Source: Vallitalea pronyensis (GTDB taxonomy: Bacteria > Bacillota > Clostridia > Lachnospirales > Vallitaleaceae). From it: a stretch of 64,000 nucleotides of DNA. Below are positions 1 to 64,000 of this stretch, piece after piece. Each line of letters opens with the position of its first letter. Positions within the stretch are counted from its first letter, which is position 1. The stretch is taken from positions 4,669,001 through 4,733,000 of the forward strand of contig NZ_CP058649.1 in assembly GCF_018141445.1 (NCBI RefSeq), in the 5' to 3' direction. A model generated the notes under the pieces. The model saw nothing but the letters and a program-made list of their open reading frames with translations, made no database searches and had not been told where the DNA came from. Position numbers and translations under genes: made by a program.

Positions 1-1
1 A

Positions 2-559
2 TGTATTGTCAACATTATCATACTCATCTATTTACCTTTTATGATCGTTCAGAATCAGTACCTCTTTCTTAACAAAGACCATACGTCTTCATTAATCTTT
101 ATTTTATGTGTTATCTTTTTTATGACCATATTAAACTTTTTGATTTTAGCCTATCAGATTAATAGTTATGATAATAATCATGGAAATGTGCCTACTACTT
201 TTAGACGTCCTTTTTTCAAGATATTATGTATCTTCTTTTTATATCTATCCTTGCTTTTTTCAGTCATTGATTCGTTTGCCTTGCTGTATGTACATTTAAG
301 TAATGTATTCAATGAAGGCATTGTAGGAAAAGGTGAAGTTTTTAGTCATTTAGATGCTTTGTATTTTAGTACAACCACTTTCTTTACCATTGGTTTTGGT
401 GATATTCGTCCTATTGAATACTCGGAAGTGACGAAAAAGTTAGTCATCATACAGGCAGCCTTGAGCCACATCATCACAACGGTTTTATGGCCTGTTGCCA
501 TTATCTTTGTCTTTGGTAAAACATCTCGAAAATTATTTGGTATTCATAAGAAAGATTAG
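2..559 (+). CDS. Two-transmembrane potassium-type ion channel, 5' end outside window
   Basis: Probable potassium-selective membrane channel. The frame is open to the left edge: codons before the first ATG (position 41) encode a hydrophobic run (IVNIIILIYLPF) that continues into the protein, so the true start is probably outside the window. Two or three hydrophobic segments follow. Between the last two is the pore loop TTFFTIGFGDIRP, and TIGFGD is the classic K+ selectivity filter signature. The final residues are charged and cytoplasmic, with no regulatory RCK domain. Its stop overlaps the convergent stop of the next gene by 4 bases. The filter is clear; the exact ion and gating are inferred. 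Confidence 0.85.
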   Translation, partial: CIVNIIILIYLPFMIVQNQYLFLNKDHTSSLIFILCVIFFMTILNFLILAYQINSYDNNHGNVPTTFRRPFFKILCIFFLYLSLLFSVIDSFALLYVHLSNVFNEGIVGKGEVFSHLDALYFSTTTFFTIGFGDIRPIEYSEVTKKLVIIQAALSHIITTVLWPVAIIFVFGKTSRKLFGIHKKD

Positions 560-1311
560 TTTTTTAGGCACAGGTATTCCTTCAGATGTGTTAAGACAGC
601 AACAACCATTATAACTAAACCAGCAATGATTGTTATGCTGATAGGTGTATTATGCCCTAGATGCTTCACTAGAATGCCAACCAGCCCCCATATGGCTGTT
701 AGCATAAAAGCCAAATCATTGTTGGTCATGGATACATATAAGGCTAATAGCAAAGCAAAAACAATTACGATACACGTCCACACCGTATCCGACAGACCTA
801 ACCCGTTCCATCCTGTCCACTGAAGCACCACGGCAACATTAGCAATGGTTGCAATGCATATCCAGGATAAATAGATACTAAAAGGTATATTAATCCAACG
901 TCTATCACTTTTTTTCACACTGCAGGTATCTCCTAATACCTTATAGATTCGAATAAGTGTCCATAATAAAAGCAGCATAATGGCTAAAGATAACCAGAGT
1001 TTTTCATATTGCCACGCCACCAGCCATAAACCATTCAGTAAGCATGATATGAGAAACTTATAGCCAATAGCATGTATATAACCATTTTTCTTTTGGTCTG
1101 GCATTAATCCATAAATGACAAATCCTAATAACAACAGATAGATAAGTCCCCATATCATGAAGGTGTACGATGCAGGTGTAAAAAGAGTCCTGTATTGATC
1201 GGATATGTCGCCAGTTGTTTTGCCATGAAACGTGAAAGTGGAAGCAAGTATATTAACCAGTATCATGAAGCAGTAACCCATTAAGTTAATTCGGCCATAA
1301 TGTGTACGCAT
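556..1311 (-). CDS. Tryptophan-rich sensory (TspO/MBR-like) membrane protein
   Basis: Integral membrane protein of 251 residues with about seven hydrophobic segments. The N-terminal stretch LFTPASYTFMIWGLIYLLLL and scattered Trp residues match the long Firmicutes proteins annotated as tryptophan-rich sensory protein, relatives of TspO/MBR. These are longer than the classic 160-residue five-helix TspO. The ligand is unknown; porphyrin binding is known for true TspO but is not shown here. The gene stands alone and is convergent with the channel gene. A GGGATG stretch precedes the ATG as a modest ribosome site. Confidence 0.7.
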   Translation of the reverse strand: MRTHYGRINLMGYCFMILVNILASTFTFHGKTTGDISDQYRTLFTPASYTFMIWGLIYLLLLGFVIYGLMPDQKKNGYIHAIGYKFLISCLLNGLWLVAWQYEKLWLSLAIMLLLLWTLIRIYKVLGDTCSVKKSDRRWINIPFSIYLSWICIATIANVAVVLQWTGWNGLGLSDTVWTCIVIVFALLLALYVSMTNNDLAFMLTAIWGLVGILVKHLGHNTPISITIIAGLVIMVVAVLTHLKEYLCLKN

Positions 1312-1483
1312 CTTATCGCATCCCTTACTCTTTTATTATATAAGCTTAATAAAGCGTGGATTGTACAAGAACAAGTTCAGTATATATATATGTAAGATAA
1401 GATGTTTTCATGCTTTATTTATCATTGATAACCAGGTTATTACATTCTAAGACACATAGGACCTTTTTTCTTATTCAACACAT

Positions 1484-2170
1484 TTAGCTTGCTAAGTACA
1501 TACGTACTAATCCAAGAATCAACAAATGACCAGGATAGAATAGATAGAATAAATAACGCATACTCTTGCCCTTTTTGCCATTATAAAAATAGATAAAGCC
1601 TAAACTGATGATGGCAAACAGTTGAACAAACATACGAATGTCTATGGTGGTATTACCTAAGAAGCCTAGACCCACGAATAAAGCTGTCATACCTCCAAAA
1701 CTAATGGCTTGCTTTTGGAAATGACCTCGATAATGGTAGAAGAAAAATATAGTCATGATACCATATATGGCATAATCCATTTCGGCTAACCCACTGATAA
1801 AACCAATGAGTAGAACGATAACTAAACCTATTTTTTTATTTTTTATGTGATGGTAAAGATGGATAACAAGTAGCCCTAAGAATAAGGTAAAAAAGATATT
1901 TAAGCTACCAAAACCAACATCAACACCTTGTGCCATATCATAAGGAATCTCCGATATAAAAGCAAATATTAATAATCTTGCTAAATATTTATGGATATGG
2001 CGGGTATGGAAAAACCCCTCGGCAATGAGATAGGCAAATATTGGAAAAGCCATTCTTCCAATAATACGCATCACCACATGAGCTGTGGTACTTTCATCAA
2101 CAAATACCATCGCATAATGGTCAATGAACATGGTTATACATGCAATGACCTTCAACCCTGTTGCTGTCAT
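1484..2170 (-). CDS. TraX family membrane protein
   Basis: Polytopic membrane protein of about 228 residues. The N-terminus LKVIACITMFIDHYAMVF, followed by RIIGRMAFPIFAYLIAEGF and the ISEIPYDMA motif, is characteristic of the TraX family. That family is named after the F-plasmid pilin acetylase but is widespread on chromosomes. I place the start at the ATG reading MTATGLK because AAGGAG lies nine bases before it; the longer frame from 2203 begins upstream of that ribosome site. There are no conjugation genes nearby, so a transfer role is unlikely. A general acyltransferase-like role is only inference. Confidence 0.75.
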   Translation of the reverse strand: MTATGLKVIACITMFIDHYAMVFVDESTTAHVVMRIIGRMAFPIFAYLIAEGFFHTRHIHKYLARLLIFAFISEIPYDMAQGVDVGFGSLNIFFTLFLGLLVIHLYHHIKNKKIGLVIVLLIGFISGLAEMDYAIYGIMTIFFFYHYRGHFQKQAISFGGMTALFVGLGFLGNTTIDIRMFVQLFAIISLGFIYFYNGKKGKSMRYLFYLFYPGHLLILGLVRMYLAS

Positions 2171-2438
2171 TTGATTCATCTCCTTATTAAATTCTTGCCC
2201 CATCCATTTATACAGTATAATAGTATAACATAACGTATACTATAACACTACCAATATATACAATTCTAATCATTATCTAATTAACACCCATCATGATATA
2301 GGTAATCGACGCATATCACGGTCATAATTACTTGCTTATGGCTTGTAAAGATATGATGGGAGTGTTACAATATAACCATTAAATTCTAATAGCATTCAAA
2401 ATAAAAAGAAAATATAAGGTGTGAAAGGAGTCATTTGC

Positions 2439-3662
2439 ATGAACGTAAGTGAAAGATTTCTAAAGTATGTTAAGGTATGGACCACGTCTGATGAAGCATC
2501 CCAGACTAGCCCTAGTACAGAGAGACAATTGGACTTGGCACATATACTTGTTGAAGAGTTAAAAGACATTGGATTAACGGATATAACCCTTGATGAAAAT
2601 GGATACGTCATGGCTACATTAGAAGCCAATACGGATAAAGATGTACCAACCATTGGATTTATATCCCATATGGATACATCACCTGATATGTCTGGAAAAG
2701 ATATAAAACCTCGTATTATCAAAAATTATAAAGGTAATGATATTGTTCTTAACGAATCCCTGAATATTATCTTATCACCTGATGATTTTTCCTCGCTAAA
2801 AAACTATGTAGGATTGGATTTGATCGTTACAGATGGTACCACTTTGCTTGGTGCTGATGATAAAGCCGGTATTGCAGAAATTATCACGGCTATGGACTAT
2901 CTGATTCAGAATCCTGAAATTAAGCATGGTAAAATAAGAATTGCTTTTACACCTGATGAAGAAGTCGGTAGTGGCACCGACAAATTTGATGTGGAGAAAT
3001 TCAATGCAGATTTTGGTTATACCATTGATGGTGGTGAAATTGGTGAATTGGAGTATGAAAATTTCAATGCAGCCAACGCTTGGTTAACCATTAACGGCAA
3101 AAACATTCACCCAGGCTCAGCTAAAAATAAAATGTTAAGCGCTATGGAAATCAGTTTTGAGCTGGATTATATGTTGCCTCCAGAACAAAGATGCCAATAC
3201 ACGGAAGATTATGAAGGCTTCTATCATCTCGTTCGCATGGCAGGTAATGTTGAACAGGTAAAGAGCATGTATATTATTCGTGATCATGATCTGGACAAAT
3301 ATGAGCAGAAAAAAACCTACTTCCAACGTGTCATCCGTTACCTGAATGAAAAATATGGTGAAGGTACCGTTGATTTAAAATTAAAGGATATGTATTATAA
3401 CATGAAAGAAAAGATAGAACCTGTTATGCACATCATTGATACTGCTGTAGAAGCCATGAATTCTCTTGATATTGAACCTATTATTGTTCCTATTCGGGGT
3501 GGAACAGATGGCTCCAGGTTATCTTACATGGGATTACCTTGTCCTAACTTATTTACTGGCGGTCATAACTTCCATGGAAAACACGAATACATCTGCATTC
3601 AATCCATGGAAAAATCCGTGCAAACCATTGTGAAAATCATTGATCTATATGCGAGCAAATAA
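2439..3662 (+). CDS. pepT: Peptidase T (tripeptide aminopeptidase)
   Basis: Cytosolic M20-family zinc aminopeptidase that releases the N-terminal residue from tripeptides. The start is the ATG reading MNVSERFLKYV, with AAGGAG eight bases upstream, giving 407 residues, the usual PepT length. Metal and catalytic motifs are visible: SHMDTSPD (about residues 76-83), GADDKAG (about 138-144) with the bridging Asp, and DEEVGSG (about 173-179) with the general-base Glu. The C-terminal segment GGTDGSRLS...FTGGHNFHGKHE holds the last metal-binding His region. It is monocistronic and followed by a hairpin terminator. It fits the oligopeptide importer and PepF in the same window. Confidence 0.95.
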   Translation: MNVSERFLKYVKVWTTSDEASQTSPSTERQLDLAHILVEELKDIGLTDITLDENGYVMATLEANTDKDVPTIGFISHMDTSPDMSGKDIKPRIIKNYKGNDIVLNESLNIILSPDDFSSLKNYVGLDLIVTDGTTLLGADDKAGIAEIITAMDYLIQNPEIKHGKIRIAFTPDEEVGSGTDKFDVEKFNADFGYTIDGGEIGELEYENFNAANAWLTINGKNIHPGSAKNKMLSAMEISFELDYMLPPEQRCQYTEDYEGFYHLVRMAGNVEQVKSMYIIRDHDLDKYEQKKTYFQRVIRYLNEKYGEGTVDLKLKDMYYNMKEKIEPVMHIIDTAVEAMNSLDIEPIIVPIRGGTDGSRLSYMGLPCPNLFTGGHNFHGKHEYICIQSMEKSVQTIVKIIDLYASK

Positions 3663-3665
3663 TGG

Positions 3666-3712
3666 ATAAAAGATCGGTGCAAGGGTTTTGGGGAGCTCTT
3701 GCATCTTTTCTT
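3666..3712 (+). terminator. Rho-independent terminator after pepT
   Basis: Imperfect inverted repeat (AAAAGAT, GCAAG against CTTGC, ATCTTTT) directly after the pepT stop, ending in a T-rich tail. It is a plausible intrinsic terminator with a bulged stem. Confidence 0.6.
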
Positions 3713-3847
3713 ACAAAACTGTAAGGTTAATGGCCTATTTTGTCATCTAATAAAATGGATAATACACCTGTTCTATTATACAATAGTATTGTCAAAAAAT
3801 ATGCGATGATATTAAAATAGATGCATGATATCGGGGAGGCCTATAGT

Positions 3848-4504
3848 GTGAAGAATTTTTACAAAAAAATACTCTTTGTTACCATGGCATGTACCATCTT
3901 GTTCATGTCATACATACATTCATATACACCCAAACACGAAATCTATGATCTTAATGAAACGCTTATGCATCAGATAGAGTCTCATGTACCGGACTATGTT
4001 TCATTAGATGAGGTATCGCAAGACCTTATAAATGCCACTGTGGCTATGGAAGATAAGCGTTTTTATCGACATATAGGGTTTGACCCTATTGCTATTGTAC
4101 GAGCAGTTTTAGTGGACATACGTGAGCGGCGCTATGTTCAAGGTGGCAGCACCATTACTCAGCAGCTTGCGAAAAACCTCTTTCTGAATCATAAGAAATC
4201 ACTAAATAGAAAATTTCAGGAGTTAATCATTGCTTCCAAGCTGGAACAACTCTTCACAAAAGAAGAAATACTGGAGATGTACCTTAATGTGATTTATTAT
4301 GGTTCTGGTGCTTATGGTATTGGGGAAGCCTGTGAAATCTACTTTGATAAGACACCTGACGAGCTATCTCTTGAAGAAAGTGCCATGCTTGTAGGTATAC
4401 CGCCATCACCAAACCGCTACAATCCTATTCGTAATCTTGCAAAAGCAAAACAACGCCAGGAAGTTGTGTTATCCGTTATGGCTAAGAAAGGTTATCTTAA
4501 CTGA
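3848..4504 (+). CDS. Monofunctional peptidoglycan glycosyltransferase (GT51)
   Basis: Membrane-anchored transglycosylase that polymerises lipid II into glycan strands at the outer face of the membrane. GT51 motifs appear in order: ATVAMEDKRFYRHIGFD with the catalytic Glu at about residue 68, GGSTITQQLAKNLF, KLEQLFTKEEILEMYLN with the second Glu, and the SLEESAMLVGIPPSPNRYNP segment. One N-terminal membrane segment is followed by the enzyme domain and nothing else, so it lacks the transpeptidase domain of class A PBPs. I choose the GTG start because GGGGAGG lies eight bases before it; the in-frame ATG at 3821 is upstream of that site. About 218 residues. Confidence 0.9.
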   Translation: MKNFYKKILFVTMACTILFMSYIHSYTPKHEIYDLNETLMHQIESHVPDYVSLDEVSQDLINATVAMEDKRFYRHIGFDPIAIVRAVLVDIRERRYVQGGSTITQQLAKNLFLNHKKSLNRKFQELIIASKLEQLFTKEEILEMYLNVIYYGSGAYGIGEACEIYFDKTPDELSLEESAMLVGIPPSPNRYNPIRNLAKAKQRQEVVLSVMAKKGYLN

Positions 4505-4530
4505 ACAACAATCATGTGTTGTGACAATAA

Positions 4531-4592
4531 AGAAAAGGCTGACATCCATTGAATATGTACTAAGGAACTTTCAATAGATGAAGCCTTTTTTT
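4531..4592. terminator. Bidirectional terminator between convergent genes
   Basis: Inverted repeat with outer arms AAAAGGCT and AGCCTTTTTTT and an inner pair ATTGAA/TTCAAT, lying between the GT51 gene and the convergent adenosyltransferase gene. The T-run follows on the plus strand. Confidence 0.65.
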
Positions 4593-4612
4593 GATAACTG
4601 AATAGTTTAGCC

Positions 4613-5155
4613 CTAATAATCAATGCCTTTGATGGCTTGTCTGCCTGCTTGATAGTAGTGTTTCTCTTCATGACACACGGTGACTAAATCTGCATATTCT
4701 CGCAATGCATCTGGTGCACTACGGCCTGTTAAAATTATGTTTGTCCGTTCTGGTCTATCTTTAAAGCAATCCATACACATATCTGCTGTTAATACTTCAC
4801 GGTGATCAAATCGTTTAATACCAAAAACATTATTAATCTCATCCAAGATGACCACATCATAGGCATTACTCATGATTTTCTCTTTTGCTAATGCCCACGC
4901 TTCTCTAATCCCTTCTTTGTGAGCCTCTATTTCGTTTTTATTGGTAAACCCTTTGCCCATTTGATGCATCTCTATACCAAGCTGTTTGAAGGTTTCCCTC
5001 TCACCAATTACAATATCCGAAGATTTAATAAACTGTATAATACAGACATTCTGCCCATGCCCATATGCTCTTAGTGCAATACCAAAAGCCGCTGTACTCT
5101 TGCCTTTTCCATTACCTGTAAAACATAAAACTGCTCCTCTATTGTTACTTGCCAT
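4613..5155 (-). CDS. cobO: Corrinoid (cob(I)yrinic acid a,c-diamide) adenosyltransferase
   Basis: Cytosolic enzyme that transfers the adenosyl group of ATP to reduced corrinoid, forming adenosylcobalamin. The N-terminal P-loop FTGNGKGKSTAAFG and the downstream DVVILDEINNV and NIILTGR segments define the BtuR/CobO/CobP family, and the length of about 180 residues is typical. The ATG reading MASNNRG is chosen because AAGGAGG lies seven bases upstream. No other cobalamin genes are adjacent, so it probably acts in salvage. Symbol choice (cobO versus btuR or cobA) is naming only. Confidence 0.9.
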   Translation of the reverse strand: MASNNRGAVLCFTGNGKGKSTAAFGIALRAYGHGQNVCIIQFIKSSDIVIGERETFKQLGIEMHQMGKGFTNKNEIEAHKEGIREAWALAKEKIMSNAYDVVILDEINNVFGIKRFDHREVLTADMCMDCFKDRPERTNIILTGRSAPDALREYADLVTVCHEEKHYYQAGRQAIKGIDY

Positions 5156-5239
5156 GACATTTCCTCCTTCAAGATTAAAATCCATCCATACTTATTCTAC
5201 TAGATGTGACCTATAAAATAAAGAAGAAAATAAGAAGTT

Positions 5240-6682
5240 TTATAATATAATCTCAAAACAATTGTAGCCATTCTGGGTATATGCACGATAACTACCTTCA
5301 TGTAATTTCACAATACTTTTAACGATAGCAAGCCCAAGTCCATTCCCTCTATTCTCCGTATCAATCTGATAAAAGCTGTTCCATATCTGATCCAATTCCT
5401 TATCTGGTATGAGTACACCCGTATTGGCAATAAGAATCTTTAAACCTTGTGTTTGCTTAGACAATTCAATTTTAATGGTGCCATTATCATTGACATGTTT
5501 AAAGGCATTGCTCAGCAGATTGATGATGATCTGGCTGGTCCTTAATCGGTCAGCTGTTAACACATATTGTCTATGGGTATCATAATCAATGCGCACTGTT
5601 TTATTATCTGTCATGAAATGTAAGCGTTCCAAAGCGTTATCAATTAATTCGTTCACAATAAAAGGTTCCATATCAATGGTAAATGTACCGGATTCATAAC
5701 CTGATAGATCCAATAAATCCTTAACTAATGTATGCATTCTACTTGCTTCATCAACGATAATACTGTAATATTCTTCTTTTGCTTCCTCCGATTTGGGAAT
5801 TTTTTGTACAAGGCCATCTGCATAACCTAAAATCAAGCTAATGGGATTTTTAAGTTCGTGAGAAACATCTGAAACAAATCGACGTCGCATCTTCTCTAGA
5901 CTTTTTTCCTTGGATAACTCTCGTGTCAATTGATGATTACTAACTTTTAGGGCATGAATAGCTTCTGATAAGGCATCCGCCATCTGGTTAACACTATTCA
6001 TGAGTTCACCCACTTCATCGTAGCTTCTGACTATCAATTTTTCATCAAATTGTAAATCAGCCATTTTATAGGTTGTTTCTTTCATTTTAATAATGGGCTT
6101 ACTAACACCTTTAGCAATGATAAAGCTAATGATAATGCCTACAAGATATACGGCAATCGATGTCAGTAACATAAAACTATAGAACATCCCCGTTGCTTCT
6201 GAGACAAGTCCCATTCTTTTAACAATGAGTACAAGCTGTCCGTCTGCCATTGCCCTGGCATATATAATTCTCTGATCTTCTATATCACCAGAACCCAATA
6301 TTTCTAAGTGCCCTTCTTCAGCACTTTGGACTGCTTTATCTCTGATTATTTTTAAATGCTCAAGTTTAACCGGTGGCTTATTATGGCGACCACTTGCAGC
6401 CCGTACAGGAAATAGTTCCTCTGGAAAAAGAAAAACGTCGCCTCCTGTTCTCTTTACAAGTTCAGCTATTTGCTCTTGGAATGCCTCTGGTTTATACTCT
6501 GTTTCAAACTCTCTTGAGGCTTTAATCATATTATTAGAATTAGATTTAATATAAAAATCATCTAAAAAAAATTTATTCAATAACAACAGCAACAACAGCA
6601 ATATAAAAAAAGTCATTGAAAATACCAATATTATTTTTGTACGAATGGATTTAATCTTCTTCAAACTCAAGTCTATAGCCAA
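5240..6682 (-). CDS. Sensor histidine kinase of an OmpR-type two-component system
   Basis: Membrane histidine kinase of about 480 residues. An N-terminal membrane helix (about 15-35), an extracellular domain of roughly 110 residues and a second helix (about 160-190) lead into a HAMP linker. The phosphoacceptor motif FVSDVSHELKNPISLILGY and a HATPase domain with N-box NLLSNAFKH and G-box GNGLGLAIVKSI follow. The frame starts at a TTG that overlaps the regulator gene by 32 bases. Other in-frame TTG codons at 6670 and 6664 are also possible starts, and there is no ATG before residue 24. It pairs with the adjacent regulator; the signal is unknown. Confidence 0.9.
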   Translation of the reverse strand: MAIDLSLKKIKSIRTKIILVFSMTFFILLLLLLLLNKFFLDDFYIKSNSNNMIKASREFETEYKPEAFQEQIAELVKRTGGDVFLFPEELFPVRAASGRHNKPPVKLEHLKIIRDKAVQSAEEGHLEILGSGDIEDQRIIYARAMADGQLVLIVKRMGLVSEATGMFYSFMLLTSIAVYLVGIIISFIIAKGVSKPIIKMKETTYKMADLQFDEKLIVRSYDEVGELMNSVNQMADALSEAIHALKVSNHQLTRELSKEKSLEKMRRRFVSDVSHELKNPISLILGYADGLVQKIPKSEEAKEEYYSIIVDEASRMHTLVKDLLDLSGYESGTFTIDMEPFIVNELIDNALERLHFMTDNKTVRIDYDTHRQYVLTADRLRTSQIIINLLSNAFKHVNDNGTIKIELSKQTQGLKILIANTGVLIPDKELDQIWNSFYQIDTENRGNGLGLAIVKSIVKLHEGSYRAYTQNGYNCFEIIL

Positions 6683-7322
6683 CTCCTCTTACTGTTTTAA
6701 TGATGCTGCTATATTTACCCAATTTAGCTCGTAATGTCTTTACATGTGTATCCACAGTCCTTGGGTCACCGTAATAATCGTAACCCCATATGCGATCCAA
6801 TAGCTTCGTACGCTCTATGGTCATGTTCTTATTCTTCATTAAATATTGCAGTATAGCAAACTCTTTCGGTGTCAACTCTTTATTGAAACCATCAATTTTC
6901 ACTTCATGTTTGGAAAAATTAACAGCCATCGCCTTATAAATTGTTGGTTGAGAGGTATGCTTAGAGTGCTTACGAAGACATGATTTTACCCTTGCCATAA
7001 GAACCTTATAATTGAAAGGCTTGGTGATATAATCATCTGCTCCAATCTCCAAACCTTTGACTTCATCAAAACTATCATCTAGAGCAGTAAGAAAGATGAC
7101 GGGTGCCTCTGTGATTTCCTTGATTTCCTTCAGTGCCTCAAAACCATCCATTTTTGGCATACGCACATCTAATAAAATTAAAGCAATATCCTTATGCTTA
7201 ATAAGTTGCTCAATGCCGTGAATGCCATTTTCCCCATAAACCACGTCGTACCCTTCGTGCCTTAAATAGTCACCAATAATTCTTCGGACATTTTTCTCAT
7301 CATCAATGACCATAATCTTCAT
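6651..7322 (-). CDS. OmpR/PhoB-family response regulator
   Basis: DNA-binding response regulator of 223 residues. The receiver domain has the acidic pair VIDDE, the phosphoacceptor Asp at about residue 52 (LILLDVRMPKMDG) and the switch Lys in DDYITKPF. The C-terminal winged helix contains LTPKEFAILQYLMKN and the recognition segment RTVDTHVKTLRAKLGK. The start ATG follows a strong AGGAGG. It is cotranscribed with the overlapping kinase gene and lies 57 bases after the DUF1566 gene, so the three may form one unit. Confidence 0.93.
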   Translation of the reverse strand: MKIMVIDDEKNVRRIIGDYLRHEGYDVVYGENGIHGIEQLIKHKDIALILLDVRMPKMDGFEALKEIKEITEAPVIFLTALDDSFDEVKGLEIGADDYITKPFNYKVLMARVKSCLRKHSKHTSQPTIYKAMAVNFSKHEVKIDGFNKELTPKEFAILQYLMKNKNMTIERTKLLDRIWGYDYYGDPRTVDTHVKTLRAKLGKYSSIIKTVRGVGYRLEFEED

Positions 7323-7379
7323 GTTTTTACCTCCTACCGCTTGTATTATAGCCTGTCAATCTATTATACCATAAACACA

Positions 7380-8762
7380 TTAATTTACCACTCTGACTGC
7401 CCGCACATAATTAAAAACAGATAGTACATCTCCCTGGGGTCCATGACCAGCTACGGGATAATGGGATGGATCACCGGTTTTTAGGTCGCTTCTTTGTGCA
7501 CCTGCTCCATGTACATCCATAACCCGTCCTTGCATCTCCCCAAGAGCCTCTCCAAAAGCAATATAAACTGCATATTCTCCATACTTACGCCCATCTTTAT
7601 GGGTTGTTGAACTCCAATAATAGGGGTAATCAAGAGAACCGTCTAGCGCCTCAATGGCTGTAACATGGAACATGGGGTCAATGGCTGCAGATTGAGTTGT
7701 ATCTGGTGATCTTGTATAATCCACTATACTTTGCAGCTCTTTAGCATCTGGCAGCTTCCAATCAGTATAACCGGCATAGTCAAGATATTCTGCCCAATAG
7801 AGTGCATCGTCCCAATCCATGGCACCATCCTCAAGAAAATGTCCACTATCATACATTAACCACATAAGTCCTGTAGATAGGTCTGTAATGGTACCGTCAC
7901 CGTTATCAACCAAATGATTAAGTCCATAAGATGTGTTCCCTCGAACCAACATCACATAGAAATCCTTATCAACAGGATAGCCTTTAATACGCCCATCAGC
8001 AAAATTCACACCGAAAACTGTGGTGTTCCCGCCCATGGTACCTGATTCATAGATTGTGCTGGTGGCGTATTGTGAATCAATGGCACGCTCACCTGTTACA
8101 TCACCATAACTAAAAACAAAATAATCCGAGTTGATGTATGGCTTATGTTTTGTCTCACCTGAGAAATCCATCAGTGAGTATAGCTCTTTTATCGTTGGCA
8201 AACGCCAATCTGTATAACCAGCTAACTGACATGTATCCACGTAAGCAACTGCTTCACGCCAAGTCATCTTAGCTCCTGGGTCTTGTTGCCACATGAGTCC
8301 TGTCACATGGTCCGTTACTGTACCATCACCATTGTCTGTATAACTAAAGTCATGGGTTATATAGTTAGAATCCTGACCATAAAATTGCTCACCAGCATGT
8401 GGCAGGCTTATCGACTCATGATTTGAATAGCTTGTCACAAGCCCAGTATCCACAATGGGATAATTACCCATGAGAGAAGTGGTACTTCTGTTACCATTTC
8501 GTTGAGTCTCTATGGCATTAGCTTCTTCAATCGATAAGATAGAGCTTTTTTGTGGTCTTCTTCCTAGTGGTCTTTCATGATGTTTAGAAGGAGATACTTG
8601 CAACGTTGGATTTGATTCAATGATGAGGTCACGTCCTAATGTTGTTTTGGCATTTATAGCATTACCAATAAGGATCGCTAAGGATATGATAATGATTAAA
8701 GCCTTTAATAAGATAAAATATTTGTTTTCCATGATACCACCAACCTTTCTCTTCGAATCCAT
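7380..8762 (-). CDS. DUF1566 (Lcl C-terminal domain) repeat surface protein
   Basis: Predicted membrane-anchored extracytoplasmic protein. An N-terminal hydrophobic helix (IIIISLAILIGNA) precedes a linker and two copies of a DUF1566-type module. One begins NGDGTVTDHVTGLMW and reads TDWRLPTIKELYSLMD; the other begins NGDGTITDLSTGLMW and reads TDWKLPDAKELQSIVD. The repeats share the GDGT-D-TGLMW and GYTDW+LP-KEL signatures. The family includes the Legionella collagen-like adhesin Lcl C-terminus, a glycan-binding adhesin domain; function here is inferred. Start choice is open: ATG 8762 has AAGGAAG closely upstream, while ATG 8732 (MENKYF) is also possible. It lies just upstream of a two-component system. 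Confidence 0.8.
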   Translation of the reverse strand: MDSKRKVGGIMENKYFILLKALIIIISLAILIGNAINAKTTLGRDLIIESNPTLQVSPSKHHERPLGRRPQKSSILSIEEANAIETQRNGNRSTTSLMGNYPIVDTGLVTSYSNHESISLPHAGEQFYGQDSNYITHDFSYTDNGDGTVTDHVTGLMWQQDPGAKMTWREAVAYVDTCQLAGYTDWRLPTIKELYSLMDFSGETKHKPYINSDYFVFSYGDVTGERAIDSQYATSTIYESGTMGGNTTVFGVNFADGRIKGYPVDKDFYVMLVRGNTSYGLNHLVDNGDGTITDLSTGLMWLMYDSGHFLEDGAMDWDDALYWAEYLDYAGYTDWKLPDAKELQSIVDYTRSPDTTQSAAIDPMFHVTAIEALDGSLDYPYYWSSTTHKDGRKYGEYAVYIAFGEALGEMQGRVMDVHGAGAQRSDLKTGDPSHYPVAGHGPQGDVLSVFNYVRAVRVVN

Positions 8763-8863
8763 TTACTTCCTTTTATTTTTTTTGATTACATCTCTCGTTA
8801 TGTTGATATCATGTTTAGTGTATCTCAATTTTGTGAAGTCTTTGTGAAGTTACGGCCTATAAA

Positions 8864-8923
8864 ATAGAGGCTATCATCTATCCAAATCTTCTAACTGACT
8901 CTTTAGATAGATAAAGCCTCTAT
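8864..8923 (-). terminator. Terminator of the carbohydrate ABC operon
   Basis: Long hairpin with arms ATAGAGGCT and AGCCTCTAT plus inner pairing (TATCATCTATC with a TAGATAGATA stretch). It lies 3' of the two permease genes in the minus direction. The tail is TTTTAT, so it is only moderately T-rich. Confidence 0.55.
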
Positions 8924-9005
8924 GCACAAAGCATTCCCTATGATACACCCGATAAACCTTACCATCTATGGCCATTAAGTCTACTAGCCAGATAAAACAG
9001 GCAAA

Positions 9006-9827
9006 CTAACCTTTGACACCTGATAATGCAATACCCTCAATAAACTGACGTTGAGCAATAATGTATACAATAATAATCGGTATTAGTGCCAACGTAGCAC
9101 CAGCCATTTGGATTGCAAAATTATCAGCGTATTCTGCTTTAAACGTAGCAATGCCAACGGCTAGCAGTTGTCTTGCATTATCATTAATATAGATCAATGG
9201 TCCAAAATAAGCATTCCATCCCCATGTGAATGATAAGACTGTTAAAGCTGTTAGTGAAGGCTTAGCCAAAGGTAATACAACTTTAAAAAATGTACCATAC
9301 GCATTGCTTCCGTCAATTTTTGATGCTTCAATAAGGTCGTTAGGAATGGACATAAAAAACTGCCGCATTAAAAAAATTGAAAAAGCATTATAAGCCCAGG
9401 GCATGGTCACTGTCAAATGGGAATTAATCCATCCAAAGCTTTTAAACATCATAAACTGCGGAATGATACGTACCTGTATAGGAATCATCATGGTCGAAAT
9501 AAAAAGGAAAAAGATAATGTCTTTACCTTTGAAATTTAATTTTGCAAAAGCATAGCCTGACATAGCACTTATACTCAAAACAAGAAACACGACGACTATG
9601 GTGGTTTTAGCCGTATTGAGATACCATGCAGCATAAGGAAACTCTGTGATAGCTGTTATATAGTTTTGAGGATTAAAGTATGAAGGAATCCACTCCATGG
9701 GCATTTTAAAAACGTCACTTTCATACTTAAACGATGATGAAACCATCCATAATACAGGTAGAATCATCGCTATACCAATTAGGAAAAGAATAATAGATAT
9801 ACTGGTTTTACGCATTGTGAATCGCAT
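9006..9827 (-). CDS. Carbohydrate ABC transporter permease (MalG/AraQ type)
   Basis: Inner-membrane permease of 273 residues with six predicted helices. The EAA loop near residues 170-190, EASKIDGSNAYGTFFKVVLPLAKPSL, is typical of CUT1 sugar importers and contacts the ATPase. It is the last gene of a solute-binding protein, permease, permease operon. No ATPase gene is present; in such clusters a shared MsmX/MalK-type ATPase usually serves, and the MalK gene elsewhere in this window could do so, which is inference. The substrate is unknown. Confidence 0.9.
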   Translation of the reverse strand: MRFTMRKTSISIILFLIGIAMILPVLWMVSSSFKYESDVFKMPMEWIPSYFNPQNYITAITEFPYAAWYLNTAKTTIVVVFLVLSISAMSGYAFAKLNFKGKDIIFFLFISTMMIPIQVRIIPQFMMFKSFGWINSHLTVTMPWAYNAFSIFLMRQFFMSIPNDLIEASKIDGSNAYGTFFKVVLPLAKPSLTALTVLSFTWGWNAYFGPLIYINDNARQLLAVGIATFKAEYADNFAIQMAGATLALIPIIIVYIIAQRQFIEGIALSGVKG

Positions 9828-9842
9828 TGATTGATACCTCCT

Positions 9843-10742
9843 CTAATAATTGACCCATTTTTTTTGTCCAAGCCATTGAAGACCTGTTATGCAAATAACA
9901 ACAAAGAAAAATACCCAAGATACAGCTGATGCATATCCCATAATGAACCGTTTAAATGCTGTATCATAGATATGATACACAACGGTTACGGTAGAGGTAC
10001 CTGGTCCACCTTGAGTCATCACGTTAATCTCTGCAAATACTTGAAAAGATGCAATAACAGATGTTACGGCCAAGAAGAATGTTGTCGGTGAAACAAGAGG
10101 TACTGTAATATGTCGAAACTGTTGATATTTATTAGCACCGTCTATGGACGCTGCTTCATAATAACTTCTTGATATACCCTGTAGACCAGCTAAGAAAATC
10201 ACCACACAATAGCCCATATTCTTCCATATCCAAAATAAAGCTACCGTTGGCAGGGCCCACTTGACACTGGCTATCCAACCTGGGGGATCAGCTATACCAA
10301 CTAGTTTTAATAGGCCGTTAACAGGTCCAAATTCTGGATGAAAGAGGGCAGAGAATACAACTGCCGCAGCTGTTATGGTGGCTATATAAGGCATGAAATA
10401 CATGGCTCTTATCATACCACGCCCATATATTTTTTGATTGAGTAGTGCTGCTAGAAGTAGTGAAATGATAAGAAGCAAGGGGACTGCCATTACCATGAAT
10501 TTTAGATTGTTCATAATGGCAGCTCTAAAATACTCATTCTCAAATACAGCTTTATAATTTTCAAGGCCAACGAAGGTTGAACCCGATAACCCTTTAAACA
10601 TGTTCCAATCCATAACACTTAAAAAAAGGGAATGGAGAAGCGGGTATGCCATAAAGAGACCAAAACCAATAATGGATGGTAGGATAAAGGAATATCCTAC
10701 TGCATTTTCTTTTATATGTTTCATTCTATTTCGTTTAACCAT
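9843..10742 (-). CDS. Carbohydrate ABC transporter permease (MalF/UgpA type)
   Basis: Permease of 299 residues with about six helices. The N-terminal segment NAVGYSFILPSIIGFGLFMAYPL and the EAA loop YYEAASIDGANKYQQFRHITVPLVSP mark it as the first permease of a CUT1 importer. It is followed after 15 bases by the second permease and preceded by the binding-protein gene. The family partner ATPase is not in the operon. Confidence 0.9.
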   Translation of the reverse strand: MVKRNRMKHIKENAVGYSFILPSIIGFGLFMAYPLLHSLFLSVMDWNMFKGLSGSTFVGLENYKAVFENEYFRAAIMNNLKFMVMAVPLLLIISLLLAALLNQKIYGRGMIRAMYFMPYIATITAAAVVFSALFHPEFGPVNGLLKLVGIADPPGWIASVKWALPTVALFWIWKNMGYCVVIFLAGLQGISRSYYEAASIDGANKYQQFRHITVPLVSPTTFFLAVTSVIASFQVFAEINVMTQGGPGTSTVTVVYHIYDTAFKRFIMGYASAVSWVFFFVVICITGLQWLGQKKWVNY

Positions 10743-10810
10743 ATCACGATTCCTTTCAAAAATAACGTGTACTCATAAAGCACACGTTATAAAAACTTGC
10801 TTGTTTATTG

Positions 10811-12184
10811 CTATTTCACAAGAATTTTATCCATTCTTTCCTTTATATTTTTTATGGTTGTTTCTAAGTCTTGCTCTTTAACAAAGTATTTCTCAGATTC
10901 TTCTTTAATCACTTGGTCATAGTCTACATTGTTCTTTCCCATGATCTTTTCTACAGCAAAAACAGTATCTGGATTAGCAAATGTTTTTTTAAGTAAATCA
11001 ATGGTAATCTGATCTTCCACTAATATTTCTTCCGCTTTAACATAGAGATTGGGTGATTCCTCTAACTTGTAAGACGCAGGGTCAGAGATGGCATGTTTGG
11101 CACCAAGTCTCGCCAGTTCTATGGCTACTTTCATGGCTTCTTCTGGATGGGTGGAAGTCACTGGAATGCCGTAACCTCTTGTATCTCCCCATGTTTTAGG
11201 CACTGTTCCTGCATCAACTGGCATAGGTGCTATACCCAGTTTCCAATCTCTTGGATAGGTCTCTTTATCCATGGACCAGTTCAAGACCCATGAACCAGAA
11301 ACCATCATACCATATTGTCCGTTCATAAAAGCTTGGGGTGACGTTTTTGAAACCACCATATCCGCATGGGTGGGTATACTTTTATCCACATGCATCATCT
11401 TATATGTTCTTTCCAGAGCTTTTGCAAATATAGGTTCCTCGATATTGGATAAACCTTCAGGGTCATAGAATTTATCACCGCCGCCAAGAGCCATAATAGC
11501 CTCACCATACCAGAAAATTGGCCATAACATATGTAATGCACCATACGTTTTATTAGAGCTTTCTCCCATGGTTAACTTTGCTGCAAGGGCAGCATATTCA
11601 TCCCAGGTCATGGGTACATCTGTATCTGGATAGTCCATGCCAGCTTTATCAAAAACAGCTTTATTATAGTAGAGTACCCATGATGATCTTCTCTGTGGCA
11701 CAATAAATATGTCGTCGCCTATTTTCGCATTTGCAGCATGAGAACCAAAGGCTTCTTCAAAATCAATACCCATTTTATCTGCCAAATCATCCATGGGTAT
11801 GATTGTTCCTGCTTCTGCATACCTTGTACGGTTAATGGAATTAAAGACGCCAATAATATCCATTTGCTCTCCACTGGCCACGGCAATGGGCATCTTAGTA
11901 TCATAATCCGCATCATCTTCCAGAATCACAAACTCCATATGGCTGAATTCCTCCAATGTTTGAATCTCATCAAGAGCTGCCACAACACTTGGGTCGCTTA
12001 AAAAACCCCCAAGGTTAAGAACCATTTTAATAGGTTCTTTTTTTTCTGGCTTATTATTATTTTCGGATTGACTTACCTCATTGTCTTTATCCTTTGCAGG
12101 TGATGATTCTTGTGTTTGACTACAACCTGCAATTGTCCCCAACATAACGGTTAAAGCTAACATGAAAGCAATCATTTTTTTCAT
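10811..12184 (-). CDS. Extracellular sugar-binding lipoprotein (family 1)
   Basis: Solute-binding protein of 457 residues. The signal peptide ends in the lipobox LGTIAGC, and an acidic/lysine linker follows. The mature part has cluster 1 features such as WVLYYNKAVFDKAGMDYP and the MVSGSWVLNW segment. It delivers a sugar or oligosaccharide to the two downstream permeases. The AAAAAGGAG ribosome site is clear. Expression is probably controlled by the adjacent YesM/YesN pair. The ligand cannot be read from sequence. Confidence 0.9.
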   Translation of the reverse strand: MKKMIAFMLALTVMLGTIAGCSQTQESSPAKDKDNEVSQSENNNKPEKKEPIKMVLNLGGFLSDPSVVAALDEIQTLEEFSHMEFVILEDDADYDTKMPIAVASGEQMDIIGVFNSINRTRYAEAGTIIPMDDLADKMGIDFEEAFGSHAANAKIGDDIFIVPQRRSSWVLYYNKAVFDKAGMDYPDTDVPMTWDEYAALAAKLTMGESSNKTYGALHMLWPIFWYGEAIMALGGGDKFYDPEGLSNIEEPIFAKALERTYKMMHVDKSIPTHADMVVSKTSPQAFMNGQYGMMVSGSWVLNWSMDKETYPRDWKLGIAPMPVDAGTVPKTWGDTRGYGIPVTSTHPEEAMKVAIELARLGAKHAISDPASYKLEESPNLYVKAEEILVEDQITIDLLKKTFANPDTVFAVEKIMGKNNVDYDQVIKEESEKYFVKEQDLETTIKNIKERMDKILVK

Positions 12185-12354
12185 TTTTTTTCTCCTTTTT
12201 GTCCTATTATTGTTATAACCATGTCATCTAGCAGATAACAATAACAGTATACCTATTCTTCCCAAGAAAACACATGCAGAAATGTAAGAATTCATAAACG
12301 AAAAAATAGTCCTTTTATACTTGAAAAGTACATAAAATATTTTTGTGCACTTCC

Positions 12355-13938
12355 TCATGGCAGCATGCCTGAATCATTCCTATATTGACTAGGGGTTACA
12401 CCTGTTTTTTGCTTAAAAAGCCGACTGAAATAATGTTCATTATCATAGCCAATATGGTCAGCTATCTCCACAATATGAAGATTGGTTTCTTTCAATAATA
12501 CCTTTGCTCGATTTATTTTTAAGCCGATTAAATACTCTTTTATGGTCTCCCCTGTTTCTTTTTTAAACAGCATACTCAGGTACGCACTGGTTACACCAAA
12601 CCTTTCTTGAAAGTCTTTAATCACAATCGTTTCTTTATAATGTGCCATTAAATATTTTTTCACAGATCGCACAAGGTGATTATCATCCATATCTAAAAAA
12701 GTCTCCGCAAGTTTGTCCTTTAACTTAACTAAAAATGCGATAAAGTGCTTTTTCCTTTTAAATCCTTCGTTTATTAACCTTTGCTCTTCTTCACCATTCC
12801 AAAACTCATCCTTTATAAAACCATAATGACTCATGTATTTATTGAAAATATAGATAATAGAAGACGTCACATGTCGAACTTGGCTGAGTTCCATGTATTT
12901 GGTTTTGGAGATAAACATGATTAAATCGTTAAATACTTCTTCAAATCTCTCTCTATTTAAAGCTTGAAGTGTGCTTTCAATTTGACGAATATACGATTGA
13001 AAGGACTGATAATCTACATAATTACGATTCATCAGTATTTGCTCATAATAAACAACACCATCTTCATTTGCATAACTCTTCAGACTATATGCTTGGCATA
13101 CTTCAAGATAGGCCAAGGATATATCATCTGTCTTTTTGTGAAACTGGCTGACAAAAATCTGTATATCTTGATTAAAATATTGTTTCATAATGTAATGAAT
13201 ACGCTGAGAGAGTCTCTGAATAGCTTGTATAAGTTCTGCTGTGCTTTTTCCTTTAAAATTACATAGTATACTCAACTCATCATAAGCTGTATCCGTTACA
13301 TAGGTATATTTACTATCTTTTAAAGCGCTTTCAATGACTTGACGCATCCTGTCATCCCCTAAAAGCCCTTCCATGTTATCCACTTTAAACATCATCACAC
13401 TGTAGTTTTCATAAGGCAGAATAAGACGATACTGATTTAATTCTTTTGAACATGTCTCTTTAACATGCCTTCTTCCATATAACAGTTGTTTTAGAAACTC
13501 CTTTTTTGCATTAATCAAAACTCCTTTTTCATAGACCCTACTGTTTTCATTCCTTTTTTTACGCCCAATGACTTCTTTTGCTTTATGTAATAAAGCAACA
13601 AGCTTTTCTTTTTCCATATCCAATTTCAACACATAATCCATGGCACCTAATTTCAATGCTTCACGAACATAAGCATAGTCATCAAATGCACTCAATACGA
13701 TGAACTCACAGTCAAATCCTTCTTTTATCACTTGCTGAATCAATTGAATGCCTGACATGACGGGCATTTTTATATCTGTAATGATCAGGTCAATATCCCC
13801 ATTTCTGATAAGGTTAATGGCTTCCCTACCATTTGCCACATGGTCAATGAGGTTAAAACCATGCTGTGACCAGTCAATAAGATTGACGATACCAAGACGT
13901 GATAATATTTCGTCATCAACTACTATAACATTAAGCAT
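12355..13938 (-). CDS. YesN-type response regulator with AraC DNA-binding domain
   Basis: Response regulator of 527 residues. The N-terminal receiver carries the phosphoacceptor Asp at about residue 55 (LIITDIKMPVMSG). A long middle helical domain follows, and the C-terminal AraC-type double helix-turn-helix reads FGVTSAYLSMLFKKETGETIKEY and IGYDNEHYFSRLFKQKTGVTPSQY. It overlaps the kinase gene by 8 bases. By analogy with YesMN systems it should activate the sugar importer operon immediately downstream. Confidence 0.92.
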   Translation of the reverse strand: MLNVIVVDDEILSRLGIVNLIDWSQHGFNLIDHVANGREAINLIRNGDIDLIITDIKMPVMSGIQLIQQVIKEGFDCEFIVLSAFDDYAYVREALKLGAMDYVLKLDMEKEKLVALLHKAKEVIGRKKRNENSRVYEKGVLINAKKEFLKQLLYGRRHVKETCSKELNQYRLILPYENYSVMMFKVDNMEGLLGDDRMRQVIESALKDSKYTYVTDTAYDELSILCNFKGKSTAELIQAIQRLSQRIHYIMKQYFNQDIQIFVSQFHKKTDDISLAYLEVCQAYSLKSYANEDGVVYYEQILMNRNYVDYQSFQSYIRQIESTLQALNRERFEEVFNDLIMFISKTKYMELSQVRHVTSSIIYIFNKYMSHYGFIKDEFWNGEEEQRLINEGFKRKKHFIAFLVKLKDKLAETFLDMDDNHLVRSVKKYLMAHYKETIVIKDFQERFGVTSAYLSMLFKKETGETIKEYLIGLKINRAKVLLKETNLHIVEIADHIGYDNEHYFSRLFKQKTGVTPSQYRNDSGMLP

Positions 13939-15655
13939 CTTCGACCTCCCTCATAGGGTCATCTAAGGACCATGGCATTTTAACCGTAAATGTTGTTCCT
14001 TTATGGATTTCACTTTTTACCAAGAGATGATATGTTTCTCCATAAAGCAGTAATAAACGGTCATTGACATTTTTGATACCAATATTGTTCAAGCCCTCTT
14101 TATGTGCAGCATGCATACCCTGTTCTAACATATGCTGTAATCTATCCTCATGGATACCAACGCCGTCATCCGATATATCTATGAACAAATCCCCTTCTTT
14201 GCGATAACTCTTAATGGTGACAATCCCTTGTCCCTCTTTTGGTGCGATACCATGGAAGATAGCATTTTCAACAAGGGGTTGTAGAATATACTTGGGAATT
14301 AAAGCTCTCATATGTTCTTCCTCCACATCATATACCATATGAAATTTCCCATTGTACCTTGCTTGTAAAATGATGGCAAAAGCCTGTATCACATCCATCT
14401 CATTAGCTAAGGTAACCATCTGGTCTGAATTACTGGTTTTCTTAAGGAGAACCCATAAAGCATCCACCATTTTGATGATGTTTTCTGCTTTTTGTATGGA
14501 TGCTAACCATTTTAGTGTGTTTAATGAGTTATACATAAAATGAGGATTAATCTGAGCTTGCAATGCCTTGTATTCGGCATAATTCATTGCTTTTGTATGA
14601 GCAATTTCTCGTTCAAGATGATCTTGAATACGGATTGTCATCATATTAAATCGTTGGGTTAACTCGCCAATTTCATCACCGCTTATATGATTAACACTCA
14701 CATTAAAGTCTCCCTCTGTGACGTCACTGACCGCATGAATGAGTTTCTTAATGGGCTTAACAAATTTCGATGACATGATGATAATAACGCCAACGGCTAA
14801 TAGAAGACTTATACCTGTCATGATGATAATTCTTCTGATGATCTCACTACTATCATCAACAATGTAGCTTTCTGGTGTTTCACTCGTTACTTTCCAAGGA
14901 TAACTGGTCAACATACCCTCCACTTTGATGACCTCTGCTGACTCTTTACTCAATACGGAGCCAATTTCTAAGGCTTCATCACTGTACAATACTCTATTTT
15001 TATCATCTACCAAATTGAGTTTGGTATCTGTCAGTAATCGCTCTCGACCAAAGATTTTGCTAAAATAATCGGCATCCAATTCAAAATACATTTTGCCTAG
15101 TAGGTTACCGTTAAAATCGAGTAATAACCGAATAAAGTAAAGGACTTCATCCGTTTGTTCCAAACGATTTAAGCTCTTTCCCACACCCATATATTTTAAT
15201 TGTCCAGGTTCAATGGTTAGCCCTTTAAATAATTGATTCATTTTATTCTGTTGAAAATACGTTTTATCCACACTATACCAAAATTTTTCTCCATTAACCC
15301 CTTCAATGTAAATAAGGCTGGTGGCATCAAATGCTTCGTCAACGCTTAATGAAAAGAAAAGATTGGTTACCATGAGATCATCTTTCATTCTTTGGTAAGT
15401 CTCATCCTCGTTGTATAGGGTCCCAATACGGTGATGGAGAGGTTCATAGAAGCCAATAAAACTATAGGTGGTTGATAATTGCTGCATTTCTCGATCTGTC
15501 ATTTCCAATAAGTAATCCAGATTTTCTTTTGTCAGCTCTTTATACTTGTTGATGATAATGGACTTTGAAATAAAGTAAGAACTAAAACTTAGAGCAATAG
15601 AAAGGATAAAAAACAGTGTGAAAAAGGCTAAACAATATTTACTTTGCAATTTCAT
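13931..15655 (-). CDS. YesM-type sensor histidine kinase
   Basis: Membrane kinase of 574 residues. Helices at about 8-30 and 275-296 flank a large extracellular sensor domain. A HAMP linker (about 297-350) leads to the His_kinase domain with QINPHFMYNSLNTLKWL, where His at about 372 is the phosphoacceptor. The C-terminal ATPase domain contains LQPLVENAIFHG and ISDDGVGI. It belongs to the LytS/YesM class that pairs with AraC-type regulators. It sits first in a kinase, regulator, binding protein, permease, permease array and probably senses the transported sugar directly or through the binding protein. Confidence 0.92.
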   Translation of the reverse strand: MKLQSKYCLAFFTLFFILSIALSFSSYFISKSIIINKYKELTKENLDYLLEMTDREMQQLSTTYSFIGFYEPLHHRIGTLYNEDETYQRMKDDLMVTNLFFSLSVDEAFDATSLIYIEGVNGEKFWYSVDKTYFQQNKMNQLFKGLTIEPGQLKYMGVGKSLNRLEQTDEVLYFIRLLLDFNGNLLGKMYFELDADYFSKIFGRERLLTDTKLNLVDDKNRVLYSDEALEIGSVLSKESAEVIKVEGMLTSYPWKVTSETPESYIVDDSSEIIRRIIIMTGISLLLAVGVIIIMSSKFVKPIKKLIHAVSDVTEGDFNVSVNHISGDEIGELTQRFNMMTIRIQDHLEREIAHTKAMNYAEYKALQAQINPHFMYNSLNTLKWLASIQKAENIIKMVDALWVLLKKTSNSDQMVTLANEMDVIQAFAIILQARYNGKFHMVYDVEEEHMRALIPKYILQPLVENAIFHGIAPKEGQGIVTIKSYRKEGDLFIDISDDGVGIHEDRLQHMLEQGMHAAHKEGLNNIGIKNVNDRLLLLYGETYHLLVKSEIHKGTTFTVKMPWSLDDPMREVEDA

Positions 15656-15785
15656 GGATACACCTCCTACACACCATTATAATCGATATACCTTTAGTAT
15701 CCAATTTTCATAACTTTCATTTTAGCATATAGCACGAAGGGAATGAATGCAGTAAATGATGAATTACTTCCTATTTATACACTAT

Positions 15786-15819
15786 AAAAACCAGTGCATC
15801 CGACGGAATCACTGGCTCC
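15786..15819 (-). terminator. Terminator after the 87-residue gene
   Basis: Stem CCAGTG/CACTGG with extra pairs and, on the minus strand, a TTTTTAT tail. It lies about 20 bases past the stop of the small gene that ends at 15836. Confidence 0.6.
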
Positions 15820-15835
15820 TTTAATAAGGTATTTG

Positions 15836-16099
15836 TTATAACTGATGGGATTTAAATATTCCTTCTAACTCATCATTGTCTAAAGTATCCATAACAGATA
15901 CGCTGACATCTTCCTTTGTCATATGTTGCTTGTCTAAGTATTCTTCTAATAATGATCTGCCTTTATCATCATTATATACCGTGCACAGTACATTTCCTTT
16001 CTTGTCACTAACAAATATATAATTTTCATTAATCAGTAAATCTTCTAGACCACTTGTAATGGTATTAAAATTAATTAAGAGATTGTCAATAAGGTTCAA
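15836..16099 (-). CDS. Small protein of unknown function (87 aa)
   Basis: Not recognised. It is acidic and soluble, with no signal peptide or membrane segment. It reads like one compact domain: helix, the strand pair NYIFVSDKKGNVLCTVYN, and a C-terminal helical acidic tail. The start is a TTG with AAGGA nine bases upstream. A terminator follows directly, and a coding-like gene with its own ribosome site and terminator is likely real. It lies between the sugar-importer kinase and an orphan response regulator, with no clear functional link. Confidence 0.55.
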   Translation of the reverse strand: MNLIDNLLINFNTITSGLEDLLINENYIFVSDKKGNVLCTVYNDDKGRSLLEEYLDKQHMTKEDVSVSVMDTLDNDELEGIFKSHQL

Positions 16100-16218
16100 A
16101 TCGTCACATCCTTAGATTTCTATACATATATTGATTCTCACAACATGATGTTCTATAGATAGGATGTGTTATCTCACATAAAAATATTCTTTTTATCCAC
16201 ATGAAGCACCTGAAAAAT

Positions 16219-16914
16219 CTAACGTTTCTCACATCTTCTATTCCAAATATAGCCTAAACCCCGAACAGTCTTAATCACACTGGGTTGTGCGGGGTTGTCT
16301 TCAATCTTTGAACGTATGCGTTTCATGTTAACGGCAATGGCATTCTCATCCACATAATTCTCATCCATGTCCCAAACAAAATGGAGGATTTGTTCCTTCG
16401 TCACAATAGTCTGGGCATGGTTCATGAGTAATTTTAATAATTTATATTCTGTGATGGATATCGGTATGTGTACATTATCTTTGGTTAACCGTATTTCATT
16501 AAGCCAAAAACAGATATTACCAGATGTCAGCGTGGCATAATCCTTTTTGTCCAATCGCCTAAAAATGGCATTCATCCGTGATATAAGGATACTCAATTGA
16601 AAAGGCTTGGTGATGTAATCATCGCCACCCATATCAAGCCCTGTTACCACATTAATCTCTTCACTAAGACCACTTAGAAAGATAATGGGCAGGTCACTCT
16701 TGTGTCTAATATATTGGCAGATTTCATACCCTGTACCGTCAGGTAAATCAATATCTAAGATAGCCATATCGTAGACATGGTGTGTAATGGCTTCTTTTGC
16801 TGAAGCCACATCTCTACATATTGTTACAAGGTATTTGTTACTCTTTAAAGCCACTTCCATGCCGTAGGCTAACGCTTTATCATCTTCTACCAATAATATT
16901 TTTTTCATCCTCAT
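16219..16914 (-). CDS. Orphan OmpR-family response regulator
   Basis: Receiver plus winged-helix regulator of about 231 residues. The acidic pair VEDDK, phosphoacceptor Asp at about residue 54 (AILDIDLPDG) and DDYITKPF are intact. The effector domain contains ITEYKLLKLLMNH and the recognition stretch DENAIAVNMKRIRSKIEDN, similar to VanR/PhoB relatives. No histidine kinase gene is adjacent on either side, so its partner lies elsewhere. ATG 16914 and ATG 16908 are both possible starts behind GAGG. Confidence 0.88.
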   Translation of the reverse strand: MRMKKILLVEDDKALAYGMEVALKSNKYLVTICRDVASAKEAITHHVYDMAILDIDLPDGTGYEICQYIRHKSDLPIIFLSGLSEEINVVTGLDMGGDDYITKPFQLSILISRMNAIFRRLDKKDYATLTSGNICFWLNEIRLTKDNVHIPISITEYKLLKLLMNHAQTIVTKEQILHFVWDMDENYVDENAIAVNMKRIRSKIEDNPAQPSVIKTVRGLGYIWNRRCEKR

Positions 16915-17200
16915 ATAACCTCATTCCATTAATTATACCCTATCATCCATCTTTCACTTGAACGATGGTCATATACTCGCCTTACTTGATGATAGCATTA
17001 CTCACCATTCCAATCAATAGTATCTGGAGAATTCATCTGGTTATTCAAAACTATGACTTCCCTCATACCCTGATTATTACCAGTATATCACACGTATCTG
17101 ACAGTAGCATGACAGCCAAGATGACAGTTTTGTCATTATGCTTGATTTAGGTTACATCATAAAAGGTACAATATGAAACAGTAACTAACATACGTAACAA
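16915..17200. other. Intergenic stretch, nothing recognised
   Basis: Between the orphan regulator and the opp-operon terminator. A 61-codon open frame on the plus strand has no ribosome site and no recognisable protein character. I see no gene here. Confidence 0.5.
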
Positions 17201-17242
17201 AAGATTAATCTAACGCAATCTCCTTTAAGTTAGATTAATCTT
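17201..17242 (-). terminator. Terminator of the opp operon
   Basis: Perfect 14-base arms AAGATTAATCTAAC and GTTAGATTAATCTT. T-rich tails follow on both strands. It lies 10 bases past the stop of the last opp-operon gene. Confidence 0.8.
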
Positions 17243-17251
17243 CTATTTTTC

Positions 17252-17437
17252 TTAAACCCTAAAAAATATTTTTATTAACACCATATAAATCATGATAATG
17301 ATAACAGCAAAAGGCAGTACCGTGGTCAATGCAGCTATAATGATAGCTGTCGTATCGCCTTTTTCTAATTTTACACCATTTAGATAGCGTTCTTTGTTTT
17401 TATGGGACTGTTTAACATCCGTTAGTCCTCTTTTCAT
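17252..17437 (-). CDS. Small single-pass membrane protein at the end of the opp operon
   Basis: Protein of 61 residues: a basic, hydrophilic N-terminus (about 1-27), then one long hydrophobic helix (IIIAALTTVLPFAVIIIMIYMVLI) and a short basic tail. The ATG follows the oppF stop codon with no gap (TAA then ATG), so translation is probably coupled to oppF. I do not recognise the family. Position suggests an accessory subunit or stabiliser of the peptide importer, which is inference. Confidence 0.6.
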   Translation of the reverse strand: MKRGLTDVKQSHKNKERYLNGVKLEKGDTTAIIIAALTTVLPFAVIIIMIYMVLIKIFFRV

Positions 17438-18433
17438 TTATCCGATTTCAGCTCCTTTATAATGACATGCTACAAATCTTCCTTTTGATATTTCTTCCCA
17501 CTGAGGTGTCTCTTTGGCACATTTTTCTGTTGCGATAGGACAACGGGTATGAAATTTACACCCTGATGGTGGTGTTACATTGGATGGAATGTCACCTTCA
17601 AGAACAATCTTCTTTTTATTTTTTATAATATCAAGATCTGTTACTGGAATAGCCGATAATAAGGATTTGGTATAGGGATGCTGTGGGTCGTTGTATATCT
17701 CATCTTTTGAAGCCAGTTCCACAAAATCACCTAAATACATGACACATATGCGGTCACTAATATGTTTAACCACACTCAGGTCATGGGATATAAACAGGTA
17801 GGCCATACCGTATTCTTTCTGAAGGTCATCTAACAGATTAATAATCTGAGATTGAATGGAAACATCAAGAGCGGATACGGCTTCGTCACATACGATGAAC
17901 TTTGGTTTTACGGCTAAAGCACGAGCAATACCTATTCTCTGACGCTGACCACCAGAAAATTCATGAGGATATCGGTGAATCATATAGTGATCAAGGCCAC
18001 AAGTTGCCATAATGTCCATCACATATTTTTCTAGTGCTTCTGATTTCTTCTTATACATACCATGTGCTACTAATGCTTCGCCAATAATTTGCCCCACCGT
18101 CATTCTTGGGTTAAGGGATGAGTACGGGTCTTGGAATATAAGTTGCATCTCTTTTCTAAGAGGTTTCATCTTCTTTACAGACCAATGGGTAATATCCATG
18201 TCTTTATATTTAATGGTACCATCTGTGGGTTTGTATAACTTAAGAATCGCTCGACCTATGGTGGATTTCCCACATCCTGATTCCCCCACTAGTCCTAAAG
18301 TTTCTCCTTCGTATATTTGTAAATTAACCCCGTCAACTGCTCTTACAGATAGAAGCTTATGCTGCTTATCTCTCTTCTCCGTAGCAAAATAGATTTTCAA
18401 ACCTTGGGTTTCTACGATTATCTTATTCTTCAT
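17438..18433 (-). CDS. oppF: Oligopeptide ABC transporter ATP-binding protein OppF
   Basis: Second ATPase of the peptide importer, about 331 residues. Walker A GLVGESGCGKSTIG, signature FSGGQRQRIGIARAL, Walker B KFIVCDEAVSALDV and the C-terminal oligopeptide_C region with CKFHTRCPIATEKC cysteines are present; those cysteines are typical of OppD/F-type Fe-S proteins. I place the start at ATG 18433, which overlaps the oppD stop as ATGA; the open frame extends further to 18517 but only inside oppD. Confidence 0.93.
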   Translation of the reverse strand: MKNKIIVETQGLKIYFATEKRDKQHKLLSVRAVDGVNLQIYEGETLGLVGESGCGKSTIGRAILKLYKPTDGTIKYKDMDITHWSVKKMKPLRKEMQLIFQDPYSSLNPRMTVGQIIGEALVAHGMYKKKSEALEKYVMDIMATCGLDHYMIHRYPHEFSGGQRQRIGIARALAVKPKFIVCDEAVSALDVSIQSQIINLLDDLQKEYGMAYLFISHDLSVVKHISDRICVMYLGDFVELASKDEIYNDPQHPYTKSLLSAIPVTDLDIIKNKKKIVLEGDIPSNVTPPSGCKFHTRCPIATEKCAKETPQWEEISKGRFVACHYKGAEIG

Positions 18434-19416
18434 CTTACCTTCCTCATTTCTGGATAGAAACATCTGACATGATGACCTTCTTCCACCCGAATTAATTCTG
18501 GCATTTCCATGTGACATTTTTGTGTGGCATGCTTACAACGAGGTGCAAATCGACACCCTTTAGGTAAATTGAGAGGATGAGGTACACTACCTTCTATTTG
18601 ATCCAATCTATCCACATTTTCCTCAAGCTTTGGTATGGAGTTTAATAACCCACCTGTATAGGGATGTTCATAGTTTTTTTTACCAAATATCTTCTGAACA
18701 GATGCTCTTTCCACAACCTGCCCACAATACATCACCACCACATCATCGGCTAATTCAGCAATCACACCTAGATCATGGGTGATAAACATAATGGCCGTAT
18801 TCAGCGCTGCTTTTAGATTATTCATCAACTTAAAAATCTGGGCTTGAATAGTGACATCAAGGGCAGTAGTGGGCTCATCAGCAATCAGCAGCTTAGGCTT
18901 ACATGCAAGTGCCATGGCAATCATAACACGTTGCCGCATGCCCCCTGAAAATTCATGAGGATAATTATTGATGACTCTTTCTGGCATAGGAATCTGGACT
19001 TCTTTTAATAAATCAATGGCTTTTTTCCATGCCTCGTCTTTTGATAACTTCTGATGCAGCATAAGGGGTTCACACAATTGTTTACCAATGCGCAGTACAG
19101 GATTAAGGGATGTCATGGGTTCTTGAAAAATCATGGAAATCTTATTGCCTCGTATACTTCTCATCTGATGTATACTTGCCTTAACTAAGTCTTGCCCCCC
19201 AAAAATAATGTCCCCCTCAACAATCTCTCCTGGGCTCTCTAATAGATTCAGAATACTTAAAGCTGTAACAGACTTACCACTGCCTGATTCGCCAACGATA
19301 CCAAGGGTTTTGCCCTCCTCTATGGAAAAATCCACACCATTAACAGCTTTTATGGTGCCTTTATCCGTAAAAAAATACGTGGATAGGTTATTTACTTCCA
19401 GTACGTTTGCCACCAT
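18430..19416 (-). CDS. oppD: Oligopeptide ABC transporter ATP-binding protein OppD
   Basis: First ATPase of the peptide importer, about 328 residues. Walker [15 protein letters not shown], signature [15 protein letters not shown], Walker [15 protein letters not shown] and the C-terminal cysteine region [14 protein letters not shown] are all present. The ATG reading MVANVLEV is preceded by GGAGG at five bases and lies inside the oppC 3' end, overlapping by 29 bases, so the genes are tightly coupled. Confidence 0.93.
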
Positions 19417-20392
19417 TTGCACCTCCGAATCTTTTTGCTATAAAACTACCAAATAACCATGAAAATAGGCTCCTTCGTTTAATGATATCTGACTTAGGGT
19501 CAACAGCATCCCGCAGCCCTTCCCCAATAAGATTCACACTCATCACCATCATACTTAACAAGGCCCCTGGAAATACCCACAACCACCAATAATTTTTCAT
19601 TACGGTTGATGTGGCTGAACGTTGCAGTAACCCGCCCCAAGTAGCAACTGGCTCTGTAACAGAAAGTCCTAAGTAAGATAAACCTGCCTCTGACATAATG
19701 GCTCCTGCAAACCCAATGGTGGCAGAAACAATCACATAGGCAATAACATTGGGAATCAAGTGCTTGGTAATCTGACTGAAGGTGGATATGCCCATGACAC
19801 GAGTTGCTGTCATAAACTCTTGCTCTTTGAGGGATAAAATCTGTCCCCTTACCATTCTTGCTAATCCTGGCCAGCGTAAAATACCAATGATGAAAATCAT
19901 AATGAATAGCCTAACCTTAGCTGGATAATCTGAGAATATGGCTGATATAGCAATGGCTATAGCTAAAAATGGAAATGAAATGACGATTTCAGCGATTCGC
20001 ATTAATACAAGATCAATATAACCTCCAAAATAACCGGATATAGCACCTATGACAACACCAATACCAATGGTCAATAAAGTGGCTAGTACCGCAACTTGAA
20101 GTGCAATATAACCACCTGTAATCACACGATAAAAATAATCACGTCCGTACTTATCTGTGCCAAACCAATTGTCACTGCTGGGTGGTTCATATTTACCTCC
20201 GGAAATATTGGATAAATCCGCAAAATCGTAATGAATAAGGCGTGTATATAGCGTCGTTAATAAAACAATAACAACAATGGCAATAAAAATCCAAAAGCCA
20301 ATCATGGCCATACGATTTGCTCTAAACTTCATCATGATTAGTCGAGTAGGAGAAATGATTTTTTCATGGGACTTCATGCTATCTTTTGCCAT
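19388..20392 (-). CDS. oppC: Oligopeptide ABC transporter permease OppC
   Basis: Permease of 334 residues with an N-terminal cytoplasmic tail, six helices and the EAA motif ATRVMGISTFSQITKHLIPN. The N-terminal segment NWFGTDKYGRDYFYRVI is the classic OppC/DppC signature. The start overlaps the oppB stop by one base (TAATG), and AGGAGGG precedes it. Confidence 0.93.
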   Translation of the reverse strand: MAKDSMKSHEKIISPTRLIMMKFRANRMAMIGFWIFIAIVVIVLLTTLYTRLIHYDFADLSNISGGKYEPPSSDNWFGTDKYGRDYFYRVITGGYIALQVAVLATLLTIGIGVVIGAISGYFGGYIDLVLMRIAEIVISFPFLAIAIAISAIFSDYPAKVRLFIMIFIIGILRWPGLARMVRGQILSLKEQEFMTATRVMGISTFSQITKHLIPNVIAYVIVSATIGFAGAIMSEAGLSYLGLSVTEPVATWGGLLQRSATSTVMKNYWWLWVFPGALLSMMVMSVNLIGEGLRDAVDPKSDIIKRRSLFSWLFGSFIAKRFGGANGGKRTGSK

Positions 20393-21432
20393 TATTTTTT
20401 CCCTCCTTCTCTCACACGTGGATCAACCAATGAGTAGCCCACATCTTGCATCAGATTGCCTATTAAGGTAAGTAAAGCCATAAAGACCAATGCAATGACC
20501 AAGACACTCCTGTCCTTAAAATCATATGCCTGCCTCATGAGATTACCAATCCCAGGCCATACAAAGATATTCTCAACAATGATAGAGCCTCCAAATAATC
20601 CTGGAATCCAGAAACCAATTAATGTGACGATGGGGATAAGGGCATTTCTGAATGCATGTCTATAAATTACAACCTTTTCATTAAGCCCTTTTGCCCTTGC
20701 CGTTCGAATATAATCTTGCTTTAATACTTCCAACATGGAATTACGCACATACTTAATAAGGGGAGCAAGAGAACCTAGTGTCACCACCATGATGGGTAAG
20801 ATATAGTACTGATAGGTTGGTCTTATACCCATAGGGTCTACCATCCCTGATAAAGGTAATAAACGTAAAATAATTGCAAATATAAAAATAAGCAGCATAG
20901 CTATAAAAAAATGAGGCAGGGATATGCCTAATATGGAAAAGATGGTCCAACCTTTATCAAACCATGAATTTTTCTTAACAGCAGACTTAATACCGATATA
21001 AATGGATATACTGAATGCTAATACAAAACTAAATATATTGACCTTAAATGAATTAAAAAAGTACCTGCCAATAAAATCTTTTACAGGTCTATTCTTAATG
21101 ACAGAATAGCCTAATTCACCTCTTAATAATTGCCCCCACCATCTACCAAATCGTATAATAAAAGGATCGTCAAGACCAAGCTTTTCAATGAAAAATTCTC
21201 TTTTTTTAATGACTTCTTCAGCAGTACCTGTTAACTCTTCTGGATTCAAAAAAGCATTTAAAGGGTCACCAGGCATAAATTCAATGATGGTAAAGATAAT
21301 CAGGGAGATAATGAGGATGACGGGTATAATAAGTACTAGTCTCTTAGCAATATACTTAACTAGTTTTCTATACTTTTCATAGAGGGAAGGTTTTTTATAC
21401 AATGTATCATGATTCATAACCTTGTTTTCCAA
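20392..21432 (-). CDS. oppB: Oligopeptide ABC transporter permease OppB
   Basis: Permease of 346 residues. The N-terminal helix followed by FMPGDPLNAFLNPEELT, the EAA-type motif YIRTARAKGLNEKVVIYRHAFRNALIP and the C-terminal VDPRVR are diagnostic of OppB/DppB. The likely start is TTG at 21432, seven bases after AGGATGG. It forms the channel with OppC and follows oppA after a hairpin. Confidence 0.92.
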   Translation of the reverse strand: MENKVMNHDTLYKKPSLYEKYRKLVKYIAKRLVLIIPVILIISLIIFTIIEFMPGDPLNAFLNPEELTGTAEEVIKKREFFIEKLGLDDPFIIRFGRWWGQLLRGELGYSVIKNRPVKDFIGRYFFNSFKVNIFSFVLAFSISIYIGIKSAVKKNSWFDKGWTIFSILGISLPHFFIAMLLIFIFAIILRLLPLSGMVDPMGIRPTYQYYILPIMVVTLGSLAPLIKYVRNSMLEVLKQDYIRTARAKGLNEKVVIYRHAFRNALIPIVTLIGFWIPGLFGGSIIVENIFVWPGIGNLMRQAYDFKDRSVLVIALVFMALLTLIGNLMQDVGYSLVDPRVREGGKK

Positions 21433-21455
21433 TTTTATACCATCCTTTTCTAAAA

Positions 21456-21491
21456 GCCCCTATCAAACTTACTTATTAAGAAGATAGGGAC
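21456..21491 (-). terminator. Hairpin between oppA and oppB (partial terminator)
   Basis: Stem GTCCCTATC/GATAGGGGC followed by TTTT on the minus strand, placed between the oppA stop and the oppB start. Such a weak terminator or 3' stabilising hairpin would keep binding-protein mRNA in excess over the transporter mRNA. Confidence 0.6.
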
Positions 21492-21526
21492 TTTATCAAA
21501 ATATAAATCTTATGATACGCTACAAC

Positions 21527-23284
21527 TTATTCCACGGTACAATATACAATGGCTTTTGCCCATTCCCACAAAGCACTGGTTTTGAACTCTTTTAATCTTG
21601 GATTATAAAGATCATGGTAATCATTGGAATATAGAGGTAATATAGGCATATAATCATTCATTAATTTCACCCATTCTCTATAAGCTTCTTTGTATACATC
21701 ATCATTTTCGGCTAACCGCATAGTGATGAGCAATTCATCGTTTTTATCATTTATAAAGCGAGAGTTATTGGTACTTGTAGCACTTCCCCATGGCTCTTGA
21801 ACTTTATCCGAATGCCAGTTGACATAACCATCAAATACAATGGTCAAACCTGTTGCCAAAGCAAACATATGGTATTTTCTTTCATTAACATCGGTAATTT
21901 CTTTACCATAGTAGTGATTAAGAAGGATGGAGAAATCAATAACGGATACATTGAACTTAATACCAAACTCCTCACCTGTCTTACCAAGGGTTAGATTGAG
22001 TGTATCTGCCCAGCTTTGACCTGGTGCTAATAACTCTATTTCAAGTACTTCATCATCTTTCGCCCATATACCATCTGCATTTTTCGCCCAGCCTGCTCCA
22101 GATAACAGCTCATCTACTTTATCTTTATTTGCTGTATATTTAGTCAGATTATCATCTACCCAGTCTTCATCAATCATCCAATAGTTGGTGGAATATGGTC
22201 CATCGGTACTCATAGCATATTTACCAAGGAAAGCTTCTCTAAACACGCCTCTGTCAATGGTATAAGCAATGGCTTGACGCACTTCCTTATGCCTTACAGG
22301 ACCATAATCATTATGGAAAGTGAGGTGGCCATAACCATGTCTTGGATAATTAGAGAATTTATAACCATCTGCTTTAGCCGCATCAATTTTCTCTGCCTCT
22401 ACAACGCCAGGTAAAATATCAATATTACCTGTTAGTAACTCGTCAATATCTGTTTCATCGGATACAACTTTCACAATGATATCTTTAATCATGGGCTTCT
22501 GACCTCTGAAATCCCCTGGGAACTTGTCATTAATCGTTAGCTTAACAAATTGATTTTCTACAAATTCCACAAGTTTATAGGGTCCTGAACCAATGGGATT
22601 ACTGAATACGGTATCTTTTACATGTTGTTGAACAGACTTATCTTCTGGCTTATCTTTCATCGCCCAAGCCTTACTCATAATGTTATAAGTAAACACCGAA
22701 CTATCTGTCGTATAGAATTTCTCTTTTACCTTAAATTTAATGGTTAAGTCATCCATTTTCTCTACACTTTCCAAATACTCATTAATGGACGAAGAGCCTC
22801 CTGCTCCAAGTAAGTTATCTTGGTCTAGGAAAAATTCATAGGTAAACAGTACATCATCTGCTGTCAGGGGTGCTCCATCAGAGAAGACAATATCTGATTT
22901 TAATGTAAACGTATGCTCTAAACCATCTTCGCTCATATCTCTTGAATCCGTCATATAGTTGAGTAAGAATTTACCACCTTCATCAGCCGTTAGCAAACCA
23001 CCGCCAAATATAAGTGTACGTATATTTTTGTCATAACTACTATTCCCCCATCCTTCAATGAATTCGCCATTGAAGTTGGGGTTACCAATCATGATGTGAC
23101 CAGAAGGCTCTGCTGGTTCTGGTTCTGGCTCTGGCTCTTTTTCGTCCTCCTCATTCTCTTTTTCAGATGGTTCATCCGCAACAACAGGGTCATTATCTGG
23201 CTCTGGGTCTTTTGCCTTTTTGTTACATGCTACAATGGTAAAGGCAAGGATGAATACTAAAAAAAGTGATACTATTTTTTTCAT
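21527..23284 (-). CDS. oppA: Oligopeptide-binding lipoprotein OppA (family 5)
   Basis: Periplasmic-type solute-binding protein of about 585 residues, anchored as a lipoprotein. The signal peptide ends FTIVAC, and a very acidic Asp/Glu/Pro linker (about residues 25-65) spaces the domain from the membrane. Family 5 features include LTADDVLFTYEFF and KEVRQAIAYTIDRGVFREAFLGKYA. ATG 23284 is preferred because AAAGGGG is nine bases upstream; ATG 23290 is closer than usual to that site. It is the first gene of oppABCDF. Confidence 0.92.
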   Translation of the reverse strand: MKKIVSLFLVFILAFTIVACNKKAKDPEPDNDPVVADEPSEKENEEDEKEPEPEPEPAEPSGHIMIGNPNFNGEFIEGWGNSSYDKNIRTLIFGGGLLTADEGGKFLLNYMTDSRDMSEDGLEHTFTLKSDIVFSDGAPLTADDVLFTYEFFLDQDNLLGAGGSSSINEYLESVEKMDDLTIKFKVKEKFYTTDSSVFTYNIMSKAWAMKDKPEDKSVQQHVKDTVFSNPIGSGPYKLVEFVENQFVKLTINDKFPGDFRGQKPMIKDIIVKVVSDETDIDELLTGNIDILPGVVEAEKIDAAKADGYKFSNYPRHGYGHLTFHNDYGPVRHKEVRQAIAYTIDRGVFREAFLGKYAMSTDGPYSTNYWMIDEDWVDDNLTKYTANKDKVDELLSGAGWAKNADGIWAKDDEVLEIELLAPGQSWADTLNLTLGKTGEEFGIKFNVSVIDFSILLNHYYGKEITDVNERKYHMFALATGLTIVFDGYVNWHSDKVQEPWGSATSTNNSRFINDKNDELLITMRLAENDDVYKEAYREWVKLMNDYMPILPLYSNDYHDLYNPRLKEFKTSALWEWAKAIVYCTVE

Positions 23285-23320
23285 TTTCATTTCCCCTTTT
23301 TTTGTATTATTTTAAAGGGA

Positions 23321-23340
23321 TAAACAGACCATTCTGTTTA
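23321..23340. promoter_or_regulatory. Perfect 20-bp dyad upstream of oppA (operator candidate)
   Basis: TAAACAGA, then CCAT, then TCTGTTTA: perfect 8-base arms ending 37 bases before the oppA start. The position and symmetry suit a repressor or nutrient-regulator site, or a leader hairpin. No cognate regulator is obvious in the operon. Confidence 0.45.
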
Positions 23341-23782
23341 CCACTTTTAAAATCCTTAAGTCTCGTATGAAAGCGAAACATGCTAGAGGCTGAAATGTAT
23401 TAATCTAAGTACACGTGTTTCCCGCAACTTGTCAATTATCTTTTGATCACCATACCACTGTATATTGTGACTGATGTCCTCCTGTATGTCCATTTCTATG
23501 ACACCCTGTAGACATAAAGAGTCAACTTCAACGTCATACACCTTAACCAAGTTCTAATTTCCATATATGTTAACACTATGTGATAAGTCATCATATTATG
23601 ATTAAATTCATGCCAATGGTTGATTTAACTGGGTAATTGCAGCTTCTTATTAATAATATTATCCTGATAAGCAGAATGAGATAATTATAATAAGTCAACA
23701 ATAAAAGGGTTAGTAAAGTTTTGTAAAATACATTATAGAAATACATGCTAAATTCAAGGTCTTTTCTTAAGGCAAACAAAAA
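23341..23782. other. Intergenic stretch upstream of oppA, no gene seen
   Basis: AT-rich. It must contain the oppA promoter, but I cannot pick one box set over others. A 77-codon minus-strand frame at 23591-23824 runs through the terminator hairpin and has no ribosome site, so I do not call it. Confidence 0.5.
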
Positions 23783-23814
23783 GCACCAGAAATCCTTCAT
23801 GGATTTTCTGGTGC
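23783..23814 (-). terminator. Terminator after the DUF4330-like gene
   Basis: Near-perfect stem GCACCAGAAATCC against GGATTTTCTGGTGC, followed on the minus strand by TTTTTGTTT. Confidence 0.8.
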
Positions 23815-23881
23815 CTATAATCATGTATTTGGCATATGCTTAGCTTGGATTAAATCATATTTTACGAAAAACACAATGACC

Positions 23882-24343
23882 TTAATCAAACTTGATATCC
23901 TGAATCATACCTACTAATTCAGCATTATGGGTGTATATGGTGTAAGACAATCCAATTTTCGCCTCCTGGCCACCGCAAGTCATATATGGGCCACTTACAC
24001 TTACTTTGCACTTCATACCAATGGTTATGTTCTTCTTTGTTGGGTCTTTTGCAGCGGTTAATTCCCCATCCTTAGCCTCTGCTATCATATCTGCATCGGT
24101 CACTTCAATAGCCTCAATCACATCCTTTTGACGACTATTCTCACCAATTACCACATCACCTACAGCTAAAGCTTGTACATGATTGGGTTCTAAATTATTC
24201 ACTTGTATAACCATGTATGCGTCTTTTTTCGTCGTATTCGCTCTAACAGCTATCATATCTTTTAACCAAAAGAACAACAAAACGCCTATTAGAACAATCA
24301 CCATCAACATAAGGCGTTTACTCTTTGACTGCCTCTTTTCCAT
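23882..24343 (-). CDS. DUF4330-like single-pass membrane protein
   Basis: Protein of 153 residues: a basic N-terminus, one membrane helix (about 11-31), then an extracytoplasmic beta-rich domain. The repeated pattern of a VGDVVIGENSRQ-like strand, a V-E-ID segment and a final VSVSGPYMTCGGQEAKIGLSYTIYT resembles the DUF4330 family of Firmicutes, seen elsewhere with exopolysaccharide genes. The match is by eye and not firm. GGAGGG precedes the ATG and a strong terminator follows, so it is a real monocistronic gene. Function unknown. Confidence 0.55.
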   Translation of the reverse strand: MEKRQSKSKRLMLMVIVLIGVLLFFWLKDMIAVRANTTKKDAYMVIQVNNLEPNHVQALAVGDVVIGENSRQKDVIEAIEVTDADMIAEAKDGELTAAKDPTKKNITIGMKCKVSVSGPYMTCGGQEAKIGLSYTIYTHNAELVGMIQDIKFD

Positions 24344-24544
24344 TTGTACGCTCCCTCCATCTTATCCCTTGAAAGTTAATGAACATTAAATCAAGTTTTC
24401 CCGATAGCTTTATTCAACATTCGTGCACATCTATTGGGCTGTTTCTAATTATAGCTAAAAACAAATCATATATCAACAATATTCACAAAGTTTTATTTCC
24501 TTATACATATCCCTTGTACATGGGTGTGAAATCAACTAAACAGT

Positions 24545-24889
24545 TTAAATGGTTAATAACCGTTCATTTTCTTTTAAAATCTCCGTTAAACCTTCTCCCC
24601 AATACTTCAGCTCTATGCCTAATCCTTCTAATGTTTCTGTTACACCTAGCTGGTCTGCACAAGCTTTACAAGCAGATACGTGAACACCTACATGAAGGGC
24701 TTGCTTAATCTTCTCTTGTATAAGCAGGTTTTCTGATACAAGCTTAGCTGTTGCCCCCCATATAATAATGGTAATGTCTTTCCAAAAATGATGCATCTTA
24801 CCATTGATTGCATACATCATCACCATTTTATCCGAAGTTAATACATCTGCGTTGGTCCATAGTATATATAATTTATCAGGGTTATTCAT
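24545..24889 (-). CDS. DsrE-family protein
   Basis: Small cytosolic protein of about 114 residues with the DsrE/DsrF-like fold pattern: KLYILWTNADVLTSDKMVMMYAINGK, an ITIIIWGATAKLV strand and the cysteine motif VSACKACADQLGV. In this family such cysteines can carry or relay sulfur, but many members are of unknown role. The ATG reading MNNPDKL is chosen because AGGAGG lies ten bases upstream. It stands alone downstream of purL in the minus direction. Confidence 0.8.
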   Translation of the reverse strand: MNNPDKLYILWTNADVLTSDKMVMMYAINGKMHHFWKDITIIIWGATAKLVSENLLIQEKIKQALHVGVHVSACKACADQLGVTETLEGLGIELKYWGEGLTEILKENERLLTI

Positions 24890-25013
24890 CTTTTCATTAC
24901 CTCCTAAAATCAATCATAAAATGTATGCCTCTATTTTACCATATCCATATGACATCCTTCTAGGACTAAAAAAAACTTTTTATATACTTTTACACATGTG
25001 TGTACAAAAAAAT

Positions 25014-25046
25014 AAGGAGATAGATGATTAACTTACCTATCTCCTT
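25014..25046 (-). terminator. Terminator of purL
   Basis: Perfect arms AAGGAGATAG and CTATCTCCTT with a minus-strand tail of ATTTTTTT, 22 bases past the purL stop. Confidence 0.85.
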
Positions 25047-25067
25047 CTAGCTATTACTTAACTAAAC

Positions 25068-28000
25068 CTATTTTGTAAAATATTCAACGCCAGATTTAAA
25101 AATCATCTGATCTTTCTTACCCATAATATTCTTTGCCACATGACTACCAATCCGCTCGGAATGGCCCATTTTACCAAAAATACGACCATCTGGGCTGGTT
25201 ATCCCTTCAATGGCATACATAGAACCATTGGGATTGAACGTGATATCCATGGTTGGGTTACCCTCAAAATTCACATATTGTGTTGCCACCTGTCCGTTAT
25301 CAAATAGCTCCTTAGCAAGTTCTTCCCTTACAATAAAACGTCCTTCACCATGGGATACTGGAATGGCATGTACATCCCCCACTTGAACATTAGCTAACCA
25401 AGGTGACTTGTTGGACACAATTTTCGTATGTGCCATACAAGAGATATGTCGTCCTAAGGTATTGTAGGTTAAGGTTGGTGCTTCATGGGTTAATTGGCGA
25501 ATATCCCCATAGGGTACAAGGCCTAATTTAACCAGCGCTTGGAAACCATTACAAATACCTAGCATCAATCCGTCACGCTCATAGAGCATCTTGAATACGG
25601 CTTCTTTAATAGAAGGATTGCGGAACACAGTAGCGATAAATTTACCAGAACCTTCTGGCTCATCCCCAGCACTAAAGCCACCTGGAATCATCACCATTTG
25701 ACTATCTTCTATACGTTTTGTCATCTGGGTAATGGACCCCTTAATATCCTGAGATGTGAGATTTTTGAACACCAACATGTCCACACTTGCCCCTGCTCGT
25801 TCAAAAGCTTTCGCTGTATCGTATTCACAATTCGTCCCAGGGAATACAGGCATAAACACTTTAGGTTTAGCTGTTTTATGTTTACACACATAGACATGCT
25901 TGCTCTCATATACCTGTTGAAGGATGTCACCTTCCTCTTTTGTCTTGGTTGGGTATACCTTCTCTAACACATTTTCCCATACGTCAATCACTTCATCCAA
26001 TGGAATACGTCTCATTTTATATTGAATCACTTGTTCACATTGGGTATGACCAACATGGATGTAATCGAGATTTTCTAATAACTTGCCATAATCAAGTGCG
26101 TGATCTATCTCTAACAGGATACTACCATATTGCTTCATATAAAGACGCTCTTCACCAATGGTTTCATTGATATGAACACCTATCTTATTCCCCATGGCCA
26201 TCTTAGATATAGCTTCTACTAAACCTCCATCTGATACGGTATGGGCGGATAAAATCTTTCCATCTTGTATAAGCTCATGGATTCTTGTGTAATTCATCTT
26301 CAGCTGTTCAAAATCAGGTAAATTGTAAGCATCACGATGCAAGGGCAAGAAAATAAGTTGACTTCCTGCCTGCTTTAATTCTGGTGAAATAACATGATTC
26401 ACATCCACTACATTCACCGCAAATGAAACCAAAGTAGGTGGTACATCAATATCACCAAATGTACCCGACATACTATCTTTCCCTCCAATAGATGGAATGC
26501 CTAATACATCTTGAACATGATATGCACCTAATAAAGCGCTAAAGGGTTCACCCCATCTACACTTATCTTTACCTAAGCGTTTAAAATATTCTTGGAATGT
26601 CAAACGTGTCTTACGGTAATCTCCACCAGTGGCTGCAACCTTCGCTAATGACTCTACCACTGCATAGACGGCACCATGGAATGGACTCCATGACATGAGA
26701 TAAGGGTTATAACCGTAACTCATAATGGTACCTGTCGTTGTATCCCCTTTAAGTAATGGAAGCTTAGCCACCATGGACTCTGTTGGTGTTAATTGGTATT
26801 GGCCTCCAAAGGGCATGAAAACGCTGGATGCCCCAATGGAACTATCAAACTTCTCCACCAAGCCTTTTTGTGAACCCATCTCAAGCTCACCCATCTTACC
26901 TAACCACCGCTGTTCAAACGATTGCTCTTCTTTTTTATCCTGTATATTAAAATACGTATCCTGCATATCTGGCGCTAATACATGAATATCCGTTGTTGCC
27001 GTTGCACCATTGGTATCCAAGAAATCACGACTCACATTAACGATATCTTGGTCCCGCCACTTCATGACTAAGCGTTTCTCTTGAGTCACATGAGCCACCA
27101 CCACGGCCTCTAGATTCTCTTCATGAGCAGCTTGTATGAATGCTTCAACATCCTTCGGGTCAAGAACGACAGCCATCCGCTCTTGTGACTCGGATATTGC
27201 CAGTTCTGTCCCATCTAGTCCTTCATATTTCTTAGGCACCAAATCAAGATTAATAATTAAACCATCTGCTAATTCCCCAATAGCTACGGATACACCACCT
27301 GCTCCAAAATCATTACACTTTTTAATCATCTGCCCCACATACTCATGACGGAAAAAACGTTGTATCTTTCGTTCAGTTGGCGGATTACCCTTCTGAACCT
27401 CTGCACCACATGTATGAATAGAATCCTCCGTATGCTCTTTAGAAGAACCTGTTGCACCTCCACAACCATCGCGACCTGTTCGTCCCCCAAGCAACACAAT
27501 CATATCCCCTGGGTCTGATGTCTCTCTTATGACATTCTTCCTTGGAGCTGTAGCTATCACAGCACCAATTTCCATATGTTTCGCCACATAATTGGGATGA
27601 TAGATTTCATGAACCATACCTGTAGCTAGTCCTATTTGATTACCATATGCACTATACCCATGTGAACTCTCCCTGGCTATTTTTAGCTGAGATAATTTCC
27701 CGGGTAATGTTTCGCTAAGACATGTCCTTGGATCAGCTGAACCTGTCACACGCATAGCCTGATACACATATGAACGCCCTGACAACGGGTCACGAATGGC
27801 CCCACCAAGACATGTTGCCGCTCCACCAAATGGTTCAATCTCTGTGGGATGATTATGGGTCTCATTCTTAAACATCACTAACCATTCTTCATCCTGCCCG
27901 TCCACATCTACATCTACCACAATACTACAAGCATTAATCTCTTCCGATACTTCAAGGTCATCTAACAGCCCATTAGCCCGACACTTACGCATAGCTAACA

Positions 28001-28841
28001 ACGCAATATCCATCAAACACACATCTTTATCCTTATCCTTGTCACCCAATATGACAGAACGGTCTTCAAGATACTGCTCATACACTTTCCTCACTGGCTC
28101 ATTATAATGACCATCATCAAAATCAACGTCTTGAATAGCCGTTAAAAAAGTCGTATGCCGACAATGATCTGACCAATAAGTATCCAAAACACGAATCTCC
28201 GTAATCGTAGGATTACGCTTCTCTTCTTTAGCAAAATACCCTTGGGTAAACAATAAATCCTCTTCACTCATGGCAAGGGAAAGGGTCTCCAATAACCCCC
28301 TAATCTCTTCCTTAGACATGGCTATAAAACCTTCCACAACGTCCACACTATCTGGCATATCTAAAGCCAATGCCAAACTTTCAGGCTTCTCAAGCAAAGC
28401 CTCACGGGAATCCACCGGATTAATACAATACTTCTTCACCCGATCAATATCCTCTTGCTTCAGATCACCTTTTAAAACCATCACCCTTGCCACACGAATA
28501 GTAGGCCGCATATCCCCATTCAAAATCTGAATACACTGAGCCGCCTGATCTGCCGTCTGATCATACTGTCCCGGTAAAAACTCCACCGCAAAAGCTACCT
28601 CATCTTCCCCCATAATCATCTCTTCTTCACTGACCTTATCCACCTGAGGCTCCGAAAAAATCGTATGCAATGCCTCATCATAAGCCTCATCCGTCACATG
28701 AGCCACATCATAACGATTAACAATCCGAACACCTTCCAACCTACCAAGACCCAACTGCTCTCTCAAATCCCCCAACAACTGCCTAGCCTGCACATCACAC
28801 CCATCAACCTTCTCCACAAACACACGCCTAATGCTCTCCAT
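25068..28841 (-). CDS. purL: Phosphoribosylformylglycinamidine synthase, single-chain
   Basis: Fourth step of purine synthesis: FGAR plus glutamine and ATP give FGAM. The single chain of about 1257 residues joins an N-terminal domain, two AIRS-like synthetase halves and a C-terminal glutamine amidotransferase. Visible features are MFKNETHNHPTEIEPFGGAATCLGG, GGRTGRDGCGGATGSSK, GGKDSMSGTF, and in the amidotransferase VFPGTNCEYDTAKAFERAGA, PGGFSAGDE and the nucleophile loop LGICNGFQAL (about residue 1093). The length and order fit the clade II PurL of Clostridia. The start is GTG 28844 or, more likely, ATG 28841, nine bases after AGGAGG. No other pur gene is adjacent. The 5' half lies in a strongly A+C-rich plus-strand island. 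Confidence 0.96.
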   Translation of the reverse strand: MESIRRVFVEKVDGCDVQARQLLGDLREQLGLGRLEGVRIVNRYDVAHVTDEAYDEALHTIFSEPQVDKVSEEEMIMGEDEVAFAVEFLPGQYDQTADQAAQCIQILNGDMRPTIRVARVMVLKGDLKQEDIDRVKKYCINPVDSREALLEKPESLALALDMPDSVDVVEGFIAMSKEEIRGLLETLSLAMSEEDLLFTQGYFAKEEKRNPTITEIRVLDTYWSDHCRHTTFLTAIQDVDFDDGHYNEPVRKVYEQYLEDRSVILGDKDKDKDVCLMDIALLAMRKCRANGLLDDLEVSEEINACSIVVDVDVDGQDEEWLVMFKNETHNHPTEIEPFGGAATCLGGAIRDPLSGRSYVYQAMRVTGSADPRTCLSETLPGKLSQLKIARESSHGYSAYGNQIGLATGMVHEIYHPNYVAKHMEIGAVIATAPRKNVIRETSDPGDMIVLLGGRTGRDGCGGATGSSKEHTEDSIHTCGAEVQKGNPPTERKIQRFFRHEYVGQMIKKCNDFGAGGVSVAIGELADGLIINLDLVPKKYEGLDGTELAISESQERMAVVLDPKDVEAFIQAAHEENLEAVVVAHVTQEKRLVMKWRDQDIVNVSRDFLDTNGATATTDIHVLAPDMQDTYFNIQDKKEEQSFEQRWLGKMGELEMGSQKGLVEKFDSSIGASSVFMPFGGQYQLTPTESMVAKLPLLKGDTTTGTIMSYGYNPYLMSWSPFHGAVYAVVESLAKVAATGGDYRKTRLTFQEYFKRLGKDKCRWGEPFSALLGAYHVQDVLGIPSIGGKDSMSGTFGDIDVPPTLVSFAVNVVDVNHVISPELKQAGSQLIFLPLHRDAYNLPDFEQLKMNYTRIHELIQDGKILSAHTVSDGGLVEAISKMAMGNKIGVHINETIGEERLYMKQYGSILLEIDHALDYGKLLENLDYIHVGHTQCEQVIQYKMRRIPLDEVIDVWENVLEKVYPTKTKEEGDILQQVYESKHVYVCKHKTAKPKVFMPVFPGTNCEYDTAKAFERAGASVDMLVFKNLTSQDIKGSITQMTKRIEDSQMVMIPGGFSAGDEPEGSGKFIATVFRNPSIKEAVFKMLYERDGLMLGICNGFQALVKLGLVPYGDIRQLTHEAPTLTYNTLGRHISCMAHTKIVSNKSPWLANVQVGDVHAIPVSHGEGRFIVREELAKELFDNGQVATQYVNFEGNPTMDITFNPNGSMYAIEGITSPDGRIFGKMGHSERIGSHVAKNIMGKKDQMIFKSGVEYFTK

Positions 28842-28863
28842 CACACTGTACCTCCTAAGTCAT

Positions 28864-28892
28864 ATTATATTTATTATCCAATTACTCAACAA
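28864..28892 (-). promoter_or_regulatory. Probable purL promoter
   Basis: On the minus strand TTGTTG (28887-28892) and TATAAT (28864-28869) are separated by 17 bases, ending 22 bases before the purL ATG. The leader would be very short, with no room for a purine riboswitch. Confidence 0.55.
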
Positions 28893-29022
28893 TCCATGGT
28901 AACATTTCAAGATATATTATTCGAATAACCTACACACACATTACTAAATACCTGGTTATCCAACCTTCCTACCAACATACACCCTACACCACACAACCAC
29001 CATATAGCCATCACATAGCCCA

Positions 29023-29222
29023 GTAGATGGGTATATGCATGTAAATGAGTGATTTTCAAATGGTTGTTAGTCCTTCTTAGTGAGCGAAAATACTTCTTAC
29101 GTTAAGAACCTTAAGTGTCTGACTAGCAGGAGTTCTTAAGGTTTAGTAAGAAGTATTGTAGCGAACTTAGAAGGACTTCAATCATTTGACATGAACGAAT
29201 TTACATGCATATACCCCTCTAC
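29023..29222. repeat. 200-bp imperfect palindrome between purL and lysR-type gene
   Basis: The two halves pair along their whole length. The outer 24 bases differ at one position (GTAGATGGGTATATGCATG against GTAGAGGGGTATATGCATG when read inward). Inside are AGTCCTTCT, a perfect 12-base pair AATACTTCTTAC/GTAAGAAGTATT and a tip stem AACCTTAAG/CTTAAGGTT. No target-site duplication is clear. It could be a miniature inverted-repeat element, a structured RNA or a regulatory cruciform. Confidence 0.7.
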
Positions 29223-29291
29223 GCCGTCTTACACTTATCTAAATACATAAAATCAAATATTTTCTTTACATCCCCATCATACCATGCTACC

Positions 29292-29313
29292 ATTATTAAG
29301 TAAAATTAATAAT
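29292..29313. promoter_or_regulatory. AT-rich dyad upstream of LysR-type gene (autoregulatory operator candidate)
   Basis: ATTATTAA, then GTAAAA, then TTAATAAT: perfect 8-base arms 30 bases before the start codon. LysR regulators commonly bind such T-N11-A type dyads near their own promoter. Confidence 0.45.
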
Positions 29314-29343
29314 ACTAATACAATCCATAAGGAGTACTAATAT

Positions 29344-30237
29344 ATGAATATCAACTACGAACATTACAAAGTCTTCTACCACGTAGCCACCACCCTCAGC
29401 TTCTCCAAAGCCTCAACCAACCTCTATATCTCCCAGTCCGCCGTCAGCCAATCCATCAAAACCCTTGAAGAAAAACTCCAAACCACCCTCTTCCATAGAA
29501 GCACAAAAAAAGTGACTCTCACCCATGAAGGCACACTGCTCCTTCAACACATTGAACCAGCCATCCACCTGATCCACCACGGTGAAAATAACATTCTGGC
29601 TAACCGCTCTTTACAGCAAGGTAAAATACGTATCGGAGCCAGCGATACCATCTGCAAACATATACTCCTACCTTATTTCCAACAGTTTCACCAAGCCTAC
29701 CCTGACATCCACCTTCAAGTCACCAACCGAACCTCCCTGAAATGTGTACAACTCCTCAAACAGGGTACCGTCGACTTTATCATCACCAACCTACCTAATG
29801 AACAGATTACCTCTACCATGACCATGGAACCTTTTTACACCTTTCAAGATATCTTCATAGCAGGTACGCGCTTTGACCACCTGCGGCATACAACATTATC
29901 ACTAGAGGATATCTTAAACTACCCTCTCCTTATGCTGGAAAAAAACACAACCACAAGCCAATATGCAGAATCGATCTTTACAAAACATCACCTTAAGCTT
30001 CAGCCAGAAGTAGAGTTAACCAGCATCGACCTTTTGGTTGAATTGGCTAAAATCAATATCGGTATCTCCCTTGTCCCTGACTACTGCATTAAACATGAGC
30101 CTATGGAGCGGGTCTTTCCCCTTAAGCTCCATACACCATTTCCAAAACGTCAACTGGCCATGGTTACCCATAAAAATGTTCCTCTATCCGTAGCCTCTAA
30201 GACCTTTATGAATCATATCCAAAAAGGTAAATCTTAA
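29344..30237 (+). CDS. LysR-family transcriptional regulator
   Basis: Regulator of 297 residues. The N-terminal winged helix-turn-helix HYKVFYHVATTLSFSKASTNLYISQSAVSQSIKTLEEKL is textbook LysR. The rest is the periplasmic-binding-like effector domain beginning GKIRIGASDTICKHILLPYF. AAGGAG is nine bases before the ATG. Codons are strikingly C-ending at the 5' end (ACC, CTC, ATC, TAC), unlike the T- and A-ending codons of neighbouring plus-strand genes. It is divergent from purL across a 500-bp gap; its target is unknown. Confidence 0.93.
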   Translation: MNINYEHYKVFYHVATTLSFSKASTNLYISQSAVSQSIKTLEEKLQTTLFHRSTKKVTLTHEGTLLLQHIEPAIHLIHHGENNILANRSLQQGKIRIGASDTICKHILLPYFQQFHQAYPDIHLQVTNRTSLKCVQLLKQGTVDFIITNLPNEQITSTMTMEPFYTFQDIFIAGTRFDHLRHTTLSLEDILNYPLLMLEKNTTTSQYAESIFTKHHLKLQPEVELTSIDLLVELAKINIGISLVPDYCIKHEPMERVFPLKLHTPFPKRQLAMVTHKNVPLSVASKTFMNHIQKGKS

Positions 30238-30245
30238 TATTTTAG

Positions 30246-30290
30246 AAGGAAATTAAGTCTTTATACAATCAACATAGACTTAATTCCCTT
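30246..30290. terminator. Hairpin terminator between convergent genes
   Basis: Arms AAGGAAATTAAGTCT and AGACTTAATTCCCTT, nearly perfect, between the LysR-type gene and the convergent methyltransferase. The T-run is weak on both strands. Confidence 0.6.
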
Positions 30291-30337
30291 CATTAAGTAT
30301 TTAACTATCAGTCAGCATGTTTAATGTTAAACTTGGT

Positions 30338-31180
30338 CTACTTCGTTACTTTATAAAATGTAACATGTTTATCATTATATGCGCCCTCTCCTTTAAGAAG
30401 CTGTGGGTAGGCGTCTATACGCCGAAAGCCTTCTGTTTTAAATATATCTTCGACATCTTGTGGGCTAAAATAGTGGTTCCAGAAGCGGTACAGCTTGTAG
30501 TCCCCCCTTTTATCTATCACAATATGCTCGTCAAGTAATGCCTTGTAATCTGGAAAATGTAGGCTGTTGGTTAAAAGCATATAAGGCTCAGGCTGCCAAA
30601 AAACACCTTCATCACATTCCCAGTGTTTTTGAAAAGACATATCTACAATACCTTCTTGATCCAATGCATCAAAAATAAAAATGCCACCAACCTTCAGTAA
30701 GTTGTAAACACGTTGAATCAGCTTTTTTCTGTCTTCTGGTATCAATACCCCAAAATCACAATAAATCATCATCACCATATCGTATTTTTCACGGGTATCC
30801 ATTTCTATTTCAAGATAATCCCCACACATATAATCGATGGTCAAGTGATGTTCATTCGCATATTGCTTTGCATAGGCGATGCTATGTGCAGCGTAATCTA
30901 CACCTGTGACAGTATAACCCTTTTTAGCTAATCGACTGGTATATAAACCCGGCCCGCATCCCAGGTCCAATATTGTACCAGTGCTTTGATTCAAGCATTC
31001 TACAATCCATTGGATGGTATGGTGAATGGCTTCTTCTGTTCGACTTGCAGCACCCATATCTGGGTTCAAGTGATAATGAAGTAACTGTTTAGATATATAA
31101 GGATCTGTCCACATGGTGTGGGTTCCTTTATCATAAGGTTTTACATCTTGTAATAGCTTCTTTATTGATTCAAATTTCAT
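30338..31180 (-). CDS. Class I SAM-dependent methyltransferase
   Basis: Protein of about 280 residues with a Rossmann-type methyltransferase core. Motif I is TILDLGCGPGLYTSRLAKKG, followed by VTGVDYAAHSIAYAKQ and the motif IV/post I region YDMVMMIYCDFGVL. The substrate is not identifiable; the N-terminal segment and MWTDPYISKQLLHYHLNPD resemble clostridial methyltransferases of unknown target. ATG 31180 is chosen because AAGGAG lies nine bases before it; the frame extends to 31207. Its upstream region holds two hairpins. Confidence 0.88.
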   Translation of the reverse strand: MKFESIKKLLQDVKPYDKGTHTMWTDPYISKQLLHYHLNPDMGAASRTEEAIHHTIQWIVECLNQSTGTILDLGCGPGLYTSRLAKKGYTVTGVDYAAHSIAYAKQYANEHHLTIDYMCGDYLEIEMDTREKYDMVMMIYCDFGVLIPEDRKKLIQRVYNLLKVGGIFIFDALDQEGIVDMSFQKHWECDEGVFWQPEPYMLLTNSLHFPDYKALLDEHIVIDKRGDYKLYRFWNHYFSPQDVEDIFKTEGFRRIDAYPQLLKGEGAYNDKHVTFYKVTK

Positions 31181-31249
31181 ATGATTAATCTCCTTTTTTC
31201 TATTCATTTTAATGAAGTATCTTAAGTAGATGATGTATGCTAACCAAAA

Positions 31250-31286
31250 AATGCCCTAAAGTATCTTAATTTTACTCTAGGGCATT
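31250..31286 (-). terminator. Intrinsic terminator hairpin upstream of the methyltransferase
   Basis: Perfect arms AATGCCCTA and TAGGGCATT, followed on the minus strand by TTTTTT. It lies between the 137-bp palindrome and the methyltransferase gene, so it would end a minus-strand transcript from the palindrome or control read-through into the methyltransferase. Confidence 0.7.
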
Positions 31287-31290
31287 AAAA

Positions 31291-31427
31291 AAGTAGTCCT
31301 AGAGAAGATTGATTGTTAACGCATAATTAGGTTCACTAAAAAAAGTATGGTTTACATACCACTTAACTGTTATGTAACAGCTTTCCTAATCATGCAGTTA
31401 ACAATTTTTATCTTCTCCAGACTACTT
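31291..31427. ncRNA. 137-bp branched palindrome, possible structured RNA
   Basis: The outer arms AAGTAGTC/GACTACTT, then GAGAAGAT, GTTAAC and a GCATAATTAGG/CCTAATCATGC pair form a long rod. It encloses two small perfect hairpins, GTATGGTTTACATAC and CTGTTATGTAACAG, giving a cruciform or cloverleaf shape. On the minus strand the last stem base is followed directly by TTTTTT, as in a self-terminating small RNA. I recognise no known RNA family. A mobile miniature element is the alternative. Confidence 0.5.
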
Positions 31428-31743
31428 ATGTTATGTGATTATCTATAACACTAAGGCGAACGGATAACATCCCACCATTTCTATTTCATCATTCTACTTA
31501 AGAAACATACACAAATAAGCATATCATATGAATGATAGTGTGTCAATTAAGCTTTTTCACTCTATTTGGTCACTTACTGATAAAAGAACCAACTACAACA
31601 CAAGGTTCTTTCAAAAACCTTTTCCCTAATTAAAAGAACGATTATCCTTTTTAATACGTTTCACATATCTTTCTATATGAATGTAGAATAAATTGACCCG
31701 TTAATACTAAAAATACGTCTATAAATGGTTAAGGGTGATCAAC
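31428..31743. other. Intergenic stretch before the short-chain dehydrogenase
   Basis: No gene seen. A hairpin AAAGAACC/GGTTCTTT at 31583-31611 has a short T-run on the minus strand. The promoter of the dehydrogenase gene must lie in the last 100 bases. Confidence 0.45.
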
Positions 31744-32556
31744 ATGTTAAAAGGTTACGTATTAATAACAGGTGGTAATAAAGGGATTGGATTAGCGCTT
31801 GCAAAAACATTTGCAAAAAATGGCCATCCATTAGTTTTAGTTGGTAAAGATGCATCGGCTCTCTATCGGGCAAGGGATATACTTAAAAACGATTATCATG
31901 TCCCCGTTTCCCTTATTCAGAGGGATTTAACTAAAAAAGAGAATGTTCAAGCTATCTATACATTATTACAACATAGAAAAATCCAAATTGACATATTGGT
32001 CAACAATGCTGGGTTTGGCACCTACGGGCCATTCATAGAAACAGACCTGGAAAAAGAGTTACAGTTAATTCAACTTAACATGCAATGTGTGACGCATATG
32101 ACCAAACTTTTTTCAAAAGACATGGCAGCAAGAGGCTATGGAAAGATTTTGAATATAGCCTCTACTAGTGCTTTCCAACCAGGTCCTTATATGGCAGTCT
32201 ACTTTGCTTCAAAAGCTTATGTCCTTCATTTCAGTGAAGCTCTTCATCATGAGTTTAATCGCTATGGTGTCACAGTGACAGCATTATGTCCCGGTCCTAC
32301 CAAAACAGATTTTACTGAGCATGCAAAAGGTTCTGGTAAAGCTCGGATTTTCCAATCCATGCTCCCCGTAGAAAAGGTTGCTTACTTAGGTTATAAAGCG
32401 CTTATGAATAATCAGTCTTATAAAGTCGTTGGTTTTAAGAATAATCTACTAAGGCAACTTAATCGGTGTATGCCTAGAGGGCTAACTGTGGCTATCACTG
32501 GCATGTTGCTGTCAAAAGTGGACCACCCCATCTCAGAGCTTGTAAAGAAAGAATAA
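31744..32556 (+). CDS. Short-chain dehydrogenase/reductase
   Basis: NAD(P)-dependent oxidoreductase of about 270 residues. The cofactor motif is ITGGNKGIGLALA, with VNNAGFG, and the catalytic triad reads Ser (IASTSAF) with Tyr and Lys in YFASK (about residues 153 and 157). The substrate is unknown; the sequence resembles the DltE/YvaG-like SDR group. The ATG at 31744 follows AAGG at nine bases; the frame opens at a GTG three codons earlier. Confidence 0.9.
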   Translation: MLKGYVLITGGNKGIGLALAKTFAKNGHPLVLVGKDASALYRARDILKNDYHVPVSLIQRDLTKKENVQAIYTLLQHRKIQIDILVNNAGFGTYGPFIETDLEKELQLIQLNMQCVTHMTKLFSKDMAARGYGKILNIASTSAFQPGPYMAVYFASKAYVLHFSEALHHEFNRYGVTVTALCPGPTKTDFTEHAKGSGKARIFQSMLPVEKVAYLGYKALMNNQSYKVVGFKNNLLRQLNRCMPRGLTVAITGMLLSKVDHPISELVKKE

Positions 32557-32563
32557 CCACAAT

Positions 32564-32597
32564 AAAGCGACTATGTCGCGCCTTGCAAAGCAAGTTG
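32564..32597 (+). repeat. 34-bp dispersed repeat, copy A
   Basis: Matches 44505-44538 at 31 of 34 positions. It contains two short hairpins, GCGAC-TAT-GTCGC and CTTGC-AAA-GCAAG. It sits between convergent genes, seven bases after the dehydrogenase stop. Confidence 0.7.
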
Positions 32598-32633
32598 ATT
32601 CTTTAAGAACGCTTACCACCTATGTTCTACTCC

Positions 32634-33560
32634 TTATACCGTTTCTAAAAAAGCATTGACTGCTTCTTTCCATTGCAAATAGTATTCTTTTTCTACAGGA
32701 AAATGGGCTGAGTTTTTAATCTCTATGTACTTTTTTTCCTTTGACCCAAGTTTTTTATACACTTTTTCAGTGTAATATTTAGGGGTCATTTCGTCTTTTT
32801 CTGGTTGTAGTATAAGTACTTTTTTATTAAATTTATCATGGGGTATATAAGGTTTACTTTGTAAGACAAGACTTGCCGCTCCTTTTAATGTGATATGGGT
32901 ACCTGCTTGAGGGTCACGCTTAATTAAGTCATTAAATTCTTTTGAGTCTGTCAATGTATCATAGGAAATAAGGCTGTATGTCTTAATCCTTACCTTCTGC
33001 AAATACTTGGATACCCATTTTAATATAGGTATTAAGACATATGTAAAACCTTTAGTGTTGGTTTCATTTAGCATAAATTCCCTGTCACTAAAATCCCATA
33101 AACACCAGCAAACAAGACCATCTATGTCTTCTCTTTCACATGCTGCTGCATATGCTAATGGCCCCCCCATACTAGCACCGCCAATTACGATTTTTCCTGT
33201 AAATCTTTTTTTAGCATAATCAATACAGTCTTTTAGATTTTGCTTATGTGCATTCCATTCAAAATCACCTTTTAACCCATCATTATAACCGTATCCCTGC
33301 ATATCAGGTACGACTAGGTTATACCCACATTCAAATAGTGGCATTGTAAATGGTAATAGAACTCTTGCATACCCTGCAATACCATGAGCAAATATAAAGG
33401 TGGTTGCATCCTTATTACCTGTATCATATACCTCAAGGTTGATGTCTTGATGGTTGGATTGGATTTTTTCTACCTTAACATGCTGATACCACTTATCAAT
33501 TAACCCTTCACCAAACCAACCTACCATATAATTCTTCCAATACGCATTCCCTTCAAACAT
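32634..33560 (-). CDS. Alpha/beta hydrolase (serine aminopeptidase S33-like lipase fold)
   Basis: Hydrolase of 308 residues. The nucleophile elbow is GGASMGGPLAYA, with the acid in LILQPEKDEMTPKYY and the His in IKNSAHFPVEKEYY, a complete Ser-Asp-His order. The oxyanion region is TTFIFAHGIAGYARV. It resembles monoacylglycerol lipase and lysophospholipase-like members; the substrate is unproven. There is no signal peptide, so it is cytosolic. AGGAGG precedes the ATG. Confidence 0.88.
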   Translation of the reverse strand: MFEGNAYWKNYMVGWFGEGLIDKWYQHVKVEKIQSNHQDINLEVYDTGNKDATTFIFAHGIAGYARVLLPFTMPLFECGYNLVVPDMQGYGYNDGLKGDFEWNAHKQNLKDCIDYAKKRFTGKIVIGGASMGGPLAYAAACEREDIDGLVCWCLWDFSDREFMLNETNTKGFTYVLIPILKWVSKYLQKVRIKTYSLISYDTLTDSKEFNDLIKRDPQAGTHITLKGAASLVLQSKPYIPHDKFNKKVLILQPEKDEMTPKYYTEKVYKKLGSKEKKYIEIKNSAHFPVEKEYYLQWKEAVNAFLETV

Positions 33561-33621
33561 CCAATAACCTCCTAAAAAATTATCATTTAAACTGTCATTT
33601 ATCTTAATTACTCAACGCTGG

Positions 33622-33990
33622 CTACTTACTCGACCATTTTATTTCCCAAACCATCAGTAAAAGTGTGCCTATAGCGTAACACCCTATATCTTTTACATCA
33701 AACGTTGTTCCCATAATGGTTGCTAAGACATGATTTTCTTGTAAGCCAAGGAACGTTACCCACTTAACATACTGTAATAATTCAATACCACTAGCAAATA
33801 GGAACAAGTAAATCGGCAAATAGCGCTTAGGCTTCTCTGTAAAACTTCTTATCAATGTATACAAGAGTATCACAACTAACACATCACCTATATAGGGTCT
33901 AACCCATAGGTCATCCACATATAACGCAATTATAATTTCAATTAAGAATAAACAAATAAATGCTACAGCATATTTCCATCGAACGCTCAT
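33622..33990 (-). CDS. DUF2809 family small membrane protein
   Basis: About 122 residues, four predicted helices. The pattern RWKYAVAFICLFLIEIIIALYV, VRPYIGDVLVVILLYTLIRSF, FASGIELLQY and VKDIGCYAIGTLLL fits the DUF2809 family of unknown function. ATG 33990 (MSVRWKYA) is preferred, directly after GGGGGATAGT; the frame continues to 34065 into the upstream gene. It may be cotranscribed with the zinc-ribbon gene just upstream. Confidence 0.75.
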   Translation of the reverse strand: MSVRWKYAVAFICLFLIEIIIALYVDDLWVRPYIGDVLVVILLYTLIRSFTEKPKRYLPIYLFLFASGIELLQYVKWVTFLGLQENHVLATIMGTTFDVKDIGCYAIGTLLLMVWEIKWSSK

Positions 33991-34054
33991 ACTATCCCCC
34001 ACATATTTAGTGCAATTCATATTTTCCAGTATATTAAAAGGGCTATTATTAGCC

Positions 34055-34894
34055 CTATCTGTCATTCATCATCTTTTCAAAGATAATTTCTGCTGCTGAA
34101 TTAACGATTTTTTGTTCTTTATCTGGAAACTGTTTTGACATTTCTTCTTTTAACTGGTCCATCATTTTATAATAGATAGCTCCTTCATCCATACCTTCTT
34201 GATACCATGCTGACGCTGTAAGATAACTTTGTGGATCATGATTTGTCTCAAACCATGACAACATATCCGATATGCTCTGATCCCGATTCGTCATGTGGGC
34301 TGTTTCTGAGCTGATGCGTTTACCACTATGAATGGCAACACCTATGAATGATAGTGCAATAACTAACATGAGTCCTGAAAATAAATACCGATCACTAAAG
34401 CTGATGGTGATTACCTCGGTGAAGGTTAACACACTGGCGATTAAAAGTGCTACCCCTACAATACCAAATGTATAGGTACTGGACTTTAAATCTTTTACAA
34501 GTGTATCATCTTGAAAATTTTCTGTTTCATATGCGTTTACAATCTCTTCTTCATCATCTTCTTGCTCTGCTTCAGCTTCCTGCTTTTCTACTGCCTTACT
34601 CATCATATAACCTTTAAGGCATTTCCTAGCTTTCTCCATATCTTTAGCCGATACATAGATAGCAATCATGGATTCTTCCATCTCTTCATCTTCGACGACC
34701 TCATGGTTTACTTTCTCCATACCCGAATACTTAAGGTAATCCATTACCTCATCTGCATCTTCTTGTCGCTTAGCTTTCACTAACAATTGCCAATCGACAA
34801 TATCTTCTTCACGTGACACAAGGTCCACGTCACAATCTGCACAGCGTAGAACCCCATCTTCATACTCACAACTGCACTTTGGACACCATGGCAT
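34055..34894 (-). CDS. Zinc-ribbon membrane protein of unknown function
   Basis: About 279 residues. The N-terminus is a zinc ribbon, CPKC-x6-DGVLRCADC, followed by a DUF2007-like segment (WQLLVKAKRQEDADEVMDYLK). Then come an acidic linker rich in Glu, two membrane helices (about 145-195) and a C-terminal helical domain. The ATG reading MPWCPKC is eight bases after AAGGAGG. The ribbon plus DUF2007 arrangement is seen in clostridial proteins without assigned roles; protein-protein contact is a guess. Confidence 0.75.
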   Translation of the reverse strand: MPWCPKCSCEYEDGVLRCADCDVDLVSREEDIVDWQLLVKAKRQEDADEVMDYLKYSGMEKVNHEVVEDEEMEESMIAIYVSAKDMEKARKCLKGYMMSKAVEKQEAEAEQEDDEEEIVNAYETENFQDDTLVKDLKSSTYTFGIVGVALLIASVLTFTEVITISFSDRYLFSGLMLVIALSFIGVAIHSGKRISSETAHMTNRDQSISDMLSWFETNHDPQSYLTASAWYQEGMDEGAIYYKMMDQLKEEMSKQFPDKEQKIVNSAAEIIFEKMMNDR

Positions 34895-35178
34895 AATACG
34901 TTCCTCCTTTGTTTTATATGGCAAAAAATCCTTTTCGCCTTATTTTTATTATTCTAGCCTAATCTTATATTGCAATGTATAAAGTTAGATATTATAATTA
35001 AGAATGAATTACCAATAAATGCATAAGTTAATAACATAATCATTATACTAAAGAGTGCCACTTACTGCAATGATAACCTATCATAAAATAACAATTGTCA
35101 CAATTATGATAATATGGACTCCTTATATTTGGTTATGCCATACTAATGTTAATGAAATACATAATAGGAGGTTATATC

Positions 35179-36933
35179 ATGAACATGAGATGGAATCTAG
35201 ATAAACTCTACACATCATTTGATTCTGAAGCTCTACAATCTGATTTTGAATTATTACCAAAACTTATCCAAGGTATGAACAATTTTATAGAATCAGCCTT
35301 TACATCAACAGACGATGCAAAAGAGAAATTGGAAAAGTATCTTCAGATGTATACACAAATCAAAGCACTAACAGAAAAATTATACAGCTATGGTGAGCTC
35401 ATTTACAGTGTTGATACGACGAATATGGCAGCTCTAAAGCAAATTGAAAAAGTCGAAAATTATATACCACAGTTAACCATCATTGAATCAAAATTCAAGA
35501 AATGGTTAAATAGTGTGGATGATTTAGATTACATCATTGCATCCTCGGACCTTTTAAACGAATATGAATTTATTCTAAATCATGAAAAAAATCTAGCCAA
35601 GTATCTGCTTAGTGATGAAGAAGAAGCCCTAATTGCTGAAATGCAAAACACTGGTTCTAATGCTTGGTCAAAACTACAAGATACGGTAACTTCTTCACTT
35701 CTGGTGGATTATGAGGATGAACAATTACCATTATCTGTTATTCGTAATTATGCCTATGACGCATCTGCTGAGAAAAGAAAAACAGCTTATGAAGCGGAAT
35801 TAAAAGCTTACCAAAAAATAGAACAATCATCATCGGCCTGCTTAAACAGTATCAAAGGCGAGGTCATTACCCTTGCTAAGAAACGAGGTTATGCATCACC
35901 ACTTGAGATGACCCTGATTAATTCTCGCATGGATCAAGAAACGCTTGATGCTATGATGACAGCCATCAAAGAGTATTTACCTTATTTTCACCAATACATG
36001 AAGAAGAAGGCTCAACTATTAGGTTATAAAAAAGGTCTGCCATTCTACGACTTATGTGCACCTATTGGCAATGTAGACTTACGTTACAGCTTTGAAGAAG
36101 CGAAAGTCTTTGTCGTTGATAATTTTTATACGTTTAGTAAGAAATTAGGGGATTATGCGAATCATGCCTTTGACAACCAATGGATTGATGCCGAACCTCG
36201 TCCAGGAAAAGTAGGTGGCGCTTTTTGCGATTACCTTCATATGATAAAGGAAAGTCGAATCATGACTAACTTCTCTGGCAGTCTTAGTGATATAACAACT
36301 TTAGCTCATGAACTTGGTCATGGCTATCATGGTGCTTGTTTAAACGATGAGTCAGACTTAAATAGTGATTATCCCATGCCTATAGCCGAAACAGCTTCTA
36401 TCTTCTGTGAAACAATTGTAGCCAATGCAGCTATAAAAGAAGCCTCAGATGATGAAGCCCTTGTTATTTTAGAAGCAGACATTATGGGTTCTAGCCAAAC
36501 CATTGTTGATATCTATAGTCGTTACTTATTTGAAACAGAATTATTCAACCGAAGAAAAAATGCGTCTCTTTCCGTAGATGAGTTAAAGGAAATTATGGAA
36601 AATGCCCAAAAAGAAGCTTATGGAGAAGGTCTTGATCCTGACTATCTTCATCCTTATATGTGGGCGTGTAAACCTCATTATTATTTTTCTGATGCTAATT
36701 TCTATAATTTCCCATATGCCTTCGGTCTGCTTTTTGCAAAAGGTCTCTATGCAAAATACTTAGAAATAGGCGATGCGTTTATACCCAAGTATGATGCACT
36801 TCTTACAGCAACAGGTAAGCATAATGTTGTAGATGTTCTTGCAATTATGGACATTGATGCTCATAATCCTGATTTCTGGAGAAGTTCACTGGAAATGATT
36901 AAAAAGGACATTGACAAGTTTTTAGCACTTTAA
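35179..36933 (+). CDS. pepF: Oligoendopeptidase F family (M3) metallopeptidase
   Basis: Cytosolic zinc endopeptidase of about 584 residues that degrades peptides of roughly 7-17 residues. The M3 zinc motif is TLAHELGHGYHG, with the downstream Glu in PIAETASIFCETIV. The N-terminal helical PepF domain is complete. The ATG reading MNMRWNLDKLY lies seven bases after AGGAGG. It stands alone with a strong terminator. It would process peptides imported by Opp, together with PepT. Confidence 0.93.
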   Translation: MNMRWNLDKLYTSFDSEALQSDFELLPKLIQGMNNFIESAFTSTDDAKEKLEKYLQMYTQIKALTEKLYSYGELIYSVDTTNMAALKQIEKVENYIPQLTIIESKFKKWLNSVDDLDYIIASSDLLNEYEFILNHEKNLAKYLLSDEEEALIAEMQNTGSNAWSKLQDTVTSSLLVDYEDEQLPLSVIRNYAYDASAEKRKTAYEAELKAYQKIEQSSSACLNSIKGEVITLAKKRGYASPLEMTLINSRMDQETLDAMMTAIKEYLPYFHQYMKKKAQLLGYKKGLPFYDLCAPIGNVDLRYSFEEAKVFVVDNFYTFSKKLGDYANHAFDNQWIDAEPRPGKVGGAFCDYLHMIKESRIMTNFSGSLSDITTLAHELGHGYHGACLNDESDLNSDYPMPIAETASIFCETIVANAAIKEASDDEALVILEADIMGSSQTIVDIYSRYLFETELFNRRKNASLSVDELKEIMENAQKEAYGEGLDPDYLHPYMWACKPHYYFSDANFYNFPYAFGLLFAKGLYAKYLEIGDAFIPKYDALLTATGKHNVVDVLAIMDIDAHNPDFWRSSLEMIKKDIDKFLAL

Positions 36934-36938
36934 CCATC

Positions 36939-36982
36939 AAAGGGTGTGGCTACAAGTTTATTGCTTGTTGCCACACCCTTTT
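36939..36982. terminator. Bidirectional terminator between pepF and the LacI-type gene
   Basis: Strong stem AAAGGGTGTGGC/GCCACACCCTTTT with T and A runs on opposite sides, serving both convergent genes. Confidence 0.85.
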
Positions 36983-36984
36983 AC

Positions 36985-37890
36985 TTATGTTTTATTCGGG
37001 TTAACATAAATATATTTCTTAGGATCATATTGCTCACCTATTAATTTGAATAATTCATTGGCCACTGCTTTCGCTTTCTTTTGATTACTAAATACCACTG
37101 TTTTTTCATGGTCCTCTAGTAGATATTCACTTCCACATATGGCTATCACATAGAACTGATGACTATCCATGTATCGTGATGCAATGGCTCCAATGTATTC
37201 GTTAATAATGACACCTTTTCTATGGCTGTTTTTTTGCAAGAATGCTTGTAAACCTTCCACAGATTCCATCTCATAAATAGATGCTTTGTCAAACCCGCTT
37301 TTAATGGCATCCATGAGTTTGTCATTGTTAAATTTATGGGTTACCAAGAACAAATCTTCTTTCCAGACCTTTTTTATCCGGTGAATGGCTTTTGTAAAAT
37401 GCCATGTCACTTTATAAAAGTAGTCGTCATCAATGAGGCTATCGATTACAATCAATGGTGCTGATATCTTTGTGGATAATTTATAAAACATATCGCCCCT
37501 CACATCCAGTAACAAGACACCTTCTAATTCTCTTTTGGATATCATGTCTATTTGTGGTTTTAACACACTGGTGGTACTTAACACAAGATCATAGTTATGC
37601 TTAATCAAAATCTTTTGTAAAGCATGAATGAAATCCGTGTATAAAAATTTTTGCCAAGGTTTTTCCTGATGGCTTGTTACAATAATAATACCAACTAATG
37701 ACGACTTATTACTAACAAGGGTTCGGGCAGCTATATTGGGTACGTAATTAAGTTCATATGCTACCTCCAAAATCCTTTCCCTGGTTTTAATGTTAATCTT
37801 CTGATTGGTTTTATTGTTCAGCACGTAGGAAACAGTTGCCACTGAAACACCTGCTTCCTTTGCGATATCCTTTAAAGTTATTTTTTTCAT
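36985..37890 (-). CDS. LacI-family regulator of the maltodextrin operon (MalR-like)
   Basis: About 301 residues. The N-terminal LacI helix-turn-helix and hinge ITLKDIAKEAGVSVATVSYV...NYVPNIAARTLVSN is complete; a periplasmic-binding-like sugar domain follows. It is the last gene of the maltodextrin cluster. Two LacI-type operators lie before malE at the head of the cluster, so this protein is the obvious candidate repressor. The effector is probably maltose or maltodextrin (inference). Confidence 0.9.
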   Translation of the reverse strand: MKKITLKDIAKEAGVSVATVSYVLNNKTNQKINIKTRERILEVAYELNYVPNIAARTLVSNKSSLVGIIIVTSHQEKPWQKFLYTDFIHALQKILIKHNYDLVLSTTSVLKPQIDMISKRELEGVLLLDVRGDMFYKLSTKISAPLIVIDSLIDDDYFYKVTWHFTKAIHRIKKVWKEDLFLVTHKFNNDKLMDAIKSGFDKASIYEMESVEGLQAFLQKNSHRKGVIINEYIGAIASRYMDSHQFYVIAICGSEYLLEDHEKTVVFSNQKKAKAVANELFKLIGEQYDPKKYIYVNPNKT

Positions 37891-37952
37891 GGGTCCCCCG
37901 ATTTGCTTTTCTTTTATTATATACTATTTCCTCATGGCTATACAACTATGAA

Positions 37953-39818
37953 CTATGATGCACAGAGAATAAGAAAACCATTCCCTTCCAATAAAACATC
38001 ATGGGATAAGTTCATCTCCCTTTCATGATAGATATCCCTTACGTTTCTATTGATGAGTTCTTTTGGAAGTGGCACCCATTGCTTCGTGTTACTATTGTTC
38101 ATGATAATATAGATATCCTGACCTGTCGTTACTTTTTTATACATAAGATATTCATGTTCATCGTTATAATCCACCCATCTCAACTCTGCACTCATAAAAG
38201 CTTCGTAAGTTTTTCTTAGTTTAATTAAGGTTTTGATATGATTTGAAAGCCTCATATTGTGTTGATTCTTATCCCAGATCATGCATTTTCGATTAAGGGG
38301 ATCGTTTTCACCATCTAGACCAATTTCACTGCCATAATAGATGCTGGGTGTTCCAGGAAACGTAAACTGGAATAAAAAGGCTAACATGGCTCGCTTCTCA
38401 TTGCCACCACACACGGTCATTATACGCTTTGTATCATGACAATCCACTAAATTAAACATGTTTCTTAGAATATTCTTAGGATAAGTGGTCAATACCCTGT
38501 TAACGCCTTCTATAAAAATGGATGGAGTGGTATGCGTATCATCTGATGTGTTTTCCTTAAAGAAAGACCAAATGGGCATCAGTAAGTCATAATTCATGGT
38601 TGAATCAAATTGTCCCGAATGAAGCCACGGGAATGCCTCATCCCAATTTTCACCAATAATAACAATGTCTTTTTTAACACTTTTTACTTCTTTTCTAAAA
38701 GCTCTCCAAAATTCATGAGACACTTCATTGGATACATCTAAACGCCATCCATCGATGTCGTATTCTTCTATCCAATACTTGGCAGCTCCGATTAAGTAGG
38801 CTTTTACCTGTTCATTATCTGTGTTCCATTTTGGCATAAGAGGTGTAAAAGCAAAGGTAGCATATTTCAAGTTAATCATATCGTCATAAGTCATGTTGGT
38901 TAAATCTGGGGCGTTGTTATCGTTCAATGGAAAATTAACAACCCCATCCCCTTCGATAAAAAAGCAGTCATAGTACTTGGATGCTCTCCCATGCTTAATC
39001 ACATCCTGCCAATAAGGATGCTGCCATCCACAGTGATTAAAAACAGCATCCAGCATGATACGTATACCCCGTTTATGGGCTTCCTGTACCAGCTCTTTGA
39101 ACATATCATTGGTGCCAAAATGAGAATCAATGGCATAATAATCCTCAATATCGTATTTGTGACTGGATGGGGATTGAAAAATAGGGGTAAAGTAAATACC
39201 GGTAAACCCTAAATCTTTGATATAATCCAACTTGTTAATGACACCTTGTAGATCACCTCCAAAAAACATATCATTGGTCACATCGTCTCTGCTTCCCCAT
39301 TCTAAAACATGTTCATGATTCAAGGACCTATCACCATTGGCAAATCGTTCAGGAAAGATCTGGTACCAGATGGTATCAGCAACCCACTCAGGTGCTTCAT
39401 AAATGTCTTCATGGTTGACATAAGGAAAGTTAAAAAAGTTAGATAACTCATATGTGTTATCACTATCCTTATCCACATCAATAATTTCTCTGCTGCCAAA
39501 GATTACTTGTGTATACTGATTCTTGATTAAAAAAGCATATTTTGCCCGCTTCCATTTGGGTTTGATTTCACAAAACCAGTAGTCATGTATACCTGTTGCA
39601 TACTCTTTTATCATGGAGATACCCTGTGCTTCTTCTGCTTGCCATTCATAATCACTTTCTTGCTCCTCTTTTGGTGCAAAATGAAAGGGGTCACCATAGA
39701 TTAATTTTATATCATCCACTTCACCTCTGCCTGTACGTATCCTTACGTGGACTGTTTCTCTATCATATGCATAGGCATATTTACTTTTCGCTTCATGGTA
39801 GATTGCTGCTAGATTCAC
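37953..39818 (-). CDS. GH13 maltodextrin hydrolase (neopullulanase/cyclomaltodextrinase type)
   Basis: Cytosolic alpha-amylase-family enzyme of 621 residues. An N-terminal CBM34-like domain (about 1-125) precedes the TIM barrel. Barrel motifs in order: MLDAVFNHCG, DGWRLDVSNEV with the nucleophile Asp (about 361), IIGENWDEAF with the acid/base Glu, and LVDCHDTKR with the transition-state Asp. There is no signal peptide, so it cleaves imported maltodextrins. GTG is the start, behind AGGAGG. It sits between malK and the LacI-type gene. Confidence 0.92.
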   Translation of the reverse strand: MNLAAIYHEAKSKYAYAYDRETVHVRIRTGRGEVDDIKLIYGDPFHFAPKEEQESDYEWQAEEAQGISMIKEYATGIHDYWFCEIKPKWKRAKYAFLIKNQYTQVIFGSREIIDVDKDSDNTYELSNFFNFPYVNHEDIYEAPEWVADTIWYQIFPERFANGDRSLNHEHVLEWGSRDDVTNDMFFGGDLQGVINKLDYIKDLGFTGIYFTPIFQSPSSHKYDIEDYYAIDSHFGTNDMFKELVQEAHKRGIRIMLDAVFNHCGWQHPYWQDVIKHGRASKYYDCFFIEGDGVVNFPLNDNNAPDLTNMTYDDMINLKYATFAFTPLMPKWNTDNEQVKAYLIGAAKYWIEEYDIDGWRLDVSNEVSHEFWRAFRKEVKSVKKDIVIIGENWDEAFPWLHSGQFDSTMNYDLLMPIWSFFKENTSDDTHTTPSIFIEGVNRVLTTYPKNILRNMFNLVDCHDTKRIMTVCGGNEKRAMLAFLFQFTFPGTPSIYYGSEIGLDGENDPLNRKCMIWDKNQHNMRLSNHIKTLIKLRKTYEAFMSAELRWVDYNDEHEYLMYKKVTTGQDIYIIMNNSNTKQWVPLPKELINRNVRDIYHEREMNLSHDVLLEGNGFLILCAS

Positions 39819-39848
39819 TCTGTTTTACCTCCTGTTAATGGTCAACAC

Positions 39849-40934
39849 TTAATTTATTCTCTCTTCTGTCCCTGTATCAAAAAAATGTATGGCATCCAGG
39901 TCAAAACCAAAAGTATGGGCTTCACCTTCTCCATATACATAATGTCCTGGTGTTGAAATGATGATATCTTGGTTGCTTTTCGTTTTAGCATATAGAATCT
40001 TTTCTTTACCCAACATCTCAACCACATCAATCACACATTCAAATCTATCGGATATCTTATCACAACTTATAAACCGTTCTGGTCGAACACCCATGGTGAC
40101 GGATTTTTGGTCAAAAGGCTTAAGATAGGCTAAATCTTCTTCTTTTGGTGTCAGTTGAATGGTTCCATCATCGGATACAAACCTGCCTTGAAGCATCTTG
40201 CCTTGAATAAGATTCATGGTCGGTGAACCAATAAATTTGGCTACAAATATATTATGAGGCCGATTATAAAATTCCTCTGGTTTACCTGCTTGCTGTATTT
40301 TACCATCATTCATCAGTACAATCTTGGTTGCCATTGTCATGGCTTCTGTTTGGTCATGTGTCACATAGATGGTGGTTGTCTCTAATGATTTATGTAACCG
40401 TACCAGCTCAACCCGCATATGTTCGCGCAGTTTTGCATCCAGATTGGATAAGGGTTCATCCATTAAGAATACTTTTGGTTTTCTAACCATGGCACGACCT
40501 AATGCAACACGTTGTCGTTGACCACCTGAAATATCCGATGGTTTGGAATATAGGTAATCTTTTATTTGCAGTACTTCAGCTGCTTCCATCACACGGTCAT
40601 GTATGATTTTCTTTCTTTCTTTTCTCATGGACAATGAAAATGCCATGTTTTCATAAACGGTCATGTGGGGGTACAATGCATAGGATTGAAAGACCATGGC
40701 TATATCCCTATCTTTAGAAGCAACTTTGTTCACACGCATATCATCAAATAGAAGATCACCTTCTGTGATAGAATTAAGACCTGCTATCATTCTTAACAAA
40801 GTGGTTTTACCACATCCGGATGGTCCCAAAATAACACAAAAATCTTTGTCTTCAATCTCCAAATTAATGTTTCTTAATGTAAATGCTTCACGACCTTCAT
40901 ACTTTTTACCAATTTTCTTGAATTTAACTTTCAT
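39849..40934 (-). CDS. malK: Maltodextrin ABC transporter ATP-binding protein (MalK/MsmX type)
   Basis: ATPase of 361 residues. Walker A LGPSGCGKTTLLR, signature DISGGQRQRVALGRAM, Walker B VFLMDEPLSNLDAKLR and the switch His in YVTHDQTEAM are intact. The C-terminal OB/TOBE domain (MGVRPERF) marks the CUT1 class. It powers the adjacent MalF/MalG permeases and could be shared with the importer at 9.0-12.2 kb, which lacks its own ATPase. Confidence 0.93.
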   Translation of the reverse strand: MKVKFKKIGKKYEGREAFTLRNINLEIEDKDFCVILGPSGCGKTTLLRMIAGLNSITEGDLLFDDMRVNKVASKDRDIAMVFQSYALYPHMTVYENMAFSLSMRKERKKIIHDRVMEAAEVLQIKDYLYSKPSDISGGQRQRVALGRAMVRKPKVFLMDEPLSNLDAKLREHMRVELVRLHKSLETTTIYVTHDQTEAMTMATKIVLMNDGKIQQAGKPEEFYNRPHNIFVAKFIGSPTMNLIQGKMLQGRFVSDDGTIQLTPKEEDLAYLKPFDQKSVTMGVRPERFISCDKISDRFECVIDVVEMLGKEKILYAKTKSNQDIIISTPGHYVYGEGEAHTFGFDLDAIHFFDTGTEERIN

Positions 40935-40995
40935 AATGCCTCCTGTCCTATTCTTTCAGCGCTAAACATATTGAACTATTTATTGGTAAATATCA

Positions 40996-41892
40996 TTAAC
41001 CTTTAACCGACCCTTTTGATAAACCGGATACCAATTGTTTTTGTAACAGTATAAACATCAAGACAATGGGTATGGCTGTTAATAAACCTCCTGCCGCAAA
41101 AGCCGGTTGATTCAACGTTCTAAAATCATTAATCAGTGTAAATAAACCTGCTGCAAGGGTATAGGATTCAGGTTTTGTCAATAGTACTCTTGGCAGCAAA
41201 TAATCCATAAATGGGCCAATAAATGACCACAAGGCAATAATGGCTAACATGGGTCTTGCAACGGGCATGATAATGAGGCGATAAACCTTCATACTTGAAC
41301 ACCCGTCAATCTTAGCTGCATCATCTAACTCCGTGGATATAGAGTCTAGATAACCTTTTAAAATAAACGTATTACCTGCAATACCACCAGCAGAATAGAT
41401 AAGGATTAACATCATTTGCCTAGAAAAAGCCGGTATAACAGATGATATAATGGAATGCATGGTAAAGTAGGCTGTAATCCCTGCAAATGTAGGTATGGTC
41501 TGTATGAGCATAATGGCCATCAACGAAGCTTTTCGACCTTTAAAGCGGTATCGTGAATAGGCAAACCCTGTAAAGGAAACCATGGCTAAAGATAAAACTG
41601 CCGTAGAGATGGCAATAAAAATGGTGTTGGATACCCACTTTAAATATAAAGTTTCTTCAAATAAATATTTAAAATGTTTCAAAGAAAATTCAAAATCCCG
41701 ATTCAAAATAAGGTATTGAACTTGAAAACCATTAAATGCGGAAACAACCATCTGAAACAAGGGCCATAAGATAGCAACTGCCCAAAGGAGCAGCGCGAGA
41801 TAGGACAGCCCTATTCCAATTTTACCCGTAACCGTTAGGGGTTGTTTATCTGAAAGATACAGGTCATTTTTTTTCTTAAACATGCCCATCAT
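40996..41892 (-). CDS. malG: Maltodextrin ABC transporter permease MalG
   Basis: Permease of 298 residues, six helices, with the EAA loop LDDAAKIDGCSSMKVYRLIIMPVARPML and the C-terminal LVSGLSKGSVKG typical of MalG. Its ATG overlaps the malF stop (ATGA), with GAGGAG upstream, so the two are translated together. Confidence 0.93.
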   Translation of the reverse strand: MMGMFKKKNDLYLSDKQPLTVTGKIGIGLSYLALLLWAVAILWPLFQMVVSAFNGFQVQYLILNRDFEFSLKHFKYLFEETLYLKWVSNTIFIAISTAVLSLAMVSFTGFAYSRYRFKGRKASLMAIMLIQTIPTFAGITAYFTMHSIISSVIPAFSRQMMLILIYSAGGIAGNTFILKGYLDSISTELDDAAKIDGCSSMKVYRLIIMPVARPMLAIIALWSFIGPFMDYLLPRVLLTKPESYTLAAGLFTLINDFRTLNQPAFAAGGLLTAIPIVLMFILLQKQLVSGLSKGSVKG

Positions 41893-43973
41893 AATTTCTC
41901 CTCTCTAAATGCTTTAGAGTTTTTAAAACCAATAAATGCGAATAACATCAGTCCTAATGATATGACAACGGTGATAGCTGCCCCAATGGCCTGATATTGT
42001 TTTTCTGTGGTTAATTTGAATATGTACGATATGAGTAAGTCCGTGGTTCCAGCCAGATTACCATACTTGGTTGGATTAAAAGGACCACCTGTATTAAACA
42101 AATAAACCGTTGAAAAATTATTAAAATTAAAGGTATATTGACCCACCAGTAATGGTGCCGTTTGGAATAGCACAATAGGCAAGGTGATGCGCTTTAGCTT
42201 TTGCCAAGCTGTTGCCCCGTCAATTTGAGCCGCTTCGTATAAATCCCCTGGTATGGATTGTAGTACACCTGTGGATAAGAGAAAGACATAGGAACTACCC
42301 AGCCAACTTTGTATAAGTATCAATGTTAATCGTGACAAATTGGGATCATTTTTCACCACGATTTGCTGTCCGAAAAGAGATGATATAATTTCTGTTAATG
42401 CACCATTTGGTGAAAACATAATGCTAAAAAACATGACTGTAATAAAGGATGGTACTGCCCAAGGCAATAGATAAACCGATCGAAAGATAACCTTTCCTTT
42501 GATCCGTTCATTATTCACAAGAATGGCTAAGAAAAAGCCTATAACGATGGCTAAGGTGGTTGCTACAAGGGTCCAAACAATGGTCCACCCTAAAATCAAC
42601 CAAAATGCCTTTCCTGCTATACCTTCTCCTAAGGCAATTAACCTGTAATTTTTCAAACCAATCCATGCAAATTTCGATTGGTGTTTGGGGTCCATATTGG
42701 TAAATGAAATGAGTACGGCTGTGGTAATGGGTACTAAAACAATAAAAATGGTTGTAATAAGAGCCGGTAAGGAAACCATATAAGGGAATCCATCTTCTAA
42801 AACACTTGTTTTGGTCTCAAACCAATTTTTTGGACGAATTCCTTTAATCTTATCCCTTTCTACCCGATAGGCGTCCAAAAATGACAGATACATAAAAAGG
42901 ATAGCAAGCATGGATAATAGCAGTGCAATAATACCCTCAATCATAAAAATCAGGGATTTATCTATTTTTCTACCACCCTCAGCCAAGGAAACAAGTCCTG
43001 CTATACCTTCACCTTGATAATTCCCAAAACCTAATGCATATGGAATGGCAATGGCATAAATAAAAAAGCTGATCAGGAAGAATAGCATGGCTTTTATGTA
43101 TTGTCGATTAAGCAATTGTCCTACACCAGGTAATAAAAATGTCAATGGACCATTCAGGGGTATTGTGCGTTCAATCTCTGTGGGTGTTTTTCGTCTTAAA
43201 TCAGCAATGTTGGATTGCAGTACATTGATTTTCCTTTTTGTGTGGTGTTTGATCTCATATTTTCTATTTTTAATGCACTCTTTATTACTTTTATGGGGCA
43301 GCTCATAAGACCCTACATGAATGGCTTCTTTGCACTGTATTTTTAGTTCTCTTATACCGTCATGTAGTGCTTTTTTTGATATATGCCTATCTTTCCGTTT
43401 GTCTTTTAATCGTCTTATATTATCTTCTAACTTATTTTTTTGTTCATGTTTTAGCTTTTTAAGTGCCCCTCTTGCTTTTGTTTCATGGACAGGGTCAATA
43501 TGCTTCTTCTTTTCCAAAGCCTCTTTTAACTCCTGCTCATTCTCTTCAAGATGCTCCATAATAAAAGGGAGTTGATGCAATTCAATCATGGATTTTTCGT
43601 AGGCATAGACAGCTTCATAGCTCATGTGCTTATAAGCCTTATAAAATGATTTTTTTTCTTGAGCAATCCATAATTGCAGTTTTAATTGCCGCATTTTTTT
43701 AGAAAGATGTGGTGGCAATTGCCTTAAAAAATCTTTTTTCTTGCTTTTTATTTGATGGAGAAACATTTTTTCTTTCTTTATAAATGCCTCTAGGGCTATG
43801 TTATAAGGATGCTGCCTTTTCTTTTGTTTTAATGTCTTGATCTGATGTAATATATCTCTATCTTTTGTTTCTTCATACTGGGTATATAATGTGGCAAGTT
43901 CTTTTAGGTATTCATTTTTTCTTTCATGGGCATTGCCAATGTCATCATATAAGAACTTGTTAACTCTTTTCAA
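41889..43973 (-). CDS. malF: Maltodextrin ABC transporter permease MalF with long N-terminal extension
   Basis: Permease of 694 residues, far longer than the roughly 300-520 usual for MalF. Residues 1 to about 260 are highly charged and Lys/Glu-rich with heptad-like stretches, probably a cytoplasmic coiled coil. A hairpin of helices (from about 265, beginning PLTFLLPGVGQLLNRQYIKAMLFF) and a third helix follow. The canonical permease core starts near residue 395 and has the EAA loop LYEAAQIDGATAWQKLKRITLPIVL. The start is TTG behind AAAGGCGG. The core function is clear; the extension is unexplained. Confidence 0.9.
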   Translation of the reverse strand: MKRVNKFLYDDIGNAHERKNEYLKELATLYTQYEETKDRDILHQIKTLKQKKRQHPYNIALEAFIKKEKMFLHQIKSKKKDFLRQLPPHLSKKMRQLKLQLWIAQEKKSFYKAYKHMSYEAVYAYEKSMIELHQLPFIMEHLEENEQELKEALEKKKHIDPVHETKARGALKKLKHEQKNKLEDNIRRLKDKRKDRHISKKALHDGIRELKIQCKEAIHVGSYELPHKSNKECIKNRKYEIKHHTKRKINVLQSNIADLRRKTPTEIERTIPLNGPLTFLLPGVGQLLNRQYIKAMLFFLISFFIYAIAIPYALGFGNYQGEGIAGLVSLAEGGRKIDKSLIFMIEGIIALLLSMLAILFMYLSFLDAYRVERDKIKGIRPKNWFETKTSVLEDGFPYMVSLPALITTIFIVLVPITTAVLISFTNMDPKHQSKFAWIGLKNYRLIALGEGIAGKAFWLILGWTIVWTLVATTLAIVIGFFLAILVNNERIKGKVIFRSVYLLPWAVPSFITVMFFSIMFSPNGALTEIISSLFGQQIVVKNDPNLSRLTLILIQSWLGSSYVFLLSTGVLQSIPGDLYEAAQIDGATAWQKLKRITLPIVLFQTAPLLVGQYTFNFNNFSTVYLFNTGGPFNPTKYGNLAGTTDLLISYIFKLTTEKQYQAIGAAITVVISLGLMLFAFIGFKNSKAFREEKL

Positions 43974-43987
43974 GTTGATACCGCCTT

Positions 43988-44452
43988 TCAGTAATTTTCG
44001 CTATTATCGATAACTGTTAGCAGGGACAGCACTGTTATTATCATAATGATGTACAACAGGATATAACCATATGCCAATATGGATTGAGCATTGAATCCGA
44101 CCAAGGTATATGCTGCTGACCCCAAGAGCAAAACCACCCAAATAAACACAAATAATTTATTGAGTCTTAACTTCATATAAGAAAAATAAGTATGTATACT
44201 TAAACCTATAGGTATGATAATCTTCTGAAAGTAAAGGGATAGATGGGTGGTTACATAAGCATCTAAATATGCTTTCTCTGTCACGTTTTTTATCCTATTC
44301 TGCTCTCCAAGATCTTGTAACCAGTTTCTATAGAGACTAGCGTCTTTAACTTTCATCATCACATCCAGTGATAGTAAAAAAATTAACATACCTGCTATGC
44401 CAAGTATGACATAGAGCTGTTTCTTAGGTAATCGGGTATACCCTTTCAACAC
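43988..44452 (-). CDS. Small membrane protein of the maltodextrin operon
   Basis: 154 residues, four hydrophobic segments with a hydrophilic loop of about 45 residues between the first two. Not recognised. The start is TTG preceded by GAGGTGG. It lies 15 bases before malF and after malE, so it is cotranscribed with the transporter. The closeness to the unusual MalF suggests a partner for its extension or helices, which is inference. Confidence 0.65.
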   Translation of the reverse strand: MLKGYTRLPKKQLYVILGIAGMLIFLLSLDVMMKVKDASLYRNWLQDLGEQNRIKNVTEKAYLDAYVTTHLSLYFQKIIIPIGLSIHTYFSYMKLRLNKLFVFIWVVLLLGSAAYTLVGFNAQSILAYGYILLYIIMIITVLSLLTVIDNSENY

Positions 44453-44504
44453 ATCACCACCTCTTATGTGTGATCAATAAACCACACCATAAAATCGTTT
44501 AAAC

Positions 44505-44538
44505 AAAGGGACTATGTCGCGTCTTGCGAAGCAAGTTG
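44505..44538 (+). repeat. 34-bp dispersed repeat, copy B
   Basis: Matches 32564-32597 at 31 of 34 positions with both small hairpins kept (GTCTTGC-GAA-GCAAG here). Next to it, 44548-44613 forms a further hairpin (AGGAAAGT/ACTTTCCT enclosing GCATAT/ATATGC). The whole block lies in the malE 3' region. Confidence 0.7.
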
Positions 44539-44622
44539 TTGTGTTAGGAAAGTTTCCTTGATGCATATAAAAATGCTTCTATTTCATATGCTAAATTCAG
44601 AGGACTTTCCTATAAGAACAAA

Positions 44623-44649
44623 AAGAGAGGCTAATGACTAACCTCTCTT
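44623..44649 (-). terminator. Hairpin after malE
   Basis: Perfect arms AAGAGAGG and CCTCTCTT followed on the minus strand by TTTTTG, between malE and the rest of the operon. It is probably a partial terminator that lets malE be made in excess. Confidence 0.7.
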
Positions 44650-44682
44650 CAATTATGTATGACTAGTCGTAATTAATTGTTA

Positions 44683-46056
44683 TTAATAATTTGCCATCAT
44701 GGCTTCAAATGATGCTTTTACTTCTGCATAAGCATCTTCTACGGTAGCTGGTTTAACAGCTGCCCATGACAATAATCCATTTTCCCAAGTCTCCCATACA
44801 GAACCCCATTCTGTGAATAAAGGTCTGGCTGGTGCATTTTCATAAGATGCCATAACAGCCGCTACTATTTTCTTATCCATATCGGATAAGTCTGATGTTT
44901 CATAAACAGCTGGATCAACATTTTCTAAAATCTTACCTGTGGCTTTAAATAAATCAACGGCATATTCCGTATTAACAATTTCCTCAATCATGGCTTGTGC
45001 AAGGAGCATCTTGTCTTGATCTTCCTCAATACGCGCATTAACACCTAGTCCCCATCCACCTTTCCAATGGGCTAATGGGTTGCCGTTAACGGTAACTTGG
45101 TTAATGGGGAAGATTTCAAGTTCTTCACCTTTGCTTGCTTTTTCTGATAAGCCATTGGCTGACCATGGACCTTCTAAACGAATAGCATTCTTACCACCCG
45201 TTGTAAACTCTGCATCCATATAGCCCCAAGTTGCATCATTATCCCATAAATCGGTTCCCGCTTCATCATGTGCTTTCCAGTAATTAAAGAGGGCTCTAAA
45301 TGCATCTTGCTGCTTTTGTGTCAATTCAGAAAAATCTTTTGTCATATCTGTAAATAAACCACCGGATTCATCCATACCAAGAAGCTCAATGTCAGCTGCA
45401 TTTGTTATGGCAACACCAAACCATGCATTAAACACTGGAACCAACATATCTTGATAGTTAAGCTCTGTAAACTCAATGGTATTTGCTAAGTCAATGCCAC
45501 TTGCTTCTGCATTGGCTTTATTAGCAAAATTAATAAGTGTCTCTATGTTCATTGGAAATGCTAAATAACGTCCATCTATCTTAAAATTGCCGCCAAGTCC
45601 TTCGTCATAATCATCAAAACCACCTACATGGCCTGCCATCTCTTTGGCATTTATTTCAGCTAATGCTTCATTTTGTGTCAAACCATAAATTCTGTCTGCA
45701 GGAATGGCAAATACATCTGCTATATCTTCATTTGTAACATCTGTCGAGTCAAGGACATCTAAGTGATCAAAACAACCTGTAACAATAAAATCAATGGTTG
45801 CGTCTGGATTATCTGCTAATACTCTTTGTGCTGCATCCTGATAATATAACTGCCATTTCTTTTCTACTTGTACGCTAATAGAAGCTTTGATACCTGATGG
45901 CTTCTCTTCATTGTTCTCATCATGATTATCCTCTGAATCTGAAACTTGCCCCTCAGACACACTTCCCGATGCTTCTTTATCCTGCTTCTCCCCACATCCA
46001 ACAAATAAACCTACAACCACCATGAATGTTAACAGTAAAGATAAAATTTTTTTCAT
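44683..46056 (-). CDS. malE: Maltodextrin-binding lipoprotein MalE
   Basis: Solute-binding protein of 457 residues. The signal peptide ends with the lipobox GLFVGC, and an acidic Ser/Asp/Glu linker follows. Family 1 features include GGKNAIRLEGPWSANGL and HWKGGWGLGVN, matching the maltose-type branch. It heads the malE-malF-malG-malK-GH13-LacI cluster and is controlled by a promoter with a LacI-type operator. Confidence 0.9.
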   Translation of the reverse strand: MKKILSLLLTFMVVVGLFVGCGEKQDKEASGSVSEGQVSDSEDNHDENNEEKPSGIKASISVQVEKKWQLYYQDAAQRVLADNPDATIDFIVTGCFDHLDVLDSTDVTNEDIADVFAIPADRIYGLTQNEALAEINAKEMAGHVGGFDDYDEGLGGNFKIDGRYLAFPMNIETLINFANKANAEASGIDLANTIEFTELNYQDMLVPVFNAWFGVAITNAADIELLGMDESGGLFTDMTKDFSELTQKQQDAFRALFNYWKAHDEAGTDLWDNDATWGYMDAEFTTGGKNAIRLEGPWSANGLSEKASKGEELEIFPINQVTVNGNPLAHWKGGWGLGVNARIEEDQDKMLLAQAMIEEIVNTEYAVDLFKATGKILENVDPAVYETSDLSDMDKKIVAAVMASYENAPARPLFTEWGSVWETWENGLLSWAAVKPATVEDAYAEVKASFEAMMANY

Positions 46057-46180
46057 TTTCTTCCTCCTTGATTGTAATTTTCTTGTTTACTAACATTTGA
46101 TACTTAACTTTCTTTGCTCATAAAGTATGTACATGATGAAGGCATAACCTTTAAGTACCCAAATGCCATATTAAATGGTT

Positions 46181-46196
46181 ACTTAATCGTTTAAGT
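46181..46196. promoter_or_regulatory. Second LacI-type operator candidate before malE
   Basis: ACTTAA-TCGT-TTAAGT, a 16-base dyad with a central CG as in LacI-family sites, 60 bases downstream of the promoter-proximal operator. Two sites would permit looping. Confidence 0.45.
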
Positions 46197-46240
46197 TAAA
46201 ACAAATAAAGTAACAGCTGCCACCTAATCATTTTTAGAGA

Positions 46241-46252
46241 GCAACCGTTTGC
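46241..46252. promoter_or_regulatory. LacI/MalR-type operator at the malE promoter
   Basis: GCAACCGTTTGC differs at one base from the symmetric MalR/LacI-type site GCAAACGTTTGC. It lies just downstream of the -10 box on the minus strand, where a bound repressor would block transcription. Confidence 0.7.
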
Positions 46253-46261
46253 ACTATATAA

Positions 46262-46292
46262 ATAATATTACTTATTTTTTTAGATTTGTCAA
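46262..46292 (-). promoter_or_regulatory. Probable malE promoter
   Basis: On the minus strand a consensus -35 TTGACA (46287-46292) and a -10 TATTAT (46262-46267) are 19 bases apart, slightly long. The operator begins 10 bases further downstream. Confidence 0.55.
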
Positions 46293-46458
46293 TACTTTTT
46301 CGTAAAATAATTACAATAAATTTCTATTTATTTTTCCATAAACTATATAATATGCCAACTTGGGCCATATTATCTTCACTATATTTTTTTGTAATACCTC
46401 TTTCATAATTTGTAAAAATATGGTAATATAGTAATATAATGTAAGAAGGGGTGATGAC

Positions 46459-46869
46459 GTGTCTGATCCAAGTCATACTATAACAGACGAATTTCAATGC
46501 ACAGTAAAAGAAAATGATTGTTTTAACAAAAACATACTTGAACAATTAGCTAAATTACAAGAAGCCGCCGCCAAAGTGAATAAAAGCATCATTCGAGCTT
46601 GTACCTATTGTGGCTGCATCGAGATTAATGCAAACAATAAGCTATATTCCTATCATGATGACATCAATTTAGATATGATAAAGTTACTTGATCCCCACCA
46701 CATTTCTGGAGAACTGTGCGATGCATGTCGAGATCGTATCGAAAAGGATATGGGAAGTTGCCTCTATTATCTAGCATGTATCAGCAACTCATTTGATTTA
46801 AATCTTGATGATGTACTCCTAAAAGAAATGGATATCATCCATCTATTAGGCAAATTTCATATCGAATAA
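46459..46869 (+). CDS. MazG-like degenerate protein with zinc-type cysteines
   Basis: 136 residues, not firmly recognised. The helices LEQLAKLQEAAAKVNKSII and GSCLYYLACISNSFDLNLDDVLLKEMDII resemble the MazG-type NTP pyrophosphohydrolase fold. However, the metal-binding E-x-x-E and E-x-x-D positions are largely lost. Between them is a CTYCGC...LCDACRDRI insertion with two CxxC pairs, a probable zinc site. The start is GTG behind AAGGGGTG. It is divergent from malE and ends in a long terminator. A regulatory or nucleotide-binding role is conjecture. Confidence 0.6.
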   Translation: MSDPSHTITDEFQCTVKENDCFNKNILEQLAKLQEAAAKVNKSIIRACTYCGCIEINANNKLYSYHDDINLDMIKLLDPHHISGELCDACRDRIEKDMGSCLYYLACISNSFDLNLDDVLLKEMDIIHLLGKFHIE

Positions 46870-46897
46870 ATCCGATCTAAAGAAAGGTATAAAAAAC

Positions 46898-46990
46898 AGT
46901 TGAACTTCTTATACAATCTTTATGTTTTGCTTTATGCAGCACAAGGAGCAAAACAGTTAAATTGTATAAGTCGAAGCTCAACTTTTTTTA
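46898..46990. terminator. Long bidirectional terminator
   Basis: Outer arms with AGTTGA, ACTTC and TTATACAAT pair with ATTGTATAAG, GAAG and TCAACT; an inner stem TTTTGCT/AGCAAAA caps it. The plus strand ends in seven T; the minus strand ends TGTTTTTTAT. It serves the MazG-like gene and radA, which converge here. Confidence 0.8.
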
Positions 46991-47004
46991 TGGGCTAATA
47001 TGGT

Positions 47005-48366
47005 TTAAAAGACAGCTTGTAAAGCTTCTGCCACATTATCAACACCAATTAATGTTATACCTTTCACGTCAAGTCCTTTACAATTGGCCTTGGAGATAAT
47101 GCATTTTGTAAAACCTAACTTTTTGGATTCCATGACACGTTGTTCGGCCATGGTAATACCTCTCACTTCACCGGTTAGTCCCACTTCGCCTATAATGACC
47201 GTCTTGGCATCAATTGGGATATTCTTAAAACTGGATGCAATGGCACAGACGATACCTAAATCAAGGGCCGGTTCTGTCACCTTCATACCACCGGCAATAT
47301 TCACATAGCTATCATAACTGGCCAGCTGCATACCAATCTTCTTCTCAAGAACGGCCATCAATAATACCACTCTATTATAATCTGTTCCCGTGGCCGTTCG
47401 TCTAGGCATACCGAAATTGGTCTGACTCATCAGTGCCTGTACTTCTACCAACATGGGTCTTGTCCCCTCCATGCAACAGGTGACAATGGAACCTGCACTA
47501 TCAATAGGACGCCCTGTTAACATGTATTCAGAAGGATTAGGCACTTCCTTCAATCCTTTATCCCGCATTTCAAAAACACCCACCTCATTGGTTGAACCAA
47601 AACGGTTCTTCACCGCTCTTAGAGCCCGATAAGATGCACTTCTTAATCCTTCAAAATAGAGTACTGTATCCACCATATGTTCAAGGACTCTTGGCCCGGC
47701 AATAGAACCTTCTTTGGTCACATGCCCAACAATAAATACCGATACACCTAATCCTTTTGCTACGCGCATAAGGGATGACGTTACTTGACGCACTTGGCTG
47801 ACACTGCCTGCTGCTGAGGTTATATCGTCTGAATAGATGGTTTGTATGGAATCCACGATAACCGCACGAGGCTGTAAATCTTTGATGGCTTTCACACAGT
47901 GTGTCAGGTTCGTTTCTGTATACAGGGTAAGTCGTTCTCCATTTACACCTAAACGATCAGCACGCATTTTAATCTGTTGTAACGACTCCTCCCCAGATAT
48001 ATAGAGCACATGTATGTCCTGTTCACATAGGGATTGACACATTTGCAGTAACAACGTGGATTTACCTATCCCGGGGTCACCACCAACCAAGGTTAATGAA
48101 CCGTTAACGATACCGCCACCAAGCACACGATCCAGTTCACCTATTTTGGTGGATATACGTTTTTCTTCATTCATTTCTATGGCCGCTAACTTCTTCGGCT
48201 TATTATCCACTTCTATGGGCTGGCTATTATGTACACTTGGTTTTGCTTTAACCTTCACTTCTTCAACGAACGAATTCCATGCTCGGCATGCTGGACACTG
48301 GCCCATCCATTTAGCCGATTCGTTACCACATTCCTGACATATAAATACATTTCTCTGTTTAGCCAT
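47005..48366 (-). CDS. radA: DNA repair protein RadA (Sms)
   Basis: ATP-dependent branch-migration factor in recombinational repair, about 453 residues. The N-terminal four-cysteine zinc motif (C10, C13, C24, C27), Walker A GGDPGIGKST (about 90-99), the RadA-specific KNRFGSTNEVGVFEM motif and the C-terminal Lon-like domain (NRVVLLMAVLEKKIG... IIGEVGLTGEVR) are all present. The ATG reading MAKQRNVF follows GGGAGG; the frame extends six codons more. Monocistronic here. Confidence 0.96.
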   Translation of the reverse strand: MAKQRNVFICQECGNESAKWMGQCPACRAWNSFVEEVKVKAKPSVHNSQPIEVDNKPKKLAAIEMNEEKRISTKIGELDRVLGGGIVNGSLTLVGGDPGIGKSTLLLQMCQSLCEQDIHVLYISGEESLQQIKMRADRLGVNGERLTLYTETNLTHCVKAIKDLQPRAVIVDSIQTIYSDDITSAAGSVSQVRQVTSSLMRVAKGLGVSVFIVGHVTKEGSIAGPRVLEHMVDTVLYFEGLRSASYRALRAVKNRFGSTNEVGVFEMRDKGLKEVPNPSEYMLTGRPIDSAGSIVTCCMEGTRPMLVEVQALMSQTNFGMPRRTATGTDYNRVVLLMAVLEKKIGMQLASYDSYVNIAGGMKVTEPALDLGIVCAIASSFKNIPIDAKTVIIGEVGLTGEVRGITMAEQRVMESKKLGFTKCIISKANCKGLDVKGITLIGVDNVAEALQAVF

Positions 48367-48547
48367 AACTGCCTCCCTTAACATCTATCATCTATACTTA
48401 ATATCTTAACATTACCTGCTAGCATACATCATACAGTTCCCATTAGATAACAAGCACATTATACCACAATTTCTATTAAGAGAACATATGTTTCTTTCCC
48501 ATCAATACAATTCTGCTATATTATACGAACAGTCCATTGTTAAATGA

Positions 48548-48964
48548 TTATTCCATGGCTTCTTTTAATGCATGTTGTATGCTTTTTAACAAACCCTTGG
48601 ATGTTAAAGTTGCACCACTAACGGTATCTACATCCAATGATTGGGTATCTATAATACGCCCAAAAAGATTCATCAGCAAATCTTTGGCGTATTTCTCTGA
48701 TGCATCGACTACTTTAATTCCCACCAGTTTACCTGAGTCTATATCTACCATCACTGTATTCTCTCTCCAGCCATATACCCCTCCCTCATAATAACCATAA
48801 TACTCACCATCATTTAGTCTTTTAAAATCAATGGATTCGATTTCCAAACTATGCATGTGATTATGTTCTTTTTTAATCATTGACCAGCCAAACATAAGTA
48901 ATATCATCAAGACTAACATAATAACGCCTATAATCCTCAGATAAACCTTTCTGTTCTTTTTCAT
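48548..48964 (-). CDS. FMN-binding domain membrane protein
   Basis: About 138 residues. One N-terminal membrane helix is followed by an extracytoplasmic FMN-binding domain. The motif DTVSGATLTS carries the Thr (about 119) that ApbE-type transferases flavinylate in RnfG/NqrC relatives. ATG 48964 is preferred, because an operator covers the more upstream in-frame ATG (49006). A GGGAG lies 13 bases before it, a rather long spacing. It lies downstream of a flavodoxin and a TetR gene, with its own operator. Probable role: electron transfer across or at the membrane. Confidence 0.82.
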   Translation of the reverse strand: MKKNRKVYLRIIGVIMLVLMILLMFGWSMIKKEHNHMHSLEIESIDFKRLNDGEYYGYYEGGVYGWRENTVMVDIDSGKLVGIKVVDASEKYAKDLLMNLFGRIIDTQSLDVDTVSGATLTSKGLLKSIQHALKEAME

Positions 48965-48986
48965 ACGATAAGTTTCACTCCCTTTC

Positions 48987-49014
48987 ATGAATGAATGTAT
49001 TTTCATTCATTCAT
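48987..49014. promoter_or_regulatory. TetR operator upstream of the FMN-binding gene
   Basis: Perfect 11-base arms ATGAATGAATG and CATTCATTCAT with a 6-base spacer. It shares the ATGAAT/ATTCAT core with the site upstream of the tetR-type gene at 50221-50254, so one regulator should bind both. Confidence 0.8.
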
Positions 49015-49040
49015 TTTACTATAAAAATAATGTGACATGA

Positions 49041-49559
49041 TTAGGCCTTCTCCAACGCTTGTTTTATCATCATCGATAACTGATGGATGTCCTGATCAGA
49101 TAACCTATAATTTGACGTTTCCTCACTTGTGGGTTTTCGACTCCCACCTATTAAGTCGACAATTAAAAATACCTGCATGTTACTCATTTTTTTTCCTGTC
49201 AGCTTTTGTAAATCTTTACCGACTTTCGGGTTAGGTCCTAAAGCACCTCCGCTAATGGAATAAAACGAGTAGCTTTTTCTTAGGCTCTTCAAATGCTTTA
49301 AGTAGGCTCTTAAAGGCGATGCAACTTTACCCATCCAAATAGGTGCCAGAAAAATAAATTTGTCATACTGATCCATTACTTGTAAACTTGGCTTTGTTTT
49401 TGGTGTACGACCTAATAGCATATCTAAAGCTATTATGGCATTGCTTCTTTTCTTCTCTTCCGTTATTCTAATATGATCCAGTTTAAACATTTCAGCTATG
49501 AACTTGGCTAATCGATCATTATTTTCTGTAAGAGAATAAGATATAACTGCTGTTTTCAT
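49041..49559 (-). CDS. Flavodoxin-like protein
   Basis: 172 residues. The N-terminal strand and phosphate loop KTAVISYSLTENNDRLAKFIAE, the FIFLAPIWMGKVASPLRAYL segment and YSFYSISGGALGPNP match the flavodoxin family (FMN binding, one- or two-electron carrier). Cytosolic. AGGAGG precedes the ATG. It follows the tetR-type gene after 49 bases and is probably cotranscribed with it. Together with the FMN-binding protein it suggests a small flavin electron-transfer unit. Confidence 0.85.
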   Translation of the reverse strand: MKTAVISYSLTENNDRLAKFIAEMFKLDHIRITEEKKRSNAIIALDMLLGRTPKTKPSLQVMDQYDKFIFLAPIWMGKVASPLRAYLKHLKSLRKSYSFYSISGGALGPNPKVGKDLQKLTGKKMSNMQVFLIVDLIGGSRKPTSEETSNYRLSDQDIHQLSMMIKQALEKA

Positions 49560-49608
49560 GATCTACCTCCTGTCAAATCTTTATTAATAGTTACTTACTC
49601 CTAACACG

Positions 49609-50184
49609 CTATACTTGCATCAAACCTTCCATGGTAAATCTAACAAGATGATTCATGATTTCAGGAAAATGCTCAAGACCAATTTCGTCTTTATGGGTAT
49701 CCACACTGATTAACGCTGTAAAAATAGCCATAATCATCTCTGCATGGATATCACTTCTGAGTTTTTCATCCTTTTGCCACTTTAATATCACATCAATAAA
49801 CGCATCATATACAAAATCTGTATGTTCCTTACCGTTTTCTTCTCTATAAATCTGTTCAATCTTGTTGAATACGTCTCGATTATACCATTCTTTAAGAATG
49901 GGATTGTCTTTCATCCCTTTCATATTCAAGTACATCAGCTGACGTATGACTTCTAATGGATGGCCTTCTAGATCAACCTGATTCATGATGTTTTTTTTCA
50001 ATAACCGATTTTCTTCAATAAATAATTCCATAAATAAGTCATTTTTTGAAGTAAAATAATTGTAAAAAGTCCCTGTAGCCATACCTGCTAATTGAGTGAT
50101 TCCAGCCACATTGGTTTTTTTAAAGCCTTTCTTCTCAAACAATTCTTTTCCACTTTTTAAAATTTCTAAACGCTTATCAATCAT
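49609..50184 (-). CDS. TetR-family regulator of the flavodoxin/FMN-binding cluster
   Basis: 191 residues. The N-terminal helix-turn-helix KKGFKKTNVAGITQLAGMATGTFYNYFTSKNDLFMELF is typical TetR; the C-terminal ligand domain is unassigned. Perfect palindromes of shared sequence lie upstream of this gene and of the FMN-binding gene, so autoregulation and control of both flavoprotein genes is likely. The inducer is unknown. Confidence 0.9.
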   Translation of the reverse strand: MIDKRLEILKSGKELFEKKGFKKTNVAGITQLAGMATGTFYNYFTSKNDLFMELFIEENRLLKKNIMNQVDLEGHPLEVIRQLMYLNMKGMKDNPILKEWYNRDVFNKIEQIYREENGKEHTDFVYDAFIDVILKWQKDEKLRSDIHAEMIMAIFTALISVDTHKDEIGLEHFPEIMNHLVRFTMEGLMQV

Positions 50185-50220
50185 TTCTAGACCCTCTCTT
50201 CAACTTCACTTATTTGTTTC

Positions 50221-50254
50221 AATATGAATGAATATTTTTTAATTCATTCATATT
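50221..50254. promoter_or_regulatory. TetR operator upstream of the tetR-type gene
   Basis: Perfect 13-base arms AATATGAATGAAT and ATTCATTCATATT with an 8-base AT spacer, 37 bases before the start codon. Confidence 0.8.
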
Positions 50255-50382
50255 ATACCATCTTCATTTTGTTTATGTCAATAAGATAGTAAAAATGTTT
50301 AGGATAAATCTAATAATCAAATGTTATTACGATTAAATAGATATCGGTTGGTAATTAGGTTCCATTATTAAGCCATGCATCA

Positions 50383-51333
50383 TTATACCTTTAGTAATAA
50401 AATAATAATGGAAATCAAACCCATACAAAAATTAACAAGGCATAGGAATGTGACGACTTGTCTTTGATTTAACCCTGCGGATAAAAGTCGATAATGTACT
50501 TGACTTCTATCGGCTTGAAAGACGGATTTTCCTTCTAAAAATCGTTTTATGACCACAAAGAGATTATCCAATATGGGTACACCTAGAGCAAGAATGGGAA
50601 TAAGTAACGACAATACCGTTGCTTGCTTAAAAGCCCCATCTAACGCAATAACTCCTAAAATATAGCCAATAAAAGTGGCTCCTGCATCTCCCATATAAAT
50701 CTGTGCAGGCTGCTTGTTGTATCGTAGATAACCTATCAGCACACCTGTTAATATAATGGCCATCATGGCTGAATTTAACTGCCCCTTAGCTAATGCCACA
50801 ATAAATAAGGTGACAGCAGATATAGCGGAGATACCACCAGCTAAACCATCTAATCCGTCAATAAAATTAATAACAGTGGTTACACCAAAAATCCAAGTCA
50901 CAGATAATAGAAACTGTAATATAGCTGGAAGCAGAACATATTCATGGGTAATGGGATTCGTAAATCCATAAAAAATAACACCAGATTGGTAGGCTACTAT
51001 GGCTGCTCCTACTTGAACAATCAATTTAGGCAGTGCTGGAAATTCTTTTTTCTTAGTTTTAAACCAATCATCGATAATACCTATGGATAAAATCATTAGG
51101 GAACCGACAAGTAAAGCAATGGATTTATTATTTATGCCCCCAAAGAATACCAAGTAAGTCACCATAAACCCCAGAAAAATACCTATCCCTGCTAGATGGG
51201 GAACAGGTTCTTTGTGCAGCTTCCTGGATGTGGGTTTATCAACAAAATCAATTTTTAGGGCGAATTTCTTTAACTGTGGAATGAGTATATACACGATGCT
51301 AAAAGCAATCAAAAATGCGATTAAGTAATTCAT
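50383..51333 (-). CDS. MraY/WecA-family glycosyl-1-phosphate transferase (TagO type)
   Basis: Polytopic membrane enzyme of about 316 residues with roughly ten helices. It transfers a sugar-1-phosphate, usually GlcNAc-1-P, to undecaprenyl phosphate, starting wall polymer synthesis. Visible family motifs: FVDKPTSRKLHKEPVPHLAG, IDDW, NFIDGLDGLAGG and YMGDAGATFIGY. The HIQ-type loop SQVHYRLLSAGL suggests WecA/TagO rather than MraY. ATG 51333 follows AGGAGG at six bases. It stands apart from other wall genes. Confidence 0.9.
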   Translation of the reverse strand: MNYLIAFLIAFSIVYILIPQLKKFALKIDFVDKPTSRKLHKEPVPHLAGIGIFLGFMVTYLVFFGGINNKSIALLVGSLMILSIGIIDDWFKTKKKEFPALPKLIVQVGAAIVAYQSGVIFYGFTNPITHEYVLLPAILQFLLSVTWIFGVTTVINFIDGLDGLAGGISAISAVTLFIVALAKGQLNSAMMAIILTGVLIGYLRYNKQPAQIYMGDAGATFIGYILGVIALDGAFKQATVLSLLIPILALGVPILDNLFVVIKRFLEGKSVFQADRSQVHYRLLSAGLNQRQVVTFLCLVNFCMGLISIIILLLKV

Positions 51334-51435
51334 ATGGATCCTCCTCATTTGTCTAACCAAATCATAGCATATTGTGTATGCTTTTACAAGAATACATGAT
51401 GGAATATGCTGCTTAGGGTTGTCTATACCATATAA

Positions 51436-51460
51436 AAGAGGATAGCTACGCTATCCCCTT
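51436..51460 (-). terminator. Terminator after the endosialidase-like gene
   Basis: Stem AAGAGGATAGC/GCTATCCCCTT with three-base loop TAC, and a TCTTTTAT tail on the minus strand. Confidence 0.75.
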
Positions 51461-51470
51461 ATCTTTTTTC

Positions 51471-51881
51471 TTATGCTTTTTTAATTCTTACACCTTGTGT
51501 ACCGTTCGTAAAATCTACACTAAAACTTACTTTACCAGCTAAGTTTGATTTCATTTTACCTACTTGAACTTGATCAATATAGATTTTATACTCTTGTCCG
51601 GCTTCCAATTCCATTGTAATCTGTGCATCTTCATGCCCTTCAACTTTAAACTCAACTGCTTTATCATTTAATGAAAAATGGTGAACAGTAGTCCCCGGAA
51701 CTGATTCAAATAATAGTCGCCCATTTTTCTCTAGTTTCGTTATTTCGTCATATGTCTTAACTTTATATATATGTCCATCGACTTCGAAATCTAATATTTT
51801 TTTCTTTTCGTCCATTAAGTGATTTCCAAAACTTAATGTTTGATCATCTTCGACCCTGATTAGCTCTTCAATACCAGCCAT
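51471..51881 (-). CDS. Small clostridial protein of the family labelled endosialidase
   Basis: About 136 residues, reading MAGIEELIRVEDDQTLSFGN at its start, then DFEVDGHIYKVKTYDEITKLEKNG, VEGHEDAQITMELEAGQEYKIYID and VQVGKMKSNLAGKVSF. This pattern matches a conserved clostridial family that databases often call endosialidase. At this size, with no catalytic domain, a glycosidase function is doubtful. It is all-beta by appearance, cytosolic and highly expressed-looking (AGGAGG nine bases before the ATG). True role unknown. Confidence 0.75.
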   Translation of the reverse strand: MAGIEELIRVEDDQTLSFGNHLMDEKKKILDFEVDGHIYKVKTYDEITKLEKNGRLLFESVPGTTVHHFSLNDKAVEFKVEGHEDAQITMELEAGQEYKIYIDQVQVGKMKSNLAGKVSFSVDFTNGTQGVRIKKA

Positions 51882-51965
51882 CTTTAAAACCCTCCTATTT
51901 TTGTCGTAAAAAGTTGAATACATACATTATATATTATTTTAACAGTTATGACTAGAGGTAATTTT

Positions 51966-54395
51966 TTATTTTACAGTAAATGTTAATGTTTCCTCTGTCA
52001 CCTCTACGACAACATGGTCCCCGTACTTAATTTTGTTGTCTAATAGCTCTTCAGCGAGCTTATCTTCAACTTTTGACTGAATGGCTCTTCTAAGGGGTCT
52101 TGCACCATAGGCTTCGTCAAATCCTTCGTTGGCAAGATAATCCTTAGCCGCTTCTGTCACTTCCAGTTCAATACCAATGTTCTTATGCAAGCGTTTTGCC
52201 ACTTGTTTTATCATGATCCCTACAATTTCTCTTATATTCTCTTTTGTTAATGAATGGAATACAATGAGTTCATCCAAACGATTTAAAAATTCAGGTCTAA
52301 ATAAACGCTTCACTTCATCCATTACATTTTTACGCATATCTTCATAACTACGCTGTTCATCCACTTGAGAAACAAACCCTAGCTTTTTAGGTGAAATGAT
52401 GTTTCTTGCGCCTATATTAGAGGTCATGATGATCACCGTGTTTTTAAAGTCAATTCTTCTGCCTTGTGCATCTGTAATATGTCCATCATCTAACACTTGT
52501 AATAAGATATTAAACACATCTGGATGGGCTTTTTCAACCTCATCAAATAAGATAACAGAATAAGGTTTTCTTCTGATTTTCTCACTGATTTGTCCGCCTT
52601 CGTCATAACCTACATAACCTGGAGGTGAACCAATTAATTTGGACACACTGTGTTTTTCCATATATTCAGACATATCCACACGGATAAGAGCGCTTTCATC
52701 GCCAAATAATACCTCTGCTAAAGCTTTTGTCAGCTCTGTTTTACCCACACCTGTAGGTCCTAAGAATAGAAATGAACCAATGGGACGACGAGGGTCTTTT
52801 AAACCTACACGACCACGCCTTATTGCTTTAGATACTGCTTCAACAGCCTCTACTTGACCTACAACCCTTTCATGAAGATGGGATTCAAGATTTTTAAGTC
52901 TTACCCCTTCTTCTTCTGTTAACTTCTTAACCGGTATACCCGTCCAACTGGATACGATATCGGCTATCTCCTCTTCGTCAACAACCTGATCCGACATGGT
53001 ATTTTTTTGCTCCCATGCTAATTTGGAATCATCCAGTTTCTCTCGGATAATCTCTTGCTGTTTCTTGATCTCCCCTGCTTTTTCGTATTCCTCTGTTTTA
53101 ATGGCTATTTCTTTATCTTTTTCCAGCTCTTCAAGCTTTAACTCCATATCCTTGATATCCGGTGGTGCGGTATAGGTGCTTAATCTGACTTTTGATGCCG
53201 CTTCATCAATAAGATCAATGGCTTTGTCTGGTAAAAACCGATCCGTGATATAACGATTGGATAACTTAACAGCAGCAATGACCGCTTCGTCCTTGATATG
53301 CACTTTATGATGGGCTTCGTACATGTCTTTTAAACCTCTTAGGATATCAATAGCTTCTTCCTCAATGGGTTCTTCAACCTTAACAGGTTGAAATCTTCGC
53401 TCTAGGGCAGCATCTTTCTCAATATATTTACGATACTCATCCAATGTTGTGGCGCCAATAAGCTGAATCTCACCTCTTGCAAGAGATGGCTTAAGGATAT
53501 TGGAGGCATCGATAGCTCCTTCTGCTGCTCCTGCGCCAACGATGGTATGCATTTCATCAATAAACAGAAGCACATTACCGGCTTCTTTTATTTCTTGTAA
53601 GGCTTTCTTAATACGTTCTTCAAATTCGCCCCGATATTTTGAACCTGCTACCATAGAAGATAAGTCAAGTGCTACCACACGTTTATCCTTTAGTGTTTCG
53701 GGAATATTGGCATCCGCTATACGCTGAGCTAATCCTTCCGCAATGGCTGTTTTACCTACACCCGGTTCACCGATTAAGCAAGGATTATTTTTCGTACGTC
53801 GACTAAGAATCTGTATGACCCTTTCGATTTCTTTATCCCGCCCAATAATAGGGTCAAACTTCCCATTTCTTGACATTTGAGTCAAGTCACGGCTGAACTG
53901 ATCCAATGTAGGGGTATTGGAACTCTTGGATTCTGCTTTCTCGCCATCTTTTTGCGTAGGAGATTGTCCTAAATTTTTTAGAATTAACTGATATAATTTC
54001 TGTACCGTGACACCTGAACTGCTAATCAGCTTCACAGCAATACAATCAGTTTCTTTTAAAAGGGCTAGTAAAATATGCTCTGTACCGATTCTATTGGTTT
54101 TCATGTTAATGGCTTCACGTAAACTGGACTCAAGTACCCGCTTAGCTCGGGGTGTGAAATCTTCCACATCCTCTAGTTGCACGTTACCTGCCAATCCTAT
54201 TTTACGTATTTTTTCTATAATCACGTCTTCTGTGACGCCTTGGCTCACAAGTATTTTACTGGCCACACCTTGACCTTCTTTTATAAGACCCAGTAAGATA
54301 TGTTCTGTACCCACATAGCCATGACCCAATTCTTTTGCCACTTGTTGTGACAGATTAATTGCTTCTTGGGCTCGTCCTGTAAATCTACCCATCAT
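51966..54395 (-). CDS. clpC: ATP-dependent Clp protease ATPase subunit ClpC
   Basis: AAA+ unfoldase of about 809 residues that feeds ClpP. Two N-terminal Clp_N repeats ([27 protein letters not shown] and the second AREAIN-type copy) come first. Next are D1 with Walker A GEPGVGKT (about 208) and FIDEMHT, a middle UVR coiled coil (about 418-450), and D2 with GPTGVGKT (about 543) and the C-terminal domain. The TTG at the frame start is less likely than the ATG pair three codons on. It is last in mcsA-mcsB-clpC, where McsB marks proteins for ClpCP. Confidence 0.96.
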
Positions 54396-54442
54396 CTTAA
54401 TCAAATCCTCTCTTTTTTATATCTATCTAGCACATTGATAAA

Positions 54443-55480
54443 CTAAGTTTTAATTTTAGGCAAGTTTTGGCGAATAAACGTTGCTCGTGCCATATCCCGC
54501 TCTTCAATTTTTAGTTCACGTTTCATCTCTTTTTGTAAGTTTGCTGGCTGTATACAAGTCATTAGTCCATAGATATTAATGGGTTCTGTATGTTCAAAGT
54601 TCAAAATACCTAATTCATAACCTAACTTCATATCCGATAATAAGGTCATGGCTTCATTGGATGATAAAATGCGCGCATAGGTTAATGCACCATAAGACCT
54701 GTAAACGGCATCTTCAAATTGCATACGCTTTTCACTGAGTAATTTCTTACGGAGTGACCGTTCCTGTTCCACAATCTGATTCGTAACACTGGTTAAGTTT
54801 TCAATGATTTCTTCCTCTGAATGACCAAGAGTGACTTGATTAGAAATCTGAAAAACACTCCCTCGGCCTTGGGAGCCTTCACCATAGATGCCCCGTACAG
54901 TTAAACCAAATTTACCAATAGCCTCTAGTATAAACTGTAATTTACCTGTGGTCTCCAGTGCTGGAACGTGAATCATATAGGACGCTCGAAGGCCTGTACC
55001 CACATTGGTTGGACAAGCTGTGAGATAGCCCATTCTTTCGTCATAGGCATAGGTTATCTTCTCTTCTAATAAGTCATCAATATGGTTAGCATTTTGAAGG
55101 GCTTCCTCTAAATTAAACCCATTGCTAATGGATTGTATACGCAGATGGTCTTCTTCATTAATCATGATACTCAGGCTCTCATCTTCCGATAGAATAAGAC
55201 CAGTCGGTATGGATGACTGCACAAAATTAGGGCTTACCACATGACGTTCTACCATAGCTACTTTATCAAGTGGTGATAAGGCTTCCATATCCATCCGTTC
55301 AAAATAGTGGCTGCTGCTTGCTTTTAGTACAATATCTTCTACTTCATGAACAATCCTACTAGCTATTTCCTTGGTTAACTTGCTTGGGAAATGATAGGTT
55401 TCCAGGTTTCTCGCTAATCGCACCCGACTGGAAATAACCACATCATTATTATTGGCATTTTTTTCATACCATTTTAGCAT
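54443..55480 (-). CDS. mcsB: Protein arginine kinase McsB
   Basis: 345 residues. Phosphagen-kinase-like fold that phosphorylates protein arginines as degradation tags for ClpCP. Visible: VVISSRVRLARNLETYHFPSKL (nucleotide binding), the active-site loop YLTACPTNVGTGLRASYMIHVP with the conserved Cys, and RGIYGEGSQGRGSVFQISNQVTLG. It overlaps mcsA by 7 bases and needs McsA for activation in relatives. Confidence 0.95.
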   Translation of the reverse strand: MLKWYEKNANNNDVVISSRVRLARNLETYHFPSKLTKEIASRIVHEVEDIVLKASSSHYFERMDMEALSPLDKVAMVERHVVSPNFVQSSIPTGLILSEDESLSIMINEEDHLRIQSISNGFNLEEALQNANHIDDLLEEKITYAYDERMGYLTACPTNVGTGLRASYMIHVPALETTGKLQFILEAIGKFGLTVRGIYGEGSQGRGSVFQISNQVTLGHSEEEIIENLTSVTNQIVEQERSLRKKLLSEKRMQFEDAVYRSYGALTYARILSSNEAMTLLSDMKLGYELGILNFEHTEPINIYGLMTCIQPANLQKEMKRELKIEERDMARATFIRQNLPKIKT

Positions 55481-55995
55481 AAGCCACCCTCCTTTTTCAA
55501 GGCTCGGATAGCATCACGGTACCCAGCTGCTGCTTCATACTCTTCTTTTTTTACTGCTTGCTTTAATTTGCTCTCTAAATCCCTAATCTGTTTTTGGGTT
55601 AAAAGTTTCTCACCTGTTCGATTAGGTATTTTTCCTGTATGCAGATTGCTGCCATGAACCCTTTTTATAACAGGACTTAGGAGATTCCCAAAGGTGGAAT
55701 AGCACCTATGGCAGCCAAACTTTCCTTTTTGTCGAAATTCATTGTATGTCATACCACACTGTTTACATTGTAAGACATGACTCTTTTTTTGCTGTTCCAT
55801 GTGAGGTGCTACCTTTTTGTGATTCATATCTAAGAGACTGCTTAAAAAATTCTCTATGGAGATATCTTTTTCTTGATACAAATCTTTCACTTCCATAGCA
55901 CATTTATTACATAGATGAATTTCCTTCTTTTTTCCATCAATTGTTTGATTTAGGAATACGGTTGCAGGTTCTTGTTGACAACGTTCACATAACAT
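55474..55995 (-). CDS. mcsA: McsA, zinc-binding activator of McsB
   Basis: About 173 residues with four CxxC zinc pairs (CERC, CNKC, CKQC, CHRC) and a C-terminal UVR domain LESKLKQAVKKEEYEAAAGYRDAIRAL. It activates McsB and links it to ClpC. The ATG reading MLCERCQQ follows GGGGG at seven bases. In Bacilli and many Clostridia ctsR precedes this gene; here nothing of that kind is present. Confidence 0.92.
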   Translation of the reverse strand: MLCERCQQEPATVFLNQTIDGKKKEIHLCNKCAMEVKDLYQEKDISIENFLSSLLDMNHKKVAPHMEQQKKSHVLQCKQCGMTYNEFRQKGKFGCHRCYSTFGNLLSPVIKRVHGSNLHTGKIPNRTGEKLLTQKQIRDLESKLKQAVKKEEYEAAAGYRDAIRALKKEGGLC

Positions 55996-56132
55996 AATCA
56001 TGCCCCCTAACATCTTATTAATAGTATGCCCTTTTTCATTCTTTCATTCCTCTTTGGAAAAGGATTTCAAATGGTTTGCTATTGTCATTTCTTATCTTGG
56101 TGGCTAATTTTTACCAGAAAAAATATACCATT

Positions 56133-56160
56133 ATTATATCATATTCCTTTTAAAAGACAA
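56133..56160 (-). promoter_or_regulatory. Probable mcsA-mcsB-clpC promoter
   Basis: TTGTCT (56155-56160) and a perfect TATAAT (56133-56138) are 16 bases apart on the minus strand. No tandem GGTCAAA heptads (CtsR box) are visible around it. Confidence 0.5.
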
Positions 56161-56244
56161 GAAAGTACGGGCTTTATTATTCATTTATGTTAAGATCATA
56201 ATACGCCATTCATCAATATCATACAGGGCTGTAGTCTCTTTGGG

Positions 56245-56940
56245 TCAGCGGTACATTTCAATTATTTTTTCAAGCATTTTTTCATCAAGAGCATTCACAT
56301 ACCCAACAATGTAACCTTCTTTATCAATGACATAAGTTGTTGGATAACCGTTTATATAATAATGTTTAATGGCTTCTCCTTCATCATCAAATACGATAGG
56401 GAACGTTATTTTTTTATCTGCAATCCAATTTAACACGTCTTCTTTTGGCATTTCCTTGGGGTCTTTTTGTACATTAACGCCTAGAATAGCCACATCATCT
56501 AAACGATACTTATCGTAGATTTTCTGAAAATCCGGCATTTCTGCTACACAGTATGTGCACCAGGTTGTAAAGAAGTTAACCAATAACAATTTATTCTTAT
56601 AATCAGATATGGAATATTCATTCCCTTTACCATCATCAAGGGTAAAATTAGGAGCTAATGTACGGTCTTCCTTATCTTTGTCTTCTTCATCTTTGTCTGC
56701 TTCATCTTTATCACCCTGGTCTTTATCAACTGAATCGTCTTCTTTGGACTCTATATCTGTCGCTGTACCTTCTCCTGCTGAATCCACATGGTCTATGATT
56801 TCTGTATCCGTTACATCATGGTCACTTTGCTGAGTATCCATGTTTTCCTTCTTAGCATCGTCCTTAGCTTCTCCACAACCTGCCATCATAACGACAAGTA
56901 ACAATGACACCATGAACCCTATAATCTTCTTTCCTTTCAT
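56245..56940 (-). CDS. TlpA-family thiol-disulfide lipoprotein
   Basis: 231 residues. The signal peptide ends in the lipobox VMMAGC. A long acidic linker rich in Asp, Glu and Lys (about 24-90) leads to a thioredoxin-like domain with NFFTTWCTYCVAEMPDFQKIY, whose WCTYC is the redox-active CxxC, and the cis-Pro region INGYPTTYVIDKEG. It acts outside the membrane, reduced by the adjacent CcdA. Role: extracytoplasmic thiol maintenance or cytochrome/spore-type maturation, not resolved. Confidence 0.92.
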   Translation of the reverse strand: MKGKKIIGFMVSLLLVVMMAGCGEAKDDAKKENMDTQQSDHDVTDTEIIDHVDSAGEGTATDIESKEDDSVDKDQGDKDEADKDEEDKDKEDRTLAPNFTLDDGKGNEYSISDYKNKLLLVNFFTTWCTYCVAEMPDFQKIYDKYRLDDVAILGVNVQKDPKEMPKEDVLNWIADKKITFPIVFDDEGEAIKHYYINGYPTTYVIDKEGYIVGYVNALDEKMLEKIIEMYR

Positions 56941-56960
56941 TTTATCACCTCAATCAACTG

Positions 56961-57665
56961 TTATTTTGCGCCTCCAATAACCAACAAACTCAATGAATTG
57001 GTATATAACATAATCCCCATTATAATCATTAAAATACCAGCTACCCACTTTATTTTATTAAAATGCGTAAACACTTTCTTATAATGATGAATAAACTTCC
57101 CAAATAATAGGGCAGATAGTAAAAAAGGGATGGCAAAGCCTAATGAATAAATGGACATCAAGCCTCCAGCTTGCAAGTAGTCCTTTTCAAAGCTTGCAAG
57201 AAAAAGGATGGTACCGACAATGGGTCCATTACATGGCGTCCAACCTACACTAAATGTAATGCCAAGAATAAGGGATGACAAGACATTGGGTCGAAATTTT
57301 TTATAGTGATACTTACGCTCTCGGTCCAAAAATGGTACCTTAAAGAGCCCAATAAAATATAAGCCGAGAATCATAATCAACACACCACCCACTTTGCGAA
57401 TCACCTCTTCATATTGAACCAACGTGGTGTTAATGGCTTTTGCTCCAAACCCCAACATAATGTTTAGGATAGATAGCCCAATAACAAAGGCAAATGAGTT
57501 GATGATCATATTCCGCCTAGCGTCTTTTTGAAATGCTATATCTTGTATGGTCGTTCCTGCTAAATAACTAAAATATAAAGGTAGTAGCGGCAACACACAA
57601 GGTGTAAAAAAAGATGCCAAACCGTTGATAAACGCCATCCAATAGGTTAACTCCTGACCAATCAT
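56961..57665 (-). CDS. ccdA: CcdA-family thiol-disulfide transmembrane protein
   Basis: 234 residues, six helices. The paired cysteines in FTPCVLPLLPLYFSYLAG and GWTPCNGPIVGTIL carry reducing equivalents from cytosolic thioredoxin across the membrane to TlpA-type proteins. It lies 20 bases before the TlpA gene and forms a two-gene operon with it. Confidence 0.93.
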   Translation of the reverse strand: MIGQELTYWMAFINGLASFFTPCVLPLLPLYFSYLAGTTIQDIAFQKDARRNMIINSFAFVIGLSILNIMLGFGAKAINTTLVQYEEVIRKVGGVLIMILGLYFIGLFKVPFLDRERKYHYKKFRPNVLSSLILGITFSVGWTPCNGPIVGTILFLASFEKDYLQAGGLMSIYSLGFAIPFLLSALLFGKFIHHYKKVFTHFNKIKWVAGILMIIMGIMLYTNSLSLLVIGGAK

Positions 57666-57821
57666 ATACGAACCTCCTACATTATGTAAAAAAACTTTCT
57701 CTAAAATTCATATCATCGTATGATGAATAGAAAAAGTTACCATTTATATTACTATATTACAATATTTAAATAAATAAATCCACCCCTTTTTATTCACCCC
57801 GAAAATATTCCGTAGATAAGA

Positions 57822-57862
57822 TAAAGGGCTGCTTCATCTTTCCATGATATCAGCCCCTTTAT
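57822..57862 (-). terminator. Hairpin after the 93-residue spore-protein-like gene
   Basis: Stem AAAGGGCTG/CAGCCCCTTT with a loop of about 19 bases. The tail on the minus strand is TATCTT, so termination may be weak. Confidence 0.5.
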
Positions 57863-57864
57863 AC

Positions 57865-58146
57865 TTATGGTTCGATTGGTCCATCTTCTGAATCTTGTCT
57901 TATATTGGATACCATACGTTTGAACATTTCACCATTAAGTGAACCTGTTTTGGCCATCATACCAATTTCATGGGATGTAAGATCACCCATGTAGGGATGC
58001 CCATGACTTACATGTTGATGCTCTGGTTGCTTTTCAATAATACCTTCTGGCACACCATCTTGATCATTAAAATTTGTGCTTTCAATATTTTCACTTATCC
58101 TTGGGTCTGTGCTATTGGATGCCGGATAACTTTTTATGTCTTTCAT
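57865..58146 (-). CDS. Small acid-soluble spore protein-like (alpha/beta-type remnant)
   Basis: About 93 residues. The C-terminal part MGDLTSHEIGMMAKTGSLNGEMFKRMVSNI follows the second-helix pattern of alpha/beta-type SASPs (LTSRQ-G...GGEMVKRMI) but with a four-residue insertion. The N-terminal part is hydrophilic and unlike the SASP first helix. A paralogue lies at 63547. The ATG reading MKDIKSYP follows AAAGGAT. DNA binding in spores is likely but unproven; the GPR protease site is not obvious. Confidence 0.65.
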   Translation of the reverse strand: MKDIKSYPASNSTDPRISENIESTNFNDQDGVPEGIIEKQPEHQHVSHGHPYMGDLTSHEIGMMAKTGSLNGEMFKRMVSNIRQDSEDGPIEP

Positions 58147-58266
58147 CGTTTCATATCCTTTCCATGTTGTCAATTCCTATAGGGTATCTTTTCTTATCTT
58201 ATTGCATGCATGAAAATCCTCTTATCATGGACAAAATGAAGCCTTCTATTCCACATGCTAATATAA

Positions 58267-58299
58267 AATAAGTAGAGATTATACCTATCTCTACTTATT
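58267..58299 (-). terminator. Terminator of thiT
   Basis: Perfect arms AATAAGTAGAGAT and ATCTCTACTTATT with TTTTAT after it on the minus strand. Confidence 0.8.
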
Positions 58300-58374
58300 A
58301 TACCCTTGTTCTCATATTCTATTATACGATAAGTGGAATAGACTTTAGTCTCCAACATTACCTTTGACTTGACC

Positions 58375-59046
58375 TTATGACAATGCCATTTTTTTCAACT
58401 GCTTAAAGACGTCCGTAACCTGTGGCACCATCAGGATAATAAGGGTTAAGAATATTTCTCCAGCAATATAGGCAAGATTATAACCGATTGAATAAGGTAC
58501 CGGGTCAAATCCTAAATCAATGGCATAACTTTGAAAGAAAACAACCCCTGCAATAAAATGACATAAAAATCGACCAAATGCTCCAAGAATAAGACCTTTC
58601 ATTAACCCATTTGGCGTGTTACGCATAAGTCCAGCAAATCCAAGCATACCAAAAGCTAATGGATAATCCAGCAATAATTGTATGGGATGCATGACCCAGC
58701 CGCCAAGGGCAAGTTGTAGCAATCCATATGTCATACCGCAAATTATACCTTGTACCGTTCCAAACCAATAACCGATAACAGCTATAAAAAGCATGCTAAA
58801 CAGTGTAATGGAACCACCCTGAGGTAAGGTTACAAGTTTCACATAGGACAACGCTACAGCTATTGCGATGGCAATTGCAGAATACACTAACTCTTTTGTT
58901 TTCATGGATCGAGAACGACTACCTAAAGCCACAACAGCTATTAAAAGAATAAGGGCAATTGCAACTAAAATAATCTGACCTAGTGTAGATGTAATGATAC
59001 CTTGGATATCGCCACTTGCAATAGCGTCTTGAAATTGTTTTAACAT
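58375..59046 (-). CDS. thiT: Thiamine ECF transporter S component ThiT
   Basis: 223 residues, with an extra N-terminal helix and then the six-helix ThiT domain. ThiT-typical stretches are TKELVYSAIAIAIAVALSYVKL, GGSITLFSMLFIAVIGYWFG and GLLQLALGGWVMHPIQLLLDYPLAFG, the last carrying thiamine-binding residues. It works with a shared ECF energy module encoded elsewhere. A TPP riboswitch upstream confirms the substrate. Confidence 0.93.
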   Translation of the reverse strand: MLKQFQDAIASGDIQGIITSTLGQIILVAIALILLIAVVALGSRSRSMKTKELVYSAIAIAIAVALSYVKLVTLPQGGSITLFSMLFIAVIGYWFGTVQGIICGMTYGLLQLALGGWVMHPIQLLLDYPLAFGMLGFAGLMRNTPNGLMKGLILGAFGRFLCHFIAGVVFFQSYAIDLGFDPVPYSIGYNLAYIAGEIFLTLIILMVPQVTDVFKQLKKMALS

Positions 59047-59052
59047 GAAAAA

Positions 59053-59077
59053 ATCCTCCTTAAAATCTAGGAGGGAT
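59053..59077 (-). promoter_or_regulatory. Shine-Dalgarno-sequestering hairpin of the thiT riboswitch
   Basis: On the minus strand ATCCCTCCT pairs with AGGAGGAT, which is the thiT ribosome site, and TTTTTT follows. Formation of this stem would hide the site and may also terminate transcription. It is the probable expression platform. Confidence 0.7.
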
Positions 59078-59112
59078 CATGGAGTTTGAAAGCATACTGT
59101 ATGTATTACTTA

Positions 59113-59196
59113 ACGCTTCCCTTCGTCGGCATTATCCGAATCAGGTTATAAGGGTCAGTACTTTACTTTCTCAGCCCAAGGCTCCCCTAGCACATA
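59113..59196 (-). promoter_or_regulatory. TPP riboswitch (THI element)
   Basis: Minus strand shows the conserved aptamer parts in order: TAGGGGAGCC, GGGCTGAGA, ACCCTTATAACCTGAT, GGATAATGCC and GAAGGGAAGC. These match the thiamine pyrophosphate aptamer. It lies 67 bases upstream of thiT. Confidence 0.95.
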
Positions 59197-59247
59197 TTTT
59201 ATTTTCATACATAATGTATACCATTATGGTGGATTTGTCAAGTGGAC

Positions 59248-60114
59248 TTACATATCCAAATACTTCATTGTAAAATCCATCACTTTTTGCACATTATCAG
59301 CGTTAGTACTGTATGCTGAAGAATTGACGATTTTATTATGCTCATCAAAATATTTACCAGACACATCACTCACGTCATCTGAGGTAGCTAAATAGGTGTA
59401 TGTTCTTGCCATTTCCTCAGGGGTAATGGCTTTTTTACTTTTTAGAGCATATGCAAATTTTGCAAGTTTAGAAAGATGAGGATAGCGACTGATGTCCACT
59501 TTCACATTTGTTACCCGTATACAGTTAACTGTAACCTTTGTATCTTTTAATTTATCAGCAAGCCAATAGGTGTACATCACCTGAGCTATTTTAGATTGAT
59601 AATATGCTTTTGACACATTGAACTTCCGGCTCTGAAATTCTGGGTCTTTAAAATCAACGCTTATGGAGGGATGAACAATTAAACCCTTTGAAGCAATTGT
59701 AATAATTCGACCTTGGTTACTTCTTTTTATGGATTCCAATAGAAGTTCAGTTAATAATACAGCCCCAAGATGATTGGTCGCCCATATTTTTTCTATGCCT
59801 TCTTTGGTCATCACTGCCTTTTTTTGCGTAATATCAAATAGTGCTGCATTACTGATAAGTACGTCTAATGTATCGTACTTTGCTAGGAACCCAGTGACCA
59901 TCTTCCTAATGGAAGATTGCAAAGACATGTCAACAAGCATTAATTCAGCTGAATTGTTTTCATGTGATTGTTTCACTTCTTCCAAAGCCTTTTCTCCCTT
60001 TTGTTCATTTCTACAAGCCAGAATGACATGATAGCCTGCTTCTGCCATTTGAATAGCCGCAGCTTTACCAATACCTGAATTTGCTCCTGTAATTAAACAT
60101 ATTTTTTTATCCAT
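59248..60114 (-). CDS. Short-chain dehydrogenase (retinol dehydrogenase-like)
   Basis: About 288 residues. Cofactor motif LITGANSGIGKAAA, SNAAL, catalytic Ser in TIASKGL region and Tyr/Lys in YYQSK (about 171/175). The preference for ACRNEQKGEKA at the second strand suggests NADP. ATG 60114 (MDKKICL) is preferred because AGGAGG lies ten bases before it. It is the second gene after a membrane protein and probably belongs to the TetR-controlled unit. Confidence 0.9.
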   Translation of the reverse strand: MDKKICLITGANSGIGKAAAIQMAEAGYHVILACRNEQKGEKALEEVKQSHENNSAELMLVDMSLQSSIRKMVTGFLAKYDTLDVLISNAALFDITQKKAVMTKEGIEKIWATNHLGAVLLTELLLESIKRSNQGRIITIASKGLIVHPSISVDFKDPEFQSRKFNVSKAYYQSKIAQVMYTYWLADKLKDTKVTVNCIRVTNVKVDISRYPHLSKLAKFAYALKSKKAITPEEMARTYTYLATSDDVSDVSGKYFDEHNKIVNSSAYSTNADNVQKVMDFTMKYLDM

Positions 60115-60180
60115 ATTCTTCATGCCTCCTTATTGACAAAACCCATCTCTATTAGTGTGTACCAATGCCTTACTTACTAA

Positions 60181-60768
60181 TCAAGACTGCTTCTTTTTCT
60201 TTTCAAATTTTTTGTATGCGAAAGAAATGACGCCTATACAAATGAGTAAACCTATGATTGCAGGAATAAAAATGGATTGGCCGGATTCCCCTCCTTCAAC
60301 AACACTCCATATCATTTTTCCTACAGTCATAAACACCACAACAGATAAACCAATCCATAAACTCCGTTTCCACAATGCCATACCTAAAGCAATAAAAGAT
60401 ATTGGAATAATAAGTGTAACGAGAATTTTAGCTATCCCCCAGCTGCCCATCAGGTATTCCATTTCCATATCTAAAAATTGTTCCACTAATGCACTTGATG
60501 ATTCAGGCTCTGGGAACCAGAACATGCTAGTCATCAGTAAAAAAATAGTAACAGATATACCCGTCCAACTTCTTTTATAAGCAAAATAGCAGAATGGTAT
60601 TAAAAACAGGGGTCGGATATACCAGCTCAATTGATTGTGGTGACGTTCAAACGCCCAGTTAAAAAATGCATCATTTGTAGCGAATAAAATTAAGAATACC
60701 ACTGTCAGCAGTGCAAAAACCACCGCGAAAATCAAGTCATACTTTTTACGTTTTTTGTTTCCCATCAT
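60181..60768 (-). CDS. Membrane protein of unknown function, TetR-controlled
   Basis: About 195 residues with six hydrophobic segments and a basic tail. Not recognised. It starts behind AAAGGG (GTG, ATG and ATG in frame close together; the first ATG is chosen). Its promoter, with consensus -35 and -10 boxes, is followed by an operator shared with the tetR-type gene at 60976. The dehydrogenase follows 66 bases downstream. Confidence 0.65.
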   Translation of the reverse strand: MMGNKKRKKYDLIFAVVFALLTVVFLILFATNDAFFNWAFERHHNQLSWYIRPLFLIPFCYFAYKRSWTGISVTIFLLMTSMFWFPEPESSSALVEQFLDMEMEYLMGSWGIAKILVTLIIPISFIALGMALWKRSLWIGLSVVVFMTVGKMIWSVVEGGESGQSIFIPAIIGLLICIGVISFAYKKFEKKKKQS

Positions 60769-60828
60769 ACTCACCCTTTCAGATTATAACTAGCCATCTT
60801 ATTTACACTTTAACAAGGTTAAACTTTA

Positions 60829-60858
60829 TAAACCACTTGGTCTAGACCTTGTGGTTTA
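60829..60858. promoter_or_regulatory. TetR operator before the membrane protein gene
   Basis: TAAACCAC, TTGGTCTAGACCTT, GTGGTTTA: symmetric except for the two TT/TT pairs. The TAAACCAC/GTGGTTTA arms and 14-base spacing are the same as in the site at 61611-61652. Confidence 0.8.
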
Positions 60859-60859
60859 C

Positions 60860-60888
60860 ATTATAACATTACTGTTATTGACTGTCAA
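60860..60888 (-). promoter_or_regulatory. Promoter of the membrane protein/dehydrogenase unit
   Basis: Consensus TTGACA (60883-60888) and TATAAT (60860-60865) with a 17-base spacer, immediately upstream of the TetR operator. Confidence 0.85.
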
Positions 60889-60928
60889 CAAAGTTTCAAA
60901 TCTTTATGATAAAATATTTAAATACATA

Positions 60929-60953
60929 AAAAAACTACCAATCTGGTAGTTTT
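60929..60953 (-). terminator. Terminator of the tetR-type gene
   Basis: Perfect arms AAAACTACCA and TGGTAGTTTT with three-base loop ATC, and a TTTTTTT run on the minus strand. Confidence 0.85.
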
Positions 60954-60975
60954 ATATATTTAGGCTATATTTCTC

Positions 60976-61587
60976 TTATGATGTACCTAACCCATGCTTC
61001 ATAAAATCAACATAATTGTCTAGATTTTCAAGGGTCTCTTCTAATACCATCACCCCATCAGCATAAAATATGTCATCAAAATAAGTAAACATAAAGCTGA
61101 TTGTTTTGAGAATAAAATCTTTTGGAAAATTCGGCTTGAAATCACCTTTTTCTATACCTTCATTTATCATATCGTGCAGCTTATTAGTACCTATTTCCAA
61201 TCTTTCTTTGATGATATCAAAAATTTCGTTTCCCTTTTCTTTGACCAGCATCTTCGCTAACTTATGATACTTAGGATGTTCCATAGCAAATTCTACACCG
61301 ATTCTTGCCTGACATTTAAACCTCTCAAAAATATCCATTTTCTGAAAGCTTTCGTTTAAATCACGTGTTCGATGGTGTATAAACTCCCATTTCACATGAG
61401 AGGAATGCTCGATTAAGTATAGATATAAGTCTTGTTTATTTTTAAAATGATAATAAAAGGTTCCTTTGCTGATAGATGCATTTTTAATGATGCTATTTAA
61501 GGAAGCGTCATCATACTTATGGGATGAAAACTCATCTAAAGCTGATTGAAGCAATTGTGTTTTTCTCTCAAATGACTTTTCTTTCAT
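60976..61587 (-). CDS. TetR-family regulator
   Basis: About 203 residues. Helix-turn-helix HKYDDASLNSIIKNASISKGTFYYHFKNKQDLYLYLIEHS is complete; the C-terminal domain resembles clostridial AcrR-like members. The ATG reading MKEKSFER is used because the open frame extends 15 codons into its own operator. Identical-type operators before this gene and before the membrane protein gene indicate a local regulon. Confidence 0.88.
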   Translation of the reverse strand: MKEKSFERKTQLLQSALDEFSSHKYDDASLNSIIKNASISKGTFYYHFKNKQDLYLYLIEHSSHVKWEFIHHRTRDLNESFQKMDIFERFKCQARIGVEFAMEHPKYHKLAKMLVKEKGNEIFDIIKERLEIGTNKLHDMINEGIEKGDFKPNFPKDFILKTISFMFTYFDDIFYADGVMVLEETLENLDNYVDFMKHGLGTS

Positions 61588-61610
61588 TATAATCAATAGC
61601 CCCTTTCTTA

Positions 61611-61652
61611 TAATATAAACCACGTAGTCCATACTATGTGGTTTATATTATA
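61611..61652. promoter_or_regulatory. TetR autoregulatory operator
   Basis: Perfect 14-base arms ATAATATAAACCAC and GTGGTTTATATTAT with a 14-base spacer, overlapping the -10 box of the gene's own promoter. Confidence 0.85.
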
Positions 61653-61676
61653 AGACTATGTATATAGACTGTCAAT
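61648..61676 (-). promoter_or_regulatory. Promoter of the tetR-type gene
   Basis: Consensus TTGACA (61671-61676) and TATAAT (61648-61653), 17-base spacer; the -10 lies inside the operator arm. Confidence 0.85.
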
Positions 61677-61729
61677 GCGTAAGATACTTACTTATTAAGA
61701 ATAGAGTCAAATCAAATGCAGAGCATCCA

Positions 61730-62803
61730 TTAGCCCACAAGCTGAAGGTGCATCGTTACATACCCCTTTATGAGGTCAATGATTTCTTTATTAATGGTGT
61801 CATATTCATTGACATCGTACCAGCATATGGTTTTATGTTTTGTATCCATTCTTAATAAAGATGGTTTTAACAACCCTTTTTGATTATTACACCAACCACA
61901 TCCATTACATTGACCGCTTGTTTCATAAAAATCTTTTTGAACTGCTTTAGGCTGACGTTGAATGATGGGAACTATTCGGGATGTTGCAATAAATCTCAAT
62001 CTTATTTTTAGAGGGTTTACAGCTTTAAAATCAAACACAAATGCCATTAATGGGGATGTTTTTATTTCTTTTTTTGTGTAACGTATCTCAAAGTTTAATA
62101 CATGAGGCTCATAAACATAACGAATATCAAAGTCATTATCCTGCAACATCTTATGAAGTATGGACATATGATTGTAGGCTTTATCCTTGTATAGTTTCTG
62201 GAGTATTTCCTCTATACTAGGTTTATATTGGGTATCTAATGCTCCAAAATCACACATCCTAAAACACAATTCACCTGCTTCATGGATATTCTGACTACAT
62301 TTTAAGGCAAAGAGATGCAATGCTTCTATCATATCTGGTTGCTTATGGGTTGTTAGCCTTACACTATCACCATCTGCATCTATCTTTATCCCAAGTTCTA
62401 CTACAGCATCCAGTAGCTTTTTCTTTTGACGCTTGCCAGTTTTCATAAACTTATCCATAAATGCCTTATCACCTATGATGGTGTCATCTTTTAAACGCCC
62501 TTGTGATGCAACTTTATAGATTAAATCTAAACAATCCGATACAGGCTTTATTACTTTATCTTTCACACGCTTGAAGGGTTTACTTTTTGAATGAAACTCA
62601 CCAGAGTTAAAACTGACTTTGGGAAATGATTCCATACCCAATGCTTCTGGTTCCTTAAAAAGTGTCCCATAAAAGTCCCTAAAAAAGTTATGTAACGCCA
62701 TATAACCTGTACCCCTATTGCTATCTATATCTGATAGCAAGTTCAGATAATATGCCGCTGTTTGTTCATTGGCAAATCTTAAATCCCTTATCATTTGTTC
62801 CAT
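61730..62803 (-). CDS. Unknown cysteine-cluster protein linked to a J-domain protein
   Basis: 357 residues, not recognised. The N-terminal two-thirds are mixed helical and basic. The C-terminal third contains SGQCNGCGWCNNQKGLLKPS (about 308-327), four residues of a CxxCxxC-type cluster that could bind zinc or iron-sulfur, with a further Cys 20 residues later. It has no signal or membrane segment. AAGGAG precedes the ATG. It follows the J-domain gene by 38 bases, so the two are probably one unit and may form a chaperone-client pair (inference). Confidence 0.7.
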   Translation of the reverse strand: MEQMIRDLRFANEQTAAYYLNLLSDIDSNRGTGYMALHNFFRDFYGTLFKEPEALGMESFPKVSFNSGEFHSKSKPFKRVKDKVIKPVSDCLDLIYKVASQGRLKDDTIIGDKAFMDKFMKTGKRQKKKLLDAVVELGIKIDADGDSVRLTTHKQPDMIEALHLFALKCSQNIHEAGELCFRMCDFGALDTQYKPSIEEILQKLYKDKAYNHMSILHKMLQDNDFDIRYVYEPHVLNFEIRYTKKEIKTSPLMAFVFDFKAVNPLKIRLRFIATSRIVPIIQRQPKAVQKDFYETSGQCNGCGWCNNQKGLLKPSLLRMDTKHKTICWYDVNEYDTINKEIIDLIKGYVTMHLQLVG

Positions 62804-62841
62804 CCTATTTCTCCTTCCTATTTTTAGAGGAATACCTCATG

Positions 62842-63282
62842 TTAATCATGCGACTTTATTTGTTCATAGGCTTCTATCACTTTAATAAAATCCTGAGCAT
62901 CCCCTCCATTATCAGGATGATATTTTTTTGCTAAAACTCTAAACCTTTCCTTAATATCATCCAAATTTGCATCAGCAGGTAATCCAAAAGCTTTTAATAG
63001 ACTTGGGTCGTACATGTTTTTATAGGATAAACCATTCTCTTTATAATACTGATAATAAACTGAATAAAAAAAAGCGCTGAATACTTCTTTTCGTTCCTCA
63101 TGTCCCATTCTAGCTAATGTATCAAGATTAAATTGAACACTGTTGTCATCTAGGTCCTTCGTTGAGAAAAATTGATGCCATATAAGGGACATACTGTTGT
63201 TATCCTGTTTGTATGGAAATCGAATATGTTGCTCTTGTCTTTTTAACCTTCTTAGCTTTCGCTTTAATTCATTTATATCGAT
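62842..63282 (-). CDS. J-domain (DnaJ-like) co-chaperone, N-terminus uncertain
   Basis: The C-terminal J domain (about 45 residues) contains LDDIKERFRVLAKKYHPDNGGD with the Hsp70-stimulating HPD. The first ATG is at 63192 (116 residues), with only a weak AGGA site. The same frame continues without stop for 30 codons upstream and reads like protein, including NELKRKLRRLKRQEQHIRFP. It reaches a region with AAAAGGGG eight bases before an ATC codon (63280-63282) and a TAG above that. I therefore list the longer form with a non-canonical start; the shorter form is the fallback. Confidence 0.65.
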   Translation of the reverse strand: MDINELKRKLRRLKRQEQHIRFPYKQDNNSMSLIWHQFFSTKDLDDNSVQFNLDTLARMGHEERKEVFSAFFYSVYYQYYKENGLSYKNMYDPSLLKAFGLPADANLDDIKERFRVLAKKYHPDNGGDAQDFIKVIEAYEQIKSHD

Positions 63283-63443
63283 GCAATCATCCCCTTTTAT
63301 CTATACATATTCTCATCACCATTATTTGATTCCAGTGTCCCTCTTTCTATCATCATTCTTTTTTCTTTCATAATACTCACACCGTTTGCTTATGTATTTT
63401 ATTATACACTTAAAAAGCCATATAGCAATAAAATAGTTGAAAA

Positions 63444-63499
63444 GGGTGCGATAAAAGATATGTCCCATTCCAATAACGACACCCATCTTTAACGCACCC
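63444..63499 (-). terminator. Terminator of the second spore-protein-like gene
   Basis: Arms GGGTGCG and CGCACCC plus ATCTTT/AAAGAT inner pairing; minus-strand tail TTTTC. Confidence 0.65.
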
Positions 63500-63546
63500 T
63501 ATTTAATCCTTCTATACATACCTTATACAATTATTAAACCTATCGC

Positions 63547-63738
63547 TTACTTTAACTCCTCAGGTTTTACCTTGCCATCAGCCATATCCTGCTCCACACC
63601 AGCAATCATACGTTTCACCATTTCGCCGCCTAATTGCCCGGCTTTTGCCATACTGCCTATCTGACGGGATGTAAGCTCACCATAAGACCCATCCTTTGAC
63701 CTGTTCTTATTAGGTTGTTGATCATGTATATGCTTCAT
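63547..63738 (-). CDS. Small acid-soluble spore protein-like (alpha/beta type)
   Basis: About 63 residues. GELTSRQIGSMAKAGQLGGE followed by MVKRMI is the alpha/beta SASP second-helix motif with a four-residue insertion relative to GSVGGEMVKRM. The first half of the family is missing. ATG 63738 follows AAGG at seven bases; ATG 63756 and 63744 are alternatives. A paralogue lies at 57865. Likely a spore coat/core DNA-binding relative. Confidence 0.7.
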   Translation of the reverse strand: MKHIHDQQPNKNRSKDGSYGELTSRQIGSMAKAGQLGGEMVKRMIAGVEQDMADGKVKPEELK

Positions 63739-63861
63739 CGCCATACCTTCTTTCATTATCCTTTTATAAGCATATACTTAGTATGCCTCTATCTTATAAA
63801 ATTATAAGATAGTATACGAAACATTACATGTTCGATTCTTCCTAATCTCACTTTTTCCATA

Positions 63862-63891
63862 TTGACACGTATTTAATACGCATTGTATAAT
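63862..63891 (+). promoter_or_regulatory. hicA promoter with embedded operator
   Basis: TTGACA (63862-63867) and TATAAT (63886-63891), spacer 18. Within the spacer CGTATT-T-AATACG (63868-63880) is a perfect dyad, placed as expected for an autorepressor such as HicB. Confidence 0.7.
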
Positions 63892-63914
63892 ATTATTGTA
63901 AGGGAGTGATACTA

Positions 63915-64000
63915 ATGAAAAGTTATTCTTCTAGGGAAATCATTAAGATGCTTAAGCAAGATGGATGGGATTTAAAACGAACAAGTGGCGACCATTACCA
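63915..64000 (+). CDS. hicA: HicA-type toxin, cut by the window end
   Basis: The first 28 codons are visible. MKSYSSREIIKMLKQDGWDL followed by KRTSGDHYQ matches HicA-family mRNA interferases (dsRBD-like fold, catalytic His in the G-D/S-H segment). AGGGAG is eight bases before the ATG. HicB antitoxin is expected just outside the window. Called from a short N-terminus, but the motif order is distinctive. Confidence 0.75.
   Translation, partial: MKSYSSREIIKMLKQDGWDLKRTSGDHY

Follow-up and report, generated by a model that had tools for sequence, protein, structure and literature searches.

A likely local, autorepressed TetR circuit in Vallitalea pronyensis with a recurrent membrane protein as its conserved partner

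Two consensus promoters with matching operators in the Vallitalea pronyensis genome likely belong to a local, autorepressed TetR switch, in which a membrane protein (MP) is the conserved effector and a short-chain dehydrogenase is a lineage-specific helper. They were found in a stretch of 64,000 nucleotides (64 kb), hereafter the window. This reading draws on the promoters, the operators, the gene order, the conservation of the TetR-MP pair and the absence of further exact operator sites, as these appear in the DNA sequence.

All three genes are on the minus strand. The first, tetR (60976-61587), encodes a TetR-family regulator of 203 aa (PF00440, 41.8 bits against a cut-off of 24, E = 8.9e-11). 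Its start was placed at ATG 61587 rather than at ATG 61632, inside the operator, as favored by the alignment of relatives. The gene of MP (60181-60768) belongs to no named family, and its start at ATG 60768 was inferred from a ribosome-binding site; the mechanical open reading frame starts at GTG 60774. The dehydrogenase gene (59248-60123; PF00106, 112.6 bits, 2.2e-32) follows 57 nt behind MP. The gene assignments of an earlier note on this DNA were correct: a TetR (PF00440), a protein without a Pfam match and a short-chain dehydrogenase (PF00106). A terminator-like hairpin with a 10-pair stem and a T tail lies 3′ of tetR (60931-60953, minus strand), and probably divides the locus into two transcription units, one with tetR alone and the other with MP and the dehydrogenase. 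No terminator-like site was found in the gap between the latter two, which are probably cotranscribed.

We scanned positions 58900-62900 for promoters. Nineteen promoter-like sites scored at least 9/12, compared with 18.6 expected by chance. The only two scoring 12/12 were the tetR promoter (61647-61675, minus strand; -35 at 61675, -10 ending at 61647) and the MP-dehydrogenase promoter (60860-60888, minus strand; -35 at 60888, -10 ending at 60860). Both are perfect TTGACA-17-TATAAT promoters with a spacer of 17, just as the earlier note had described them. The pair was also compared for a possible recent promoter duplication: 46 of 60 positions are identical with the motifs included and 18 of 32 outside them, and the flanks agree at 11/40 and 13/40 positions.

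Some features of the neighborhood were noted as well. A TPP riboswitch (59101-59198, minus strand; RF00059, 77.8 bits) lies behind the dehydrogenase gene and precedes a ThiT-like thiamine transporter gene (58375-59046). At 61730-62803 (minus strand), a protein of 357 aa has no Pfam or PHROGs match and weak RecU-like matches far under the cut-off; it adjoins a DnaJ-domain protein at 62842-63192. Past the end of the window are two adjacent open reading frames (L050:11711-12843, minus strand), which, from their translations, are presumably an IS3-type transposase pair.

Each promoter carries a 30-bp operator, operator A at 60829-60858 and operator B at 61616-61645. The matching operators of the earlier note were confirmed as perfect TAAACCAC-N14-GTGGTTTA palindromes with 0 mismatches. 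When up to 3 mismatches were allowed, 100 shuffled sequences gave 0.42 matches on average and four of them reached 2. The note had placed the operators behind or overlapping the promoters; they follow, in both cases from the second base past the -10. By this geometry, they should cover the transcription start. Operator B adjoins the -10 of tetR itself, an arrangement from which autoregulation is predicted.

In the 6.3-Mb genome, there are only two exact copies of the operator, both at this locus. The genome scan that had been proposed as a check thus returned no third exact copy, and the exact operator was absent from the other 390 of the 391 class genomes searched. With up to 3 mismatches, the genome gave 44 forward matches against 60 in a reversed control, which identifies the 44 as noise. 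A pattern for the 20-bp unit, based on the sites of the window and of its two relatives, matched the genome 19 times forward and 27 times in reverse at up to 2 mismatches, compared with 44 and 36 in the reversed control. The only matches of this unit with 0 mismatches were the left units of operators A and B, and one further match had 1 mismatch (G000:C1:280898). A wider regulon was therefore rejected, as the exact operator has two local sites only and the 20-bp unit does not rise above the control. Of the regulon proposed earlier, a TetR with two matching operators on strong promoters is well supported by the sequence, and a wide reach is not. With two exact copies alone in the genome, the circuit looks strictly local, consisting of an autorepressed TetR and one operon.

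From its sequence, each operator is probably made of two 20-bp sites that overlap, being offset by 14 bp (60827-60846 and 60841-60860 in operator A, 61614-61633 and 61628-61647 in operator B). We built a matrix only from sites in the promoters of the two regulators closest to that of the window, at loci L046 (49% identical) and L047 (41%). The four half-units of the window ranked 1-4 in the 64 kb, with scores of 20.2, 16.6, 15.6 and 11.9, and the next best score was 10.0. Ranks 1 and 3 belonged to operator A, and ranks 2 and 4 to operator B. In 20 random sequences, the maximum averaged 13.0 and was 17.3 at most, a value exceeded by the best unit only; the weaker units are therefore not significant alone. 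The four units kept ranks 1-4 when the matrix was made from L047 only and when the four central bases were masked. With L046 alone, they ranked 1, 2, 3 and 9, the ninth being the weak second unit of operator B. The L046 and L047 sites were picked by eye once the window motif was known, a circularity that is limited, not removed, by a random-palindrome control in which 1 of 500 palindromes did anything similar. Since the four half-units top the ranking of the whole 64 kb, the 30-bp operator is most simply read as two overlapping 20-bp sites. The long-spacer palindrome that was first described is thus right in its exact arms and better divided into two units.

By analogy with QacR, we infer two dimers per operator. 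It is also conceivable that each operator is the site of a single dimer, which contacts only the arms TAAACCAC and GTGGTTTA and leaves the 14 central bases as a spacer. The arms are indeed perfect and identical in both operators, and the central bases are not the same in A and B. However, in the relatives the sites are 20-bp units with N4 centers, to which the inner halves of operators A and B correspond, most clearly in A. In addition, the arm centers are about 22 bp apart, which is far for one TetR dimer. We therefore regard the single-dimer site as unlikely and retain the reading of two overlapping sites.

The model of the regulator (pLDDT 85) had its nearest folds in TM1030 (one entry with octanol), FadR, DarR, MtrR and QacR. 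Several of the listed fold entries contain octanol, stearoyl-CoA, steroids or cationic dyes, and others uracil or c-di-AMP; our guess of a lipophilic inducer was drawn from these ligands solely. Among the matches listed, all NCBIfam equivalogs were far under their cut-offs, the best being MtrR (53.2 against 280 bits) and FadR (35.5 against 200). The regulator might be of the FadR type, responding to fatty acids or acyl-CoA and tuning the membrane to its lipid state, not to a foreign compound. FadR structures, one with stearoyl-CoA, are among its nearest folds and sequences. Nevertheless, MtrR, QacR and TM1030 score alike, the operator is unique and local, and the operon contains no fatty-acid pathway. 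Moreover, MP is patchy: among 59 relatives, the window genome included, 3 have it, and it was found in none of the five other genomes of the genus searched. There is, in our judgment, only a small chance that the regulator is of this kind, and we keep the reading of a local switch released by a specific compound. A search for further close regulators found none beyond L046 and L047, either among 58 genomes in the family of G526 or in the single genome in that of G035; across the order (295 genomes), the same two and the window's own regulator were all that turned up, and plasmids had none at 1e-15.

The earlier description of MP as an unknown six-helix protein agrees with our results. Five strong hydropathy segments and a helix of the model at 49-66 indicate about six membrane helices, and the model is helical (pLDDT 91). 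Its invariant polar residues include R44, H45, N47, R54, E104 and K153 (numbered from the GTG). MP had no match to Pfam at E 1 and none to NCBIfam at 0.01; at E 1, NCBIfam gave weak matches to SMR (0.31) and FliF (0.08), far under the cut-off. Stray weak matches were all that 15 MP members gave against Pfam and NCBIfam, and none of the curated efflux pump families (MFS, SMR, RND and ABC) matched MP. Compared with solved folds, the model had no Foldseek match at E 0.001 and a best Z of 4.7 over 292 chains. PHROGs, PADLOC and PDB sequences gave nothing useful on its function. A literature search by locus tag and keyword, in which the Cthe_ tags may be wrong and few of the subscription journals were covered, found no paper on MP. 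With no family model or assigned function found, MP is apparently undescribed.

We found relatives of MP in 2 further genomes of 59 and at 15 loci in a species-genome collection, in which the search reaches close relatives only. A TetR homologue is present in 12 of the 17 MP loci, always upstream and on the same strand. The gap is within about 35 nt in 11 of the 12 and 256 nt in L023. This Anaerocolumna gap (L023:3738-3995) holds a long inverted repeat seen by eye, perhaps a small inserted element. The loci without TetR were L012, L019, L024, L026 (MP at a contig edge) and L027. A search of 398 genomes across the phylum yielded two more loci, L052 and L053, with no TetR match within 1.5 kb, and a Cytobacillus plasmid copy of MP has an annotated TetR 18 nt upstream. 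In total, 13 of 20 MP loci have an adjacent TetR and none was detected in seven, one of them at a contig edge; L054, a weak 63-residue match, was kept out of the count. The MP of L025 has an internal stop.

The pairing was also seen from the side of the regulator. A TetR matching that of L017 at 1e-25 or better occurred in 28 of 386 class genomes. All 14 TetRs at least 67% identical to L017's have an MP sequence directly downstream, 13 of them at 16-30 nt, although MP is cut by the contig end in L074 and reduced to a C-terminal remnant in L076. Three of these 14 loci are L017, L018 and L028 again. Among the more distant TetRs from this search, only one of 14 (L088) has MP. Judging from these neighborhoods, MP is the conserved target of the TetR module. 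The recurrence of relatives of the pair in distant spore-forming bacteria points to an inducible membrane function. The distant TetRs (L078-L091) are 28-38% identical to L017's, and most have TGAC-N-GTCA-like sites upstream.

The dehydrogenase does not share this conservation. Its translation contains TGANSGIG and YYQSK, which we take to be the TGxxxGIG and YxxxK motifs of classical short-chain dehydrogenases. No dehydrogenase was found in the operon of MP at any of the 17 tested loci of relatives, and L046 has no dehydrogenase match. Only L021 has dehydrogenase-like matches, in two nearby genes on the opposite strand. The dehydrogenase thus seems a local add-on. That it is instead the physiological target, with MP as a passenger of a metabolic rather than a membrane-stress operon, is very improbable: it shares the transcription unit of MP, two genes like it lie near L021, and in L047, whose regulator is of the window type, the place of MP behind it is taken by an alpha/beta hydrolase (L047:6693-7838, minus strand), but the recurrent neighbor of the regulator is MP, not the dehydrogenase.

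Operators in or just behind strong promoters recur in the relatives, and 9 of 16 of the relatives' promoter regions have a 12/12 promoter. In the clostridial modules, the promoter has two ATATGACC-N4-GGTCATAT sites, one in the spacer between -35 and -10 and the other 32-33 bp further. By our own threshold for site calls, 11 of 14 close clostridial loci have both sites and two have one; L076 starts too near the contig edge. Metabacillus and Cytobacillus have two abutting TATGACA-N4-TGTCATA-like sites, 16 bp apart, which closely follow the -10 or the position where it probably lies. L046 and L047 have TATAGACC-N4-GGTCTATA-like sites inside 12/12 promoters. In L046, the regulator is divergent from MP, and a single site lies between the two genes, between -35 and -10. 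The presence of strong operator-bearing promoters in the window is thereby reinforced at the level of sequence. Matrices from the distant modules (17 clostridial sites, 23 with Bacilli, or all 25) failed on the window operators, whose units ranked from 51 to 7119.

The regulator and MP differ in their nearest kin. In the MP tree (19 rows), the MP of the window grouped with those of Metabacillus, Cytobacillus and L052 (96/93), and then with L046 (98/93). The TetR tree (20 rows) placed the regulator of the window with L046 and L047 (97/97), apart from those of Metabacillus, Cytobacillus and the clostridial modules, which grouped with a paralogue in the window genome (98/96). The window regulator is about 20-28% identical to module regulators other than L046 and L047. 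Several branches are long. L025 (internal stop), L026 and L027 (both partial) were left out of the MP alignment and tree, and the L030 and L031 paralogues out of alignment A2. Considering these different kin, it seems that one regulator took the place of another within an unchanged circuit design. We see about equal grounds for accepting and for doubting the broader proposal, namely that MP founds an undescribed Bacillota family under an adjacent autorepressing TetR, which was replaced at least once by one of another TetR subfamily with a different operator, with the design of consensus promoters and composite operators retained.

The repression, the kind of inducer and the action of MP were deduced as follows. 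When the inducer is missing, TetR dimers, probably two per operator, would occupy both composite operators downstream of the -10 and block RNA polymerase on the two consensus promoters. One promoter would serve the repressor, with transcription ended by its own hairpin, and the other MP and the dehydrogenase. Release of the repressor might then come from a small compound, probably a lipophilic one, so that MP would be made fast and in quantity. Large induction by a specific compound, as the earlier note predicted, is plausible. MP most likely would export the inducing compound or shield the membrane from it, although a transport role has no support from the fold or family searches, and the dehydrogenase may convert the compound. 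As a repressor-releasing compound should show the business of MP, the captive regulator is a direct handle on this protein. What began as two isolated palindromes is now a regulator-effector pair that recurs and follows a shared operator grammar, and nature seems to have run a rewiring experiment of its own by swapping the regulator. Circuits of this kind, in which a TetR represses itself and has a partner in the membrane, are known; of interest here are the composite operators, the apparent exchange of regulator and the partner protein, which recurs and is apparently undescribed.

Among known systems, regulators of the TM1030, FadR and MtrR type are the nearest in solved sequence and fold, with 16-21% identity to the window regulator in the fold alignment for the rows listed. 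The IR1 operator of QacR/qacA in S. aureus differs from the window operators in sequence and unit spacing. It resembles them in being a large inverted repeat in the promoter of a membrane-protein gene, under a TetR-type repressor of related fold. According to PMC3022030, QacR occupies this repeat as two dimers bound together. Its target is a named multidrug pump, whereas MP is no known pump.

One member of the TetR-MP pair has apparently already been bound in vitro, as far as the accessible part of PMC8457756 tells: TetR_0692 (Clo1313_0692) of C. thermocellum binds its own operator by DAP-seq and EMSA. The module TetR of genome G401, 78% identical to that of L017, is, judging by gene context, apparently TetR_0692 itself or the corresponding regulator of another C. 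thermocellum strain. The palindrome reported in that part of the paper is centered at -31 in G401, with a second site at -64. The divergent gene in G401 has Dockerin_1, GDSL lipase and carbohydrate-binding domains, and MP lies directly behind the regulator; the same part of PMC8457756 does not mention MP. Unlike in the window, the operator is of the TGACC type, with two sites about 33 bp apart, and the gene order puts the regulator and MP in one transcription unit. As the G401 regulator is 26% identical to that of the window, its binding bears on the module, and on the window member by kinship only. So far as the accessible text allows the comparison, in both systems a TetR appears to regulate itself through paired operators in the consensus promoter of its own gene, and in G401, too, MP is the next gene.
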